From NCBI GenBank assembly GCA_902592265.1, contig CACJDV010000005.1:1-61493 (forward strand): 61,493 nt of DNA, read 5' to 3'. The DNA is from an uncultured Pelagibacteraceae bacterium (GTDB taxonomy: Bacteria > Pseudomonadota > Alphaproteobacteria > Pelagibacterales > Pelagibacteraceae). The position numbers and the translations under genes were made by a program. Every line of letters begins with the position of its first letter. Position 1 is the first letter of the stretch. This document shows positions 1-61,493 of the stretch, piece after piece. The notes below the pieces were generated by a model. That model was given only the letters and a program-made list of their open reading frames with translations, had not been told where the DNA came from and searched no databases.

Positions 1-257
1 CTGAATCTTGCAGAAGTCGCAATAATGATGTCAATTTTTTTTATTGCCTTTTCCAAATTATTATAATTTTTACTTTTTTGGATAATATCTTTAGCTCCAA
101 CTGATGTGGCTAGAATTTTGTCATTAGGAAAAACAGGTTTTGGATTAATTAAAATCAATTTATTGAAATTAAAGTTTTTAATTGCTCTTGCACAGGCGCC
201 AATATTTTCCGATAGTTGAGGTTTATGAAGAATAAATGAGATATTATTTTTACTCAT
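1..257 (-). CDS. trmJ: TrmJ/SpoU-type tRNA 2'-O-methyltransferase, 3' part cut by window edge
   Basis: The reading frame starts with ATG at 257-255, directly next to the cimA stop codon, and runs off the left edge after about 85 residues. The visible part starts MSKNNISF and has a HKPQLSENIGACAR segment at about residues 11-24, then an N-F-N-K-L-I-L-I-N-P stretch and an ATSAR motif near the edge. This is the N-terminal half of the SPOUT family of TrmJ/LasT-type enzymes, which methylate the ribose of wobble-region nucleotides in tRNA using S-adenosylmethionine. The SAM-binding knot lies outside the window, so TrmJ versus another SpoU paralogue is not settled. It is the last visible gene of the minus-strand group headed by nadE/cysS/cimA. 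Confidence 0.8.
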   Translation of the reverse strand, partial: MSKNNISFILHKPQLSENIGACARAIKNFNFNKLILINPKPVFPNDKILATSVGAKDIIQKSKNYNNLEKAIKKIDIIIATSARF

Positions 258-1859
258 TTATTTACTTGCAGGTGCATTATCTTTAAATAATTTATAATCT
301 AAACTATCAATTAATGCTTTGAACGAAGCATCGATAATGTTTGTTGACACACCGATAGTAAACCAATTTTTTCCTTGAGAGTCTGTGCTTTCAATCGAAA
401 CTCTTGTCACAGCCTCAGTTCCTGTATTTAATATTCTTACTTTATAATCTACTAACTTTAAATCTTTTAAATATTTTGAATATTTTGCAAGTCTGTCAAC
501 GTTTTGTCTAATGGCATTATCTAAAGCATTTACTGGACCATTCCCCTCTCCTTCGCACATGATTTTTTCTCCATCAACTTCTAATTGAGCTTTAGCAGAA
601 GAAACTATTTCACCAGATTTATTTTTTTTTACTGAAACATCATATTCATTAATAGATATATATCTTGGTATTTCTCCAATAATTCTTCTAGCTAATAATT
701 CAAATGACGCATCAGCACCATCATAACTATAACCAATGAATTCTCTGTCTTTTACTTCGTCTAAAAGTTTTTTAATTTTTGGATCATTTTCTTGAATATC
801 AATTTTGATACTTTTTAATCTTGAGATGATATTTGATTTTCCTGACTGATCAGAGACAACGATATTTCTTGCGTTACCTACTTCTTCTGGATTAATGTGT
901 TCATAAGTTTTTGGATCTTTTTGAACAGCAGATACATGTAATCCTCCTTTATGTGAAAAAGCAGCAGCACCTACGTAGGGTAAATGTTGGTTAGGTTTTC
1001 TATTTAAAATTTCATCTAAGAGTCTTGAACAATCAGTTAGATTCTTGATATTTTTCGATTTTATTCCAATTTCAAATTTAGATGAAAAATCTTTTTTTAA
1101 AAAAAATGTTGGTATTAATGACATCAAATTTGCATTTCCACATCTTTCACCTAACCCATTTATAGTACCTTGAATTTGTCGAACTCCAGACAATACTGCA
1201 GCTAATGTATTAGCTACTGCGTTACCAGTATCATTGTGTGCATGAATTCCTAAGTTTTTTCCTGGAACTATTTTTGTAACTTCACTAACTATCTGTGTAA
1301 CTTCATGTGGAAGTGTACCTCCGTTCGTATCACATAGTATCACCCATCTAGCACCTTGGTCATAAGCAGCTTTAATACATGAAAGTGCATATTTTGAATT
1401 TGATTTATAACCATCAAAAAAATGTTCTGCATCGAACATAAACTCTTTTTTTGCTTTGACAAAATGTTTAGCACTCTCAGAAATATTATCTAAATTTTCA
1501 TCATTTGTTATTCCTAAAGCAACATCAACATGAAAGTCCCAAGATTTACCTACCAAACATACGGCAGAGGTATTAGAATTCATAAGTGCAGATAAACCAG
1601 TATCATTTTCTGCACTTCGTCCTGATCTTTTTGTCATACCAAAAGATGTTAGCTTTGAATTTTTAAAATCATGTTTCTTCTGAAAAAATTCTGTATCTGT
1701 TGGGTTTGCTCCAGGCCATCCTGCTTCTATATAATCAACACCAAGATTGTCTAAAGCTAATGCAATTTTTTCTTTTTCCTCTAATGAAAAATCTACACCC
1801 TGGGTTTGAGCGCCGTCTCTTAATGTAGTATCAAAAATATAAAGTCTCTCTTTAGTCAT
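258..1859 (-). CDS. cimA: Citramalate synthase (2-isopropylmalate synthase family)
   Basis: 533 residues, the usual length for CimA. The HMGL-like TIM barrel has the catalytic DTTLRDGAQ motif at residues 10-18 and the metal-binding HAHND motif near residue 207. A LeuA-type allosteric dimer domain follows from about residue 400. The N-terminal YIFDTTLRDGAQTQGVDFS is typical of the CimA branch, which condenses pyruvate with acetyl-CoA to (R)-citramalate and opens a threonine-independent route to 2-oxobutanoate and isoleucine. The ATG at 1859 overlaps the cysS stop (ATGA, 4 bp), so the two genes are probably translationally coupled. A LeuA function is less likely because of length and N-terminal signature. 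Confidence 0.88.
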   Translation of the reverse strand: MTKERLYIFDTTLRDGAQTQGVDFSLEEKEKIALALDNLGVDYIEAGWPGANPTDTEFFQKKHDFKNSKLTSFGMTKRSGRSAENDTGLSALMNSNTSAVCLVGKSWDFHVDVALGITNDENLDNISESAKHFVKAKKEFMFDAEHFFDGYKSNSKYALSCIKAAYDQGARWVILCDTNGGTLPHEVTQIVSEVTKIVPGKNLGIHAHNDTGNAVANTLAAVLSGVRQIQGTINGLGERCGNANLMSLIPTFFLKKDFSSKFEIGIKSKNIKNLTDCSRLLDEILNRKPNQHLPYVGAAAFSHKGGLHVSAVQKDPKTYEHINPEEVGNARNIVVSDQSGKSNIISRLKSIKIDIQENDPKIKKLLDEVKDREFIGYSYDGADASFELLARRIIGEIPRYISINEYDVSVKKNKSGEIVSSAKAQLEVDGEKIMCEGEGNGPVNALDNAIRQNVDRLAKYSKYLKDLKLVDYKVRILNTGTEAVTRVSIESTDSQGKNWFTIGVSTNIIDASFKALIDSLDYKLFKDNAPASK

Positions 1860-3217
1860 TTAATTTTCCAAGTTGTTTTATCATCTTCATCTTCAATTAA
1901 AATACCCTTATCCAATAACTCATTTCTAATTTTATCAGCTAATTCATAATTTTTTATTTGTCTCGCTTCATTTCTCTGATTAATTTTTGATAAAATATCC
2001 TTTTCAGAAAGTTTTAAGTTTTTCTTTTTTAAGCTATTCCATTCCTCTTTTGATTGATTTAAAAGACCAATAAAATTACATGCAGTTGTAAATAATTCTT
2101 TATCTTTTTTATTACCGTCTTTAGCTTTATCAAAAAGCCTATGTAATACTGCAATAAATCCTGGGGTATTTAAATCGTCATACAAAGGTTTTAGATCATT
2201 ATCTTGTATTAATATTTTTTTATGAACATGGACATAGCAATCATACCATTTGTTTATTGTTCTTTCACATTCATCCATAAGTTTTTCATTCCAATCTAAT
2301 GGTTGACTGTAGTGAGCACTAATCAAAGCTAATCTTAAAACTTGACCATTATATTTTCTTTTTAAATCACTTATTTTTAAAATATTACCCTGTGATTTAG
2401 ACATTTTCTCTTTTGACATAGTAATGAAATTATTGTGCACCCAGTAATTTGCAAATTTTTTTGTTTTATTTGCACATAATGACTGAGCAATTTCATTCTC
2501 ATGATGAGGGAATATTAAATCTCTACCGCCTCCATGAATATCAAAGGTATTACCAAGATATTTTTTTGACATCACAGAACATTCTAAATGCCATCCTGGT
2601 CTACCTTTGCCCCATGGAGAGTCCCAAGATGGCTCAGTGTCAATTGATGGTTTCCATAATACAAAGTCTTCTGGATTTTGCTTGTTGTCAGATAATTCTA
2701 CCCTCGCACCTGCTATTAAATCATCAACATTTTTATTTGAAAGCATTCCATAATTTTTAAATTTTTTCACCCTAAAATAAACATGGTGCTTGCTTTCATA
2801 AGCAAATTCACCTTTAATTAAATCATTAATCATGCTGATCATTGGTTCAATGTTATCAGTGGCTTTTGGCTCGTGAGTTGGTGTTTCACAATTTAAATAT
2901 TTACAATCTTCATGAAATTTTTTGATTATATTCGAAGTTAATTCGGTTATTGAAATTTTTTTTTCCTCAGAGGATTTTATAATTTTGTCATCTATATCAG
3001 TAATATTTCGAACATAAGTAACTGATTTATTTCCGTATTTACATTTTAAAACTTTAAACAAAATGTCAAAAATTATTAGTGGTCTCGCATTTCCAATATG
3101 TGGATCATCGTACACTGTTGGACCGCATACATACATCCCGATATTTTTTGGATTAATTGGGTTAAATTTTTCTTTCTTATTACCTAGACTATTTGATAAA
3201 AAAATATCCTTATTCAT
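1856..3217 (-). CDS. cysS: Cysteinyl-tRNA synthetase
   Basis: 453 residues, a class I aminoacyl-tRNA synthetase that charges tRNA-Cys in the cytosol. Visible signatures are the zinc cysteine in YVCGPTVYD (Cys31), the HIGH-like HIGN at residues 40-43, a zinc-site HHENE near 238-242, a Cys in the LECSVMS segment near 213, and KMSKS near residue 271. A helical anticodon-binding C-terminus completes it. The gene sits between nadE and cimA on the minus strand. Its start codon lies directly downstream of the nadE stop (3218), and its stop overlaps cimA by 4 bp, which supports one transcript. Confidence 0.97.
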   Translation of the reverse strand: MNKDIFLSNSLGNKKEKFNPINPKNIGMYVCGPTVYDDPHIGNARPLIIFDILFKVLKCKYGNKSVTYVRNITDIDDKIIKSSEEKKISITELTSNIIKKFHEDCKYLNCETPTHEPKATDNIEPMISMINDLIKGEFAYESKHHVYFRVKKFKNYGMLSNKNVDDLIAGARVELSDNKQNPEDFVLWKPSIDTEPSWDSPWGKGRPGWHLECSVMSKKYLGNTFDIHGGGRDLIFPHHENEIAQSLCANKTKKFANYWVHNNFITMSKEKMSKSQGNILKISDLKRKYNGQVLRLALISAHYSQPLDWNEKLMDECERTINKWYDCYVHVHKKILIQDNDLKPLYDDLNTPGFIAVLHRLFDKAKDGNKKDKELFTTACNFIGLLNQSKEEWNSLKKKNLKLSEKDILSKINQRNEARQIKNYELADKIRNELLDKGILIEDEDDKTTWKIK

Positions 3218-4876
3218 TTAGCTCCAATTATTAAACCCACTTGTAAGTGGAAATCTTCGATCTCTACCAAAAGCTTTTGAGGTTACTTTTGGTCCTGGTG
3301 CAGCTTGAAACCTTTTGTATTCAGATTTAGCTAATAAACGAGCTGTTTTTTCAACAATTTTTTTATCAAAACCTTTCGATACAATTTTCTCAACAGAAAT
3401 CTCTTTCTCAACTAAATCTTTTAAAATTTCATCTAAAATTTCATATTCTGGTAAACTATCGGTATCCTTTTGATTTTCTTTTAGTTCAGCTGTAGGTGCT
3501 TTTGTTATAATATTTTCTGGAATTACTTTTCCTTTTTGACCTTTGAATAAGTTAGAAAAATTTTCATTTCTCCATCTGCATAATTTAAAAACGTCAGTTT
3601 TCCAGACATCTTTGATCGGTGCAAAACCTCCACACATATCACCATACAAAGTTGAATAACCAACTGCATACTCTGATTTGTTTCCTGTAGCTAATACCAT
3701 AAAACCATATCTGTTTGACAATGCCATTAGAAGTAATCCTCTTAATCTTGATTGAATATTCTCCTCAGTAATACCTGGTGAAAAATTTTTTCCATTAAAT
3801 TTTACTAAAGTTTTGTCAACAATTTTCATAGCTTCGTTTATTTCCAAATTTGAAAATTTTATTTTTAAAAGATCGGCCGCATCCTTTGCATCATTTAAAC
3901 TTTCTTGGCCTGTAAAAGGACTTGGGAGCATTATCGCTTGTACCTTTTCAGAGCCAAATGCATCCGTTGCGATTGCTGCTACTAAAGCAGAATCAACCCC
4001 TCCAGACAAGCCTAAAACAACTCCATTAAAATTGTTGTTATTTACATAATCTCTTAATCCTAGAACAAGAGCTTTGTACAATCTTTCTGTTTCAGATGAA
4101 TTTTTACTTAGATTTCCATTACCGATCCATTTTCCATTTTGTCTTTTAAGATCTATGACCGAAACTTCCTCTTTAAATTCTTTTGAGCAAAAAAATTTAC
4201 TTCCATCATGATTTAATCCAAAAGAGGACCCATCAAATATTAACTCATCTTGTCCACCAGTTCTATTAAGATAAATAAGTGGTAGCTTTATTTCTTTAAC
4301 TCTTGATGAGGTTATATTATCTCTCTCAAAACTTTTAGAAACTGTAAAAGGCGAGGCATTAATTGCGATAATTATCTCTGCTCCAGAATCTGATAATTTT
4401 TTGAGAACTGTTTTTTTCCAGATATCCTCACAAATTGGTAATCCAAATTTTGTATCTTTTATCTTTACACAATCCTCTAATTTTCCTTCTGTAAATACTC
4501 TTTGTTCATCAAAAACTCCCGTATTAGGAAGTTCATACTTATCTTTTGTTGCAATAATTTTTCCATTTTCGATAACAAACACAGAATTTTTTATGACTGT
4601 TTTATCTTTCCGTGGTGCACCAAGAATTATTGCTGATTTTCCATCTCTTGTGATTTCTACCAATTTTTTTATCTCACTCTGAACTAAATTTAAAAAATCC
4701 TCTCTTAAAACTAAATCATCAATTGGGTATCCTGATACATAAAGTTCTGGTGCAACTAATACGTCGATGTCGTCATCTAGTTTAGATCTTATTGTCGCCA
4801 ATTTATTGATATTTCCTGAAACATCACCAACTAAGGGATTTAATTGTGCTAGAGCTATTTTTAATTTTTTATCCAT
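3218..4876 (-). CDS. nadE: Glutamine-dependent NAD+ synthetase
   Basis: Two-domain enzyme that amidates nicotinic acid adenine dinucleotide, the last step of NAD synthesis. The N-terminal nitrilase-type glutaminase has its Glu-Lys-Cys triad visible in APELYVSGYP, in KDKYELPNTGVFDEQRVF, and in GLPICEDIW near residue 150. The C-terminal ATP-pyrophosphatase domain has the LSGGVDSALVAA P-loop near residue 290. I start at ATG 4876, giving MDKKLKIALAQLNP as expected for the family; the frame extends two codons to an in-frame TTG at 4882 with no ribosome binding site. Length about 552 residues is normal. It probably heads or lies within the nadE-cysS-cimA-trmJ run. Confidence 0.95.
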   Translation of the reverse strand: MDKKLKIALAQLNPLVGDVSGNINKLATIRSKLDDDIDVLVAPELYVSGYPIDDLVLREDFLNLVQSEIKKLVEITRDGKSAIILGAPRKDKTVIKNSVFVIENGKIIATKDKYELPNTGVFDEQRVFTEGKLEDCVKIKDTKFGLPICEDIWKKTVLKKLSDSGAEIIIAINASPFTVSKSFERDNITSSRVKEIKLPLIYLNRTGGQDELIFDGSSFGLNHDGSKFFCSKEFKEEVSVIDLKRQNGKWIGNGNLSKNSSETERLYKALVLGLRDYVNNNNFNGVVLGLSGGVDSALVAAIATDAFGSEKVQAIMLPSPFTGQESLNDAKDAADLLKIKFSNLEINEAMKIVDKTLVKFNGKNFSPGITEENIQSRLRGLLLMALSNRYGFMVLATGNKSEYAVGYSTLYGDMCGGFAPIKDVWKTDVFKLCRWRNENFSNLFKGQKGKVIPENIITKAPTAELKENQKDTDSLPEYEILDEILKDLVEKEISVEKIVSKGFDKKIVEKTARLLAKSEYKRFQAAPGPKVTSKAFGRDRRFPLTSGFNNWS

Positions 4877-4956
4877 ATTCAAGATATAATTAATTATAAT
4901 TAAAATTTTATAATAATAATAGTCATACTTAATTGGCCTATTTGATTAATAAGCTC

Positions 4957-6336
4957 TTAAGATGCCGCTTGAATAGCAGTTTTAGAATAGCTGCTATTCT
5001 TCTTAATCTCATCAGAAATTAAAAAAGCTAACTCTAAAGCTTGGTCTGAATTTAGTCTTGGGTCGCAATGAGTGTGATATCTGCTTGATAAATCAGCATC
5101 AGATATTTTTCTAGCTCCCCCTGTGCACTCTGTAACATCTTGACCAGTCATTTCAACATGCAGACCACCTGCATAAGATCCTTCTGACTGATGAACACCA
5201 AAAACATTTTTGACCTCATTAACTACATTGTTAAATGGTCTCGTTTTAAAACCAGTAGTTGATACAATTGTGTTCCCATGCATTGGATCGCATGACCAAA
5301 TAACATTAAGACCTTCTTTTTTGATTCGTCTTATTAACTTCGGTAAAAACTTTTCTACATTTTGATGACCAAATCTTGAAATTAAAGTTATTTTGCCTTT
5401 TTCATTTTTTGGATTTAATACTTCACAAATTTTTGCAATCTCCTCAGGTTTAGAAGTAGGACCACACTTTATTCCAATAGGATTTTCTATTCCTCGACAA
5501 AATTCAACATGTCCACCATCTAACTGTCTTGTTCTATCACCAATCCAGACAAAATGAGCAGATGTATCGTGATACTCACCAGTAGTAGAATCTACTCTAG
5601 TCATACTTTCTTCAAAGGGTAAGTGCAGCGCTTCATGTGATGTCCAAAAATTTACCGTGTATAATCTGTTATTAAAGTCTGAAGTTATCCCACACGCTTC
5701 CATAAAAGCTAGTGCATCTGCAATTTTGTCTTCTAGGTCTTTAAACTTTTTCGCTTGAGGACTTTTTTTAATATAATCTAAGTTCCATAAATGAACTTTG
5801 TTCAAATCTGCAAAACCACCTTTTGAAAATGCTCTAAGTAAATTGAGCGTTGAAGCTGATTGAGAATACGCTTTGTACATTCTTTTTGGATCAGGTCTTC
5901 TAGCTTTTTCGTTAAAGTCTATTGCATTAATGTTATCACCTAAATAACTTGGTAATTCTACATCACCTTGTTTTTCTGTTGGAGCACTTCTTGGTTTAGA
6001 AAACTGTCCAGCAATCCTTCCAAGTTTTACAATAGGTAAAGACGCAGAGTATGTCATCACCAAAGCCATTTGAAGAATTACTTTAAAAGTATCTCTTATA
6101 TTGTCAGGATGAAATTCTGCAAAACTTTCGGCACAGTCACCGCCTTGCAATAAAAAAGCTTTGCCATCAACTACTTTAGATAATTGATCTTTTAAATGTC
6201 TTGTCTCACCTGCAAATACAAGTGGTGGAAATGTTTTTAATTTGTTTAAAACACTATTAAGCTCCTTCTCATCACCATACGTTGGTATGTGTTTGACAGG
6301 ATACTTTCTCCAGCTATTTACTTTCCAATTTTTCAT
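4957..6336 (-). CDS. aroG: 3-deoxy-7-phosphoheptulonate synthase, class II (plant type)
   Basis: First enzyme of the shikimate pathway, condensing phosphoenolpyruvate and erythrose-4-phosphate to DAHP. About 459 residues, as for the class II (plant/mycobacterial) family. Recognisable pieces are GGDCAESF, RIAGQFSKPRS, the SHEALHLPFE segment, and the DPMHGNT and RYHTHCDPRL motifs of the metal and phosphate sites. There is no homology to the E. coli class I AroFGH type. I use ATG 6336 (MKNWKVNSWRKYP); an in-frame TTG two codons upstream at 6342 is less likely. It lies between glmS and nadE. The symbol is by function; aroF or aroH would be equally acceptable. Confidence 0.93.
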   Translation of the reverse strand: MKNWKVNSWRKYPVKHIPTYGDEKELNSVLNKLKTFPPLVFAGETRHLKDQLSKVVDGKAFLLQGGDCAESFAEFHPDNIRDTFKVILQMALVMTYSASLPIVKLGRIAGQFSKPRSAPTEKQGDVELPSYLGDNINAIDFNEKARRPDPKRMYKAYSQSASTLNLLRAFSKGGFADLNKVHLWNLDYIKKSPQAKKFKDLEDKIADALAFMEACGITSDFNNRLYTVNFWTSHEALHLPFEESMTRVDSTTGEYHDTSAHFVWIGDRTRQLDGGHVEFCRGIENPIGIKCGPTSKPEEIAKICEVLNPKNEKGKITLISRFGHQNVEKFLPKLIRRIKKEGLNVIWSCDPMHGNTIVSTTGFKTRPFNNVVNEVKNVFGVHQSEGSYAGGLHVEMTGQDVTECTGGARKISDADLSSRYHTHCDPRLNSDQALELAFLISDEIKKNSSYSKTAIQAAS

Positions 6337-6371
6337 ATTCAACTCAAGATTGTTGTATCAGAGTTTTTCTA

Positions 6372-8192
6372 TTATTCAACGGTTACTGATTTAGCTAAAT
6401 TTCTAGGCTTATCTATATCAAAACCTTTTTTAAGAGCGGAATAATAAGCTAATTTTTGTAGAGGAATAGTTAAAAGAAAGGGTAAAAGGTCCTCATTAGC
6501 ACTTTCAACTTCTATTTTTTCCCAAATATTTTCTGAAACTACTTCATCACTGCTTTTATTCGTTACTAGCAGAACTTTTGCTCCTCTTGCAATAACTTCC
6601 TGCATATTAGAAATAGTTTTTTTATAATAATTGTCTCTCGGCGCTAATACAACAACCGGCATTCCTTCTTCGATGAGAGCAAGTGGTCCATGTTTCATTT
6701 CACCAGCTGGGTAGCCTTCAGCATGGATATAAGATAGTTCTTTTAATTTTAATGCACCTTCTAATGCTATTGGAAAAGAAAAACCTCTTCCTAAAAACAT
6801 TGAACCTTTAGCCTCATTAAAGGTATTAGATATTGTCTGTATCTTATTATCTGTTAATAAAGTCTTTTCTATTAATTTAGGAAGAGATTTAAGATCTTTA
6901 AGTTTTTCATTAAATAACTCTTTTTTTAAATCTTTTCTTAATAATCCTATTTTTAAAGCTAAAATGTATAATATAAGAATTTGACCCAAAAAAGCTTTGG
7001 TAGATGCTACACCTATCTCAGTCCCACAATGTATTGGTAAAACAAATTTAGAATCTCTTGCAATCGAGCTTTCAATTACATTTACAACTGCACATGTTTT
7101 CATGTCATTTTGATTACATAAATCTAGTGCTGCATAAGTATCGGCTGTTTCACCAGATTGAGATACAAATATATACAAAGTTTCTTTCTTAAATCTATTT
7201 TTTCTATATCTAAACTCTGACGCAATATCTACAGTAACATCTAATGAAGTTAATTCTTCAAACCAGTATTTTGCAAGTAGACAAGAATGATAAGCTGTTC
7301 CGCAACCAATTAAAGTTACTGAGGAAATTTCATTCATTTTCCAGGGAAAATTATAAATATTAATATCATTATTTAATGTATCCACATATTCATTAATTCC
7401 ATTTTTTAACGTTGTAGGTTGTTCCTCTATTTCTTTAGCCATGAAATGTTTGTAATCACCTTTGTCGTATTTTTCATTTTCAAGAGATAATTCTAAAACT
7501 TTTTTATTTATTTTATCTCCATCCTCGTTAAAAAATTCAACATGATCTTTTTTTATAATACAAAATTCACCATCATTTAGATAAGTAATCTTGTTCGTCA
7601 TTGCTTTAAGTGCATATGAATCTGAACCTAAATAATTTTCATTTGGACCATACCCAACAGCTAATGGAGAGCCTCTTCTTGCACCAACAATCAAATCAGG
7701 TTGATCTTTAAATATTATACCTAGTGCAAAACTACCATGAAGAGATTTAAGTGTTTTTTTAATTGAATTGACAATATTTTCAGTTTTTAAATTTTCTGTG
7801 ATTAAATGTACAATTACCTCAGTATCAGTTTGTGATTTAAATTTATGTCCTTTACCTACCAAAAATTTTTTGAGTAATGTAGAATTTTCAATAATTCCAT
7901 TGTGAACTACTGAAACATTTTGTGAAGAGTGAGGATGAGCATTAATACTATTTGGCAATCCATGTGTAGCCCAACGAACATGTCCTATACCAATGGTTCC
8001 TTCCATTTTTTGTACTAATAGATTATTTTCAAGATTATCAACTCTCCCTTCAGATTTAACTTCGTTAATTTCGTTTTTTGAAAGTGTGGCTATACCCGCT
8101 GAGTCATAACCTCTATATTCTAATTTTTTTAGAGAGCTGATAATTGTTGATGAAACAGGTCTATTACTATTTATTCCGATTATTCCACACAT
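6372..8192 (-). CDS. glmS: Glutamine-fructose-6-phosphate aminotransferase (isomerizing)
   Basis: 606 residues. It makes glucosamine-6-phosphate from fructose-6-phosphate and glutamine, the entry to peptidoglycan and lipid A amino sugars. The N-terminal nucleophile Cys2 is in MCGIIGI, followed by a class II glutamine amidotransferase domain (HVRWATHG near residue 74-81). Two SIS sugar-isomerase domains follow, with SQSGETADT and the ASTKAFLGQ stretch, and the C-terminus ends KPRNLAKSVTVE as in other GlmS proteins. It lies just downstream of the glmU-like acetyltransferase gene (2 bp gap), so the two amino-sugar genes are cotranscribed. No glmS ribozyme-like structure is expected, because the upstream gene is nearly contiguous. 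Confidence 0.97.
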   Translation of the reverse strand: MCGIIGINSNRPVSSTIISSLKKLEYRGYDSAGIATLSKNEINEVKSEGRVDNLENNLLVQKMEGTIGIGHVRWATHGLPNSINAHPHSSQNVSVVHNGIIENSTLLKKFLVGKGHKFKSQTDTEVIVHLITENLKTENIVNSIKKTLKSLHGSFALGIIFKDQPDLIVGARRGSPLAVGYGPNENYLGSDSYALKAMTNKITYLNDGEFCIIKKDHVEFFNEDGDKINKKVLELSLENEKYDKGDYKHFMAKEIEEQPTTLKNGINEYVDTLNNDINIYNFPWKMNEISSVTLIGCGTAYHSCLLAKYWFEELTSLDVTVDIASEFRYRKNRFKKETLYIFVSQSGETADTYAALDLCNQNDMKTCAVVNVIESSIARDSKFVLPIHCGTEIGVASTKAFLGQILILYILALKIGLLRKDLKKELFNEKLKDLKSLPKLIEKTLLTDNKIQTISNTFNEAKGSMFLGRGFSFPIALEGALKLKELSYIHAEGYPAGEMKHGPLALIEEGMPVVVLAPRDNYYKKTISNMQEVIARGAKVLLVTNKSSDEVVSENIWEKIEVESANEDLLPFLLTIPLQKLAYYSALKKGFDIDKPRNLAKSVTVE

Positions 8193-8194
8193 AA

Positions 8195-8818
8195 TTATTT
8201 AGATTTTCTTTGATAATTTTTTACCTCTAGTTGTTGGCTTCTAGTAAGCGCTAGAGATTTTTTGCTTACATTTTTAGTGATTACTGATCCTGCTCCAACA
8301 ATACTATTTTCTGCAAGTGTAATTGGGGCTACTAAAGAAGAGTTAGAGCCAATAAAAACATTATCTTTTATTCTAGTTTTATTTTTTTTTATTCCATCGT
8401 AGTTACATGTAATTGTCCCCGCTCCAACATTAACTGATTTACCAATTGAGGTGTCACCAATATAGGTTAAATGATTTACTTTAGATTTTTTTCCAAGAGT
8501 ACTTTTTTTGATTTCAACAAAGTTTCCAATTTTTGACCCTTCCTTTAAAGTGGTACCAGGTCTTATTCTTGCATAAGGACCTATTTCAACTTTATTTTCA
8601 ATTTTACAATTCTCTAAATGACTGAAAGATTTAATAGTAACATTATTGCCAATCTTCACCTTTGATCCAATAACTACATATGGTTCTATAGTCACATTTT
8701 TTCCAATTTTCGTATCTTTGGAAAAATATATTGTTTCTGGAGCAATCATATTTACTTTAGATTTTAAGAATTTTGTTCTTAGCGAATTTTGAAATTTATT
8801 TATATTTAATTGTTTCAT
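8195..8818 (-). CDS. Stand-alone GlmU C-terminal domain (glucosamine-1-phosphate N-acetyltransferase)
   Basis: 207 residues made almost entirely of hexapeptide repeats forming a left-handed beta-helix. The segment [40 protein letters not shown] matches the acetyltransferase half of GlmU, including the His and Tyr of HLTYIGD used in catalysis. The start ([10 protein letters not shown], then [11 protein letters not shown]) corresponds to the linker that follows the uridylyltransferase domain in ordinary alphaproteobacterial GlmU, so the N-terminal pyrophosphorylase domain is absent. The upstream DNA to the divergent gph gene (71 bp) has no room for it. It is the first gene of an operon with glmS. 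A partner uridylyltransferase must be encoded elsewhere. Confidence 0.88.
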
Positions 8819-8889
8819 CTAGAAAATTACTTACATTAAGTATATATCTTTCTTAATTCACAAAATATTTCTTAAAAATACTTTTAATT

Positions 8890-9573
8890 ATGAAACAGAT
8901 TTTTACAATTCTTTTTGATTTAGATGGCACTTTAGTAGATACAGCCCCCGACTTAATGAGAGCGCACAATCATGTTATGAGTAAATTTGGATATCCAACT
9001 AAGTCTACTGAGGAAATAAGAAACTTAGTAGGACAAGGCGCTGGGGCAATGCTTGGTCGATCTATATGGGGTCAAGCAAAAAAAGAATTTGGAAAAGTCC
9101 AAGATGAAAAAATTAAAAAAGAAATGGTTAAAGAATTTGTAGAGTATTACGGAAAAAATATTGTAAATGAAAGTAAACTAATTGATGGAGTTAAAGATTT
9201 TTTGATATGGTCTAAAGAGAAAAAAATTTCAATGGGTGTTTGCACAAATAAACAAGAACATCTAGCAATTGATCTTTTAAAAAAAATTGGAATTTATGAT
9301 TTCTTTGAATATGTAGCAGGTCATAATACATTTAATTATTGTAAACCTGATCCTAGACATTTAACGTCTGTAGTTGAAATTTTAGATGGGGATCTTAAAA
9401 AAACTTTGATGATCGGTGATAGTGAAACAGATGCTAACGCAGCAAAAGCTGCAGGAATTCCAGTTATTTTACTTGAGGATGGTTATACGGAAAAAAATAC
9501 AACTGAAATTTACCATAATCACCTAATAAAAGACTTCATTGGTATTGAAAAAATCGTAACAAAATATCTTTAA
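8890..9573 (+). CDS. gph: HAD-superfamily phosphoglycolate phosphatase-like hydrolase
   Basis: 227 residues. Motif I is DLDGTLVDT at about residues 9-17 with both catalytic aspartates. Motif II falls in CTNK near residue 118, motif III is the Lys of CKPDP, and motif IV is GDSETDANAA near residue 177. The helical cap follows motif I, as in the Gph/PGPase subfamily. In that family the enzyme detoxifies 2-phosphoglycolate, but substrates are hard to predict from HAD sequence. It is divergently transcribed from the glmU-like gene and lies 51 bp upstream of prpD. Confidence 0.8.
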   Translation: MKQIFTILFDLDGTLVDTAPDLMRAHNHVMSKFGYPTKSTEEIRNLVGQGAGAMLGRSIWGQAKKEFGKVQDEKIKKEMVKEFVEYYGKNIVNESKLIDGVKDFLIWSKEKKISMGVCTNKQEHLAIDLLKKIGIYDFFEYVAGHNTFNYCKPDPRHLTSVVEILDGDLKKTLMIGDSETDANAAKAAGIPVILLEDGYTEKNTTEIYHNHLIKDFIGIEKIVTKYL

Positions 9574-9614
9574 TATTGATTATTTTTTTTTAACTATTAG
9601 AACAGTTTTCTATT

Positions 9615-9627
9615 AGGAGTTATTTTG
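9615..9627 (+). promoter_or_regulatory. Shine-Dalgarno AGGAG and TTG start codon of prpD
   Basis: AGGAG at 9615-9619 lies five bases before the TTG at 9625-9627. No in-frame ATG occurs nearby, and the protein start ([11 protein letters not shown]) fits the PrpD family, so TTG is the probable initiation codon. Clear ribosome binding sites are uncommon in this window. Confidence 0.65.
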
Positions 9628-11127
9628 ATCATACATAAAGTAAAAGTATTTCCATCTAAAGTTCACTTACCTAAAAAAAAACAACTGGCTTGGAAAATCG
9701 CTGAGATTGCTAGTGATAATGCAAATTTAGATAAACAAGTGATAGAGATGGTGATTAATAGAATTATTGATAATGCTTCAGTTGCAATAGCTTCTTTGAA
9801 TAGACGTCCAGTTATTTCATCACGGGAAATGGCCCTAAAGCATTCAAGAAAAAATGGTGCAACATTATTTGGAGTTGATAGTAAATTAAAATTTGACTGT
9901 GAATGGGCGGCATGGAGCAATGGAACAGCTGTTAGAGAACTTGATTTTCATGACACATTTTTAGCAGCTGATTATAGTCATCCTGGTGATAATATTCCTC
10001 CTCTTATAAGTGTTGCACAACAAAATAAAAAAAGCGGATTAGATCTTTTAAGAGGGATAATTACAGCTTATGAAGTGCAAGTTAATCTAGTTAAAGGAAT
10101 TTGTTTACATAAACATAAAGTAGACCACATTGCTCACCTAGGTCCTAGTGTTGCAGCTGGAATAGGATCCATGTTAAGACTAAATACTGAAACAATCTAT
10201 CAAGCTGTTCAACAAGCTCTGCACACAACTATTTCAACTAGACAGTCTAGAAAAGGTGAAATTTCCAGTTGGAAAGCTTATGCTCCAGCGCATGCTGGAA
10301 AACTTGCAATCGAAGCTGTAGATAGAGTTATGCGTGGTGAAGGTGCTCCAAGTCCAATTTATGAGGGTGAAGATAGTGTTATAGCAAGAATTTTAGATGG
10401 AAAAAAAGCGCTATATAAAGTTCCACTTCCGAAAAAAAATGAAACTAAGAAAGCTATACTTGAAACTTATACAAAGGAATATTCTGCCGAATATCAATCT
10501 CAAGCATTAATTGATCTTGCAAAAAAACTTAGAAAGAAAATATCAAATCTCAATCAAGTTAGGAAAATTGATATTTATACCAGCCATCATACGCATTATG
10601 TGATTGGTACAGGTGCAAATGACCCTCAAAAAATGGATCCAAATGCAAGTAGAGAAACTTTAGATCATTCAATAATGTATATATTTGCTGTGGCTTTAGA
10701 AGATGGTAGTTGGCATCATGTAAAATCTTATTCGAGAGCTAGAGCAAAAAGAAAAAGCACAATTAAGATATGGAGATCAATCAAAACCCATGAGGATGAA
10801 AAATGGACCAAAAGATATCATGACCCAAACCCCAAAAAAAAAGCTTTTGGTGCAAAAGTCACAATTACACTTAAAAATGGAAAAAAAATTACCGAAGAAC
10901 AAGGAGTTGCAGATGCTCATCCTTATGGCTCAAGACCGTTCAAAAGAAAAAACTATATAAACAAATTTTTAACACTTACCGAGGATATTTTAGATAAAAA
11001 AGAAATTGAAAGATTTTTAAAAACAGTTCAAAACTTAAGAAAACTAAAGTCAGGTCAATTAGATAGATTGAATATTATTGTTAAAAAGAGCAAAATTAAA
11101 CGGAATTTAAAAAAAGGAATTTTTTAA
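9625..11127 (+). CDS. prpD: 2-methylcitrate dehydratase (MmgE/PrpD family)
   Basis: 500 residues of the MmgE/PrpD fold. Typical stretches are [16 protein letters not shown], the [25 protein letters not shown] region (about residues 97-120) and a [11 protein letters not shown] segment. In the methylcitrate cycle it dehydrates 2-methylcitrate to 2-methyl-cis-aconitate. The family also contains proteins of other function, but the assignment is strengthened because prpB and prpC follow with 1-bp overlaps (TAATG at 11127). Together the three enzymes convert propionyl-CoA plus oxaloacetate to pyruvate plus succinate once a hydratase (aconitase) acts. The start is a TTG backed by an AGGAG site. Confidence 0.9.
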
Positions 11128-12023
11128 TGCATTTTGTTGAAAAAGAACCAATACAAAAAAGAAAAGATTTTACAGAGAAATTAAAATCCAAAAAAATATT
11201 AAGAGTTCCTGGTGCTTATAATCCTTTAACAGCAAAATTAATTGAGGAAATTGGTTACGATGCTGTTTATGTTTCTGGAGGTGTTATGGCGAATGATCTT
11301 GGTTTTCCAGATATTGGCTTAACTACTTTACAAGATGTTAGTACACGGTCATATTTAATCTCAAGAGTTACAAACCTTCCTACAATTGTTGACATAGATA
11401 CAGGATTTAAATCTTGTAAAGAGACCATAGAAACTTTTGAGGAGTTTGGAATTACGGGAGTTCATATAGAAGATCAAATTGAAAGAAAAAGATGTGGTCA
11501 CCTAGATAACAAAGAATTGATATCAACTGATGAAATGGTAAAAAAAATTAAAGAATGCGTATCTGCAAAAAAAGACGCAAATTTTAAGATCATTGCAAGG
11601 TCTGATGCTAAAAGTGTAGAAGGAATAAATAAAATGATCGAAAGATGTAAAGCATATATTGATGCTGGTGCAGAAATTGTTTTTCCTGAAGCACTTTATG
11701 ATGAAAAAGATTTTGAGAAAGTTAGAGGAGAACTATCATGTTATTTGTTAGCTAACATGACTGAATTTGGTAAAACTAAATTGTTAAATTACAAACAATT
11801 AGAAGAACTTGGTTATAATATAGTTATATATCCAGTTACAACTCAAAGATTAGCAATGAAAAATGTTGAGGATGGTTTAAGAGACATTTATACAAATGGA
11901 CACCAAAACAACATTATTGATAAAATGCAAACCAGAAAACGATTATATGACCTTGTAGATTATGAAAAATATAATAGTTTGGATGAAAAAATTTATAACT
12001 TTAACACTGAAGGTCATGAATAA
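11127..12023 (+). CDS. prpB: 2-methylisocitrate lyase
   Basis: 298 residues of the isocitrate lyase/PEP mutase superfamily. The catalytic-cysteine motif KRCGH is visible in the DQIERKRCGHL stretch (near residue 127), along with the substrate/metal DIDTGF motif and IARSDAKS. It cleaves 2-methylisocitrate to pyruvate and succinate. Its length fits PrpB rather than the longer isocitrate lyase AceA. The start overlaps the prpD stop and its stop overlaps the prpC start, each by one base, indicating coupled translation. Confidence 0.93.
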   Translation: MHFVEKEPIQKRKDFTEKLKSKKILRVPGAYNPLTAKLIEEIGYDAVYVSGGVMANDLGFPDIGLTTLQDVSTRSYLISRVTNLPTIVDIDTGFKSCKETIETFEEFGITGVHIEDQIERKRCGHLDNKELISTDEMVKKIKECVSAKKDANFKIIARSDAKSVEGINKMIERCKAYIDAGAEIVFPEALYDEKDFEKVRGELSCYLLANMTEFGKTKLLNYKQLEELGYNIVIYPVTTQRLAMKNVEDGLRDIYTNGHQNNIIDKMQTRKRLYDLVDYEKYNSLDEKIYNFNTEGHE

Positions 12024-13147
12024 TGAGTGATGATATAAAAAAGGGTTTATTGGGAATTGTTGTAGACGAAACAGAAGTTTCAAAAGTAATGCCTGAAATT
12101 AATTCTCTTACTTATAGAGGCTATGCTGCTCAAGATTTATGTGCAAAATGTAAGTTTGAAGAAGTTGCTTATTTAATTCTAAATGGTGAGTTACCAAACA
12201 AAAATCAATTAAATAATTTTGAAAAACAAGAGAGAAAAGAGAGAAAACTCTCAAAAACTCTTATAGAGGATATAAAGAAATTTCCTAAAAAAGCTCACCC
12301 CATGGATGTAGCTAGGACAGTTGTAAGTATTATGGGTCTGGAGGATAAAGAAACAAAAGATAATTCACCTAAGGCTAACATGAGAAAAGTAATGAGGATT
12401 TTCGCAAAAACTCCTGTGGCTTTAGCTGCTTTTTATAGAGCTAGAAAAGGAAAAAAAATTATACCTCCAAAAAGTGGTCTTTCTTTTTCAGAAAACTTTT
12501 TTCATATGTGTTTTGGTAAAGTCCCAAATAAAGACATTGTTAAAGCTTTTGATGTTTCTTTAATTTTATACGCTGAACATAGCTTTAATGTTTCAACTTT
12601 TACCGCAAGAACTATAACAAGTAGTTTGTCTGATATTCATGGAGCAATAACTGGAGCAATCGCAAGTTTAAAGGGTCCTTTGCATGGCGGGGCTAATGAA
12701 GAAGTTATGCATATGATGAATAAAATAAAAAAACCCGAAAATGCGCTTAAATGGATAAATAAAGCACTTGATAATAAAGATGTTGTAATGGGTTTTGGTC
12801 ATAGAGTTTATAAAAGTGGAGACTCTAGAGTGCCAACAATGAGAGAATATTTTGGAAAAGTTGCAAAAATTAAAAAAGACAAAAAATTTGTAAAAATCTA
12901 TGACATTGTTGAAAAAGTTATGATTGATAGAAAAAATATCTATCCAAATGTAGACTACCCTACTGGTCCTACTTATCATTTAATGGGTTTCGATACGGAT
13001 TTTTTCACACCTATTTTTGTTATTTCTAGGATTACAGGTTGGTCAGCACATGTTATTGAGCAACATGCAGCAAATAAATTGATTAGACCTCTTGCTAGCT
13101 ACAAAGGTAACCAACACAGAAAAGTTGTTCAATTAAATCAAAGATAA
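12023..13147 (+). CDS. prpC: 2-methylcitrate synthase (citrate synthase family)
   Basis: 374 residues of the citrate synthase fold. It contains the active-site signatures GPLHGGANEEV, GFGHRVYKSGD and the catalytic Asp of DFFTPIFVISR. The N-terminus starts KKGLLGIVVDETEVSKV as in PrpC enzymes, which condense propionyl-CoA with oxaloacetate. Together with prpD and prpB it forms a compact prpDBC operon. Its TAA stop (13145-13147) abuts the nrdB stop codon on the opposite strand with no spacer, so any terminator would lie within nrdB. Confidence 0.93.
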   Translation: MSDDIKKGLLGIVVDETEVSKVMPEINSLTYRGYAAQDLCAKCKFEEVAYLILNGELPNKNQLNNFEKQERKERKLSKTLIEDIKKFPKKAHPMDVARTVVSIMGLEDKETKDNSPKANMRKVMRIFAKTPVALAAFYRARKGKKIIPPKSGLSFSENFFHMCFGKVPNKDIVKAFDVSLILYAEHSFNVSTFTARTITSSLSDIHGAITGAIASLKGPLHGGANEEVMHMMNKIKKPENALKWINKALDNKDVVMGFGHRVYKSGDSRVPTMREYFGKVAKIKKDKKFVKIYDIVEKVMIDRKNIYPNVDYPTGPTYHLMGFDTDFFTPIFVISRITGWSAHVIEQHAANKLIRPLASYKGNQHRKVVQLNQR

Positions 13148-14164
13148 TTAACTAAAAGCTTCGACCCAAGTTCCTTGTGTAGATGCTTTAGAATACTCAG
13201 TTGCACGACCTTCAAAAAAGTTCATGTGTTCAACTGCATTTAACATTGTATCTAACCATCCTAAAGGGTTTTTTTGTACATCATAAATTGGTTCCAAACC
13301 TAATTGTACTAGTCTTCTGTTACCAATAAATCTAATATAATCTTTTACCTCTTTTGCAGTTAATCCTTCCATTGGACCCATTTCAAAAGCTAAATCTATA
13401 AAAGCATCCTCATGTTCAATAATAGTTCTGCAAGCTTCATATAATTCTTTTTTTAATTTTGAAGTCCAGATTTCTGGATTCTCTTTGATGAATTCTTTAA
13501 AAATTCTAATCATAGAATTACAGTGCAGAGTTTCATCTCTTACAGACCAAGTAACTATTTGTCCCATTCCTTTCATTTTATTATGTCTTGGGAAATTTAA
13601 AAGTATCGCGAAACTTGCAAATAGCTGTAGACCCTCAGTGAAAGCACTAAAGACCGCAACAGTTTTAGCAATATCTTCTTTGGAATTAACATTAAATCCT
13701 TGCATGTAATCATATTTATCTTTCATTTCTTTATACTTCATAAATGCAGAATATTCTGACTCTGGCATTCCAATAGTATCTAATAAATGAGAATAAGCAG
13801 CAACGTGAACTGTTTCCATTGCAGCAAAAGCTGTCATCATCATTAAAACTTCAGTTGGTTTAAAAACAGTCGTGTAGTGTCTCAAGTAACAGTTATTAAC
13901 TTCAACATCAGCTTGTGTGAAAAATCTAAAGATTTGAGTTAAAAGATTTTTTTCAGGTTGTGATAAATTTTTCTGCCAATCTCTAACATCATCACCAAGT
14001 GGAACCTCCTCAGGTAACCAATGAATTCTTTGTTGTGTTAACCAAGCGTCATAACACCAAGGGTATCTAAATGGTTTATAAACTGGGTTCTCGACCAAAA
14101 GTCCCATCTTTTTTGGTTGGATAATTTCTTTTTTTTCAACTTTAATTTTTTCTGCTACTGACAT
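13148..14164 (-). CDS. nrdB: Ribonucleoside-diphosphate reductase beta subunit (class I)
   Basis: About 338 residues, all helical ferritin-like fold. It carries the diiron/radical site: Asp in FFTQADVEVNN, the ETVHVAAY motif holding Glu, His and the radical Tyr, and the DETLH motif. It provides the tyrosyl radical for NrdA in deoxynucleotide synthesis. I choose ATG 14164 (MSVAEKIKVEKK) because a GAGGAG ribosome binding site lies about 8 bases upstream. The in-frame GTG at 14173 touches that site and cannot use it. The gene overlaps the nrdA 3' end by 10 bp, so translation is coupled. Confidence 0.95.
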   Translation of the reverse strand: MSVAEKIKVEKKEIIQPKKMGLLVENPVYKPFRYPWCYDAWLTQQRIHWLPEEVPLGDDVRDWQKNLSQPEKNLLTQIFRFFTQADVEVNNCYLRHYTTVFKPTEVLMMMTAFAAMETVHVAAYSHLLDTIGMPESEYSAFMKYKEMKDKYDYMQGFNVNSKEDIAKTVAVFSAFTEGLQLFASFAILLNFPRHNKMKGMGQIVTWSVRDETLHCNSMIRIFKEFIKENPEIWTSKLKKELYEACRTIIEHEDAFIDLAFEMGPMEGLTAKEVKDYIRFIGNRRLVQLGLEPIYDVQKNPLGWLDTMLNAVEHMNFFEGRATEYSKASTQGTWVEAFS

Positions 14165-16095
14165 GATAAACACTCCTCGTATTCTGGTTCTTGGTTAGTT
14201 TGTTGATTTTTAGATTTATATACATTGGCTGTAATATCAGTTGATTGAGCATTATTGATATTTTCAGCTCTTTGAATTGATTTTGATCTACAGTAATAAA
14301 GGCTTTTTAGACCCTTTTTCCATGCATCAAAATGAATTCTATGTAATTCTTTTTTATGAACGTCTGCTGGTAAAAACAAATTGACTGATTGTGCTTGAGA
14401 AATAAATGGTGTCCTATCACCGCTCAGCTCAATAATCCATTTTTGATTTAATTCAAAGGCAGTTTTAAAAACATCTTTTTCTAAATCAGTTAAAAAATCT
14501 AAATGCGATACTGAACCTTGATTAGTAGTTATTGTTGACCATGTTTCATCATCATTCTTGCCGTGACTTTCCAAAATCTCTTCAAGATATCTATTTCTGA
14601 CATTGAAAGATCCTGATAATGTTTTGTGAGTATAACTGTTAGCTGCAATAGGTTCTACTCCTGGTGATGCACCACCACAAATTATTGAAATAGAAGCAGT
14701 TGGTGCTATTGCAGTTTTATTTGAAAATCTTTCTTTAAAACCATATTCTGCAGCGTCAGGACATGCTCCTCTTTCCTCAGCTAAATCTTTTGAAGCTTGG
14801 TTTACTTTTTCGTGAATATTTTTAAAAATTTTTTTATTCCATGACTTTGCCATAACAGATTCAAGTGGAATTCTTTTTTGTTGCAAGAAAGAATGAAAGC
14901 CCATCACTCCTAATCCGACACTTCTCTCTCTTTCAGCAGAATATTTTGCGTCTTTAAACTGCTCAGGTGCTTTATTAATGAAATCAGATAAAACATTATC
15001 TAAAAATCTCATTACATCTCCAATCATATCTGGATCATCTTTCCACTCATCATACTTTTCTAAATTTAGTGAAGACAAACAACAAACAGCTGTTCTATCT
15101 CTTCCATCTTTATCAACACCTGTAGGCAAAGTTATCTCGCTGCAAAGATTTGATGTTTTAACTGTAAGGTTTGCTAACTTATGATGTTGCGGAATTTGTC
15201 TATTAACAGTGTCTATATAAATAATATAAGGTTCACCTGTTTCAATTCTTGCAGTCAAAAGTCTAATCCATAAATTTCTTGCAGAAATGGTTTGTTGAAT
15301 AGATCCGTCAGCTGGACTCTTCAGTGCCCATTGCTCATCATTTTCTACAGCTCTCATGAATGCATCAGAAACTAAAACACCATGATGTAAGTTTAATGCT
15401 TTCCTATTTGGATCTCCACCAGTCGGTCTTCTCATTTCCATAAACTCTTCTATTTCAGGATGATCGATTGGAAGATAACAGGCTGCAGATCCTCTTCTTA
15501 AAGAACCTTGACTGATTGCCATTGTTAAAGAGTCCATAACTTTTATAAATGGAATAATCCCAGAAGTTTTTCCAACTTTACCTATCTTCTCACCTATTGA
15601 TCTTAAATTTCCCCAATAACTTCCTATACCTCCACCTTTTGCGGCTAACCAAACATTTTCACTCCAAAGATCTAGAATACCACCTAAGCTATCTGATGCT
15701 TCATTTAAAAAACATGAAATTGGTAATCCTCTTTTAGTTCCACCATTAGACAAAACAGGTGTAGCTGGCATGAACCAGAGGTTACTTATATAATTATAAA
15801 TTCTTTGCGCATGCAAATTATCGTCAGCGTATGTGCTAGCTACTCTTGCAAATAGATCTTGAAAAGACTCGTTAAGACCTAAATATCTATCTTTTAAAGT
15901 CGCCTTACCAAAATCTGTTAGCTTTGAATCCCTTGATCGGTCAATTTTAATTATTATGCCTTTATCATTTTGAAACAGCTCAGTTTCATTGTTTAACGAG
16001 AACAAATCTGGTCTATTGTTTTTTTGGACCTCTTTAACTTCAGGGCTAAATTCGGAGACAGCTTTCTTTAGTGCTTGCGATAGTATTTTATTCAT
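14155..16095 (-). CDS. nrdA: Ribonucleoside-diphosphate reductase alpha subunit (class I)
   Basis: 646 residues, the catalytic subunit that reduces ribonucleotides. Visible active-site elements are LPISCFL (substrate-site cysteine), SNLCSEITL (radical Cys and Glu) and AVCCLSSLNL (second redox cysteine). The C-terminal ECLSCQ supplies the CxxC-like pair re-reduced by thioredoxin or glutaredoxin. The protein is about 110 residues shorter than E. coli NrdA, and its N-terminus shows no ATP-cone, so the overall-activity allosteric site appears absent. It forms an operon with nrdB. A possible NrdR box lies upstream. Confidence 0.96.
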   Translation of the reverse strand: MNKILSQALKKAVSEFSPEVKEVQKNNRPDLFSLNNETELFQNDKGIIIKIDRSRDSKLTDFGKATLKDRYLGLNESFQDLFARVASTYADDNLHAQRIYNYISNLWFMPATPVLSNGGTKRGLPISCFLNEASDSLGGILDLWSENVWLAAKGGGIGSYWGNLRSIGEKIGKVGKTSGIIPFIKVMDSLTMAISQGSLRRGSAACYLPIDHPEIEEFMEMRRPTGGDPNRKALNLHHGVLVSDAFMRAVENDEQWALKSPADGSIQQTISARNLWIRLLTARIETGEPYIIYIDTVNRQIPQHHKLANLTVKTSNLCSEITLPTGVDKDGRDRTAVCCLSSLNLEKYDEWKDDPDMIGDVMRFLDNVLSDFINKAPEQFKDAKYSAERERSVGLGVMGFHSFLQQKRIPLESVMAKSWNKKIFKNIHEKVNQASKDLAEERGACPDAAEYGFKERFSNKTAIAPTASISIICGGASPGVEPIAANSYTHKTLSGSFNVRNRYLEEILESHGKNDDETWSTITTNQGSVSHLDFLTDLEKDVFKTAFELNQKWIIELSGDRTPFISQAQSVNLFLPADVHKKELHRIHFDAWKKGLKSLYYCRSKSIQRAENINNAQSTDITANVYKSKNQQTNQEPEYEECLSCQ

Positions 16096-16129
16096 TTTTT
16101 GTTAATATATCTTGTTAATATAGCGAAAA

Positions 16130-16145
16130 CAACTATATGTTGTGT
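16130..16145 (-). promoter_or_regulatory. Candidate NrdR box upstream of nrdA
   Basis: The 16-mer here matches the published NrdR consensus acaCwATATaTwGtgt at 13 positions by hand alignment, and it sits 34 bp upstream of the nrdA start. A weaker second match (10 of 16) begins at 16102. The spacing between the two is 28 bp rather than the usual 31-32 bp. This is suggestive of NrdR repression of nrdAB, not proof. Confidence 0.45.
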
Positions 16146-16253
16146 GCGCCTAGTGTTGATATACTAAATATTATGTAAATCAACAGAACATTTATAGAAC
16201 AGTGAAAAAAAAATTCAACTATAAAAACGAAAAAAATGTAAGTAATTAACAGC

Positions 16254-17708
16254 ATGTCTCAATTAATAAAAATAGACCCCTTTGGCTTTAGAGAATATGA
16301 CGCAAGATGGATTTACGAAAAAGACATTAATGAGCAAGGAATCACGAATCTTGGAAAAGGTCTAGGCACCCAAATTAAAGAACATACTAAAAAAGAAAAC
16401 CCAAGAGTAATAGTCGGGCATGATTACAGATCATACAGCGAAAAAATAAAGTCAGCTTTAAAGAAAGGTCTATTATCAACTGGGTGTTTCATTGAAGACG
16501 TTGGTTTATCATTATCACCAATGGTTTATTTCGCACAATTTAATTTAGATGCAGATGCAGTTGCAATGGTAACAGCTAGTCATAATGAAAACGGCTGGAC
16601 TGGTGTAAAAATGGGCATCAAAAAAGGATTAACACATGCCCCTGAGGAAATGAAAGAGTTAAAAGAAATCACTTTGAACCAAAAATTTACTAAAGGCGAA
16701 GGTAATGAAAAACAAATTAAAGATTTTGATAAGATTTATAAAAAGGATTTAATAAGTAAAAATAAGTTAAAAAAAAAGATAAAAGCTGTTGTTGCTTGTG
16801 GTAATGGTACAGCAGGAATTTTTGCTCCTGAAATATTGAGGGGTATTGGATGCGAGGTAGTAGAATTGGACTGTAATTTAGATTGGAATTTTCCGAAATA
16901 TAATCCAAACCCTGAGGATTTAGAAATGCTCCATGCAATCGTTAAATCAGTAAAAGAAAACAATGCTGATATTGGTTTTGGTTTTGATGGAGATGGTGAT
17001 CGTGTTGGTGTAATCGATAATGTGGGAAATGAAATTTTTTCTGATAAAATAGGCTTATTAATAGCTAGAAATCTGTCTAATACACATAAAAACTCAAAAT
17101 TTATTGTGGATGTAAAATCTACTGGTCTTTATTCAACTGACAAAGTTTTGAATAAAAATCAATGTGAAACTTTATATTGGAAAACAGGTCATTCTCACAT
17201 CAAAAGAAAAGTACATAACGAAAAAGCTTTAGCTGGATTTGAAAAAAGTGGACACTTTTTTTTCAATCAACCATTAGGTTACGGTTATGACGACGGAATT
17301 AATTCAGCAATTCAAGTTTGTCACTTATTAAATAATCAAGATAAAAAAATGAGTGAAATAATTAAAGAACTTCCAACCACTTACCAATCGCCAACAATGG
17401 CACCTTTTTGTAAAGATGAGGAAAAATACAATGTAGTTGACGAAATGGTTAAGGAATTTAAAAAGATAAAAGACCAAAAAATAAAAATAGATAATCAGGA
17501 AATAAAAGAAATTATAACTGTAAATGGCGTTAGATTTTCTTTTGAAGATGGTTCTTGGGGATTAATTCGAGCATCCTCTAATAAACCCTCATTAGTTGTA
17601 GTTACTGAAAGCCCTACTTCTGATGCAAGAAAATCAAATATTTTTAAATTCATTGATAAAACATTAATGAAAACTGGCAAGATTGGTGAGTACGATCAAA
17701 AAATTTAA
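16254..17708 (+). CDS. manB: Phosphomannomutase/phosphoglucomutase
   Basis: 484 residues of the alpha-D-phosphohexomutase family. It has the phosphoserine motif TASHNENGW near residue 110, the metal-binding loop GFDGDGDRVG near residue 241, and the sugar-binding FEKSGHFFF. The enzyme interconverts hexose 1- and 6-phosphates of mannose or glucose for surface polysaccharide precursors. Specificity (PMM, PGM, or dual as in AlgC) cannot be read from sequence; pgm or algC would be alternative symbols. Length is typical. It is divergent from nrdA with a 158 bp gap. Confidence 0.88.
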   Translation: MSQLIKIDPFGFREYDARWIYEKDINEQGITNLGKGLGTQIKEHTKKENPRVIVGHDYRSYSEKIKSALKKGLLSTGCFIEDVGLSLSPMVYFAQFNLDADAVAMVTASHNENGWTGVKMGIKKGLTHAPEEMKELKEITLNQKFTKGEGNEKQIKDFDKIYKKDLISKNKLKKKIKAVVACGNGTAGIFAPEILRGIGCEVVELDCNLDWNFPKYNPNPEDLEMLHAIVKSVKENNADIGFGFDGDGDRVGVIDNVGNEIFSDKIGLLIARNLSNTHKNSKFIVDVKSTGLYSTDKVLNKNQCETLYWKTGHSHIKRKVHNEKALAGFEKSGHFFFNQPLGYGYDDGINSAIQVCHLLNNQDKKMSEIIKELPTTYQSPTMAPFCKDEEKYNVVDEMVKEFKKIKDQKIKIDNQEIKEIITVNGVRFSFEDGSWGLIRASSNKPSLVVVTESPTSDARKSNIFKFIDKTLMKTGKIGEYDQKI

Positions 17709-17772
17709 TAAAGTAAAGATTCAACTAAAAAGTGTTCATAAAACTTTAAAGAATCATTTATCTTGATTTTGT

Positions 17773-17811
17773 GAGGTGATGGAGGGAGACTGAAGTCACC
17801 TCTTTTTTTTT
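17773..17811 (+). terminator. Hairpin plus T9 ending at the ATG of the DUF2061 gene
   Basis: A perfect 7-bp stem, GAGGTGA (17773-17779) with TCACCTC (17796-17802), is followed by nine T (17803-17811). The next three bases are the ATG of the downstream gene. The form is a factor-independent terminator for the phosphohexomutase transcript. Because it abuts a start codon, it could instead be an attenuator. The loop contains a GGAGGGAG purine tract resembling a ribosome binding site. Confidence 0.75.
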
Positions 17812-18012
17812 ATGGCAGATAAAAAAATTAGATCAATAGCTAAAACTTTTTCTTGGAGATTTATCATTTTTGTTTATTGGGTAATTTTTGGATACATTTA
17901 CACTGGAACATTTACAGGTGCAGGGATACTCGGTGTTGGATCAATAGTTCCACTTTTTTTTTACTATTTTCATGAGAGAATTTGGAACAAGGTTAAATGG
18001 GGAACTGGTTAA
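17812..18012 (+). CDS. DUF2061 family small membrane protein
   Basis: 66 residues starting MADKKIRSIAKTFSWR with two hydrophobic segments (about residues 15-33 and 37-51) and ending HERIWNKVKWG. This is the standard size and signature of the DUF2061 family, whose function is not established. It is predicted to sit in the inner membrane. No ribosome binding site precedes the ATG within 15 bases; the start follows nine T of a terminator-like hairpin. The gene is isolated: the phosphohexomutase is upstream and the TauE-like gene is convergent 2 bp downstream. Confidence 0.88.
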   Translation: MADKKIRSIAKTFSWRFIIFVYWVIFGYIYTGTFTGAGILGVGSIVPLFFYYFHERIWNKVKWGTG

Positions 18013-18014
18013 TA

Positions 18015-18851
18015 TTAATTTATTGATAAGTATTCAAAAAAAGATCTAATCGATACAATAATTAAAAATATTCCAAAGATCTTGCTCAATATATTTTTAT
18101 CTATTTTATAAACTGCTTTTGCGCCTACTCTAGCCATTATCATTGTCACTGGCACAAACACTAGAAATCCAAGTAAATTCACATATCCAAGACTGTAGGG
18201 TGTATTAATATTATCTACAATTTTACCTCCAGTAATCATTGTAATTGTACCAAATACAGCAATCAGGAAACCAACTCCTGCTGCAGTTCCTATTGATCTC
18301 CTAATATCGTATCCAAAAGTTCTCATAAAAGGAACCATTAACGAACCACCACCAATTCCAAGTAACACAGATATAAAACCTATAATAATTCCTGAAATAT
18401 TTTTAGCTGAGTCAGAGATCATTTTTGGATTTTTTAAAAGCTGTTCTCTAAAAAAGATAAAGAATAAACCAACTATAAAAGCCATAATTGAAAAGAATAA
18501 AACGAAAGCTGGTGTTTTTAAGTTTACTGCTAAAAATGTTCCCCCAATAACACCAAATAAAATAAATATACCAAAAGATTTTATAAGCTTAAAATCAACC
18601 GCATCATACTCCATATGAGTTTTTGTTGATATGATTGAAGTTGGAATTATAATTGCTAATGAAGTTCCAACTGAAAGATGCATTCTTGTTGTAATATCAA
18701 AATCTAAAACAGTAAAAGCATAATAAAGAGCAGGCACTATTATTATACCACCACCAACTCCTAATAAACCTGCCATAAAACCAGCAACAGATGCTGCTAA
18801 AGATAAAACAAATAAAAGATTTATAATTTCTTTTATGTCTAAAGTTTCCAT
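18015..18851 (-). CDS. TauE/SafE family sulfite/anion exporter permease
   Basis: 278 residues with about eight hydrophobic helices and the two glycine-rich repeats of the family: LLGVGGGIIIVPALYY near residue 30 and LLGIGGGSLMVPFM near residue 165. Members export sulfite, sulfoacetate or related anions during C2-sulfonate breakdown, but many are uncharacterised. The ATG overlaps the dusA stop by 1 bp (TAATG), making it the last gene of the dctPQM-dusA run. A link to the taurine genes 37 kb away is inference only. Confidence 0.85.
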   Translation of the reverse strand: METLDIKEIINLLFVLSLAASVAGFMAGLLGVGGGIIIVPALYYAFTVLDFDITTRMHLSVGTSLAIIIPTSIISTKTHMEYDAVDFKLIKSFGIFILFGVIGGTFLAVNLKTPAFVLFFSIMAFIVGLFFIFFREQLLKNPKMISDSAKNISGIIIGFISVLLGIGGGSLMVPFMRTFGYDIRRSIGTAAGVGFLIAVFGTITMITGGKIVDNINTPYSLGYVNLLGFLVFVPVTMIMARVGAKAVYKIDKNILSKIFGIFLIIVSIRSFFEYLSIN

Positions 18852-19855
18852 TATGAGTTAGCCTGGATCGCTTTCTCATTATTCTGAACAATAGTCATAA
18901 TATGTTTTGCTTTTTGAAAATCGGAGTCTCTTGCCATCATGTTATCACTTAAATATCTTTTCCATTCTTTTGAACCAACTTGTCCATGATATAAACCTAC
19001 TGTATGTCTCATAATATGATTAATTTTTGTTCCTAATTTTACCTCTCTATCGGCATACTCTAAAAGTTTTTCTACAACTTGTTCTCTTGTAGGACTACTC
19101 TTTGTCTTGAATATTTCTTTTTCAATTTCAATTAAGGAATATGGATTTTGATATATTGATCTTCCTATCATTACACCATCACAATACTTTAAATGATTAT
19201 TTATTTCCTCAACTTTTGTGATTCCACCATTTATAATTATTTCTAAATTAGGATTTTCTTTTTTAATATCATAAACCATTTTATAGTTTAATTTTGGAAT
19301 GTTTAAATTTTGTTTGGGAGATAAACCTGTCAAGATAGCTTTCCTTGCATGCAATATAAATGTTTTTGAACCAGCATTTCTCATCTTATGAATAAAGTTA
19401 TTTAAATAATCAAATTCTTCTGTATCATCGAAACCAATTCTTGTCTTAGCTGTAACAGGAATTTTACATGCGTTTACCATTGAATTAATACATTCAGCAA
19501 CTAAATCAGGTTCTTTAATTAAACATGCACCAAATTTATTTTTTTGAACTTTTTTGCTAGGACAACCAAGATTAATATTAATTTCATCATAACCCATGTC
19601 CTCTGCAATTTTAGCTACTTCTGCTAACTCTTCTTTATTAGATCCACCAACTTGTAAAGCTAATGGTTTTTCTTCAGGACTATAGGATAAAATTTTTTTT
19701 CTATCACCATGAATTGCTGATTTTGTAGCGACCATTTCAGTATAGAGCATTACATTTTTACTCATCAGTCTTAAAAAGAAACGATCATGCCTATCAGTAC
19801 AATCCATCATTGGGGCAACTGATATTTTTCTGTTTATTTTTTTTTTAGAATCCAA
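18851..19855 (-). CDS. dusA: tRNA-dihydrouridine synthase A
   Basis: 334 residues of the flavin-dependent Dus family, which reduces uridines in the tRNA D-loop. It shows APMMDCTDRHDR at the start, the catalytic cysteine in NLGCPSKKVQKNKFGACL (near residue 105), and FILHARKA with the FMN phosphate region INGGITK. MMDCTDRH is the DusA subgroup signature. The start codon appears to be TTG at 19855; the next Met is inside the conserved core, so no ATG fits. It overlaps the dctM end by 11 bp, which places it in the TRAP operon. Confidence 0.92.
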   Translation of the reverse strand: MDSKKKINRKISVAPMMDCTDRHDRFFLRLMSKNVMLYTEMVATKSAIHGDRKKILSYSPEEKPLALQVGGSNKEELAEVAKIAEDMGYDEININLGCPSKKVQKNKFGACLIKEPDLVAECINSMVNACKIPVTAKTRIGFDDTEEFDYLNNFIHKMRNAGSKTFILHARKAILTGLSPKQNLNIPKLNYKMVYDIKKENPNLEIIINGGITKVEEINNHLKYCDGVMIGRSIYQNPYSLIEIEKEIFKTKSSPTREQVVEKLLEYADREVKLGTKINHIMRHTVGLYHGQVGSKEWKRYLSDNMMARDSDFQKAKHIMTIVQNNEKAIQANS

Positions 19856-21176
19856 GGTCTTTACCCATTATTTTATCAGGTAACCATGTAACAATCTCAG
19901 GAAAAATACATAAAATTACTATAGCTAAAGCCATAATTATCATAAACGGTATAGATCCTTTTAAAATTTCTGACAAACTAACGTCTGGGGTAATTCCTTT
20001 TATAATATAGAGATTTAATCCAACTGGTGGTGTAATTAAGCCAATCTCCATATTGATTGTAAAAACTATTGCAAACCAATATGGGTCAAAACCTAAAGTA
20101 GTGATAACTGGTAATAATATAGCTGAAGTCATTACAATAACTGCAACTGGCGGCAAAAAGAAACCAGCTATTAAAAGAAATATATTTATTAAGATGAACA
20201 CAACCCATTTGTTAGAGCTTAATTCGACCATACTCTGTGCCAATGACTGAGTTACGTACAGTTGTGATAGAGTAAATGCAAAAAGATATGAGGCAGCAAT
20301 AATGAACATTATCATTACACTTTCTTTCATTGAAACTTTAACAATGTTCCAGATCTTTTTCGGCTGATAAATTTTATAAACAACAGCAATTAATACAAAA
20401 ACTAAGAATGCCCCCACTCCAGATGCCTCGGATGGTGTTGCAACTCCTCCATAAAGTACATACAGAACTCCTGCTATGATCGCTAAGAAAGGAAGAATTC
20501 TTGGTAAAACTTCAAGTTTTTCTTTTAGAGTTGGTCTTACTCTATTTCTTAAAGCTTTTGCTGCATCTTTATCAATAAAATAACTATGAATTAAAGCCCA
20601 TATTGCAAACATACCTGCCAACATAAAACCTGGTACAAGACCACATAAAAATAATCTTCCAATTGATGTACCTGTTGCGATCCCGTAGACTATCAAAACA
20701 ATACTAGGAGGAATTAAAACTCCTAAGGTTCCACCTGCCGCAATGGTTCCTGTTGCGATTTGATCTGAATAACCTCTTTTTCTCATTTCAGGTATTCCCA
20801 TTGTTCCGATCGCAGCACAAGTTGCAGGACTAGATCCACTTAAAGCTGCAAAAATTGAACAAGCTCCAATATTTGAAATCACCAATCCACCTGGCACTCT
20901 CCAAAGCCATCTATCTAATCCTGTATACAAATCTTTTCCAGCAGGAGAATTAGCAACAGCCATTCCCATTAGAATAAACATTGGTATAGAAAGTAAAACA
21001 AAAGAGTTTAATCCTGCAAAAAATGTTTCAGCAAAGACGTCGAGCATTTGAAAACCTTCAAATGTAACTAAAAGAGCTATCGAAACAAAACTCAAACCAA
21101 ATGCAATTGGAATTCCAGAAAAAAGTACCAATAAAGTAAAAACTGCAACAATTAATGCTATAATCAGTGGATCCAT
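19845..21176 (-). CDS. dctM: TRAP transporter large permease DctM
   Basis: 443 residues with about 12 hydrophobic segments, the length and character of the DctM/SiaM subunit. Glycine/proline-rich re-entrant motifs are visible (AALSGSSPATCAAIGTMGIP and GGTLGVLIPPSIVLIVYG). It couples sodium flow to solute import with DctQ, receiving substrate from DctP. ATG 21176 lies directly after the dctQ stop. Substrate cannot be deduced. Confidence 0.93.
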   Translation of the reverse strand: MDPLIIALIVAVFTLLVLFSGIPIAFGLSFVSIALLVTFEGFQMLDVFAETFFAGLNSFVLLSIPMFILMGMAVANSPAGKDLYTGLDRWLWRVPGGLVISNIGACSIFAALSGSSPATCAAIGTMGIPEMRKRGYSDQIATGTIAAGGTLGVLIPPSIVLIVYGIATGTSIGRLFLCGLVPGFMLAGMFAIWALIHSYFIDKDAAKALRNRVRPTLKEKLEVLPRILPFLAIIAGVLYVLYGGVATPSEASGVGAFLVFVLIAVVYKIYQPKKIWNIVKVSMKESVMIMFIIAASYLFAFTLSQLYVTQSLAQSMVELSSNKWVVFILINIFLLIAGFFLPPVAVIVMTSAILLPVITTLGFDPYWFAIVFTINMEIGLITPPVGLNLYIIKGITPDVSLSEILKGSIPFMIIMALAIVILCIFPEIVTWLPDKIMGKDLGF

Positions 21177-21671
21177 TTATTGAAAATCCTCTTCGTCCGT
21201 TAATTTTATAATTTCTGCGATGTACTGTAATATCATCAATAAAGCTCCTAACATCATTGATGAATATGGTATCCAAAGTGGTGGATCCCAGACAGTTCCT
21301 GTTGAATAATTTTTGGTAAATGCTTCTTCGAACATTAAGAATCCAAAATAAAATAAAATTAGGAAAAATAACAAACTAATAGAAGATGTAAAAATTTTTA
21401 ATCTAACTATATTTTTTTTGGACAAAAAATCGTAAATCCATTCCATGCTCACATGAGCTTTTTCACTTAGAACGTATACACTCCCTATAAAAGTTGAAGC
21501 AACTAACAGCATAGTTACAAGTTCTGTTTGCCATGTAATTGCTCTTTGAAAAAAATATCTTTCAAAAACAAGTTCTACGATTACTAATATTGATAAGAGC
21601 AATGCTAACACAGCGAAAGCACCACATGCCTTAGCTATTAAATCACAAAATTGAAGATACTTTTTTTTCAT
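21177..21671 (-). CDS. dctQ: TRAP transporter small permease DctQ
   Basis: 164 residues with four hydrophobic helices, the standard DctQ architecture. The WQTELVTMLLVASTFIGSVY stretch with an adjacent HVSMEWIYDFLS is typical. It pairs with DctM in the inner membrane. Its ATG follows directly on the T-run of a strong hairpin that separates it from dctP, so expression is probably lower than that of the binding protein. Confidence 0.9.
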   Translation of the reverse strand: MKKKYLQFCDLIAKACGAFAVLALLLSILVIVELVFERYFFQRAITWQTELVTMLLVASTFIGSVYVLSEKAHVSMEWIYDFLSKKNIVRLKIFTSSISLLFFLILFYFGFLMFEEAFTKNYSTGTVWDPPLWIPYSSMMLGALLMILQYIAEIIKLTDEEDFQ

Positions 21672-21708
21672 AAAAAAAACCCCTATTTAAAAAGAATAAA
21701 TAGGGGTT
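21672..21708 (-). terminator. Intra-operon hairpin and T-run between dctP and dctQ
   Basis: Read on the minus strand, a perfect 12-bp stem (21697-21708 with 21678-21689) and a 7-base loop are followed by a run of T that ends exactly at the dctQ ATG (21671). It has the form of a factor-independent terminator, downstream of the binding-protein gene. Partial read-through would set a high DctP to DctQM ratio. Confidence 0.88.
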
Positions 21709-21722
21709 CTTTATATATTATT

Positions 21723-22733
21723 TTATTTAACTGCTAAAGCCATTTCCATCAGCTTATCACCACCTGGAACTTTATCAGCAAATGCTTTATGAGAAGATTT
21801 TTTCGCAATCTCTACCCATGCAGCATGGTCTTTTGCATCCATGTATACTAATTTTACACCTGCAGCTTTATAAGCATCTTCAAACTTTTTATCTAAGTTT
21901 TCTACTTGAGCTGTCATGTATTTCTCAGCAACTTTTCCTGCTTTCATTAAAGCTTTTTGTTGCTTAGAATTTAAAGCATCAAAAGACTTTTTCGACATCA
22001 AAATTGGCTCATACATAAACCATAGACCAAATTTTCCTGGAGGAGTAGCACATGAAACTTGTTCATAAATTTTGTAACTTACAAAACTTCCTGAACTTGT
22101 GTTAGCACCTGTTAATACACCAGTTTGTAAACCTGTGTAAATTTCAGATGAAGGCATACTTTGTATACCAGCTCCAGCTGCTTCTAACATTTGGTTAAAT
22201 GCTTTTCCTGCAGCTCTCATAACTTGACCTTTTGCATCGCTAGGGTTTTTAATACATTTTGTTTTTGAAGCAAAACCACCACCTAACCAAGCATCAGATA
22301 AAACTACAACACCAGCATCATTAATAATTTTTTTAATTTCAGTCATCATTGGACCTTTATTAAATCTTAATGCATGGTCATGATTTTTTACTGTTCCAGG
22401 CATTAAAGTTGCATCAAATTCTGGATGGAATTTAGAAGCATATGCTAATGGAAAAGCAGAAATATCTAATTGACCAGTTGTCATTGGTTTCCACTGTTCT
22501 TTTGGTTTGTATAATGATTTAGCTGGGTAAATTCTAATATCTACTCCAACATTTGCTTTTTTAACCTCGTCAGCAATGATTTGAACCATTTCATGACGTG
22601 GATCATAAGATCCATCAGCTCTTGGTGTACCAGGCCATTGGTGACTTGCTTTCAGCGTAACTGCATAAGCAGAACCAATAGTGGTAAAAACAAAAACTAA
22701 TGAAGTTAAACATAAAGATATCTTTTTAAACAT
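21723..22733 (-). CDS. dctP: TRAP transporter solute-binding protein DctP
   Basis: 336 residues with a signal peptide (residues 1-24, ending near GSAYA) and the DctP family fold. The MTTGQLDISAFPLAYASKFHPEF and IYTGLQTGVLTGANTSSGSF segments are characteristic of the extracytoplasmic receptor that delivers organic acids or similar solutes to DctQM. An AGAGGG ribosome binding site lies before the ATG. It is the first gene of the operon and is followed by a hairpin. The family covers many carboxylates, so no substrate is assigned. The gap to the divergent CoA-transferase (about 95 bp) holds the promoter region. Confidence 0.9.
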   Translation of the reverse strand: MFKKISLCLTSLVFVFTTIGSAYAVTLKASHQWPGTPRADGSYDPRHEMVQIIADEVKKANVGVDIRIYPAKSLYKPKEQWKPMTTGQLDISAFPLAYASKFHPEFDATLMPGTVKNHDHALRFNKGPMMTEIKKIINDAGVVVLSDAWLGGGFASKTKCIKNPSDAKGQVMRAAGKAFNQMLEAAGAGIQSMPSSEIYTGLQTGVLTGANTSSGSFVSYKIYEQVSCATPPGKFGLWFMYEPILMSKKSFDALNSKQQKALMKAGKVAEKYMTAQVENLDKKFEDAYKAAGVKLVYMDAKDHAAWVEIAKKSSHKAFADKVPGGDKLMEMALAVK

Positions 22734-22828
22734 TATTTTTTCCCTCTATTGTTATTTTTAATATTTGAATTAAAGTGAACTTATTAATAAGAGTCAAGTC
22801 GACAAAAACTCATGATATATGTAATTAT

Positions 22829-23971
22829 ATGGATGGACCTTTAAAAAACCTACTAGTTGTTGATCTAACAAGGGTATTAGTAGGTCCTTACTGCACAATG
22901 ATATTATCAGATCTTGGTGCGAGAGTAATTAAAGTTGAAGCCCCAGAAATAGGAGATGACTCAAGAAAATTTGGACCATTCATAAAAGATTACTCAGCTT
23001 ATTTTATGTCTTTAAATAGAGGTAAAGAGAGTATTGCACTAAATTTAAAGAACAGTGAGGACAAAAAAATTTTTGATAAAATTTTATCTAAAGCAGATAT
23101 TTTAGTTGAGAATTTTAAACCAGGTACTTTGGAAAAATGGGGTTATGGTTGGAAAGATGTAAATAAAAAATATCCTAAATTAATTTACGCATCTGCTTCT
23201 GGATTTGGGCAAACTGGTCCTCTAAAAGAATTGCCTGCTTACGATATGGTTGTACAAGGCATGGGCGGATTAATGAGTGTAACTGGTCAACCTAATTCCG
23301 AACCAACTAGAGTTGGAACATCAATTGGTGACATCACTGCTGGTTTATTTACAGCAATCGGAATTAATGCAGCACTTTATGATAGAAAAAAAACAGGTAA
23401 AGGTATGTACATAGATGTTTCAATGCTTGATTGTCAAATAGCAATTTTAGAAAATGCTATAGCTCGTTACTTGGCAAAAAATGAAATACCAAAACCAATG
23501 GGGTCGCGTCATCCATCAATTGCACCCTTCGAAGCTTTTAAAACAAAAGATAGTTACATCATTATAGCAGCTGGTAACGATAGATTATTTGAAAAACTTT
23601 GTGAACTTTTAGCAATGCCTGAAATAAGTAAAGATTCTAAGTTTTCTGACAATTCATCTAGAGCAAAGAATATGGATGAACTTAAAAGTATACTTGAAAA
23701 AAAATTAGTTTCTAGATCGACCAGTGAATGGGTTAAAGATATGGAAAAAGAAAAAATTCCATGTGGTCCAATATTCAATATTAAAGAAGCAGTAGAAAAT
23801 CCTCAAGTAGATGCAAGAAACATGATTGTTAAAGCTTTTCATAAAGAAATTGGAGATTTCAAATTAGCTGGTAATCCAATTAAAATGTCTACTTATAAAG
23901 ATGAAAAAACTAGGGGTGATATCCCTGATTTAGACGAACATAGAGAAAAAATTTTAAAAGAATTTACTTAA
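22829..23971 (+). CDS. CoA-transferase family III (CaiB/BaiF type)
   Basis: About 380 residues. The fold signatures [46 protein letters not shown] and the catalytic Asp in the [12 protein letters not shown] region mark the formyl-CoA transferase/CaiB family, which moves CoA between carboxylic acids. I start at ATG 22829 because the family begins close to this point; an in-frame GTG at 22775 adds 18 unrelated residues. Substrates are unknown. It is divergent from the TRAP operon. Its stop overlaps the rpoZ stop on the other strand by 4 bp. Confidence 0.88.
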
Positions 23972-24501
23972 TTATTTTCAGTTTCGTTTGAAGTGTCTTG
24001 CTCAGTAGCTTGATTTTCTGTCTCAGTTACTTCATCCAATGAAACATCACCTTGCTCATCACCTGTTTCATCTGTTGCTGCTGTATCAATATCTGGCTTA
24101 GCAGTTTGAGATAGTTCTGCTAAATCTTCATTAGATACTTGAATTTTTTCTGGAGTTTTTCTTGCTCTCTTAGATGGTAAAATAGGTGTACCACTTTTTG
24201 AAATTTCACCTTTATACAGACTTTCAAAATCATCACCTACATCTTCATCATCCTCAGCACCATCATCAACTTGCTCTACATGCTTTCTTAATTTGTAAAC
24301 TGCACTTTCGGTAAGTTCATTTACTTTAATATTTTCCTCTGCAATTTCTCTTAGAGCAATAACAGTATTTTTGTCGTTATCTCTATCTAAAGTTGGCTCT
24401 ATTCCTGTGTTAAGCTGAGTCGCTCTTTCTTTAGCAACTAAAACTAATTCATAAGGACTCTCTACTTTATCGATGCAATCTTCTACAGTTACTCTAGCCA
24501 T
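23968..24501 (-). CDS. rpoZ: RNA polymerase omega subunit with acidic C-terminal extension
   Basis: 177 residues. The first 70 ([39 protein letters not shown]) are a standard omega subunit that aids assembly of the RNA polymerase core. The remainder is a low-complexity, Asp/Glu/Thr-rich tail without predicted fold. Alphaproteobacterial RpoZ proteins often have an acidic tail, but this one makes up more than half of the protein. No spoT follows, unlike in E. coli. It is convergent with the CoA-transferase gene. Confidence 0.92.
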
Positions 24502-24509
24502 GCGGTGTA

Positions 24510-24536
24510 TCTATACAGTGATCTTTAAAAAATCAA
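24510..24536 (-). promoter_or_regulatory. Possible promoter of rpoZ
   Basis: On the minus strand, TTGATT (24536-24531) and TATAGA (24515-24510) are separated by 15 bp, and the rpoZ ATG follows 8 bases later. Spacing is short and DNA this AT-rich gives frequent chance matches, so the call is weak. If right, the mRNA would be nearly leaderless. Confidence 0.25.
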
Positions 24537-24544
24537 GGAAAATT

Positions 24545-25750
24545 TTATAAATATTGTGGATTCAGCTTATTTCTAATAAAGAATAATAAGACGAAAGCTA
24601 AAGCAATATAAATAAATGAAACAAGAGCAACCTGTTCTATTGAAAATCCTTTATCAATTAAAAGACCAAAGAATGCAGTGCCAAAAGCCGTAGAAAAAAC
24701 CATTAATGCTGTAGTTAAAGCTTTTATGGAGCCAATGTATCTAACACCATAAATTTCTGCCCACGTTGAGGAACCCAGTACGTTTGCAAGTCCATTTGAT
24801 ATTCCAATTAAGCCTAAAAATAAGAAAGCTGAAAATGAAATATCAAAATACATTAAAACTATAGTCGAAACTAATAATGGAATATTCATAAAAATAAGCA
24901 GTTTTCTGCTAGTAAATTTATCAATCAAAAAACCTGCAACTAGCAAAGTTATTACTGATAAAACTGAGTAAACCATAAAAGATTGGGCAATTATATAAGC
25001 ACCCCAACCTTTAGATTCTGTAATAAAAGATTGGTAAACAAATACACCTGTAGCAATCCACGGCATCGCTAACATATTTAAACAAACGATATAAAATCGA
25101 TAGTCTTTAAGAACTTCAATTCTTTTCCATTGTTTTATTTTTACGTTAAATTCATCTTGGTTAATCTCTTCCCTAGACTCAAAATTTAAGTTTTTAACTA
25201 GAATAAAAGAAGTAATTGGTAGAAATATTAATACTAATATTGATATATATGTCCATAAATTTTGCCAAGAAGTAATGGTAAGCAAATATACAATCAAAAC
25301 AGGTAATATAAATTCAGCTGTAGAGAGACCAAACCAGCTTGTACTTAAAGCCTTTCCTCTAGATTTTGTAAAATATCTAGAGATTGTTGTTGTTGCTGTA
25401 TGAGACATCATACCTTGACCTGAAAATCTCATGAGAAAAATTGAAATAAATAAAAAAGTTATTGAAGAAATTTTTGAAAAGAAAAAACACGAAAAAGATA
25501 AAAGTATTGTTACAAAAAATGCAAATTTAAATATATTGATTTCGTCTATTTTTTTTCCAACCCAAATTAATAAAAAACTACTCAACAAAGTTGCGGATGC
25601 ATAAATTGTTCCAAATTGTCCCTGGGTGATAGATAATGCCTCTCTTATGCTAGAATTAAAAAGACCAAGAAAAAAACTCTGTCCAAAACTAGAAAAAAAT
25701 GTAAATATAAATCCAAATATAATTACTTTTAAACTTAAACTTTTAAACAT
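24545..25750 (-). CDS. MFS transporter
   Basis: 401 residues with about 12 hydrophobic helices in two halves, split by a charged loop near residues 190-210 (FESREEINQDEF). The start and the loop after TM2 (ATLLSSFLLIWVGKKIDEI) match the major facilitator superfamily. Substrate is not predictable; the N-terminus resembles the oxalate/monocarboxylate antiporter branch only loosely. It is divergent from the 3-hydroxyisobutyrate dehydrogenase-like gene with 11 bp between start codons, so promoters must overlap coding DNA. Confidence 0.82.
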   Translation of the reverse strand: MFKSLSLKVIIFGFIFTFFSSFGQSFFLGLFNSSIREALSITQGQFGTIYASATLLSSFLLIWVGKKIDEINIFKFAFFVTILLSFSCFFFSKISSITFLFISIFLMRFSGQGMMSHTATTTISRYFTKSRGKALSTSWFGLSTAEFILPVLIVYLLTITSWQNLWTYISILVLIFLPITSFILVKNLNFESREEINQDEFNVKIKQWKRIEVLKDYRFYIVCLNMLAMPWIATGVFVYQSFITESKGWGAYIIAQSFMVYSVLSVITLLVAGFLIDKFTSRKLLIFMNIPLLVSTIVLMYFDISFSAFLFLGLIGISNGLANVLGSSTWAEIYGVRYIGSIKALTTALMVFSTAFGTAFFGLLIDKGFSIEQVALVSFIYIALAFVLLFFIRNKLNPQYL

Positions 25751-25761
25751 ATTAATAAATT

Positions 25762-26631
25762 ATGAGCTGTAATGTTGCTTTCATAGGTCTTGGGGTCATG
25801 GGCTATCCAATGGCTGGTTATATATCAAAAGGTGGGCACAATGTAACTGTTTTTAATAGAACAAAATCAAAAGCTGAAAAATGGGTCAAAGAATACAAGG
25901 GTATAATAGCTGGCACTCCAGCTGAAGCTGCAAAGAATGCTGAATTTGTTTTTACATGTGTTGGTAATGATAATGATTTGTCTGAAGTTACAATTGGAAA
26001 AGAGGGAATTTATAATACAATTAAAAAAGGTGCAGTGCATATAGATAACACTACTGCATCAGCTGAAATTGCAAGAAGACTTTACAAAAACTCAAAAGCG
26101 CATGGTTGGGGTTTTTTAGATGCACCCGTATCAGGTGGACAGGCTGGAGCTGAGAATGGTGCACTGACAGTTATGATTGGAGGTGATCAAGCTGACTTTG
26201 ATAAAGCAAAAGACAAAATAGAATGTTACAGCAAAAAAATGAAATTACTTGGCGGTCCAGGAAATGGACAGCTAGCTAAAATGGTTAATCAAATTTGCAT
26301 TGCAGGTTTGGTACAGGGTTTATCCGAAGCTATTAATTTTGGAATAAAAGCTGGATTGAATATGGAAGATGTAATTGAAGTTATTTCAAAAGGTGCAGCT
26401 CAATCTTGGCAAATGGAAAATAGATATAAAACAATGATTGATGATAAATTTGATTTTGGTTTTGCAGTAGATTGGATGAGAAAAGATTTAAAGATCGCAA
26501 TGGAAGAAGCTAAAAATAATGGCTCATTATTACCTGTTACTGAGCTAGTTGATAAATATTACGGTGAAGTACAAGGAATGGGTGGTAATCGTTGGGATAC
26601 TTCTAGCTTAATAAAAAGATTTAGAAAATAA
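25762..26631 (+). CDS. 3-hydroxyisobutyrate dehydrogenase / 2-hydroxy-3-oxopropionate reductase family oxidoreductase
   Basis: 289 residues. It has an N-terminal Rossmann fold with GLGVMGYPMAGYI (residues 8-20), the substrate motif DAPVSGGQAGAENGALTVMIGG near residue 120, and the catalytic lysine in NGQLAKMVNQI near residue 174. These are the beta-hydroxyacid dehydrogenase signatures shared by MmsB, GarR and GlxR. The exact substrate is open. It is the first gene of a five-gene plus-strand run ending in the beta-carbonic-anhydrase-like gene. Confidence 0.87.
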   Translation: MSCNVAFIGLGVMGYPMAGYISKGGHNVTVFNRTKSKAEKWVKEYKGIIAGTPAEAAKNAEFVFTCVGNDNDLSEVTIGKEGIYNTIKKGAVHIDNTTASAEIARRLYKNSKAHGWGFLDAPVSGGQAGAENGALTVMIGGDQADFDKAKDKIECYSKKMKLLGGPGNGQLAKMVNQICIAGLVQGLSEAINFGIKAGLNMEDVIEVISKGAAQSWQMENRYKTMIDDKFDFGFAVDWMRKDLKIAMEEAKNNGSLLPVTELVDKYYGEVQGMGGNRWDTSSLIKRFRK

Positions 26632-26634
26632 AGT

Positions 26635-27234
26635 ATGCAGCCAGCATACTATGAAGATTTAGCAGAGATACAAAATAAGTATTGGTCTATGTTAAATGAC
26701 GCTGTGACCAACAGAGGTTCACCATTTAGAATTCCAGTTTTTATTTGTGCTCACCAAGATGAGATTGATGGTAGAATTGTTGTTTTAAGAAAATCAGATA
26801 GAGAAAATAATTTTTTACAATTTCACACTGATTTAAGATCTTCCAAAGTCGATATTATAAAAAAAAATAAAAATGCCTCATTAGTCTTTTATGACAAAGA
26901 GGAAAAAATACAGTTAAGAGTTAAAGTAGAATGCGAGGTTAATAATCAAAATTCCATAACAGAAGAATCTTGGAAAAAAACTCAACATATAAGTAGACGT
27001 TGTTATTTAACTGATAGTCCTCCTGGAACTTCATCAGATAATCCAACTTCTGGAATGATATCTGAATTAGAGGATTTTGATTACACTATGGAACAAAGTG
27101 AAGAAGGTTATAAAAATTTTACAGTTATAAAATGCAAAATTAAATCAATTGAGTGGCTTTATCTTGCAGCTAAAGGTCATCGAAGAGCAAAATTTAATTT
27201 GGAAACTAATGAAAATGAATGGTTAATTCCATAA
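26635..27234 (+). CDS. Pyridoxamine 5'-phosphate oxidase-family FMN-binding protein
   Basis: 199 residues of the split-barrel flavin fold. Segments such as IDGRIVVLRKSDRENNFLQFHTDLRSSKV and ASLVFYDKEEKIQLRVKVECEV correspond to the FMN phosphate region of PNPOx-related proteins, and a conserved LAAKGHRRAKF lies near the C-terminus. It is closer to the general pyridoxamine-oxidase-related group than to true PdxH, so a role in vitamin B6 synthesis is not asserted. It begins 3 bp after the preceding dehydrogenase. Confidence 0.78.
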   Translation: MQPAYYEDLAEIQNKYWSMLNDAVTNRGSPFRIPVFICAHQDEIDGRIVVLRKSDRENNFLQFHTDLRSSKVDIIKKNKNASLVFYDKEEKIQLRVKVECEVNNQNSITEESWKKTQHISRRCYLTDSPPGTSSDNPTSGMISELEDFDYTMEQSEEGYKNFTVIKCKIKSIEWLYLAAKGHRRAKFNLETNENEWLIP

Positions 27235-27239
27235 TTCAG

Positions 27240-27500
27240 ATGATAGATTTTATAATCAAATATATTGGTTTCTTTGCAGCTTTTTGCACTACATTTGCTT
27301 TTTTACCACAAGCTATAAAAGTTTATCAAACAAAAAGTACTAGGGATATTTCTCTTTATATGTTTTTAATTTTTACTGTTGGAGTTTTGTCTTGGCTTAT
27401 ATATGGATTAATTATAAACGATTTACCAGTAATTTTAGCTAATGCTGTTACATTAGTTTTAAGTTTTTTTATATTGATTTATAAAATTTTATATAAATGA
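27240..27500 (+). CDS. SemiSWEET (MtN3/saliva) small sugar transporter
   Basis: About 86 residues with three hydrophobic helices and the conserved PQ motif in FLPQAIKVYQTKSTRDIS (after TM1), followed by MFLIFTVGVLSWLIYG. This is the single triple-helix bundle of bacterial SemiSWEETs, which dimerise to pass sugars by facilitated diffusion. I use ATG 27240 (MIDFIIKYIG) because it begins just before TM1; ATG 27219 would overlap the previous gene. It overlaps the next gene by 4 bp (ATGA). Confidence 0.87.
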   Translation: MIDFIIKYIGFFAAFCTTFAFLPQAIKVYQTKSTRDISLYMFLIFTVGVLSWLIYGLIINDLPVILANAVTLVLSFFILIYKILYK

Positions 27501-27913
27501 AAATTATGACTAAAGGCCTTGAGAAATATGAAGCAATGGTTTTATCCTGTATGGATCCACGAATTCAGCCAAAAGTTTATAGATATCTTAGAGATAAAAA
27601 ACTCACAGGAAAATATAGTGCTTTTACAATAGCTGGAGCAGCAATTGGTGTGACTCACAAAAAATTTAAAAAGTGGCACTCTACATTTATAGATAATCTA
27701 TCAACATCAATCAAATTACATAAGATTAAAAAAGTCATTGTGATAAATCATAAAGACTGTGGTGCTGCGAAGATAGTTAATGGTAAAAAGAAATTTACTT
27801 CGAATATTGAAGATAGAATACATAAAGATTCCTTTAAAAAAATTAAAAAAATTTTAAGTAAAAAATATCCTTATTTAAAAGTAGATTTTAAGATTTTATC
27901 TTTAAAAGATTGA
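27497..27913 (+). CDS. Beta-carbonic-anhydrase-like protein
   Basis: 138 residues. It retains the four zinc-site positions of beta-class carbonic anhydrases: Cys and Asp in [10 protein letters not shown] (the C-x-D-x-R motif) and His/Cys in NHKDCGAAK (H-x-x-C). It is short compared with the usual 190-220 residues and lacks the C-terminal part. It may hydrate CO2 or belong to a carbonic-anhydrase-like branch of unknown activity. Its 3' end overlaps the convergent gamma-class gene by 12 bp. Confidence 0.72.
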
Positions 27914-28414
27914 TTTAGAGTATCTTTTCCAGTTATCTTGATAATGTTTTGTGTTTTCAATAATTGCTTTTTTTTCGTCCTCAGTAATTTCTCTTACAAC
28001 TTTTCCAGGTGAGCCAATAACTAAGGAGTTGTCTGGAATTTCTTTGTTTTCTGTGATCAATGCTTTTGCTCCTATAAGGCAGTTTTTTCCAATCTTGGCA
28101 TTATTTAAAATTACTGCTCCAATACCAATTAAACTATTGTCCCCTATCGTACAGCCATGAAGCATGACCATATGTCCAACAGTAACATTCTTTCCAACTT
28201 TTAATGGATAACCAGGATCTGTATGTAAAACACTTCCATCTTGAATGTTGGAACCCTCACCAATATGAATATTTTCTAAATCGCCTCTTAAGGTTGCATT
28301 AAACCAAATACTAGAATTTTTTTCTAAAGTAACATCACCTATTATAGTTGCATTAGGTGCTACCCAATTTTCGCCAGAGTTTTTTGGTTTTTTATCTTTT
28401 AAATCATAAAACAT
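27902..28414 (-). CDS. Gamma-carbonic anhydrase family protein (YrdA/PaaY type)
   Basis: 170 residues of left-handed beta-helix hexapeptide repeats ([29 protein letters not shown]). The three zinc histidines are present: VLHTD and both in GHMVMLHGC. The family binds zinc or iron at trimer interfaces; some members hydrate CO2 while others are thioesterase accessories. Start [11 protein letters not shown]. It is convergent with the beta-type gene, putting two carbonic-anhydrase folds side by side. Confidence 0.87.
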
Positions 28415-28433
28415 AATTTATATATTATTACAT

Positions 28434-28988
28434 ATGCCCATACAAACTCCAATATGTGATTTTGGTCAAAAAGCTAATGACTTTAAGCTTAAATCAACAG
28501 ACGGTAAAATTCTCTCACTAGCAGATATCAAGGGAGAAAAAGGAACATTAATTATGTTTATTTGTAATCACTGCCCATATGTAAAAGCAGTAACGAAAGA
28601 CATTGTTGAAGATTGTAAAAAATTAAAAGATATCGGTATTAATTCAGTAGCTATTTGCGCTAATGATGCTGAAAATTATCCAGAAGATTCATTTGAAAAT
28701 ATGATTAAATTTTCAAAAGAAAATCAATTTGGTTTCCCCTATTTAGTTGATGAAACTCAAAAAATTGCGAAAACTTACGATGCAGTGTGTACTCCAGATT
28801 TTTTTGGTTATAATAAAGATTTAGAACTTCAATACAGAGGAAGAGTAAGAGAACTCAAAAAATTAATTCCAGTTAGAGATGGAGATAGTGATCTCTTAAA
28901 AGCAATGAGACAAATTGCTGAAACAAATAAAGGACCTGAAAATCAAATTCCTAGTGCTGGATGTGGTATTAAGTGGAAAACTAATTAA
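28434..28988 (+). CDS. Thioredoxin-fold redoxin (AhpC/TSA-like)
   Basis: 184 residues with a redox motif C-N-H-C in FICNHCPYVKAVTKDI near residue 45, a thioredoxin-like fold and a VRELKKLIPV segment. The NHCPYV form is typical of a family annotated as thioredoxin family or peroxiredoxin-like proteins of unconfirmed activity. No signal peptide is seen, so it is cytosolic. It overlaps the GT4 gene by one base (TAATG). Confidence 0.82.
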   Translation: MPIQTPICDFGQKANDFKLKSTDGKILSLADIKGEKGTLIMFICNHCPYVKAVTKDIVEDCKKLKDIGINSVAICANDAENYPEDSFENMIKFSKENQFGFPYLVDETQKIAKTYDAVCTPDFFGYNKDLELQYRGRVRELKKLIPVRDGDSDLLKAMRQIAETNKGPENQIPSAGCGIKWKTN

Positions 28989-30070
28989 TGTATATTATTG
29001 TTACTAGAAATTTTCCGCCAGAATTAGGTGGAATGCAAAGTTTGATGTGGGGTTTGTCTCGTGAAATGTCGAAAAATTTCATGATTAAAGTCTTTGCAGA
29101 TTATCATGAAAATCACAAAGATTTTGATGAGCAAGCAAATTTTTCAATCGAAAGAGTTGGTGGAATAAAATTTCTAAGAAAAATTAGAAAAGCTCAATTG
29201 ATTAATGAATTTTTAAAAGAAAATAAAGTTGAGGGTATCATCGCTGATCACTGGAAAAGTTTAGAATTAATAAAAACTAATAAAAAAAAGTATTGTTTAA
29301 TTCATGGTAAGGAAATTAACCATCCATTAGGAAGCTCATTGAATAAAAGGATTATAAAAGCTCTTAGTAATGTAGAAAAAATTATTGCAAATTCTGAGTA
29401 TACAAAAAATTTAGCCATAAATAATGGTATAGACCAAGATAAAGTTGTTGTTATAAATCCTGGAGCAAATCCAGTTCAAGAATTAAATAAAAAATCTCTT
29501 GAGAAAGTCGAAAGTCTATTAAAGATAAAAACACCAAGACTTATTACTGTTTCTAGATTTGATAAAAGAAAAAACCATGAAAAAATAATTATGGCACTAA
29601 GAAATTTGAAACAATTATACCCTGATATTGTTTATATTTGTATTGGCTATGGTGATGAGGAGGAAAATATAAAAAAATTAGTTGAAGAATTAGATCTAAC
29701 ATCACAAGTAATGTTCTTTAAAGACATAAGCATTGATTTAAAAAATGCCTTAGTGGCAAAATCAAATATTTTTGTCATGCCATCTATAATTCATAAAACT
29801 TCCGTAGAGGGTTTTGGAATAGCATATGTTGAAGCGGCACAATACGGAATACCATCACTTGGAGGGAAGGATGGTGGTGCATCAGATGCCATTGAACACG
29901 ATAGAACTGGATTAATTTGTGATGGTAACAATCTAGATGAGATCTATTCAGCATTAAATTCAATGATTGAAAATAAAAGATATATCGAACTTGGAAAAAA
30001 TGCCAAAAAGTATGTTTCAAAATTTCATTGGGATAAAACTTTTGGAGAATACAAAAAAATTCTTAATTAA
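28988..30070 (+). CDS. Glycosyltransferase family 4
   Basis: 360 residues of GT-B fold. The N-terminal part has VTRNFPPELGGMQSLMWGLS, typical of GT4 acceptors, and the C-terminal nucleotide-sugar domain has the SRFDKRKNHEKIIMAL and GFGIAYVEAAQYGIPSLGG motifs with the family E-x7-E arrangement. It transfers a sugar to a lipid or polysaccharide acceptor; donor and acceptor are unknown. The 3' end overlaps the convergent GT9 gene by 4 bp. Confidence 0.88.
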   Translation: MYIIVTRNFPPELGGMQSLMWGLSREMSKNFMIKVFADYHENHKDFDEQANFSIERVGGIKFLRKIRKAQLINEFLKENKVEGIIADHWKSLELIKTNKKKYCLIHGKEINHPLGSSLNKRIIKALSNVEKIIANSEYTKNLAINNGIDQDKVVVINPGANPVQELNKKSLEKVESLLKIKTPRLITVSRFDKRKNHEKIIMALRNLKQLYPDIVYICIGYGDEEENIKKLVEELDLTSQVMFFKDISIDLKNALVAKSNIFVMPSIIHKTSVEGFGIAYVEAAQYGIPSLGGKDGGASDAIEHDRTGLICDGNNLDEIYSALNSMIENKRYIELGKNAKKYVSKFHWDKTFGEYKKILN

Positions 30071-31008
30071 TTTAAAGAATTAACTAATCTTTCAAAAACT
30101 TTTTCTGCACTCAGATTGTTTAAGTCTGTTACCTCAATTGCTTTAAAATTTTCTCTTTCAATACTGACTTTGTAAGCGGTTGTATGTTTTCCAAACAGAG
30201 TTAAACCTTTTGCGCCCACATGAGCTGCAATGTGAGCTGGTCCTGTATCATTTGCAATGATAAAAGAACTTTCTTTAATTAAACTGGTTAATTGAGGGAT
30301 ATTAAGTGCTTTTCCATTATCCAATAAAACTTCAGCATTTATTTCTTTGGCATCATTTATTTCAGTAGGACCTGGAGCAGTCACAACTTTATATTCATTA
30401 CCAAATTTATTTAAAATAAGTTTTATAAGATCATTGTAATATGGCCATTTCTTAACATCTAGATGGGGTGAGCAAAAAGGAAATAACAAAATAAATTTAT
30501 CTAATTTAAAATAATTTTTAATTTCACCGATTTCTGAACCCGCCCAACTAAAATCTGGATTTATTGTATTAGATGTTTTTAATCCAGAAGTTTGAAGTTG
30601 ATGATTAAATCTGTCTAAAACTGAATGTTTATCAAATTCCTTTTTATCTATTACTTTTGGTAGAGTTGTAATTGAACTAGACCATGTTTCTTTTTTTGCT
30701 TTAGGAAAAAGAATATTTTTATAAAAATTTGTTCTTGAAGAATTTTGAAGATCGAAAACTTTTGAAAAACTATGTTTTTTAAGTTCTCTCATTAAGAAAT
30801 ATAAGTATATAAGATTATATCTTGGTAATCTTTTATCTAGAATTACTTCATGAATAAATGGATTTCTTTTAAAAACTTCTAGAAATGCTTTTGTAGTAAG
30901 TAAATAAATTCGATCATTTTTATGATTTTCAGATATGTCTTGAATTGCACCACTTGCTTGAGCTATATCTCCTAATGATCCGTGTTTAATAATTAAAATA
31001 TTAGACAT
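30067..31008 (-). CDS. Glycosyltransferase family 9 (heptosyltransferase-like)
   Basis: 313 residues. MSNILIIKHGSLGDIAQASGA at the start and the C-terminal donor-binding IANDTGPAHIAAHVGAKGLTLFG are the GT9 signatures of ADP-heptose:LPS heptosyltransferases. It probably adds a heptose or related sugar to the lipid A core on the cytoplasmic face. Position next to GT4 supports a surface-glycan role. Whether the donor is ADP-heptose is not shown by sequence. Confidence 0.87.
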   Translation of the reverse strand: MSNILIIKHGSLGDIAQASGAIQDISENHKNDRIYLLTTKAFLEVFKRNPFIHEVILDKRLPRYNLIYLYFLMRELKKHSFSKVFDLQNSSRTNFYKNILFPKAKKETWSSSITTLPKVIDKKEFDKHSVLDRFNHQLQTSGLKTSNTINPDFSWAGSEIGEIKNYFKLDKFILLFPFCSPHLDVKKWPYYNDLIKLILNKFGNEYKVVTAPGPTEINDAKEINAEVLLDNGKALNIPQLTSLIKESSFIIANDTGPAHIAAHVGAKGLTLFGKHTTAYKVSIERENFKAIEVTDLNNLSAEKVFERLVNSLN

Positions 31009-31040
31009 ATTTATAACAAGATAGCACAGTATTAAATTTT

Positions 31041-31430
31041 ATGAATAAAATTATAGTAGAAGTCTCCATAGGTGAACTTTTAGATAAAATTTCAATTTTA
31101 GAAATCAAACAAGGAAAAATTAAAGATTCAGATAAACTAAAATTTATTAACAATGAATACTCTATTCTAAAAAATCAGTTAGAAAAGAATGTAAAATCTG
31201 ATGATAAACTGAATGATCTTTATCAGTCATTAAAAGAGATAAATTCTAAACTATGGGTTATTGAGGATGATAAAAGACAATGTGAAAAAGATAAAGATTT
31301 TGGCGAAAAATTTATTAAACTTTCAAGAGACGTTCATTTTCTTAATGATGATCGAGCAAAAATAAAATTAGAAATTAATAATCACACTGGTTCAGTAATA
31401 AAAGAGGTAAAAGAGTATACTAGTTACTAA
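31041..31430 (+). CDS. DUF6165-like small protein
   Basis: 129 residues, highly charged and probably helical, starting MNKIIVEVSIGELLDKISILEIKQGKI and containing DDKRQCEKDKDFGEKFIKLSRDVHFLNDDRA. This resembles DUF6165, a family commonly found near glycosyltransferase genes; function is unknown. No membrane segment or signal. It is divergent from the GT9 gene by 32 bp. Confidence 0.7.
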   Translation: MNKIIVEVSIGELLDKISILEIKQGKIKDSDKLKFINNEYSILKNQLEKNVKSDDKLNDLYQSLKEINSKLWVIEDDKRQCEKDKDFGEKFIKLSRDVHFLNDDRAKIKLEINNHTGSVIKEVKEYTSY

Positions 31431-31439
31431 ATAATTTTA

Positions 31440-32591
31440 ATGGCGCTTCATTTTTCAAAAGAAGAGTTTTCTAACAGAAAAAATAAAGTATTGAATTCTA
31501 TGCAAGAGCAAAACCTTGATGCTCTTTTAATGTTTAAACAAGAATCCATGTATTGGTTAACTGGTTATGACACTTTTGGTTATGTTTTTTTTCAAACATT
31601 AGTTCTAGATAAAAATGGAAATGTAATACTGCTCACAAGAGCTCCTGATTTAAGACAAGCTCAAAATACATCCAATATAGAGGATATTAGAATATGGGTT
31701 GATAAAGATGGATCAAATCCAACTAATGATCTTAAAACTATTTTGAATGAATTAAATCTTAAAGGAAAAAAATTAGGAGTTGAGTATGAGGCTTATGGTT
31801 TAACTGGTCGTAATGCTCTTCGATTAAACAAATCTTTAGAAAATTATTGTTCTCTTGAAGATAAATCAGACTTAATAACAAAATTACGAGTTGTAAAATC
31901 TGAAGACGAAATTGTTTATGTTAAAAAGGCTGCAGAGCTTGCAGATAAAGCTTTAGACGAAGTATGGAAACATGCAAAAGCTGGTGTTAGTGAATCTAAG
32001 ATATTAGCAGAAATGAACAGAGTTATATTTGAAGGTGGTGGAGATTATCCTGCAAATGAATTCATAATTGGTTCTGGTAAAAATGCATTACTTTGTCGTT
32101 ATCAAGCAGAAAAACAAATTTTAAATAAACAAGATCAATTAACTATTGAATGGGCTGGTACTTATAGACATTACCACTCAGCAATGTTTAGGACAATTCC
32201 TATTGGTAAAGCAAATCCTAAGCATTATAAAATGCATGAAGCATGTATTGAATCTCTTCAAAATTGTGAAAGTAAGTTGAAAGCTGGAAACAAAATTGGA
32301 GAAGTTTTTGATATTCACGCAAAAACGTTTGATGACCTTGGTTACAACAAGGCTCGAATGAATGCTTGCGGTTACTCTTTAGGAAATACCTTTTCTCCAA
32401 ATTGGATGGATTGGCCAATGATATATACAAATAATCCTTATGTAATTCAGCCAGGTAATATTTTTTTCATACATATGATATTAATGGACTCAGAAAACCA
32501 ACTAGCAATGAACTTGGGTGAGACTTATTTAGTTACAGAAAATGGTAATGAAAGACTCGGTAAACAAAAGTTGGATTTAATAATACTTTAA
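31440..32591 (+). CDS. M24 (Xaa-Pro peptidase/creatinase/ectoine hydrolase-like) family protein with altered metal site
   Basis: 383 residues. It has a creatinase N-terminal domain (LDALLMFKQESMYWLTGYDTFGY) then a pita-bread domain from about residue 160. At the expected first Asp it has IEWAG, the second Asp position is Ala in HYHSAMFRT, and the usual His position is Ser in ACGYSLGN, so at least three of the five M24 metal ligands are changed. This resembles non-peptidase M24 members such as creatinase and ectoine hydrolase DoeA. Substrate unknown. It starts 9 bp after the DUF6165-like gene and converges on the amino acid ABC permeases. Confidence 0.78.
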   Translation: MALHFSKEEFSNRKNKVLNSMQEQNLDALLMFKQESMYWLTGYDTFGYVFFQTLVLDKNGNVILLTRAPDLRQAQNTSNIEDIRIWVDKDGSNPTNDLKTILNELNLKGKKLGVEYEAYGLTGRNALRLNKSLENYCSLEDKSDLITKLRVVKSEDEIVYVKKAAELADKALDEVWKHAKAGVSESKILAEMNRVIFEGGGDYPANEFIIGSGKNALLCRYQAEKQILNKQDQLTIEWAGTYRHYHSAMFRTIPIGKANPKHYKMHEACIESLQNCESKLKAGNKIGEVFDIHAKTFDDLGYNKARMNACGYSLGNTFSPNWMDWPMIYTNNPYVIQPGNIFFIHMILMDSENQLAMNLGETYLVTENGNERLGKQKLDLIIL

Positions 32592-33262
32592 TTAAAACTA
32601 TATTTTTTTTCTAAAAATTTAATTACGTTGTGAATTATAAAAGTCATAAATAGATAAATTCCACCAGCAACTATAAATACTTCAATTGGTTTAAAAGTTG
32701 TTGAAATTATATATTTTGCAACACCTGTAAGATCCATTATGGTGACTGTGCTAGCTAAAGAAGTTCCTTTCATCATTAGGATAATTTCGTTTCCATAGGC
32801 TGGTAAAGATTGTCTTATAGCGATAGGAATCTGAATTTTATAAAAGATTACTTTATTAGAAATACCTAAGCTTTTACCTGCCTCTATTATTCCAGGTTTA
32901 ATTGTTTGAAAAGCTGATCTTAATATCTCAGAAGTGTAAGCACCTGTGTTTAAAGCAAAAGCAATAATTGCACACCAATATGGTTCTTTTAAAACTACCC
33001 ATAAAATTGTCGATCTTAAATATTCAATCTGACCTAAACCAAAATAAATTATAAAAATTTGCACTAAAAGTGGTGTGCCTCTAAAAATATATGAATATCC
33101 ATAAGCAAGTCTGTTGATGAAAATATTTTTATTTAATCTCAGAATTGCAAAAAACAATCCAATGAACAATCCTATTACCAAAGAAACCGAAAGAAGTTTT
33201 AAAGTTATCGCTGCTGCACTTAATAATTTAGGGAAACTATTAATCATTAATTCAATATCCAT
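32588..33262 (-). CDS. Polar amino acid ABC transporter permease (HisM/GltK-like)
   Basis: 224 residues with five hydrophobic helices and the inner-membrane permease EAA loop, here AGKSLGISNKVIFYKIQIP (about residue 140). The GTPLLVQIFIIYFGLGQ stretch is typical of the His/Glu/Arg family. It pairs with the permease just upstream (1-bp overlap at 33262). No ATPase gene follows in the window; the next gene is the convergent M24 gene. Confidence 0.88.
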   Translation of the reverse strand: MDIELMINSFPKLLSAAAITLKLLSVSLVIGLFIGLFFAILRLNKNIFINRLAYGYSYIFRGTPLLVQIFIIYFGLGQIEYLRSTILWVVLKEPYWCAIIAFALNTGAYTSEILRSAFQTIKPGIIEAGKSLGISNKVIFYKIQIPIAIRQSLPAYGNEIILMMKGTSLASTVTIMDLTGVAKYIISTTFKPIEVFIVAGGIYLFMTFIIHNVIKFLEKKYSFN

Positions 33263-33954
33263 TAATACCCCCTACTATATCTAACTTCTAATTTATTGAT
33301 TAATTTCATACTCACAAAAGTAAGTAATAAATACAAAACTGCAGCAAATGAATAAAAGAATAATGGATCTCTTGTTGATCCCGCAGCAATATAGGATTGT
33401 CTCATGATTTCAACTAAGCCTGTAACTGAAATTAAAGAAGTATCTTTTAGAGTTATTTGCCAAACATTACTTAGATTTGGAATAGCTAATCTTAATGTTT
33501 GAGGTAAAATAATTTTAAAAAATTTTCCAAATTTATTTAGACCTAATACATTTGCAGCTTCAAACTGGCCTTTATCGATTGATTGAATAGCTCCTCTAAA
33601 AACCTCCGTTGAGTAAGCACCTGAAATTATTCCAATTGCAAATGCACCTGTTATGAACGCATTTATTTCAATATATTCATTATAACCAAATATTGATGCA
33701 ACAAACATGACTGCACCAGTTCCACCAAAGAAGAAAAGGTAAATTACTAATAATTCTGGAACACCTCTTATTATAGTTGTGTAAGAATTAGCAATAAAAT
33801 TTAAAAACTTATTTTTAGATAGTTTTAATGGTGTAAAAATTAATGCAAAAAGAAAACCTATTAACATGGCTGTTATTGAAACAGCTATTGTCATTAGGGT
33901 TGCATAAAATAATTCATCACCCCAACCAGTATCTCCAAATGCAAGAAGTTCCAT
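33262..33954 (-). CDS. Polar amino acid ABC transporter permease (HisQ-like)
   Basis: 230 residues with the same five-helix permease plan. It contains RGVPELLVIYLFFFGGTGAV and the EAA-like loop AANVLGLNKFGKFFKIILPQ. It forms the heterodimeric membrane channel with the HisM-like protein. Its ATG lies 3 bases beyond the end of a strong hairpin separating it from the binding-protein gene. Confidence 0.88.
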   Translation of the reverse strand: MELLAFGDTGWGDELFYATLMTIAVSITAMLIGFLFALIFTPLKLSKNKFLNFIANSYTTIIRGVPELLVIYLFFFGGTGAVMFVASIFGYNEYIEINAFITGAFAIGIISGAYSTEVFRGAIQSIDKGQFEAANVLGLNKFGKFFKIILPQTLRLAIPNLSNVWQITLKDTSLISVTGLVEIMRQSYIAAGSTRDPLFFYSFAAVLYLLLTFVSMKLINKLEVRYSRGY

Positions 33955-33956
33955 AC

Positions 33957-33990
33957 AGATTGGCGACTATACATGATAGTCGCCAAATCT
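33957..33990 (-). terminator. Intercistronic hairpin between amino-acid binding-protein and permease genes
   Basis: A perfect 10-bp stem (33961-33970 with 33976-33985), extended by AGAT/ATCT pairing, encloses the 5-base loop at 33971-33975. No T-run follows on the minus strand; the permease ATG follows after two bases. It may block 3' exonucleases and stabilise the binding-protein mRNA, or block the permease ribosome site, rather than act as a terminator. Confidence 0.7.
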
Positions 33991-33999
33991 AAAATTTAA

Positions 34000-34827
34000 T
34001 TACATAGAAGCGTCGAAACCAAACCACTTAGTAGCAATTCTACTAATGTCTCCGTTTTTTCTCGCTTTATTAATAGCGGCATTAAACTTTTTCAAAAGTT
34101 CAGTATCATCTTTTCTAATACCTACTCCAACACCGTTTCCAAATGCACCACCTGAGAAAGTTGGTCCAGTTAGAACAACTGGCTTACCAGATTTTTCAGC
34201 ATAATCGCTAAATGCAACAGCAGCAGCTAATGCAGCATCACATCTTCCTGATGCTAAATCTAAGTTGACTTCGTCTTGTGTTTTGTATGTTCTGACATTT
34301 ACGTTTCCTACATCACCAGAGTCTAAAAAGTTTTGGTGAATTGTAGCAGTTTGTACACAAACAGTTTTACCTGCTAATGCAGCAGTGAGTGTTTTAAGAT
34401 CTTTTTTAGCTGCAGCATTTGGTTTTGTAAGATTTATCCCAGCTGATGTATCTAAGCCTTCTAAGCTAGATCCTTTCATGACTGCTAAAGATGCAACTTC
34501 ATCAGCGTACCCTTGAGAAAAGCTAATAGCTTTTTGTCTTTCTGCAGTAATTGACATACCTGCCATTATTGCATCAAACTTTCTCATGATTAACGCTGGA
34601 ATCATTCCATCCCAATCTTGTTCAACTATTACGCATTGTTGTCCAATATATCTGCATAGCGTGTAAGCTAATTCAACTTCAAAACCGATTAACTTACCTG
34701 CTTCATTTTTTGAGTTCCATGGAGGATAAGCGCCCTCTGTTCCGATTCTTATTTTATCAGCATTAACGTTTCCTATTACTAATAGAGAAAGTAAAACTGA
34801 AAAAATAATTTTTTTTAATATATTCAT
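34000..34827 (-). CDS. Periplasmic amino-acid-binding protein (HisJ/ArgT family)
   Basis: 275 residues with a signal peptide (1-23, ending near GNVNA) and the type II periplasmic-binding fold: IRIGTEGAYPPWNSKNEAGKLIGFEVELAYTLC, then the DWDGMIPALIMRKFDAIMAGMSIT hinge region. The family binds lysine, arginine, ornithine or histidine; the preference cannot be read here. An AAAGGAG ribosome binding site lies upstream of the ATG. It is the first gene of the operon with the two permeases. Confidence 0.9.
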   Translation of the reverse strand: MNILKKIIFSVLLSLLVIGNVNADKIRIGTEGAYPPWNSKNEAGKLIGFEVELAYTLCRYIGQQCVIVEQDWDGMIPALIMRKFDAIMAGMSITAERQKAISFSQGYADEVASLAVMKGSSLEGLDTSAGINLTKPNAAAKKDLKTLTAALAGKTVCVQTATIHQNFLDSGDVGNVNVRTYKTQDEVNLDLASGRCDAALAAAVAFSDYAEKSGKPVVLTGPTFSGGAFGNGVGVGIRKDDTELLKKFNAAINKARKNGDISRIATKWFGFDASM

Positions 34828-34888
34828 TGATATCTCCTTTAATAAAAAAAATAGTATTTCACAGATTGTAGATATTAAAAAGAAAAAA

Positions 34889-35929
34889 TTAATGATTTAT
34901 CGATGAAGAAAAATTCCAAGAACAATCAAAACTAGGTATGTAAACTCTGGATAAATTAGTGTTTCCAAAATGATGATTAAATATATTCAACCAATTTTCA
35001 ACTTGAGGAGGTTTTTTATCTTGGCTGCCAACTTGAGCGGTAATAACTCCTTTGGGTTTAAGTATTCTCACTAGCGAATCCATATTTCTAGCAGCAAGAT
35101 CAATACAAAACTGATCATCATTTAAATCAACAAAAATATGATCGTACGTATCTTCGTTTACTGTCTTTATACTTTCGAACGCATCTCCCCATACGCATTT
35201 AACTGAATTTTTTTCTGTAGCTTTTTTTCCAATATCACCTAAATGTTTATTGCAAACTTCTACAACTTCTGGATCTAATTCATACCAATCTATAAAATTA
35301 AACTTTTTTGATATACATTCTCTTGCAACACCACCATCACCGCCACCGATTATCGCTGCTCTTTCATTTTTTTTATTTAATTTCAGGCCAGCTCCTACAA
35401 AAGTAGAGCTATATAAATGTTCATCTAATGCTGCTACTTGTATTTCACCATCAATAAATAAAGACTTTCCAAATTGCTCTAATTCTAAAATTTCAATATG
35501 TTGACCAACTTTTGATTTAAAATCTTCTAAAACTTCATTTACAACATATGATTTTTGTAAACCAGGTGAACTATAAATATCATGGTAAAGAGATCTGGTA
35601 TCTCTATTAAATTCTTTTTTAACAATCCTTTTATGTTCAAATTCTTTTTTAATAATATCAATTGCTACTGATGGGGTTATTTTTCCACAGGTAAAAAAAT
35701 CAAAACTAATTATTCCATTTTCTGGAAATGTATGGAAACTAATATGACTCTCAGCCAATAAAGCTAAAATAGTAAAACCTTGAGGTTCAAATTTATATTT
35801 AGAAATATTTAAAATAGTTACATTAGCCGCTTTAGCTATTTTATGTATAACTCTCTCATAAACTGAGGGATCGTACTCTTTTGTAGTACCTATAATATCT
35901 AAAGTAATATGCTCCCCAACTTTTATCAT
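34889..35929 (-). CDS. S-adenosylmethionine decarboxylase-spermidine synthase fusion
   Basis: 346 residues in two domains. Residues 1-115 are a prokaryotic AdoMet decarboxylase (SpeH) with the self-processing site AESHISFHTFPE: Ser61 becomes pyruvoyl, with His66 and Cys81 at the same spacing as the known catalytic set. Residues about 130-346 are a SpeE-like aminopropyltransferase with a GGGDGGVARE SAM-fold motif near 193. A D-L-N-D sequence replaces the common DPxGP loop. Fusion of both steps gives decarboxylated AdoMet directly to the transferase, and MTA is the by-product. It is last in the operon with the MTA-salvage genes. Confidence 0.87.
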   Translation of the reverse strand: MIKVGEHITLDIIGTTKEYDPSVYERVIHKIAKAANVTILNISKYKFEPQGFTILALLAESHISFHTFPENGIISFDFFTCGKITPSVAIDIIKKEFEHKRIVKKEFNRDTRSLYHDIYSSPGLQKSYVVNEVLEDFKSKVGQHIEILELEQFGKSLFIDGEIQVAALDEHLYSSTFVGAGLKLNKKNERAAIIGGGDGGVARECISKKFNFIDWYELDPEVVEVCNKHLGDIGKKATEKNSVKCVWGDAFESIKTVNEDTYDHIFVDLNDDQFCIDLAARNMDSLVRILKPKGVITAQVGSQDKKPPQVENWLNIFNHHFGNTNLSRVYIPSFDCSWNFSSSINH

Positions 35930-35930
35930 C

Positions 35931-36587
35931 TTACCCTTTTTTATAATTTTTAGCCTTATCTAAAACTTTTTTCATTTCCTCAAACGAAAGAATCTTAGGT
36001 TGTCCTAATTTTAAAGCAATAGTGTATTGATGACAAATATTTTCTATCTCTTGTGCTAGTTCAAATGCATCATCAAGATTTTTTCCAAAAGCAACCTGCC
36101 CGTGATTGGACATTAGACAAGCAGATCTATTTTCTAAAGCTTTGACAACATTTTTAGATAACTCTTCAGTTCCAAAAGTAGCGTATTCAGCACATTTAAT
36201 GTCATCCCCTCCTGCAAGAGCAATCATGTAATGAAAAGGTGGAATAGGTTTTCCATGTGAAGATACAGCTGTTGCGTGTGGAGAGTGAGCATGAACAATT
36301 GCATGTGCCTCTTTTTTATTTATATAAATATCACGATGAAATCTCCATTCAGATGAGGGTTTGTTAACTAAGTCGTTTTTTTCTTCTTCATCATTTAAAC
36401 CCATGAAAACAATATCTTCAGGTTTTAGTGTTTCATATTTTTTTCCTGATGGAGTAATTAAGTATCCCACTTTATCATTCTCTACTCCTCTCAATGATAT
36501 ATTGCCTGACCTAAGAGGTGAAAGATTTGTAGAATTTAATTTTAATGAATATTCAATAATTTGATTTCTTTGTTCTAAATTCCTCAT
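35931..36587 (-). CDS. Class II aldolase/adducin protein (methylthioribulose-1-phosphate processing)
   Basis: 218 residues. The zinc-site histidines are in VHAHSPHATAVSSHG (about residue 100) and NHGQVAFG (about 160); SSEWRFHRDIY carries the catalytic acid. Two members of this fold act on the mtnA product: MtnB dehydrates methylthioribulose-1-phosphate, while the DHAP-shunt aldolase cleaves it to DHAP and methylthioacetaldehyde. Because mtnC/mtnD/mtnK-like genes are absent here, the second is plausible. Overlap of 4 bp with mtnA shows coupling. Confidence 0.85.
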   Translation of the reverse strand: MRNLEQRNQIIEYSLKLNSTNLSPLRSGNISLRGVENDKVGYLITPSGKKYETLKPEDIVFMGLNDEEEKNDLVNKPSSEWRFHRDIYINKKEAHAIVHAHSPHATAVSSHGKPIPPFHYMIALAGGDDIKCAEYATFGTEELSKNVVKALENRSACLMSNHGQVAFGKNLDDAFELAQEIENICHQYTIALKLGQPKILSFEEMKKVLDKAKNYKKG

Positions 36588-37654
36588 TTAAATAATTCTT
36601 TAAGTCCTTTTTCAGATGCTTCACATACACCTTTTTCGGTAATTAATCCTGTAACATATTTTGCTGGAGTTACATCAAAAGCTAAATTCATAGCTTTACT
36701 TTTTTTTGGATATATTTGAATCTTTCTTATATCTCCTTTTTCATCTAAACCTTCAATCTGAGATAATTCATCTGAATTTCTCTCCTCGATTGGAATATCT
36801 TTATGATCTTTTATATTCCAGTCAATTGTTGAACTTGGTAATGCAACATAAAAAGGAATTTTATTATCAAATGCAGCAAGTGCTTTTAAGTAAGTTCCAA
36901 CTTTATTACAAACATCTCCATTAGCTAAAGTTCTATCTGTTCCAACTATACACATATCAACTTCACCTCTTTGCATTAGAATACCACCTGTATTATCTGC
37001 GATGATTGTATTTTTAATTCCTTCTTCATTTAATTCATAAGATGTAAGATTTGCACCTTGATTTCTAGGTCTAGTTTCATCTGCCCATACATGAATGGGA
37101 ATTCCTTTTTTATGTGCATGATAGATAGGAGAAGTTGCCGTTCCCCAATTTATTGTTGCAAGCCAACCTGCATTACAATGAGTTAATATATTAACTGTAT
37201 CTTTTTTTTTATTATAGATCTCTTCAATAATTTTTAGTCCATTTAATCCTATATTTTCACAAAATTTAACATCTTCCTCACATATATCTTTTGCTTCATT
37301 TAATGCTATTTCTAAGATTTTTTCGCTATTAACACCTAATAATTTATTCATCATTCTATCAACAGCCCACTTTAAATTTATTGCTGTTGGTCTTGAACTA
37401 ATTAAATCTCTTGCTGACTTCTTTAAAAATGATTGGTCATTATTTTCGATTATGGCTAAAACCATTCCATAAGCTGCCGTAGCCCCTATTAGAGGTGCGC
37501 CTCTAACTTCCATTACCTTAATCGCATTTATTGAGTCCTCAACAGTTTTAAGATCTTTAATAATAAATTGGTGTGGAAGTTTTGTTTGATCAATAATTTT
37601 TACAACATTATTTTCAAACCATATAGTACGATATTCTTTTCCTTCAATTTTCAT
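36584..37654 (-). CDS. mtnA: S-methyl-5-thioribose-1-phosphate isomerase
   Basis: 356 residues of the eIF2B-related isomerase family. It contains GAPLIGATAAYGM, the catalytic cysteine of THCNAGWLAT (near residue 160) and the Asp of VGTDRTLANGDVCNKVGTY. It converts 5-methylthioribose-1-phosphate to the ribulose form in MTA salvage. The start overlaps the hydrolase stop by 4 bp and its stop overlaps the aldolase start. The order mtnP, hydrolase, mtnA, aldolase, speH-speE fusion makes a coherent polyamine by-product pathway. Confidence 0.94.
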   Translation of the reverse strand: MKIEGKEYRTIWFENNVVKIIDQTKLPHQFIIKDLKTVEDSINAIKVMEVRGAPLIGATAAYGMVLAIIENNDQSFLKKSARDLISSRPTAINLKWAVDRMMNKLLGVNSEKILEIALNEAKDICEEDVKFCENIGLNGLKIIEEIYNKKKDTVNILTHCNAGWLATINWGTATSPIYHAHKKGIPIHVWADETRPRNQGANLTSYELNEEGIKNTIIADNTGGILMQRGEVDMCIVGTDRTLANGDVCNKVGTYLKALAAFDNKIPFYVALPSSTIDWNIKDHKDIPIEERNSDELSQIEGLDEKGDIRKIQIYPKKSKAMNLAFDVTPAKYVTGLITEKGVCEASEKGLKELFK

Positions 37655-38583
37655 TTTAACCTTGAGGCAATAAAATTAAGAATTTCTGCATTATAGTGTT
37701 GAAAACATAATCCTTGGTTCATTTCATGACCTGGATTTTTACGAGCTGTAATATTTTCTTGCCAATCATCTCCTTTTACAACACAAGATTTTCCTTTAAT
37801 TTTATAATCTTCAGAAATAACAATTCTTTTAACTCCTGGTACTTCTTCTAACCAGTCAGATAACAGTCCCTCCCATTTATCCTTGGGGTGAGTGAAAGCT
37901 AAAACAGGTACATTATCAGATTGTTTAATATTATTAATTTGTCTTACTCGTAATTGAGCAGGGCCTGGATATTTTTTAGCAAATTTTTCTAATGCCTTTT
38001 CAGAGCCTACTTTTTTTACTTTATAAGTTTTAGATAGCTTACCAAAGCAAGCTTGCATATATGATATGCCTCCGCCTACTTTTTCCGGGTAAGCTGATAA
38101 CAACATTAGAGTTAATAGACCCCCACATGAATGACCTGATATAATAATTTGTTTTCTAGGAACCCCTATGCTTATAAATTTTTCAACTAATTCTAAATTT
38201 TTTTCAATTCTTTTATCTAATTTGTGCTTACCAACATAAGGAGTTTTAGAGTTCCACCAATGTTTTTTTAATGACATATCACCTGCAAAATCATTTGAGC
38301 AGAAATTATAAACCATAATTTTTTTACCATTAATTTCCTGATCAACTAATGAGGCTTGATTTCTAATTTGATTTACCCAAACACATTCATTTTTGTGAGC
38401 TTTATCATTTGAATTTTGACCATGATTATAAATAATTATAATTTTCTTTTTAGGGTCATCAATATTAATACCTTCTTTTACTGAGGCTGATTTGGTAATA
38501 AAACCACTTTTTAAAATTTTTCCATTTGCGTAGACTGTATTTGGGATTATTAAAAATATTAAAATTAATAATAATTTTTTCAT
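37651..38583 (-). CDS. Secreted alpha/beta-hydrolase of unknown substrate
   Basis: 310 residues beginning with a signal peptide (MKKLLLILIFLIIPNTVYANG, cleavage likely near residue 20). The mature part has an alpha/beta-hydrolase fold with the nucleophile-elbow GHSCGGLLTLML near residue 150, an HPKDKW aspartate candidate near 217 and a GHEMNQ histidine candidate near 288. It is therefore exported to the periplasm. I do not recognise a specific family. It is wedged between mtnP and mtnA with 4-bp overlaps on both sides. Confidence 0.72.
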   Translation of the reverse strand: MKKLLLILIFLIIPNTVYANGKILKSGFITKSASVKEGINIDDPKKKIIIIYNHGQNSNDKAHKNECVWVNQIRNQASLVDQEINGKKIMVYNFCSNDFAGDMSLKKHWWNSKTPYVGKHKLDKRIEKNLELVEKFISIGVPRKQIIISGHSCGGLLTLMLLSAYPEKVGGGISYMQACFGKLSKTYKVKKVGSEKALEKFAKKYPGPAQLRVRQINNIKQSDNVPVLAFTHPKDKWEGLLSDWLEEVPGVKRIVISEDYKIKGKSCVVKGDDWQENITARKNPGHEMNQGLCFQHYNAEILNFIASRLK

Positions 38584-39452
38584 TTTTTTAATACCCTACC
38601 TGCTACTGTATTTAATTTTTCAATTGTTTTTTGTGTTCTTTTTTCTGGAGCAGTAATTATTGCTACATCTAAACAATTATTTGTTGGATCATTAGGATCA
38701 ATATGATTTTCAAAGTTCTCTATTAAGTTTTTGATCATATTTTTTGCTTTAGCAGCATTACCTAATAAAACTTTTACAACTTGTTGAACATCAACGTTTT
38801 CATGATCAGGGTGCCAACAATCATAGTCTGTGACCATTGATACAGAAGCATATCTTATCTCTGCTTCTCTAGCTAATTTTGCCTCCGGCATATTTGTCAT
38901 ACCAATTACATCAGCCTTCCAAGATCTATATAAATTTGACTCTGCATATGTGGAAAATTGCGGTCCTTCCATTACAACGTATGTTCCATTTCTTTGATAT
39001 TGAATTTTTTCTTTATTTATTGCCTCTTCACATGCGTTCATCAAACCATTAGATGTTGGATGAGCCATAGAAACATGAGCAACAATTTCATCTTCAAAAA
39101 ATGTTTTTTCTCTTGCAAATGTTCTGTCGATAAATTGGTCAACAATAACAAATTTTCCTGGTGGCAAATCCTCTTTTAATGATCCTACCGCTGATACTGA
39201 AACTATATCTGTTACACCTAATTGTTTAAGAGCATCAATATTTGCTCTAAAATTTATTTTTGAAGGAGAAATAAAATGACCTCTTCCATGTCTTGGTAAA
39301 AAATAAACTTCTTTATTATTATAGTTAGTTTTTAAAATTTGGTCTGAGGGTTTTCCCCAAGGAGTGGTTAAATCTAATAATTCTCGATTTTTGAACTCCT
39401 CTACATCATAAAGGCCACTGCCACCAATAATTGCTAATTTACTTATTGTCAT
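38580..39452 (-). CDS. mtnP: S-methyl-5'-thioadenosine phosphorylase
   Basis: 290 residues of the purine nucleoside phosphorylase family. It shows AIIGGSGLYDVEEF at the start, the phosphate-site RHGRGHFISPSKINFRAN and MEGPQFSTYAES, GMTNMPEAKLAREAE, and a substrate-specificity DYDCWH. It splits methylthioadenosine from polyamine synthesis into adenine and 5-methylthioribose-1-phosphate. It is the first gene of the operon, sharing a 41-bp intergenic region with the divergent apt gene. Confidence 0.93.
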   Translation of the reverse strand: MTISKLAIIGGSGLYDVEEFKNRELLDLTTPWGKPSDQILKTNYNNKEVYFLPRHGRGHFISPSKINFRANIDALKQLGVTDIVSVSAVGSLKEDLPPGKFVIVDQFIDRTFAREKTFFEDEIVAHVSMAHPTSNGLMNACEEAINKEKIQYQRNGTYVVMEGPQFSTYAESNLYRSWKADVIGMTNMPEAKLAREAEIRYASVSMVTDYDCWHPDHENVDVQQVVKVLLGNAAKAKNMIKNLIENFENHIDPNDPTNNCLDVAIITAPEKRTQKTIEKLNTVAGRVLKK

Positions 39453-39493
39453 GTTATAAAATTAATTTAATTATACTTTTATAATTTACTCTT

Positions 39494-40021
39494 ATGAATT
39501 TAAAAGACTTTATTAGATCTATCCCAGATTATCCCAAAAAAGGTATTTTATTTAGGGATATAACTACGCTAATTAAAAATGAAAAAGCTTTTTCAGAAAC
39601 AGTTGACCAAATCACAGAAAGATCAAAAAAGATGAATTTTAATAAGATAGCAGCTATTGAGTCTAGAGGATTTGTTTTTGCATCTGCAGTTTCCTATACT
39701 TTAAAAAAACCATTCATACTATTAAGAAAAAAAAATAAATTACCAGCAGATGTTCACTCGGTTGATTTTGAATTAGAGTACGGAAGAGCCACAATCGAAG
39801 TTCATAAAGACTCCATAGATGATGGGGACTCTATCCTAATTATTGATGATTTAATTGCTACTGGTGGTACTGCAAATGCTGCGGCAAAACTAGTAGAAAT
39901 CTCCAAAGGTAAAGTTGCTGGATTTATATTTGTAATTAATCTTTTTGATCTAAATGGCTCAGAAAGTTTAGTTAAAAAAGGATACCAAGTAGAAAACTTA
40001 ATTGAGTTCCCAGGTCATTAA
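39494..40021 (+). CDS. apt: Adenine phosphoribosyltransferase
   Basis: 175 residues. The PRPP-binding loop LIIDDLIATGGTANAAAKL is at about residues 115-134 and the IESRGFVFASA motif lies near residue 56. It salvages adenine to AMP. Divergent position facing mtnP is meaningful, since MtnP releases adenine. The 41-bp region between the start codons must carry both promoters. Confidence 0.94.
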   Translation: MNLKDFIRSIPDYPKKGILFRDITTLIKNEKAFSETVDQITERSKKMNFNKIAAIESRGFVFASAVSYTLKKPFILLRKKNKLPADVHSVDFELEYGRATIEVHKDSIDDGDSILIIDDLIATGGTANAAAKLVEISKGKVAGFIFVINLFDLNGSESLVKKGYQVENLIEFPGH

Positions 40022-40025
40022 ATTC

Positions 40026-40898
40026 TTATAGTTTAGGCCTATAATCAGATTTTTTCCCTATCATGGAACTGATTAATCCTTGTAATCTCATCTGATAAAC
40101 TTTTCTTTTAAAAGTATTAAAAGTAATCAAATAATAGAAAAATTTTATTTTTGCAGAAATCAAGTTTTTTAAAATTTTTAATAGTGCAATTAAATAACCA
40201 TAATGTTTTTTATTAAAATAAAATTTTGACCACATCCAATGCCAATTTCTTAAATATTCAATCTCATTTTCATACATTGGATCAACAGCTTTTCCACCCA
40301 AATGATTAATAGTTGATTTAGGAACAATATAAATATTTTCGTCATTTTCATTCAATCGTTTACATAAATCTTCATTTTCAAGATATAAAAAAAAATTTTC
40401 GTCAAAAAAATTAAAATTAATTAACTTTTTTAATCTTTTTAAATTTAAGAGCATTGCGTATCCATCTACACTTTTTACCTTAAAAGGTTTAATTGGATCA
40501 TAGTTATGACCCTTTTTTAAAATATAATTTGGATATTTTTGTTTATTTGAAATTGGAGCTATAATTCCAAAGTCATCAATTTCACTTGATACTGCAAATA
40601 TTTCTCTCATAGAATTACTTTCTAAAGTTACATCAGGATTTAATATGAGAGCAAAATCTTTTTTCACATTTTTAATACCTAAATTATTTCCTGCACCCAT
40701 ACCTAAATTTTCTTTTGATAAAATACATTTGACATTTTGATATTTCGACTCAATTTTTTTTTTTAATTCAACATTATTTGAATTATCAATAACAATTATT
40801 TCTATCTCGCTATCAACAGAGTTAATACAATTTTCGATCACATGTTCACTTTTAAAACTAACAATTATGACTGAAAGATTTTGCCTAGTTATTGACAT
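40026..40898 (-). CDS. Glycosyltransferase family 2 (rhamnosyltransferase-like)
   Basis: About 290 residues of GT-A fold: LSVIIVSFKSEHVIENCINS near the start, the D-x-D-type FALILNPDVTLE and YLENEDLCKRL, resembling WbbL-type rhamnosyltransferases. I choose ATG 40898 (MSITRQNLS) over an upstream in-frame TTG at 40949 that adds hydrophobic residues not in the family. It converges with apt and is divergent from rfbB, suggesting a rhamnose-type acceptor for the adjacent dTDP-sugar genes. Confidence 0.85.
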   Translation of the reverse strand: MSITRQNLSVIIVSFKSEHVIENCINSVDSEIEIIVIDNSNNVELKKKIESKYQNVKCILSKENLGMGAGNNLGIKNVKKDFALILNPDVTLESNSMREIFAVSSEIDDFGIIAPISNKQKYPNYILKKGHNYDPIKPFKVKSVDGYAMLLNLKRLKKLINFNFFDENFFLYLENEDLCKRLNENDENIYIVPKSTINHLGGKAVDPMYENEIEYLRNWHWMWSKFYFNKKHYGYLIALLKILKNLISAKIKFFYYLITFNTFKRKVYQMRLQGLISSMIGKKSDYRPKL

Positions 40899-40952
40899 AA
40901 TATATATATACTCGACTATACTAAAATTTATTTTTAATGTAAAAATCAAAAA

Positions 40953-41966
40953 ATGAAAAAAATTATAGTTACTGGTGGTTTAGGGTTCATAGGGAGCAAT
41001 CTAATCGAATTTTTATTAAAAAAAAATTTTCAAGTAACTAACATAGATAAAGCAACTTATTCATCAAATTATTATAATGTAAAAGAATTTAACAGATCTA
41101 AAAATTATAAGTTTGTGAAACTTGACATTGCAAATAAGAAAATAATCAAAATATTTGAAAATTTTAAGCCCTCAGGTATTTTTAACTTAGCTGCAGAGAC
41201 TCATGTTGATAGATCAATTGATAATCCAAACAGTTTTATACAAAGTAATATTGTTGGGGTATATAATTTACTTGAATGTTTTAAAAATTTTTCAAAAAAA
41301 AATAAATCTAGATTAATTCATATCTCTACCGATGAAGTCTATGGTGATGTTTTAAGAGGGAGAACTAATGAAAATTATCCCTACAATCCCAGTTCACCTT
41401 ATGCAGCTAGTAAGGCTGCATCTGATCATTTAGTTAGTTCGTATATAAGAACTTATAATTTACCTGCCATAGTTACAAATTGTTCTAATAATTATGGTCC
41501 AAAGCAACATCCAGAAAAATTAATTCCAAAACTGATTTACAATATAATGAATAACCGAGCTCTTCCGATATATGGTAAAGGAACCAATTCAAGAGAATGG
41601 ATATACGTAAAGGATCATTGTGAGGCATTAATAAAAGTTTTTCATAAAGGAAAATTAGGTGAATTTTACAATATTGGATCAAATAAAAACTTAAATAATT
41701 TGCAAGTCACGAAAGAGCTCTTAAAGAAATCAAAAAAAATTATTAAACTTGGCAAAAAAGTAAAAATTAATTTTGTTAAAGACCGCCCGGGCCATGATGT
41801 TAGATATGCTCTTAATAGTAATAAGATTAAGAAAGAACTCAAATGGTATCCAAAAACAAATTTTTCTAAAGGAATAGAATTCACACTTAATTGGTATTAT
41901 AAGAATAAGTCTTACTACAAATCACTATCAAAAAGAGATATTATAAATAGGTTGGGAAAAAAATGA
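40953..41966 (+). CDS. rfbB: dTDP-glucose 4,6-dehydratase
   Basis: 337 residues of the extended SDR family. It has a TGGLGFIGSNLIEFL NAD-binding motif, HISTDEVYGDVLRG (catalytic Asp and Glu), and the YAASKAASDHLV catalytic Tyr-x3-Lys near residue 150. It makes dTDP-4-keto-6-deoxyglucose, the branch point for dTDP-deoxy sugars. It begins the plus-strand rfb cluster and overlaps rfbA by 4 bp. Confidence 0.94.
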   Translation: MKKIIVTGGLGFIGSNLIEFLLKKNFQVTNIDKATYSSNYYNVKEFNRSKNYKFVKLDIANKKIIKIFENFKPSGIFNLAAETHVDRSIDNPNSFIQSNIVGVYNLLECFKNFSKKNKSRLIHISTDEVYGDVLRGRTNENYPYNPSSPYAASKAASDHLVSSYIRTYNLPAIVTNCSNNYGPKQHPEKLIPKLIYNIMNNRALPIYGKGTNSREWIYVKDHCEALIKVFHKGKLGEFYNIGSNKNLNNLQVTKELLKKSKKIIKLGKKVKINFVKDRPGHDVRYALNSNKIKKELKWYPKTNFSKGIEFTLNWYYKNKSYYKSLSKRDIINRLGKK

Positions 41967-42826
41967 TAAAAAAAGGAATTATTTTAGCTGGAGGTAAAGG
42001 AACAAGAATGAGTCCCTTAACAAAAGCAGTAAATAAACAATTACTTCCAATCCATGATAAACCATTAATTTTTTATCCGCTATCAATTCTCATGCTTGCT
42101 AAAATAAAAAATATTTTAATTATTGTTAACAAAGGCCAATTAAATCAATATAAAAAAATTTTACCTAATGGAAAAAATTTAGGGATTGAAATTAATTACT
42201 TAGAGCAAGATAAGCCAAGAGGTTTGCCAGATGCATTTGTTGTAGGTGAAAAATTTATTGGTAAAGATAATGTAGCCATGATTTTAGGAGATAACTTTTT
42301 CTATGGTCAAAATTTAACTAGCCAATTATTGAATTATACAAAACTTAAAAAAGGTGCGAAGGTTGTGCTGCATAGAGTTCAAAAACCTGAATCTTTTGGC
42401 GTAGCAAAAATAAATAAAAAAAATAAGATTATGAGTATAAAAGAAAAGCCAAAAAAATTTTTGTCAGATCTTGCAATAACTGGCTTATATTTTTTTGATT
42501 ATAATGTTGTAAAATATGCAAAAAAATTAAAACCTTCAAAAAGAGGAGAGGTTGAAATCGTAGATCTTTTAAATTTTTACAGAATAAAAAATCAATTATC
42601 TGCAGAAATTATTGGTAGAGGTGGAGCATGGCTAGATACTGGTTCAATTGAGGATTTTTACAAAACTTCTGCGTTTGTATCGGCTATCGAGAATAGGCAA
42701 GGTCTCAAAGTTGCTTGTTTAGAAGAGATTGCATTTAATTATAAATGGATAGGAAAAAAAGAAATCAACAATGCAATTAATTTTTATGGTCAATGTAATT
42801 ACTCAAATTATTTGAAAAAATTATAA
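41963..42826 (+). CDS. rfbA: Glucose-1-phosphate thymidylyltransferase
   Basis: 287 residues. The nucleotidyltransferase signature GIILAGGKGTRMSPLTKAVNKQLLPIHDKPLIFYP opens the protein, followed by AMILGDNFFYGQ, KEKPKKFLSDLAITGLYFFD and GRGGAWLDTGSIEDF. It activates glucose-1-phosphate with dTTP. It overlaps rfbB and is followed by a 32-bp gap to the RgpF-like gene. Confidence 0.95.
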   Translation: MIKKGIILAGGKGTRMSPLTKAVNKQLLPIHDKPLIFYPLSILMLAKIKNILIIVNKGQLNQYKKILPNGKNLGIEINYLEQDKPRGLPDAFVVGEKFIGKDNVAMILGDNFFYGQNLTSQLLNYTKLKKGAKVVLHRVQKPESFGVAKINKKNKIMSIKEKPKKFLSDLAITGLYFFDYNVVKYAKKLKPSKRGEVEIVDLLNFYRIKNQLSAEIIGRGGAWLDTGSIEDFYKTSAFVSAIENRQGLKVACLEEIAFNYKWIGKKEINNAINFYGQCNYSNYLKKL

Positions 42827-42858
42827 ATATTTGATTTAAAAATCTCTGCTAATTGTTA

Positions 42859-43671
42859 ATGAAAAAAAAAAATAACCTTATATTTGCGCATTATCATTCA
42901 AGTGGACTAATTAGAAAAGATATTTTGGACTTTTTAAAAAAAAGTAAAACTTTCTTTCATAAGATTGTTTTAATATCAACAAATCTTAAAAAAAAAGAAA
43001 AGAAAAAAATTCCCAAAAACATTAAGGTAATAATAAGAAAAAACATTGGATATGATTTTTTTTCTTACAAAATAGGTTTGGACTACTTTCTAAAAAAAGA
43101 AAAAAAAAAATTAGACATTAATTTATTTTTTATCAATTCAAGTGTTTTATTTGTGAATACAGATAAATTAATCAGATCATTTAGAAATATAAAAATATGT
43201 AAAGATGAGATTTGGGGTTTAACTAAATCTTATGAACTAGCGGAGCATTTACAATCATATTTTTTTTGTTTTTCAATATCTATACTTAAAAATAAATTAA
43301 TCCTAAATTGGTGGAAAAAAATAAGACCTTATAAAAAAAGGCAAACAATAGTGGATAAATATGAGCTAGGTATGTCAGATTTAATGATAAAAAATAATAT
43401 TAAACTGCAATCAATATTTAAAAAAAATATCGACCTATTTCCAAAAAATATAGTTCAGAAAATTACTCAAAGATATAAAGAAATTTTTTACAAACAAAAA
43501 AAAATATATAAAAAAAATCCTACTAATTATTTTTGGAAAGATTTTTACGCTCAATTTGGGTTAGTAAAGATTGAACTAATTAAGTTAAATCCAAAAAAAA
43601 TCGATATCAAAAAACTAACAATGATTCTTAATAAGAGGAAAGGTTTGATAGAAGAGGCCAAAAATAATTAG
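42859..43671 (+). CDS. RgpF-like rhamnan synthesis protein (glycan synthesis)
   Basis: About 270 residues, very lysine-rich. The segments IIRKNIGYDFFSYKIGLDYF, FINSSVLFVNTDKLIRSF, WGLTKSYELAEHLQSYFFCF and KYELGMSDLMIKN match the RgpF/rhamnan synthesis F family, which extends rhamnose-type polymers. I take ATG 42859; a TTG two codons upstream (42853) is unlikely. AT-rich composition and many AAA codons are stronger here than in the flanking core genes. Confidence 0.75.
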   Translation: MKKKNNLIFAHYHSSGLIRKDILDFLKKSKTFFHKIVLISTNLKKKEKKKIPKNIKVIIRKNIGYDFFSYKIGLDYFLKKEKKKLDINLFFINSSVLFVNTDKLIRSFRNIKICKDEIWGLTKSYELAEHLQSYFFCFSISILKNKLILNWWKKIRPYKKRQTIVDKYELGMSDLMIKNNIKLQSIFKKNIDLFPKNIVQKITQRYKEIFYKQKKIYKKNPTNYFWKDFYAQFGLVKIELIKLNPKKIDIKKLTMILNKRKGLIEEAKNN

Positions 43672-43733
43672 AATTAATTTCGAGTAAAATATAATTTGTT
43701 GATAAATTATTTTATGTTTATAAAAGATGATTA

Positions 43734-44267
43734 ATGAAAAAAATTAAAACCAAGTTTAAAGATTTAATAGTATTTCATTCAAAAAGTCATTTTGACTCTA
43801 GGGGATATTTTAGAGAATTGGTTCTTGAAAAAGAAGTAAAGACTAAGTTAAAATTTTATGTCGTTTCAAAATCTAAAAAAAATGTTCTTAGAGGTCTTCA
43901 TTTTCAAAAAAAAAGATCTCAAGGAAAATTTCTTTCAGTTTTGAAAGGTGAAATATTTGATGTTGCATTAGATTGTAGACCTGGTTCCAAAACTTTTGGT
44001 AAACATTTTAAAATATTTTTAAGTGAAAAAAACTGTAAGTCTATATATATACCTCCTGGATTTGCCCACGGATTTCTTGGAATGAAAGAAGAGAACATAG
44101 TTATGTATGGGTGTACTCAATATAGAGATGCAAAAAGTGAGTCTGGAATAATTTGGAATGATCCATACTTAAAAATAAGATGGCCCAAATCAAAACCAAT
44201 TCTCTCTACTAAAGATAAAAATAATCAACCATTCAAATATTTTTTTGGTTCAAATGAAAAACGCTAA
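43734..44267 (+). CDS. rfbC: dTDP-4-dehydrorhamnose 3,5-epimerase
   Basis: 177 residues of the RmlC cupin fold. It has FDSRGYFRELVLEKEV, VLRGLHFQKKRSQGKFLSVLKGEIFDVALDCR (catalytic His in GLHFQ) and the YIPPGFAHGFLGM segment. It epimerises C3 and C5 of dTDP-4-keto-6-deoxyglucose. A typical RmlD is not adjacent; an SDR two genes later may serve as reductase. The next ORF starts inside its 3' end. Confidence 0.93.
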   Translation: MKKIKTKFKDLIVFHSKSHFDSRGYFRELVLEKEVKTKLKFYVVSKSKKNVLRGLHFQKKRSQGKFLSVLKGEIFDVALDCRPGSKTFGKHFKIFLSEKNCKSIYIPPGFAHGFLGMKEENIVMYGCTQYRDAKSESGIIWNDPYLKIRWPKSKPILSTKDKNNQPFKYFFGSNEKR

Positions 44268-45069
44268 TATTTTTTGTTTGTGTCTTGAAAATACTTTATT
44301 AAAAAAAGTAAAAGATTTAAACTATGTGCCGGTTGGCTTAGGAGTAGAAAAATTTTCTTCAGAATGGTTAACAGATAAAGATGGAGAAAATATATCAAAA
44401 AAAAATAGTTTTTATGGAGAATATACTTTTCATTACTGGTTATGGAAAAATCATTTAGACAAAATTTCTGATGATACTTGGATAGGTTTTTGTGCTTACA
44501 GAAGATTTTGGCAAAATAAAAATGAAAAACTTGAAGAAAACTTTGATTTTAAAAACTCTGTTTTAAATCATATACCTGACGAATGGAATAATTATGACGT
44601 TATTTTGGGGGATAAAATTTCAGTCGAAGAACTTAAATGGATGAAAGTTCTTAAGTATGGTAAAATGGCTTTAATTAGAAACCCTTACGCTATTTTTAAA
44701 AAAAAAAGAAATATTAGATTTCATTTTGATATGTTTCATGGAAATGGTGTTTTAGATAAAGCTATTAATCTTTTAAACGAAAAGGATAAAAATGACTTTA
44801 AACAATTTGTGTTCAATGAAACTTCGTACAATCAGGGTAATATGTTTATTTGTAAATCTAAAAATATTATAAAAAATTATTATAATACGTTATTTGAATG
44901 GTTAGAAAAATGCGAAAATGTTTTTGGATTTGACTTACAAGGATACGGCAATATAAGGATTTATGCATTTTTAGCAGAAAGATTTCTTCCATATTGGTTT
45001 AACAAATATTCAAATGTTAAAGAATGGCCAATAGTTTTTTACGATTTGAGAAAATTAAATGAAAAATAA
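44254..45069 (+). CDS. DUF4422-type glycosyltransferase
   Basis: About 271 residues. Motifs KDGENISKKNSFYGEYTFHYWLWKNHL, IGFCAYRRFW and NETSYNQGNMFICK match the DUF4422 domain found in surface-polysaccharide loci. I start at ATG 44254, which overlaps rfbC by 14 bp; the TTG at 44245 is less likely. It is probably a GT-A like sugar transferase for the polymer made by this cluster. It overlaps the methyltransferase by 11 bp. Confidence 0.8.
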   Translation: MKNANIFCLCLENTLLKKVKDLNYVPVGLGVEKFSSEWLTDKDGENISKKNSFYGEYTFHYWLWKNHLDKISDDTWIGFCAYRRFWQNKNEKLEENFDFKNSVLNHIPDEWNNYDVILGDKISVEELKWMKVLKYGKMALIRNPYAIFKKKRNIRFHFDMFHGNGVLDKAINLLNEKDKNDFKQFVFNETSYNQGNMFICKSKNIIKNYYNTLFEWLEKCENVFGFDLQGYGNIRIYAFLAERFLPYWFNKYSNVKEWPIVFYDLRKLNEK

Positions 45070-46246
45070 AATTGAATTTTTAGACTTGGGATTTCAACCA
45101 TTGGCTAATCATTATCTAAAAATAAGTCAAACTAAACATAAACAAAAAAAGTATAAACTTATTGTTTGTTTCAATAGGCAAACCAACCTTGTTTCAATTA
45201 AAAAAACTTTTCCAAGTAAGGCAATGTTTAATGATAAATATCCATATAGATCATCTATGTCAAAGACGATGAAGAATTCATTCAAAATATTATCTAATAA
45301 TATAAAGAAAAAAATAAGACCAAAAAAGATACTTGAAATAGGAAGTAATGACGGGTCGTTTTTAAGAAATTTTAATAAAAAAATCTCCGTAGGAATTGAG
45401 CCATGTAAAAATGTGGAACAAATAACAAAGAAACAAAAATTTAATACAATTCCAGAATATTGGGATATTAAATTGGCAAAAAAAATACAAAGAAAATATA
45501 ATAATTTTGATCTTATTTATTCTGCAAACACAATTACACATATTAAAAACTTAGATGAGGTCTTCAAAGCTATTAATTTAGTTTTATCTAGAAATGGAGT
45601 GTTAATTATAGAAGATCCTTCACTGCTTGAATGTTTAAAAAGAAATACATATGACCAATTTTATAATGAGCATATTTATGTTTTTTCAACCATTGCTCTA
45701 AGAAATATTTTAAAGAAATTTAATCTAGAAATTTTTAAGATTGAAAATTTATCAACTCATGGTGGATCAAACAGATATTATATCAAAAAAAAAAATTCCT
45801 TAAGAAAAATTGAAAAATCAGTTAAAATTAATGAAAGAAAAGAATTGAACTTTGGATTAAATAGAATTGATACTTATTTTAAATTTCAAAAAAGAGTAAA
45901 AAAATCAAAAAATAAGCTAGTCTCGATTTTTTCAAAATTTAAAAAGAATAATAAAAAAATTATTGGCTATGGAGCAACTGCAAAATCAACTACTATTTTG
46001 AATTATTGTAAAATAGATAATACAACAATTGACTATTTTTTTGACACTACTAAAGAAAAACAAAATAAATACACACCTGGAACGTTAATTAGAATTAAAA
46101 AATATCCTGGTTATATTCCTGATGACGTTAATCTCGTTTTCTTAGGCGCTTGGAATTTTAAAAATGAAATATTTAAAAAAGAAAAAAAATATATTAAATC
46201 AGGGGGAAAATTTTTAATTCATACCCCGCATCCAAGAATAATATGA
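45059..46246 (+). CDS. Sugar C-methyltransferase (NDP-deoxyhexose branch enzyme)
   Basis: 395 residues. It has a FLDLGFQPLANHYL N-terminus, YPYRSSMSKTM, LEIGSNDGSFLRNF (SAM motif I, about residue 91), the YNEHIYVFS active-site segment and the C-terminal GYGATAKSTTILNY domain. These are hallmarks of dTDP-4-keto-6-deoxysugar C-methyltransferases such as TcaB9 and TylCIII, which add a methyl branch at C3. The zinc-binding Cys quartet normally present in the first 70 residues is lost: only one Cys remains (IVCFNRQ). It overlaps the reductase gene by 4 bp. Confidence 0.85.
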   Translation: MKNKIEFLDLGFQPLANHYLKISQTKHKQKKYKLIVCFNRQTNLVSIKKTFPSKAMFNDKYPYRSSMSKTMKNSFKILSNNIKKKIRPKKILEIGSNDGSFLRNFNKKISVGIEPCKNVEQITKKQKFNTIPEYWDIKLAKKIQRKYNNFDLIYSANTITHIKNLDEVFKAINLVLSRNGVLIIEDPSLLECLKRNTYDQFYNEHIYVFSTIALRNILKKFNLEIFKIENLSTHGGSNRYYIKKKNSLRKIEKSVKINERKELNFGLNRIDTYFKFQKRVKKSKNKLVSIFSKFKKNNKKIIGYGATAKSTTILNYCKIDNTTIDYFFDTTKEKQNKYTPGTLIRIKKYPGYIPDDVNLVFLGAWNFKNEIFKKEKKYIKSGGKFLIHTPHPRII

Positions 46247-46971
46247 TTAAGAAAAAAAAAATTGTTATAACAGGTGGATCTGGTAGATTTGGGAATATAA
46301 TAAAAAAAACATATAATAAATCAAAATTTAATATTTTTTTCCCAACAAAAAAAAATCTTAATATACTCAATTTAAATTCTATTAAGAAATATCTAAAATT
46401 AAAAAAACCAAAGTACTTAATCCATTTAGCTGGCTTATCTAGACCTATGTATTTGCACGATACAAATATAGAAAAAAGTATTGATTTAAATATAATTGGA
46501 ACAGCAAATATAACAAAAATTTGTTCTCAACTAAAAATTAAATTAATTTATGTTTCTACTTCATATGTGTATCCAGGCAACAAAGGGAATTATAAAGAAA
46601 CTGACCCTATTTATCCTATAAATAATTATGCCTTATCGAAAATGGGCGGCGAAGCCTCTGTAAGAATGTATAACAACTCATTAACAATTAGAGCATCTAT
46701 GACAGAAAAACCATTTATACATAATGAGGCTTTTTCAGATTTTGTGACGAACTTTATATATCACGAAGATTTTGTCAAATTATTGTTTAGAGTAATTGAA
46801 AAAAAAGGAATTATTAATTTAGGTGGAAAATCACAAACAGTTTATGATTTTGCTAGATCTGAAAATATAAAAGTAAAAAAAATTTCTGCGAAAAAATTTT
46901 TTGGTTTGAAAAGAAAAATTGATATTGGAATGAACTTAAATAAATTAAAAAAAATAGTCAAAAAGTTATAA
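46243..46971 (+). CDS. RmlD-like NAD(P)-dependent sugar reductase (SDR)
   Basis: 242 residues of extended SDR fold: TGGSGRFGNIIKKTY, HLAGLSRPMY, VSTSYVYPGN and the catalytic YALSKMGGE (Tyr-x3-Lys). It is shorter than typical RmlD (about 290) and could be the 4-ketoreductase that finishes the dTDP-sugar. Its stop codon ends one base before the tRNA-Met gene that lies on the other strand. Confidence 0.78.
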   Translation: MIKKKKIVITGGSGRFGNIIKKTYNKSKFNIFFPTKKNLNILNLNSIKKYLKLKKPKYLIHLAGLSRPMYLHDTNIEKSIDLNIIGTANITKICSQLKIKLIYVSTSYVYPGNKGNYKETDPIYPINNYALSKMGGEASVRMYNNSLTIRASMTEKPFIHNEAFSDFVTNFIYHEDFVKLLFRVIEKKGIINLGGKSQTVYDFARSENIKVKKISAKKFFGLKRKIDIGMNLNKLKKIVKKL

Positions 46972-47048
46972 TGGTAGCGGGAAGTGGGATCGAACCACTG
47001 ACCTCGGGCTTATGAGTCCCGCGCTCTAACCAACTGAGCTACCCCGCC
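46972..47048 (-). tRNA. tRNA-Met, anticodon CAT
   Basis: A 77-nt cloverleaf on the minus strand: acceptor stem starts GGCGGGG and pairs with TCCCGCT, D-arm GCTCAGTTGGTTAGAGC, anticodon loop CTCATAA, T-arm AGTGG-TTCGATC-CCACT, and an encoded CCA end. The anticodon is CAT. The acceptor stem begins with G1, not the unpaired C1 of initiators, so it is probably elongator Met; tRNA-Ile2 (lysidine-modified CAT) cannot be excluded. The A31/G39 pair is mismatched. Confidence 0.95.
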
Positions 47049-47117
47049 ATTAAAATAAAGTTGTTATATACTACTTAATTTATTTCTTTCAAACAAGAAA
47101 TTATGATTTGCAACAGT

Positions 47118-48845
47118 CTAAAAAATTAAAAATCTATTTTTAAGATCATTTTGAATTAAATAAAATACATCATCCCAATTTTTATAATTTGATTGCTTGT
47201 AGATTTTTAAAGACTCATAAGGATTATATTTGTAGTATTCATACCATCTCCAGTCGGAATTAGCTGATATCAAACCCCAAGTTTCTTTATTACAAATGCA
47301 AGCTAAATGTAAAAAGAAAGTATCTGTAGAAATTACTAAATCTAAATTTTTAATAATACCTATGATATCAACAAAACTTTCCTTGCTATAATCAATTAAA
47401 TTAGAATTTTCAAAAAATTTTTTATCTCTATCCCAAATTTCATTTTGGAAAGAATAAAAATTAAAATCTAATTTCAATAATTCATCAAACTTTTTTAATT
47501 CGATTGATCTGGAGGGCTCTTTCGGACCAAAAAAATTACCTGACCAAATTAAACCAATATTCTTTTTTTTATTTTTTATAATTGCTTTCCAATATTTTTC
47601 TTTATCCTCATTTGAACTAATAAGTTCTGATGAATTTGAATTTTTTTCTTTATAAAAATATTTATTAAGAGAACCTAAAGAAATTTTATAATCATATTTG
47701 TTCTGAAGAATTTCACTTTTTTTACAAATATTAATATTTTTATATTTTTTTTTAAAAATAGGTAAAAGTTTATCATAAAGGACAAAATCAATCTTTTTAC
47801 ACAAGGGGGATAAATTTATTAAAAATTTAGAGAATTGTATTATATCTCCCATACCTTGTTCACTAGTAACTAAAATAGTTGAATTTTTTAAATTTTCTCC
47901 TTCCCAAGTTTTTAAATTTTCAAAAAGATTATCTTTTACAATAGAATCTCTATATTCATAAAGTTCCCAACCTTTATCAAATTCTCCCTCAATTAAATGA
48001 TGTATACCTCTAGTAAATTTCAAATCTTTTTTATCGGGATGTGCAATCATAGCGTCTTCAATAACCTCAATAGATTTTTTCAAATCACCTATCATAGAAT
48101 AAATTTTGCTTAACTTCGTATAAGCGACATAATTTTTTGAATTATCAATGATAATTTTTAAACATTTAATAGCATCTTCAATCTTATCCTCTGATATAAG
48201 GTAATCAGACTCATTTAATTGAAATTCAATATAATTTTTATCAATCTCTCGAGCTTTTTTATAAAAATACTTAGCTTTGTTTTTATCTCCTATTCTTAAG
48301 AATAAAATAAGAAGATTATTTACAATTAATTTATCATTTTGATCAAACTCCAATGCCTTAAGATAATAATTTTTAGCTTCATCAATATTTTGATCGCCCA
48401 AAAAACATTTTGCAAGATTGTTGAACAAAATCTTTTTTTCCTTAAAATTTTGGGTTTCTACAGTTTTATATAATTCTATTGCTTTTTTATAATCTTTATT
48501 TAAGTCGTAAGCTAAAGCTAGATTGAAGTAAGATATCGGATTTTTTTGAATATCAAGCTCTAAAACCTTTTTAGCATTCTCAATAGCAGACTCAAAATCT
48601 TGAGATTTTAGATTTAGTTTAAATAGATTTTTATAAGGATCTAAAAAAGACTTATTTAAATTTATAGACTTCAAAAATTCAATTTTTGCTAACTCTAATT
48701 TCTGTTGTTTAAAAAAAATAACACCTTTTATGTTAAAAATTATATGTTCAATTTTCTTATTTTCATTTGTTTCACACAAAGCATAAGCTGCTGATAAGTT
48801 ATCATTATTAAGATGATCAATAATTTTTTTTAAAGTTTCTGCCAT
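47118..48845 (-). CDS. TPR protein with GT9/O-GlcNAc-transferase-like C-terminus
   Basis: 575 residues. Residues about 1-270 form a series of tetratricopeptide repeats. A linker FDKGWELYEYRD follows, then a GT-B-like domain with LVTSEQGMGDIIQFSKFL and the donor-side LVISTDTFFLHLACICNKETWGL (about residues 515-540). The combination is common in alphaproteobacterial sugar transferases acting on proteins or polysaccharide. Specific function is unknown. It lies 69 bp from the tRNA gene on the same strand. Confidence 0.8.
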   Translation of the reverse strand: MAETLKKIIDHLNNDNLSAAYALCETNENKKIEHIIFNIKGVIFFKQQKLELAKIEFLKSINLNKSFLDPYKNLFKLNLKSQDFESAIENAKKVLELDIQKNPISYFNLALAYDLNKDYKKAIELYKTVETQNFKEKKILFNNLAKCFLGDQNIDEAKNYYLKALEFDQNDKLIVNNLLILFLRIGDKNKAKYFYKKAREIDKNYIEFQLNESDYLISEDKIEDAIKCLKIIIDNSKNYVAYTKLSKIYSMIGDLKKSIEVIEDAMIAHPDKKDLKFTRGIHHLIEGEFDKGWELYEYRDSIVKDNLFENLKTWEGENLKNSTILVTSEQGMGDIIQFSKFLINLSPLCKKIDFVLYDKLLPIFKKKYKNINICKKSEILQNKYDYKISLGSLNKYFYKEKNSNSSELISSNEDKEKYWKAIIKNKKKNIGLIWSGNFFGPKEPSRSIELKKFDELLKLDFNFYSFQNEIWDRDKKFFENSNLIDYSKESFVDIIGIIKNLDLVISTDTFFLHLACICNKETWGLISANSDWRWYEYYKYNPYESLKIYKQSNYKNWDDVFYLIQNDLKNRFLIF

Positions 48846-48954
48846 TTTGATTTTAATTTTACTTCAAAATAGCTTTATAAAAATACTTTTTTATCTCAAT
48901 ATTTCTAAAAAATTTTTAAAATTTAAGATTTTGATTGAAAAAATTATAAATTGT

Positions 48955-49164
48955 TTACGAAAAAACAATCAACCCAAACAAAATTAGGCCTGTTGATGCT
49001 GCTGCTGAAAAATAAAACTTTTTCTTTATTTCCTGTTTCCTATCAAATTTTACTCTATTAAGAAGAACGTTTATATCGGTACTTTTAGTTGAAACCTTCG
49101 TAGTATCAGTTTCCATATATTTAGAGATTAGTTTTTTTTTTAATGCGCTGCTTAGATTTTTCAT
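48955..49164 (-). CDS. Small tail-anchored membrane protein, paralogue 1
   Basis: 69 residues: a charged N-terminal region, a conserved DINVLLNRVKFDRKQEIKKK segment at about residues 30-49, and one hydrophobic helix at the C-terminus. No signal peptide. It shares the segment and architecture with the next gene, so it is a duplicated family. Function unknown. Confidence 0.75.
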   Translation of the reverse strand: MKNLSSALKKKLISKYMETDTTKVSTKSTDINVLLNRVKFDRKQEIKKKFYFSAAASTGLILFGLIVFS

Positions 49165-49205
49165 TACGGGAATTAACCATTATTTGGTCTTATTGGCAAA
49201 CAAAT

Positions 49206-49436
49206 TTAAAGTGACAAATAGACTCCGACAACACCTAACAACAAAACACAAAATGTAAAAATTAAAATATTTTTTCTAAACTCTTTGCTTTGTTCTGCAT
49301 CTAATTTTGACCTCAAGATATTTATATCAACTCTTCCAGAACGCATTTTATTAGGATTTAAAGGCTTTTCAGAAACATTAATATCATTTGGGGTCTCGAT
49401 ATTATTGGTATCCTCTGTAAAGCCTTTAGATGTCAT
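49206..49436 (-). CDS. Small tail-anchored membrane protein, paralogue 2
   Basis: 76 residues with a polar, Asn/Thr-rich start, then DINILRSKLDAEQSKEFRK and a terminal hydrophobic helix. DINIL aligns with DINVL of the neighbouring gene. The two are 41 bp apart on the minus strand and probably cotranscribed. The start lies 113 bp from the divergent regulator gene with palindromes between. Confidence 0.75.
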   Translation of the reverse strand: MTSKGFTEDTNNIETPNDINVSEKPLNPNKMRSGRVDINILRSKLDAEQSKEFRKNILIFTFCVLLLGVVGVYLSL

Positions 49437-49492
49437 AATTCTATTAAACCATAATATTTAAAAAAAACAATTTTTTTGAAAGTTCAAACTGG

Positions 49493-49538
49493 GTCAATAA
49501 TAAATTGACACATGTCCAATTTGGGTCTTTACTGACCC
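49493..49538. promoter_or_regulatory. Paired palindromes in the regulator/tail-anchored divergent region
   Basis: Two inverted repeats occur just before the plus-strand regulator: GTCAAT-n5-ATTGAC (49493-49509) and GGGTC-n6-GACCC (49523-49538). GGGTC also occurs at 49491, 32 bp (three helical turns) from the second copy. They end 11 bp before the ATG at 49550. This suggests an operator for the adjacent winged-helix protein, autoregulatory and possibly controlling the divergent genes. Confidence 0.5.
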
Positions 49539-49549
49539 TATTATAATTT

Positions 49550-50527
49550 ATGAGTATTCAAGAAATAGATTTTTCTAAAACCCTCACTGATGATCAAGTC
49601 TATGAGTCTATTATGTCTCACTATTCTACTCTAAGCAAAAATTGGATATCTCACCAATGGAATTGGATGAATAATGTTTATGCATCATTTAATGATCATT
49701 ACAAATATATGATAATAATTTCTTTGGTTGAAAAAACTCTTCAATTTTATGACCAAATGAATATTCAATATTCTTATGAAGAATATTATTCAAAATCATA
49801 TCTACAAATAGAGAAATTTAGTATTACTGAACTTTGTGAAAAATTAGATTTACCAAAAGAAACAGTGAGAAGGAAAGTTTTAGAACTTGAAAAAGAAGGA
49901 GTTATAACACGTAATAAAAAAAAAATAATCATTGATAGGAAAGCATTTCCGTTTGTTAAACCTGATAACCAAATTAGATTTTCAGCGAAATATATTTACT
50001 TAGTTTCACAAGCTTTAAATAAAGATAAAGTTTATTCGAAAAAACTTGATCAAAAAACTATTGAAAATGAAATAAAAAAAAAATTTTCATTATCATGGAG
50101 ATGGTTTTACAGAATGCAGATTCCTTTAATCATAGGATATCATAAATTTTTTCAAGATTTGACGACTTTTCATATTTGGGGGACAGTTTGCATGAATCAG
50201 GTTTTAAATGTTTCAAGCCAATTAAATTCAGATAATGAAAAACCTTCATTAGATTACTTTGCTACAAATAACATTCTTATAGAAAATCTTGGTACAAATA
50301 CAGGTATAAGTGCAATGTCAATTTCTGATATGACAAAAATTCCTCGAGCAACAATAATTAGAAAGTGTAAATATTTAATAAAAGAAGATTTGATAAAATT
50401 AAATGAAAAAAAACAATATGTACTAACTTCTATGAATTTTAGAAAAATTTTACCTTATCAAACTGAAATTTTTAAGTACAAAGCTAAATTTATTCGTAAG
50501 GTTTTAAATCTTCTTGTAATTTCTTAA
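49550..50527 (+). CDS. Transcriptional regulator with two winged-helix domains
   Basis: 325 residues. The first helix-turn-helix is SITELCEKLDLPKETVRRKVLELEKEGVITRNKKKI (about residues 91-127). The second is a matching SISDMTKIPRATIIRKCKYLIKEDLIKLNEKKQYV segment near 260-295. Between them is a helical region rich in aromatic residues. The duplicated DNA-binding arrangement is recognisable, but I do not place it in a named family. Two palindromes sit in the DNA just upstream. Confidence 0.7.
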   Translation: MSIQEIDFSKTLTDDQVYESIMSHYSTLSKNWISHQWNWMNNVYASFNDHYKYMIIISLVEKTLQFYDQMNIQYSYEEYYSKSYLQIEKFSITELCEKLDLPKETVRRKVLELEKEGVITRNKKKIIIDRKAFPFVKPDNQIRFSAKYIYLVSQALNKDKVYSKKLDQKTIENEIKKKFSLSWRWFYRMQIPLIIGYHKFFQDLTTFHIWGTVCMNQVLNVSSQLNSDNEKPSLDYFATNNILIENLGTNTGISAMSISDMTKIPRATIIRKCKYLIKEDLIKLNEKKQYVLTSMNFRKILPYQTEIFKYKAKFIRKVLNLLVIS

Positions 50528-50567
50528 ATCTCTAATAAGTTGTTATCGAGTATTACACAGAGGGGTC

Positions 50568-51419
50568 ATGGGTATAGTAACAACAATAGCGCCATTTGCG
50601 CTAGCTCTTATAATGTTAGGGCTTGGTGCTTCATTAACAGTAAGAGATTTCACTAGAGTTTTTCAGCATCCAAAAGAATTTTTTGTTGGTTTAATTTGCC
50701 AATTAGTTGTTCTTCCAATTGTAGGTTATATATTAATAATCATTTTAAAAACCCCATTAGAGTTAGCACTAGGAGTGATGCTAATTGCAGCTGCACCTGG
50801 TGGAGTAACTTCTAATGTACTTACTAAATTTGTAGATGGCGATGTTGCACTATCTATTTCTCTTACTGCTTTTACTAGTTTAATAAGTATTGTTTCAGTC
50901 CCTTATATTGTTTTTTTATCAATTGATTTATTTAATATTGATTATGTTGAAAAAGAAGTTTCAATGCTTGGCATATCATTGAAAATGTTTTTTGTAGTTA
51001 CCGTGCCTGTAATAATTGGAATGATTATAAGAAAATTTTTTAGTGATTTTATCGAGAATAATATGAAAATTATAGAAAAAGTATCTATAGGATTATTTTC
51101 AATTGTTTTTATTGCTATCTATATTCAGGAATGGGACAGTATCATAATGTTTCTTACTACTGCAGGAACTATCGCTTTGGTTCTAAATATTTCCATGATG
51201 ATTATAGGTTTTTATGTTGCTAAATTTTTTGCATCAGGTATTGCTCAACAAAAATGTATATCTCTTGAATGTGGATTACAAAATGGGACTTTGGCTGTTT
51301 TTGTGGGAACTCAATTGTTTGGGCAAAATATGAATTATATGGTTCCAACTGCAGCATATGCTTTGATAATGATGATGACCTCTGTTCTTTTTGTATTTTT
51401 CCTAAGAAGAAAAACTTAA
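50568..51419 (+). CDS. BASS family sodium-dependent organic anion symporter
   Basis: 283 residues with about nine hydrophobic helices. The GLGASLTVRDF, LIAAAPGGVTSNVLTKFVDGDVALSISLTAF and ECGLQNGTLAVFVGTQLF motifs mark the bile acid:Na+ symporter family, whose bacterial members move various carboxylates. An AGAGGGG ribosome site precedes the ATG. It overlaps the convergent oxidase gene by 4 bp. Substrate unknown. Confidence 0.88.
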   Translation: MGIVTTIAPFALALIMLGLGASLTVRDFTRVFQHPKEFFVGLICQLVVLPIVGYILIIILKTPLELALGVMLIAAAPGGVTSNVLTKFVDGDVALSISLTAFTSLISIVSVPYIVFLSIDLFNIDYVEKEVSMLGISLKMFFVVTVPVIIGMIIRKFFSDFIENNMKIIEKVSIGLFSIVFIAIYIQEWDSIIMFLTTAGTIALVLNISMMIIGFYVAKFFASGIAQQKCISLECGLQNGTLAVFVGTQLFGQNMNYMVPTAAYALIMMMTSVLFVFFLRRKT

Positions 51420-53860
51420 TTTTTTTTAAAATTAGTTTGTTTTAAAGGTTTGTTTATTGCTTCAATAGGATATTTTCTTTTCTCTACTTCAATAAACAAA
51501 TTTTTTTTGTGAAGTTCATCATTTGAAATATCGTTATTGATATAACCAAATGTTAAATTTTTCTTAAAATTAAAAGAATAATTACCAGATGTTGATCTAC
51601 CTATAATTTTATTTTCTAAATAAATAGGCTCATCATGAAGCAATAATGGCTCACCTGGTTTGCTATCTTTTAAAGTAAACATTACAAATCTACTTTTAAT
51701 TTTTTCTTTTTTAATTTTTTCTAAAGCTTTTTTGCCAATAAACTCGTCATCTTTTTTAGAACTTATCGTAAAAGATAAACCTGCTTGGTATTGATTTTCT
51801 TCTGGTGAAATGTCGTGTCCCCAGTGTAAAAATCCACTTTCCATTCGCATAATATCCAAGGCATGCATACCACAATTAGAGAGGTTAAAATCCTTACCTT
51901 TATTAATCAGTAATTCATAAATCTTTTTAGAATCCTCAGATTTTACATATAATTCGTAACCTAATTCTCCAACATATGATAATCTTTGAGTCCAAATTTT
52001 AATTCCCTCAATAGTGATATATTTTGCTGTACTAAATCTAAAATTATCATTTTCAAAATTATCTTTTGAAATTGATTTCATTAAAGCTCTACTTTTTGGT
52101 CCGAAAACTCCGAAAACACAATAATCATCAGTAACGTCTTTTAACTCAATATCTTTTGCAAGGTGTTTATTTATATGAAATTTGTCTCTTTCTCGCGTAG
52201 CTGCAGAGCTTATTATTCTAAAATGATCTTTATCAATACAAACAACTGTTAGATCTGTTTCAATACCACCATCAGGATTTAACATATGTGTATAAACACA
52301 TTTTCCAATCTCATTTTTAATATTAGATGTACAAATTTTTTGTAATTCCCTATGAGCCTGGATAGATTTTATCTCGAATTTCGAAAAAGGAGTTAAATCA
52401 AATAAACCAACATTTTTTATAGTATTATTTGTTTCATATTCTGCTGAAGGGTACCAATTTTGATAATTGTAACTGTATTCATATTCTGTCTTTTCTCCAT
52501 CTAATGCAAACCACATTGGTCTTTCGTAACCACCAGAAACACCAAAACACGCACCGAAACTTTTTAATTCATCGTGATATGGAAGTGTTTTTATATTTCT
52601 AGAGGTTTTGTGTTGTTTAAATGGCCAATGCATCCCATATAAATCTCCTAAAGACTCTGTAATTCTTTTTTTAATAAAACCTAAGTCAGAGTGAAATTTT
52701 TGAAATCTTTTTATGTCATAGCAAAAAATATCCTCATTAATATGTCCATTAATCAACCATTCAGCTGTAACTTTCCCAACACCTCCCCCACTTCCAATTC
52801 CAATACTATTTAAACCACAGCATACAAAGAAGTTTTTTACCTCAGGTACTTCTCCAAGCAATGTATTTGTATCTGGAGTAAATGACTCTGGACCTGAAAA
52901 AAATTTTCTAATTCCTGCTGTTTCTAAAACTGGAAATCTTTTAATTGCTGTAGCTAAATAAGGCTCAAAATGCTCAAAATTTTCTTGAAATTCTCCAAAG
53001 GAAAAATCTTCTGGAACTTTATTAATTTTATCCCATGCTGGAATTGATTGAGACTCAAAAATTCCAACTAATATTTTTCCAGCATCTTCTTTAATATAAG
53101 TTCTGTTATCAAAGTCTCTTATCACTGGTAAGGTTTTAGAAAGATTTTCAATCGGCTCAGTGATTATATAGAAGTGTTCTGCTGGATAAAGAGGAATACT
53201 TACTCCAGCTTTTACCCCAATTTGGCGGGACCACATTCCTGATGCTAAAACTATATACTCGCAATCAATTTTTTGACCATTTACTTTTACACCAGAAATT
53301 TTTCCATTTTTTTTCATGATCTCATCAACGGGAGATTCTTCAAAAATCTTTGCCCCTTCCATTCTTGCTGCTTTTGCCAACATATGTGTTACTCCAGACG
53401 GATCTGCAGCACCGTCGCCTGGCATCAAAATCCCTCCTAAAACTTCATCAGTATTTACAATTGGATAATCTTTTTTAATTTGTTCTTTATCTAAAATTCT
53501 AACATCAACATCAAAAAGTTGTGCAGTTGTTGCTTGTCTTTGAAGCTCTTGCCATCTACCTTTGTTCTCAGCAATTGAAAGTGCACCGTTTAATCTTAAT
53601 CCTGCTGAATGATCAACTTTCTTTTCAAGTTCTTTATAAAGATCCAAAGTATATTTTCTAATTTTGGTAATTGCTGCAGATGGACCTAGTTGACTTACTA
53701 ATCCAGCTGCATGCCAAGTCGTACCTGATGTTAACTGATCTCTTTCTAAAAGGATTGTATCTTTCCAACCAAATTTAGCTAAATGATAAGCAACTGAACA
53801 ACCAACTACTCCACCTCCTATAACAACAACTTTAGTGCTACTTGGAAGTTTTTTTTCCAT
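51416..53860 (-). CDS. Dimethylglycine/sarcosine dehydrogenase family protein
   Basis: 814 residues. The first 400 are a DAO-type flavin domain with VVVIGGGVVGCSVAYHLA and the covalent-FAD His in SGTTWHAAGL. The C-terminal half is a GcvT-like folate domain (VGELGYELYV, ALDIMRMESGFLHWGHDISPEEN). Family members demethylate dimethylglycine or sarcosine and transfer the C1 unit to tetrahydrofolate. The exact methylated amine substrate is not determined. It is downstream of ald with a 4-bp gap. Confidence 0.9.
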   Translation of the reverse strand: MEKKLPSSTKVVVIGGGVVGCSVAYHLAKFGWKDTILLERDQLTSGTTWHAAGLVSQLGPSAAITKIRKYTLDLYKELEKKVDHSAGLRLNGALSIAENKGRWQELQRQATTAQLFDVDVRILDKEQIKKDYPIVNTDEVLGGILMPGDGAADPSGVTHMLAKAARMEGAKIFEESPVDEIMKKNGKISGVKVNGQKIDCEYIVLASGMWSRQIGVKAGVSIPLYPAEHFYIITEPIENLSKTLPVIRDFDNRTYIKEDAGKILVGIFESQSIPAWDKINKVPEDFSFGEFQENFEHFEPYLATAIKRFPVLETAGIRKFFSGPESFTPDTNTLLGEVPEVKNFFVCCGLNSIGIGSGGGVGKVTAEWLINGHINEDIFCYDIKRFQKFHSDLGFIKKRITESLGDLYGMHWPFKQHKTSRNIKTLPYHDELKSFGACFGVSGGYERPMWFALDGEKTEYEYSYNYQNWYPSAEYETNNTIKNVGLFDLTPFSKFEIKSIQAHRELQKICTSNIKNEIGKCVYTHMLNPDGGIETDLTVVCIDKDHFRIISSAATRERDKFHINKHLAKDIELKDVTDDYCVFGVFGPKSRALMKSISKDNFENDNFRFSTAKYITIEGIKIWTQRLSYVGELGYELYVKSEDSKKIYELLINKGKDFNLSNCGMHALDIMRMESGFLHWGHDISPEENQYQAGLSFTISSKKDDEFIGKKALEKIKKEKIKSRFVMFTLKDSKPGEPLLLHDEPIYLENKIIGRSTSGNYSFNFKKNLTFGYINNDISNDELHKKNLFIEVEKRKYPIEAINKPLKQTNFKKN

Positions 53861-53864
53861 TTAA

Positions 53865-54983
53865 TTAGTTTTTGATTGCATCTCCTGGGTTAACATATTC
53901 ATGTCCAAAAACATCTGCAACAGCTTTATAAGTCACATGACCCTTATGAACATTTAATCCTGCTAAAAAGTTTTTATCTTCACTAAGAGCTTTTTGATAA
54001 CCTCTATTGGCTAATTTGACTAAATAAGGAAGTGTTGCTTTGTTTAATGCGATAGTTGATGTTCTAGGAACCCCTCCTGGCATGTTAGCCACACAATAGT
54101 GAACAACATTATCAACTATAAAAGTTGGATCATTAAAAGTTGTCGGTTTACTTGTTTCTACACAACCACCTTGATCAATTGCAACGTCAACAATAACTGA
54201 GCCTCTTTTCATTAATTTTAACATATCTTTAGTGACTAATTTGGGCGCTTCTGCTCCGGGGATTAAAACTCCTCCTACTATTAAGTCTGCTTCAGCTACT
54301 AACTTTTTTAAATCTATCTTATCACTTTGTTCTGGAATAATTTTATCTCCAAACATTTCAACTAATTGTTTTAACCTTGCTTCTGATTTATCTACAACAT
54401 GAACTTTAGCACGCATACCTGTTGCTATAGTTGCAGCGTTTTCTCCTACTACACCTCCACCTAAAATTAAAACATTCGCTGGTTCACCACCAGGAGCTCC
54501 ACCCAACAATACTCCTCTACCTTTTTGGTTTTTTTCTAAACAATGTGCTCCAGCTTGAACTGACATACGTCCTGCTACGGCACTCATAGGTGCAAGTAAA
54601 GGAAGCCTTCCATTATCATCGGTGATGGTTTCATAAGCTATATTAATACTTTTTGATTTTACTAAACCCTCTGTCAATTCTTTTGCAGCAGCTAAATGTA
54701 AATAAGTATATACGATTTGATTTTCTTTGATCATTTCAACCTCAATTTTTTGAGGTTCTTTTACTTTAACAATTATTTCAGCATCATTAAAAATATCAGT
54801 GGCTTTTTCTATGATTTTTGCGCCAGCATTTTTGTACTGATCATTATCAAAACCCGCTTCAAAACCTCCATTGTTTTCGACTAAAACTTCGTGCCCCTCG
54901 GAGACAAGAGTTTTTACACTATCCGGTGTTAAGCCTATTCTATTTTCTTGAGGTTTGATTTCTTTAGGTACGCCAATTCTCAT
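53865..54983 (-). CDS. ald: Alanine dehydrogenase
   Basis: 372 residues. MRIGVPKEIKPQENRIGLTPDS, VKVKEP with the active-site lysine, TYLHLAA with catalytic histidine, LLGGAPGGEPANVLILGGGVVGENAA (NAD site) and the VDVAIDQGGC motif are all present. It oxidises alanine to pyruvate and ammonia. Next to a class III aminotransferase, it would recycle alanine formed when pyruvate accepts the amino group. Confidence 0.95.
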   Translation of the reverse strand: MRIGVPKEIKPQENRIGLTPDSVKTLVSEGHEVLVENNGGFEAGFDNDQYKNAGAKIIEKATDIFNDAEIIVKVKEPQKIEVEMIKENQIVYTYLHLAAAKELTEGLVKSKSINIAYETITDDNGRLPLLAPMSAVAGRMSVQAGAHCLEKNQKGRGVLLGGAPGGEPANVLILGGGVVGENAATIATGMRAKVHVVDKSEARLKQLVEMFGDKIIPEQSDKIDLKKLVAEADLIVGGVLIPGAEAPKLVTKDMLKLMKRGSVIVDVAIDQGGCVETSKPTTFNDPTFIVDNVVHYCVANMPGGVPRTSTIALNKATLPYLVKLANRGYQKALSEDKNFLAGLNVHKGHVTYKAVADVFGHEYVNPGDAIKN

Positions 54984-54992
54984 TAACGAAAT

Positions 54993-56339
54993 TTAATTCT
55001 TTTTACTTTTTGCGTAATTAGTTATTCCAGTTCTTAGTTTTTCTATAATTTCATCAATATGTTTTTTTTCACAAATAAACATTGGTGCAATTATTAAACA
55101 ATCGCCAGTGGCTTTAAAATTAACTCCGGCATCATAACAATGTTTAAAAGTGGCTAAGCCCGCTTTGCCGGGTCTTCCATCAGTTTTAATATCTATACCG
55201 CCCATCATTCCATATCCTCTAATATTGTCCACTACATCAATATCTTTAAGAGAAAATAAACCTTCTTGGAAGTAAGGAGCAAGTTCTTTTGCTCTATTAA
55301 AAATATCCTCTTTTTCAAAAATATCTTGAACAGCTAATGCTGCTGCAACAGAAACTGGTATTCCTGAATAAGTGTAACCATGAAATAGTTCTATCGCACC
55401 TTTTGGAGAATTATCCATAACTGCATCATAAATTTCTTCTTTACAAGCAACCACACCAAATGGAACAATTCCATTAGTTGTTGCCTTTGCCATTGTCATT
55501 ATATCTGGTGTTACGCCAAACTCTTGAGCTCCAAATGCTGAACCAGTCCTTCCCCAACCTGTAATTACTTCATCAAAAATTAAAAGTATTTTATGTTTGT
55601 CACAAAGTTCTCTTAATCTTTGTAAATATCCAACTGGAGGAACTAAAGTTCCTGTTGAACCAGCAATTGGTTCAACAATACAAGCTGCAATATTTTCTGA
55701 ACCAAAATTAGTACAAATTCTTTCTAAGTCATTTGCAATTTCAGCGCCTGTTTCAGGTTGACCTGATATAAATTTATGTTCATCTAAATGTGTATGCCTC
55801 ATATGAACAACACCCGGCATCAGAACACTTGCATAAGCTTTGACATTATTAATCATTCCACCGACTGATGTTGCTCCAATATTCATCCCATGGTAGGCAC
55901 GTTCTCTTCCAACAAATCTAAATCTTTGACCTTCACCTCTAGCTTTATGGTAGGCAATACTAATTTTAATTGCAGTTTCAACCGCAGTAGATCCGCAAAT
56001 CGTATAAAAAATTTTGTTTAAATTACCTGGAGTATGTTTTGAAATTTTAGTAGCTAACTCAAAAGATCCACCAAATCCTTGTTGGAAGGGTTGGCAATAA
56101 TCTAAAGTTTGTAATTGATTTGTTATAGCTTCAATAATTTCTTTTCTACCATGTCCTAGAGGATTGCAAAATAATCCTGAGCTAGCATCAATTTGCGTTT
56201 TACCTTGGTGATTTTTTAAATATACACCTTTTGCCTCAACAATAAGTTTTGGATTTTCTTTAAAATCTTTATTAGATGTAAATGGCATCCAATGTTCATT
56301 TAAAGAATTTGGTACAGATGTTCTTTTTTCTGAGCTCAT
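54993..56339 (-). CDS. tpa: Class III aminotransferase, probable taurine (or beta-alanine):pyruvate aminotransferase
   Basis: 448 residues of fold-type I PLP enzyme. It has LIFDEVITGWGRTG with the PLP aspartate (about 240), the Schiff-base lysine in TMAKATTNG, and YTYSGIPVSVAAALA. The family includes omega-amino acid:pyruvate and taurine:pyruvate transaminases. Divergent tauABC and downstream ald suggest taurine as substrate and pyruvate as acceptor; sequence alone does not exclude beta-alanine or others. It begins the minus-strand operon with ald and the DMGDH-like gene. Confidence 0.8.
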   Translation of the reverse strand: MSSEKRTSVPNSLNEHWMPFTSNKDFKENPKLIVEAKGVYLKNHQGKTQIDASSGLFCNPLGHGRKEIIEAITNQLQTLDYCQPFQQGFGGSFELATKISKHTPGNLNKIFYTICGSTAVETAIKISIAYHKARGEGQRFRFVGRERAYHGMNIGATSVGGMINNVKAYASVLMPGVVHMRHTHLDEHKFISGQPETGAEIANDLERICTNFGSENIAACIVEPIAGSTGTLVPPVGYLQRLRELCDKHKILLIFDEVITGWGRTGSAFGAQEFGVTPDIMTMAKATTNGIVPFGVVACKEEIYDAVMDNSPKGAIELFHGYTYSGIPVSVAAALAVQDIFEKEDIFNRAKELAPYFQEGLFSLKDIDVVDNIRGYGMMGGIDIKTDGRPGKAGLATFKHCYDAGVNFKATGDCLIIAPMFICEKKHIDEIIEKLRTGITNYAKSKKN

Positions 56340-56356
56340 TTTAAAAATTTTTAAAA

Positions 56357-56398
56357 GGTTTATTAATGAATCCTTAGACTAATTAAGTCCAATAAACC
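56357..56398. other. Inverted-repeat structure upstream of aminotransferase gene
   Basis: GGTTTATT (56357-56364) pairs with AATAAACC (56391-56398), with a nested GACT/AGTC pair (56377-56380, 56386-56389). It lies in the leader of the minus-strand aminotransferase gene, 18 bp before its ATG. A folded leader or operator is possible; the T-run of a terminator is missing. Confidence 0.4.
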
Positions 56399-56412
56399 AC
56401 CAAAATAATTGT

Positions 56413-56429
56413 CACAACTTAAAGTTGTG
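56413..56429. promoter_or_regulatory. 17-bp palindrome in the taurine divergent promoter region
   Basis: CACAACTT-A-AAGTTGTG is a perfect 8-bp inverted repeat about a central A. It sits between the divergent aminotransferase and tauA genes, about 87 bp before the tauA ATG. The form fits an operator for a dimeric regulator. No regulator gene is adjacent. Confidence 0.5.
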
Positions 56430-56515
56430 TAACTAGAATGAGCATTTTTTTGTTTTACATATAGGTCAAATTAATCTTAAAATTGAAACATATAAATAAA
56501 CAAGGAAGAGGAAAA

Positions 56516-57457
56516 ATGAAAAAAATAATTAGTTTTATTCTTGGATGTTTTGTAGCTCTTAATCTCTCAATTTCTGTTGCTAATTCAGCAGCTAATGAGG
56601 TTAGAGTTGCATACTTCTTAGAGTGGCCAAGCCCAAATCTAGAGGACATGATGAAGAAAAATTTCGCCAAAGCTCTAGGAGTTCCTGTTAAGTGGACTAA
56701 CTTTACTAATGGTGGTGCAATGACTGATGCTATGTTGGCAGGAGATATTGATATCTCTTACTCTCAAGGTTTAGTTCCATTCATTAATGCTGTTAAATCA
56801 AAAGCTCCTATCAAACTTGTAGATGTAGCTATGGAATATGGCATGGGTGGTACAACATGTGTAACATCTAATGCTTCAGGTATAACGAAAGCTAACGCTA
56901 CAGAACTTGAAGGTAAAAAAGTTGCTGTTCCACTAGGTACAATGGCTGAATACGTTTTTGATGAAAGTATGAAAGTTGTTGGTGCGGACAGAAAAAAAAT
57001 GGATATCATTCAAATGGACCCTGAAGAAGGTGCAGCTGCTTTGGTGAGTGGCGATGTTGTAATGGCATGTTTATTTGGTGGTAACTCAATTAAAGCTGCA
57101 ACTGCAGTTGGATCTAGATTGCTTACAGTACAAGAAGCTAGAGACGCAGGTATCTTAGGTATCGATATAACTTCAGTAACTACTAAGTTTATGAAGGAAA
57201 ATCCAGGTATGCTAAGAACTTTTATTGAAGTAACTCATGAGGCTAATGCGAGATATAGAGCTGGCAAAAGTGATATGAACGCAATGTCGAAAGCTTCAGA
57301 AATGAAAGTTGCTGATATGAAAGAAACTTTAAGTGGCTTTAAATTTCTAACACCAGAGGAAACTAAACAATCTATGGAAAGTGGAAATCTTGATGCATTC
57401 TTAAAAGGAATGGGTACACCAAGAGGAAACGTAGATACTAGTTTCTTACCTTTATAA
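56516..57457 (+). CDS. tauA: Taurine ABC transporter substrate-binding protein
   Basis: About 313 residues. Signal peptide MKKIISFILGCFVALN to about NSAA, then VRVAYFLEWPSPNLEDMMKKNF and GDIDISYSQGLVPF, the type II binding-protein fold of the TauA/SsuA group. I use ATG 56516 with AGGAAGAGG at 56503-56511 upstream rather than the TTG at 56483. Followed by hairpin terminator, tauB and tauC. Other organosulfonates could be substrates. Confidence 0.87.
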   Translation: MKKIISFILGCFVALNLSISVANSAANEVRVAYFLEWPSPNLEDMMKKNFAKALGVPVKWTNFTNGGAMTDAMLAGDIDISYSQGLVPFINAVKSKAPIKLVDVAMEYGMGGTTCVTSNASGITKANATELEGKKVAVPLGTMAEYVFDESMKVVGADRKKMDIIQMDPEEGAAALVSGDVVMACLFGGNSIKAATAVGSRLLTVQEARDAGILGIDITSVTTKFMKENPGMLRTFIEVTHEANARYRAGKSDMNAMSKASEMKVADMKETLSGFKFLTPEETKQSMESGNLDAFLKGMGTPRGNVDTSFLPL

Positions 57458-57480
57458 TCTAAGGGAAATTTAAATTTTAA

Positions 57481-57517
57481 TAGGCGCCAATTGTAATAAA
57501 TTGGTGCCTATTTTTTT
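57481..57517 (+). terminator. Hairpin and T7 between tauA and tauB
   Basis: TAGGCGCCAATT (57481-57492) pairs with AATTGGTGCCTA (57499-57510), 12 bp with one G-T pair, 6-base loop, then seven T (57511-57517). It has full factor-independent terminator form inside the transporter operon. Read-through would supply tauBC. Confidence 0.85.
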
Positions 57518-57545
57518 ACTAAAAATTCAAATATAAAGTCTCTTT

Positions 57546-58343
57546 ATGAGTGATTTAGTTTCACAAAATCTAAACATGATTTTTAAAACTCCTAAAGGAG
57601 AAACTGTTCATGCATTAAAAGATTTAAATTTTACTCTTAAAAAAGGTGAGCTTCTCACAGTTCTTGGGCCGTCTGGTTGTGGAAAGACCACATTGCTAAA
57701 CATTACTGCAGGATTTATTAGGCCAACTTCAGGAAGTATTACTCTAAATAATAAAGAAATAGATGGGCCAGGAGTTGAACGAGGAATGGTTTTTCAGCAA
57801 GGTGCTTTATTTGAATGGCTAACAGTTGCTGAAAATGTCAACTTTGGATTAAGAATGAAAAAAGAAGATCCAGTTGAAACACAAAAAAAAGTTGATGAAT
57901 GGTTAGAGATTGTTGGATTAAAGGGTTTTGGGAATACTCCAACTTATCAGTTATCTGGAGGAATGCAGCAAAGAGTTGCCCTTGCAAGATGTCTAATCAA
58001 CAACCCAGATTTGATTTTGATGGATGAACCATTAGGAGCTCTTGACGCGCTTACAAGAGAAAAAATGCAGTCCCTAGTTTTAAAAATTTGGAAAGAGACT
58101 GGCAAAACAATTATCCTAATTACTCATTCAGTTGAAGAAGCTTTGCTTCTTGGGGAAAGATTATATGTAATGGCTCCAAGGCCGGGAAGGATACACAAAG
58201 AATACAATCTGCCATTTGCTTCAATGGGATTAAAAGAGGACTTAAGGGAGATTAAAAAAAATAAAGATTTTTCTCAAAAACGAGAAGAAATTTTAGAAAT
58301 GATCTGGAACATGGAAGAAGAAATTATGGGGAAAGATAATTAA
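57546..58343 (+). CDS. tauB: Taurine ABC transporter ATP-binding protein
   Basis: 265 residues. Walker A GPSGCGKTTLLN (near residue 40), signature LSGGMQQRVALARCL, Walker B LILMDEPLGALD, and switch His in ITHSVEEALLLG. Starts 28 bp after the terminator hairpin. The TAA stop abuts the tauC ATG. Subfamily is that of nitrate/sulfonate/taurine importers. Confidence 0.92.
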   Translation: MSDLVSQNLNMIFKTPKGETVHALKDLNFTLKKGELLTVLGPSGCGKTTLLNITAGFIRPTSGSITLNNKEIDGPGVERGMVFQQGALFEWLTVAENVNFGLRMKKEDPVETQKKVDEWLEIVGLKGFGNTPTYQLSGGMQQRVALARCLINNPDLILMDEPLGALDALTREKMQSLVLKIWKETGKTIILITHSVEEALLLGERLYVMAPRPGRIHKEYNLPFASMGLKEDLREIKKNKDFSQKREEILEMIWNMEEEIMGKDN

Positions 58344-60269
58344 ATGTTAACACAAATATTAACTTTTCTCATATTTTTTGCTGTAGTTGGCTGTATTCTT
58401 TATGGAAGAAGACTAATAAGAACTGAAAAAGTAGATGCGGTATTTGGAAATCCTGAAAGAGCATTAGGTGGTACTCACTGGGTAATTGTTGGAAGTAGCT
58501 TTTTACTTTTAATTTGGCTCTATTATTCTTGGGATATAGCAAAAGGATTTTACCCAAAATCTGCTAACGAGTTATGCCAAGTTGCAAAAGTTAATGACTC
58601 TTTACTTGGATTAAAATATCAATTTCCAATAGAGGAAAGAGAGTTCAAAAGTACATCACAAATAAAAAAAGAAAATAAAAATTTAAGATTAATCCAAAAT
58701 GAAATTCAAAATTCTAAGGAACTAAATAGTCAACAAAAAAATGTGCTTATTAGTTATATTAGTAAAACTAATCAACTTATCCCGCTACTTACAAATGAAG
58801 ATTTATTAGAAAATGAAACTAAACAAAAAATAGATGATATCACTGGAAAAATTAATCTATTAACTGAAAATTTCCAAAAACCTGATTATCCATTTGAAAG
58901 TGAGCAGGAACTCAATAAGAGACTCAAAGCAGTAGAGGAAGAAGGTGGCTGGGGTATAACTAAAGTAGATGCAGGCTCTGGTTCTATTGAAAATACATTA
59001 GAAGTGCCTTTGGTGCCTGCAACATATAGAGGTTTAAAGTTTCACACTGCCGCTCAAGAATTAAGCTTAATAAGTGACGAATTTTTTAAATTAAGAAATC
59101 ATAACCCTCAATTTAAAAGTAAGATTAAAGAACTTAAAGAAGAAATTAAATCTTATAGAAAAAATTTGGACGATAGTCAGGAAGTAGCTTCAACATACGC
59201 AAAAAATATAGTTAAGATTGCTAGAAGAATTGAATTTGCAAGTATTTACCCTCCAAATGCATTAGATAAGATGCAGGCAGCAATTGTAAAATTTGATAAT
59301 GCTCAAAATAAAGAACAAGGTGGATTGAGATTAATAGATATTTTCTTATTCCCTGCTGGAACTATAGTTGCCAGTGGTCCAAGTTGTTCAGAACAGGGAT
59401 CTGGTAGATGGTTACCTAAACCATCCGATACTTTCAATAAATTCATATTAATGTCTAAACCTAGCGTAGGTTATAAAGATATTCCTCTATTGTGGATACA
59501 GATGGTTGATGTGAGCAAAATGATTGGTTTTATTTTGCCAGACTGGATAGCAGATATTTTACCAGGTGAGTACCCTGTTCATAGTAAAGATGGAATAGTA
59601 AAACAAAACTTTAAAGGTGGAGTTTTAAAAATTGTAACTGGTGATTTTAATTTGTTTAAAGTGCCTGTTCCTTACGGACATATTTGGGACTCTTTTTTAA
59701 GAGTTTTTCTTGGTTTAGTTTTCGGAATATTAATTGGTGTGCCGCTTGGTCTATTTATGGGATTAAATAGATTCGCAAAAGGTTTTTTTGATCCTTTGAT
59801 TGAGCTTTATAGACCAGTACCGCCACTTGCATGGGCTCCTCTTATCATCTCAGTTTTGGGAATTGATAATACTGGAAAAGTGTTTTTACTATTCATGGTT
59901 TCTTTGTCGATAATGATAATTTCTGCTCGAGCAGGAGCATCTGGAACTCAACTATCAAAAATTCATGCAGCTCACTCATTAGGAGCATCAAAAAGACAAA
60001 TATTAAGACATGTTATTTTTCCTAACTCATTACCGGAGATACTTACTGGTATAAGAGTTGCTGTAGGTATGTGTTGGGGGACCTTGGTAGCTGCAGAATT
60101 TTTAGCTGGTACTACTGGTATTGGTTTTGTTGAAAATGTAGCTAAGAAATATTTTCAATATGAGGTTATATGGATAACAATTTTTATCATGGGAATGCTT
60201 GGATTATTGTTTGATATTACTTTAAGAAAAATAATTGATAAAACAATACCTTGGAGAGGTAAAGGTTAA
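58344..60269 (+). CDS. tauC: Taurine ABC transporter permease with large N-terminal insertion
   Basis: 641 residues, more than twice the usual TauC (about 275). Two hydrophobic helices lie at residues 5-20 and 46-63. A hydrophilic helical/coiled-coil region with no recognisable domain occupies about 70-355. From about 357 (WLPKPSDTFNKF) the sequence matches standard TauC: DPLIELYRPVPPLAWAPL, then the EAA loop AAHSLGASKRQILRHVIFP near 541-560 and five core helices. The core is intact. The insert sits between the first helices and the LPxP motif. Confidence 0.88.
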   Translation: MLTQILTFLIFFAVVGCILYGRRLIRTEKVDAVFGNPERALGGTHWVIVGSSFLLLIWLYYSWDIAKGFYPKSANELCQVAKVNDSLLGLKYQFPIEEREFKSTSQIKKENKNLRLIQNEIQNSKELNSQQKNVLISYISKTNQLIPLLTNEDLLENETKQKIDDITGKINLLTENFQKPDYPFESEQELNKRLKAVEEEGGWGITKVDAGSGSIENTLEVPLVPATYRGLKFHTAAQELSLISDEFFKLRNHNPQFKSKIKELKEEIKSYRKNLDDSQEVASTYAKNIVKIARRIEFASIYPPNALDKMQAAIVKFDNAQNKEQGGLRLIDIFLFPAGTIVASGPSCSEQGSGRWLPKPSDTFNKFILMSKPSVGYKDIPLLWIQMVDVSKMIGFILPDWIADILPGEYPVHSKDGIVKQNFKGGVLKIVTGDFNLFKVPVPYGHIWDSFLRVFLGLVFGILIGVPLGLFMGLNRFAKGFFDPLIELYRPVPPLAWAPLIISVLGIDNTGKVFLLFMVSLSIMIISARAGASGTQLSKIHAAHSLGASKRQILRHVIFPNSLPEILTGIRVAVGMCWGTLVAAEFLAGTTGIGFVENVAKKYFQYEVIWITIFIMGMLGLLFDITLRKIIDKTIPWRGKG

Positions 60270-61153
60270 CTGTTTTTTTTTAAAAATTCACTAATATATT
60301 TTGAGAGTTTAATCTTACCATAGTAGCGATAAACTTTATTTGATAAATTCATTTTTGTTAATGCAGACGCATATCTCTCACCTGGTCTTTTATTCAAAAA
60401 TTTTATTTTAGATTTAAACATTTTGGCAACATCTATAATTGAATAACTTTCTCTACTAGAAATACTATAATGTCTTGATAAGTTTTTTTTCCAAGCTAAA
60501 TAACATACTTCAATGGTATCATCTATATGAGTGAATCTTCTAGATTGTGACCCTGGTTTAACAACTGGTAAAGGTTTTTTATTTTTATAAGCCTCTTCGA
60601 ATATACCAATCACTGTAGACATTTTTCCTTTAGAAATTTGTTTTGGGCCGTAAACATTATAGAAATATATTACTTCAAACTTAAAATTGAACCATTTTTT
60701 TAAGTTTTCTAATAATTCTAAATTTTTAGCTTTTGTAAAAGCATATGGAGATAGATTTTTATCATTTCCTTTATTTCCTAATGAGGCAGATGTTGCAGAG
60801 TAGATAAGTTTAATATTATTTTTTAGACAAAAGTTAAATACTGAATTCGTTCCAACTGTATTGGAATCTATACATTCATTCATATTATTGAAGCTTTGAT
60901 AAATTCTTGCAAATTCTCCAAAATGAAAAACCACTTTAATTTTTTTTGGATTACCAATTATTTTTACAATATCCTTAGTATTCGCTTTAATGTATCTAAT
61001 CCGTTTATTCTTAAGATGATTCTTTTTAAAACCTGATGAATAGTTATCTATGCTAATAATAAGAAAACTAGTTTTTTTTAACAAATAATCTATCAAATTT
61101 GAACCAACAAAGCCTGCACCGCCAGTCACTAAAATGGTATTTTTTTTTGACAT
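60266..61153 (-). CDS. NAD-dependent epimerase/dehydratase (UDP-glucose 4-epimerase-like)
   Basis: 295 residues, extended SDR fold. TGGAGFVGSNLIDYL at the start and YAFTKAKNLEL (Tyr-x3-Lys, about residue 132) are visible, with NVYGPKQ. It probably makes a nucleotide sugar for surface glycan. It converges with tauC (4-bp overlap). Confidence 0.83.
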   Translation of the reverse strand: MSKKNTILVTGGAGFVGSNLIDYLLKKTSFLIISIDNYSSGFKKNHLKNKRIRYIKANTKDIVKIIGNPKKIKVVFHFGEFARIYQSFNNMNECIDSNTVGTNSVFNFCLKNNIKLIYSATSASLGNKGNDKNLSPYAFTKAKNLELLENLKKWFNFKFEVIYFYNVYGPKQISKGKMSTVIGIFEEAYKNKKPLPVVKPGSQSRRFTHIDDTIEVCYLAWKKNLSRHYSISSRESYSIIDVAKMFKSKIKFLNKRPGERYASALTKMNLSNKVYRYYGKIKLSKYISEFLKKNS

Positions 61154-61201
61154 GATTTCTTATAGTTTTAATTATTATTTAATCAAGTAGTAAAGCCTGG
61201 A

Positions 61202-61493
61202 TTAATCTATCCAAGATTTATATTTTTCTAAATTATTGAGGATATAATTTGGTAAAATATCTAAATTTACTTTTGTTAAATCAAATCTATTATTTTGTTT
61301 TTTTTCGGTTGAAGACTTTGTGTCTAATAAATGATCATAGTTTATAAATTTATTTTTAATTTTATATTCAATAGCTTTTAGATCATCATTTTTTAATTCA
61401 AATTCAGAATGCATTTCATCATTTAAATATTTTCTTAATAACTCCTCTGGAGTTTTTAAATTTGTAAAATGCCAACCTCCGTCTTCTATAATT
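61202..61493 (-). CDS. Glycosyltransferase family 17-like protein, 5' part cut by window edge
   Basis: The frame is open to the window's right edge (upstream part missing), and about 96 residues are visible. Translated from the edge, it reads EDGGWHFTNLKTPEELLRKYLND, then MHSEFELKNDD. The GGWHF...E pattern is that of the GT17 family (bisecting GlcNAc-transferase-like), also found in bacterial glycan loci. The ATG at 61414 is internal, not the start. Confidence 0.65.
   Translation of the reverse strand, partial: IIEDGGWHFTNLKTPEELLRKYLNDEMHSEFELKNDDLKAIEYKIKNKFINYDHLLDTKSSTEKKQNNRFDLTKVNLDILPNYILNNLEKYKSWID

Follow-up and report, generated by a model that had tools for sequence, protein, structure and literature searches.

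A long TauC-like permease in SAR11 bacteria carries a predicted helical periplasmic insert, possibly a docking domain for the binding protein

Introduction

Importer permeases with large periplasmic loops are already known. In type I importers, the binding protein must land on the periplasmic face of the permease, and MalF possesses a domain of Ig-like fold, P2, that sits between TM3 and TM4. This periplasmic loop reportedly interacts with the binding protein MalE, according to work attributed to Daus and to Grote, both from 2009 (cited in PMC3328499). A helical example is provided by the sensor TorS, whose periplasmic bundle holds the binding protein TorT in both apo and loaded states, as described in the excerpted text of one report (PMC6321045).

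In this study, we analyzed a stretch of 61,493 nucleotides from an uncultured Pelagibacteraceae bacterium (GCA_902592265.1, contig CACJDV010000005.1), hereafter the window. SAR11 bacteria are abundant in the ocean and have streamlined genomes. Taurine uptake by SAR11 cells at sea has been measured and is ecologically large, according to the excerpted part of a field study (PMC6647121). The window encodes a TauABC-like importer with a permease of unusual length, and a limited literature search returned no account of such a long TauC.

Results

Anatomy of the long permease

The tauC-like reading frame begins on the base directly after the tauB stop codon and encodes the following parts:

58344..60269, + strand: tauC-like permease, long form, 641 aa; single intact ORF with its ATG at 58344
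58344..58469, + strand: extra N-terminal TM helix (residues ~5-24) and short FGNPER loop, residues 1-42 (hydropathy, alignment with E. coli TauC)
58470..58535, + strand: equivalent of canonical TM1, residues 43-64 (hydropathy, alignment with E. coli TauC)
58536..59396, + strand: insert 1, predicted helical bundle, residues 65-351, limits approximate (alignment, models, profile comparison, purifying selection)
58575..58577, + strand: codon of Cys78, one of only two cysteines between TM1 and the core
59385..59387, + strand: codon of Cys348, the proposed disulfide partner of Cys78
59397..59495, + strand: LPxP loop (GRWLPKPSD), residues 352-384, common to other aligned TauC-like permeases (alignment)
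59496..59672, + strand: insert 2, residues 385-443, moderately hydrophobic (alignment)
59673..60266, + strand: permease core, residues 444-641, BPD_transp_1 (Pfam, NCBIfam, alignment)

The permease core, the LPxP loop and the gene order tauA-tauB-tauC are shared with E. coli, whose TauC (NC_000913.3), however, is 275 aa long and lacks the extra TM helix and both inserts. Alignment with this protein and with shorter alphaproteobacterial relatives set the limits of the inserts, which are approximate, and gave lengths of 287 aa for insert 1 and 59 aa for insert 2. The preliminary description of the window had reported about 290 extra residues ahead of the permease core, which agrees with insert 1. 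It had placed the start of a normal TauC near residue 357; the LPxP loop is indeed found at ~352-384, but it is followed by insert 2 rather than directly by the core. The large insert is therefore not the sole surplus, as had been supposed, since insert 2 and the extra N-terminal TM helix (residues 1-42) are also present.

Homology to permeases is limited to the C-terminal part of the protein, of which the last 198 residues form an ordinary permease core. Pfam BPD_transp_1 (PF00528) matched residues 465-628 with 90.2 bits against a gathering score of 26.4, and tauB-like and tauA-like genes lie upstream, which places the protein among the type I ABC importer permeases. The NCBIfam TauC model (NF007545) matched residues 444-640 with 178.6 bits, below its curated cut-off of 342, and the TauA and TauB of the window likewise fall below their equivalog cut-offs. 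Therefore, we refer to the protein as TauC-like and not as a strict TauC.

Both inserts are located between canonical TM1, which probably runs from cytoplasm to periplasm, and TM2, and the homologous LPxP loop of the family is periplasmic. From this topology and homology, we infer that both inserts are periplasmic, in line with the earlier suggestion that the large insert occupies one membrane face. The residues R22, R23, R26 and K29, just past the extra TM helix, fit a cytoplasmic end, while the loop 25-42 as a whole carries no net positive charge (three K/R versus three D/E).

Predicted fold and family searches

Both AlphaFold2 models depict insert 1 as helical, as the preliminary description had expected. 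Both are of moderate confidence and rest on a shallow alignment. The full-length model, built on 55 SAR11 rows, had a mean pLDDT of 51.1; block means were 66-89 over most of residues 71-330, with low blocks of 53 at 91-100 and 33 at 201-220, and the core was modeled poorly. The model of the insert alone (residues 62-375) averaged 63.8, and 64 of its residues reached at least 90; it placed helices at 102-122, 129-143, 157-177, 187-199, 228-248, 255-273, 277-298 and 304-324, as well as short strands in a low-confidence linker at 207-218. Cys348 was of low confidence in both models, and Cys78 fell within a block averaging 66 in the full model and was of low confidence in the insert model. Thus, insert 1 is predicted to be a bundle of about eight helices, mostly of 13-22 residues. 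A stretch of ~11 extra residues (GSGSIENT) at TauC ~209-219 (58968-59000) lies in the linker between the bundle halves; it occurs in most aligned SAR11 rows and is absent from row L107 and from the rows of families f110 and f118.

The insert is charged, as had been noted earlier: 30% of residues 67-330 are charged (40 K/R and 38 D/E). The accompanying idea of a coiled coil did not hold, since the models return a bundle of short helices. No helix in the insert model exceeds 22 residues; the longest in the full model are one of 28 residues and one at 37-93 that continues from the TM helix. The Pfam model LRS4 scored 1.1 bits above its cut-off in the window protein (25.3 versus 24.2) and matched one of nine family members, and IFT20 matched two of the nine and fell below its cut-off in the window protein. 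We rejected a long coiled coil of the LRS4 or IFT20 type because these matches are patchy across the family and the insert-model helices are too short.

Searches of Pfam, NCBIfam and PDB sequences with the insert gave weak helix-type matches and no credible family; the best PDB profile match was EzrA (E 7e-4), again of helix type. Pfam HBM was not among the 22 families matched by nine members at E <= 10, a search in which the HMMER filters drop most weak matches. Foldseek returned no match at E <= 0.001, and hhalign revealed no internal duplication of the bundle (E 0.39).

In structural comparisons with VIA-align, TorS and McpS domains were the top three matches of both models. For the full model, TorS reached Z 10.6 and McpS 10.5 (rmsd ~11), followed by an unrelated FliT complex at 10.0. 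For the insert model, the top three had Z 10.4-10.6 with 104-129 aligned residues and rmsd 3.2-5.5, against a bar of 13 for helical bundles; McpS reached 10.6 (109 aligned, 3.2 A) and TorS 10.5 (129 aligned, 5.5 A), while unrelated rows ranged from 9.2 down and PilJ scored 8.5. The top match thus leads the first unrelated row by 0.6 in the full model or 1.4 in the insert model, and by the VIA-align guide, a Z below ~13 for helical bundles may reflect merely a common arrangement. The match lists also contain bestrophin, ABC exporters, 14-3-3, a flagellar chaperone complex and designed bundles, and therefore we regard McpS and TorS as a lead only. A published comparison of the McpN PilJ domain reports Z 10-12 for McpS, TorS and vinculin-type bundles alike (PMC6381276), so such values cannot separate sensors from other bundles.

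Operon and taurine context

The genes flanking the permease are as follows:

57546..58343, + strand: tauB-like ATPase (Pfam, NCBIfam)
56516..57457, + strand: tauA-like periplasmic substrate-binding protein (NCBIfam, alignment)
54993..56339, - strand: class III (omega) aminotransferase, transcribed divergently from tauA; possibly deaminates taurine (Pfam, NCBIfam)
53868..54983, - strand: alanine dehydrogenase (TIGR00518 above cut-off)

The closest model for the aminotransferase is the omega-aminotransferase AptA, which scored above its cut-off. Sulfoacetaldehyde acetyltransferase (Xsc) is encoded elsewhere in the genome (G000:C10; 966 bits versus a cut-off of 676). The genome thus encodes an aminotransferase, an alanine dehydrogenase and Xsc, which plausibly constitute a taurine route. 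In family f118, the long tauC is clustered with tauA, tauB, the aminotransferase gene and xsc; L159 has all of them together.

In the aligned TauA pocket, D205 of E. coli is kept, but Q30 is replaced by F and E106 by T. Loss of Gln30 or Glu106 weakens or abolishes binding in E. coli TauA, as stated in part of a structural report (PMC6906117). Taurine as the substrate thus fits the gene context, although two key pocket residues of the E. coli protein are not kept; hypotaurine or beta-alanine may be the substrate instead. The window TauA shares FLEW and SQG motifs with the TauA of the aligned long and Ig forms (see below), and two shared cysteines in it may form a disulfide. Beside the taurine genes lies an 814-aa protein with oxidoreductase-like and GcvT-like parts (51419-53860, - strand), and near them a bile acid:sodium symporter family protein (50568-51416, + strand).

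Distribution and evolution

The long tauC is conserved in SAR11. On GTDB contigs, it is whole in 77 of 80 SAR11 loci, the best 80 of 575 confirmed, the remaining three being cut by contig ends, and among these best 80 it encodes 641 aa in 68 loci and 640 aa in nine. Within the same genus, 26 of 37 genomes carry it (25 whole, one contig-cut), including 6/6 of those at least 90% complete. It was found in none of 24 genomes of the neighboring SAR11 family, nor in G158, a complete genome of another genus in the same family.

An even draw of the class, in which at most four candidates per genome were scored, gave near-full-length matches in 6/289 genomes from three families (f1, f118 and f110). Two further alphaproteobacterial families, f118 and f110, carry the long form at 42-45% identity. 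In f118, it was present in all three genomes; in f110, matches occurred in 35 of 61 genomes, and 29 of these 35 rows encode 643-652 aa. Four of the remaining six rows are cut by contig ends, the G402 frame stops inside the core, and G399 is partial. The G399 copy (L194, 645-1556, - strand) is a 5'-truncated long-type tauC that starts from ~residue 370 and lacks insert 1 and TM1; another, unrelated gene lies just upstream with no contig end near, which points to a broken copy or a misjoined contig.

An insert-profile search of the phylum matched one of 398 genomes, the window's own, in a draw that also held no f110 or f118 carrier, so that rare carriers can be missed. Matches of some kind occur in 1538 plasmid records, but not one of these reaches 80% coverage of the query, and no relative was confirmed on viral contigs.

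Insert 1 is homologous between SAR11 and f110/f118 from ~residue 102 onward (hhalign of 14 versus 15 rows: 99.8%, E 5e-29, 215 columns). Residues 111-225 share 14-18% identity between SAR11 and four other-family rows, compared with 71% for the core. A tree was built from 42 cores: of 49 rows requested, 46 could be retrieved, and one cut row and three duplicates were then removed. In it, the 19 long rows all group in a single clade (100/100), next to short relatives with a common FGD motif; the fork joining the long rows with the short-plus-Ig rows was weakly supported (80/85).

An unrelated domain in the same loop

In other TauC-like permeases (L143, L124 and L122), the TM1-TM2 loop contains an insert of Ig type instead; these rows form a clade of their own (100/99) among the short ones. 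Their length is 420 aa as annotated in L143, with frames of 452 aa in L124 and 462 aa in L122, and Big_9 scored above its cut-off of 23.6 in both Ig inserts tested (27.7 and 24.9 bits). Like the long form, they have an extra N-terminal TM helix and an insert in this loop; unlike it, their insert is a Big_9 Ig domain, to which the helical bundle is unrelated. In the class draw, the Ig form was matched over its full length in 2/289 genomes. Because the Ig and long forms fall in separate clades, the core tree is most simply read as two unrelated domains gained independently at one site. The preliminary description held that no known importer permease of this class has such an insert; this was too strong, considering MalF P2 and the Ig domain of these TauC-like relatives.

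The Ig-insert genes lie at 3335-4597 in L143, at 4999-6333 of L161 (L161/L122) and also in L124. In L143 and L161, tauABC-like genes stand beside aminotransferase and aldehyde dehydrogenase genes, possibly a hypotaurine-type route. TauC-like permeases of f50 (L126-L128) have a short Cys-containing extension after LPxP, where the same loop is expanded.

Constraint and the cysteine pair

Both inserts are under purifying selection. In SAR11, inserts 1 and 2 have dN/dS values of 0.071 and 0.079, compared with 0.018 in the core, calculated over 600 random pairs from 69 genes of 641 aa (the window and 68 loci; the nine 640-aa and three cut genes were omitted), and these ratios are rough because dS is near 1. 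Exactly two cysteines, 78 and 348, occur between TM1 and the core in 121/121 rows in which both anchor motifs are present (106 from SAR11, window included and many of them near-copies, 3 from f118 and 12 from f110), and they bracket insert 1. Of rows missed by the anchor filter, L158 has both cysteines and L108 is a fragment. Of 21 SAR11 genomes, 17 have DsbB above its cut-off, and of the near-complete ones 11/11 do; it was not found in the window's own genome, which is 86% complete. Given the invariant bracketing pair and the distribution of DsbB, a Cys78-Cys348 disulfide clamp is likely.

Discussion

Overall, we propose a putative mechanism in which insert 1 is a periplasmic accessory domain that docks TauA in a type I ABC importer resembling TauABC, a reading to which we assign a probability of roughly 0.4. 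The TM1-TM2 periplasmic loop would have expanded into a folded accessory domain, the helical bundle 65-351, with a Cys78-Cys348 disulfide closing its base, a smaller interfacial segment (385-443) added and the extra N-terminal helix anchoring the start. With a single permease gene, a TauC homodimer is expected, in which two bundles would flank the channel entrance. They may dock TauA there and hold it, so that its local concentration rises or its orientation is set. Since the TM1-TM2 loop domain would be at the landing place of the binding protein, and since MalF P2 and TorS provide precedents, we judge docking, with modest confidence, to be the most likely role and assembly or stability its main rival. 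Like the domain proposed here for the long TauC, MalF P2 is large, periplasmic and built into the permease of a type I importer; however, it is Ig-like and lies between TM3 and TM4, whereas the TauC insert is predicted to be helical and lies in the TM1-TM2 loop.

Part of our data counts against docking. The distal helices (111-225) are the least conserved part of the insert, unlike a strongly conserved docking face. Covariation with insert 1 over 95 loci was unspecific, with a partial r of 0.43 for TauA and 0.54 for TauB; the TauA value dropped to 0.12 after controlling for the rest of TauC, and 28 of 500 permutations were as high.

The insert could instead be a structural or assembly module, in which the bundles of the dimer pack together or on an envelope component and stabilize the transporter without touching TauA. 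We consider this possible, though on balance improbable. A helical bundle whose distal part is poorly conserved, yet under purifying selection, would suit such a module, and the extra TM helix and the cysteine bracket suggest a stabilized scaffold; however, SAR11 genomes keep the insert despite their streamlining.

It is doubtful that the insert is a neutral loop expansion, tolerated without a function of its own. The insert evolves approximately four times faster than the core, the same loop holds other extra sequences elsewhere, and the tauC piece of the f110 genome G399 lacks the insert, although TM1 is missing there as well. Nevertheless, dN/dS is far below 1, length is nearly constant at 640 or 641 aa in 77/77 whole rows of the best 80 of 575 and at 643-652 aa in 29 of 35 f110 frames, and the cysteine pair is found in every one of the 121 rows.

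A narrower form of the docking reading is somewhat more doubtful still: an HBM/TorS-like sensor module may have been built into the permease as a permanent dock for the binding protein, and a related lineage would have acquired an Ig module at this site. Alternatively, the insert could sense a ligand in the manner of sensor-kinase or chemoreceptor domains (HBM/TorS-like) and gate transport according to substrate level, which we consider unlikely. The ligand-binding domains of McpS and TorS head the structural lists of both models, and the HBM, TorS and PilJ sensor domains share with insert 1 the layout of a helical bundle between two TM helices. However, these domains have no sequence match to the insert, and their kinase or chemoreceptor output is absent from the permease. 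Moreover, HBM is missing from the Pfam matches of the nine members at E <= 10, Z remains at ~10.5, below the helical bar, and the distal part is poorly conserved.

An inverted topology, in which the insert would be a cytoplasmic coiled coil acting on TauB, is very improbable. Its helices are charged, weak Pfam coiled-coil matches exist (LRS4 narrowly exceeding its cut-off), TauB distances track the insert, and hydropathy shows two moderately hydrophobic stretches, 330-348 and 380-398. However, the flanking TM helices map to canonical TM1 and the core, and LRS4 matched a single member of nine. In addition, among 10 rows, the stretch before LPxP (330-348) is weakly hydrophobic (0.5-1.1) in the eight non-SAR11 rows and reaches 1.43 and 1.35 in the two from SAR11; the stretch 380-398 is moderate (1.19-1.87) in all 10.

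Finally, misassembly, which the preliminary description had named as a possible refutation, or a chance gene fusion was rejected as practically excluded, because the gene is whole in 77 of 80 SAR11 loci, the best 80 of 575 confirmed, each a separate assembly record from single cells or MAGs, and recurs in 26 of 37 same-genus genomes and in two other families.

The long TauC is of interest for its spread and conservation in SAR11 and as a clean example of a permease loop that has taken up two unrelated domains. A marine survey counts tauC by KEGG label, as given in its excerpted text (PMC6647121), and such counting would hide the long architecture. If the sensor-module form of the dock is true, the sensor kinases and importers of oligotrophic bacteria would capture loaded binding proteins in a common way. 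If the permease does carry a dock for TauA, models of uptake in which the binding protein is encountered by free diffusion would need to change for a common marine importer.
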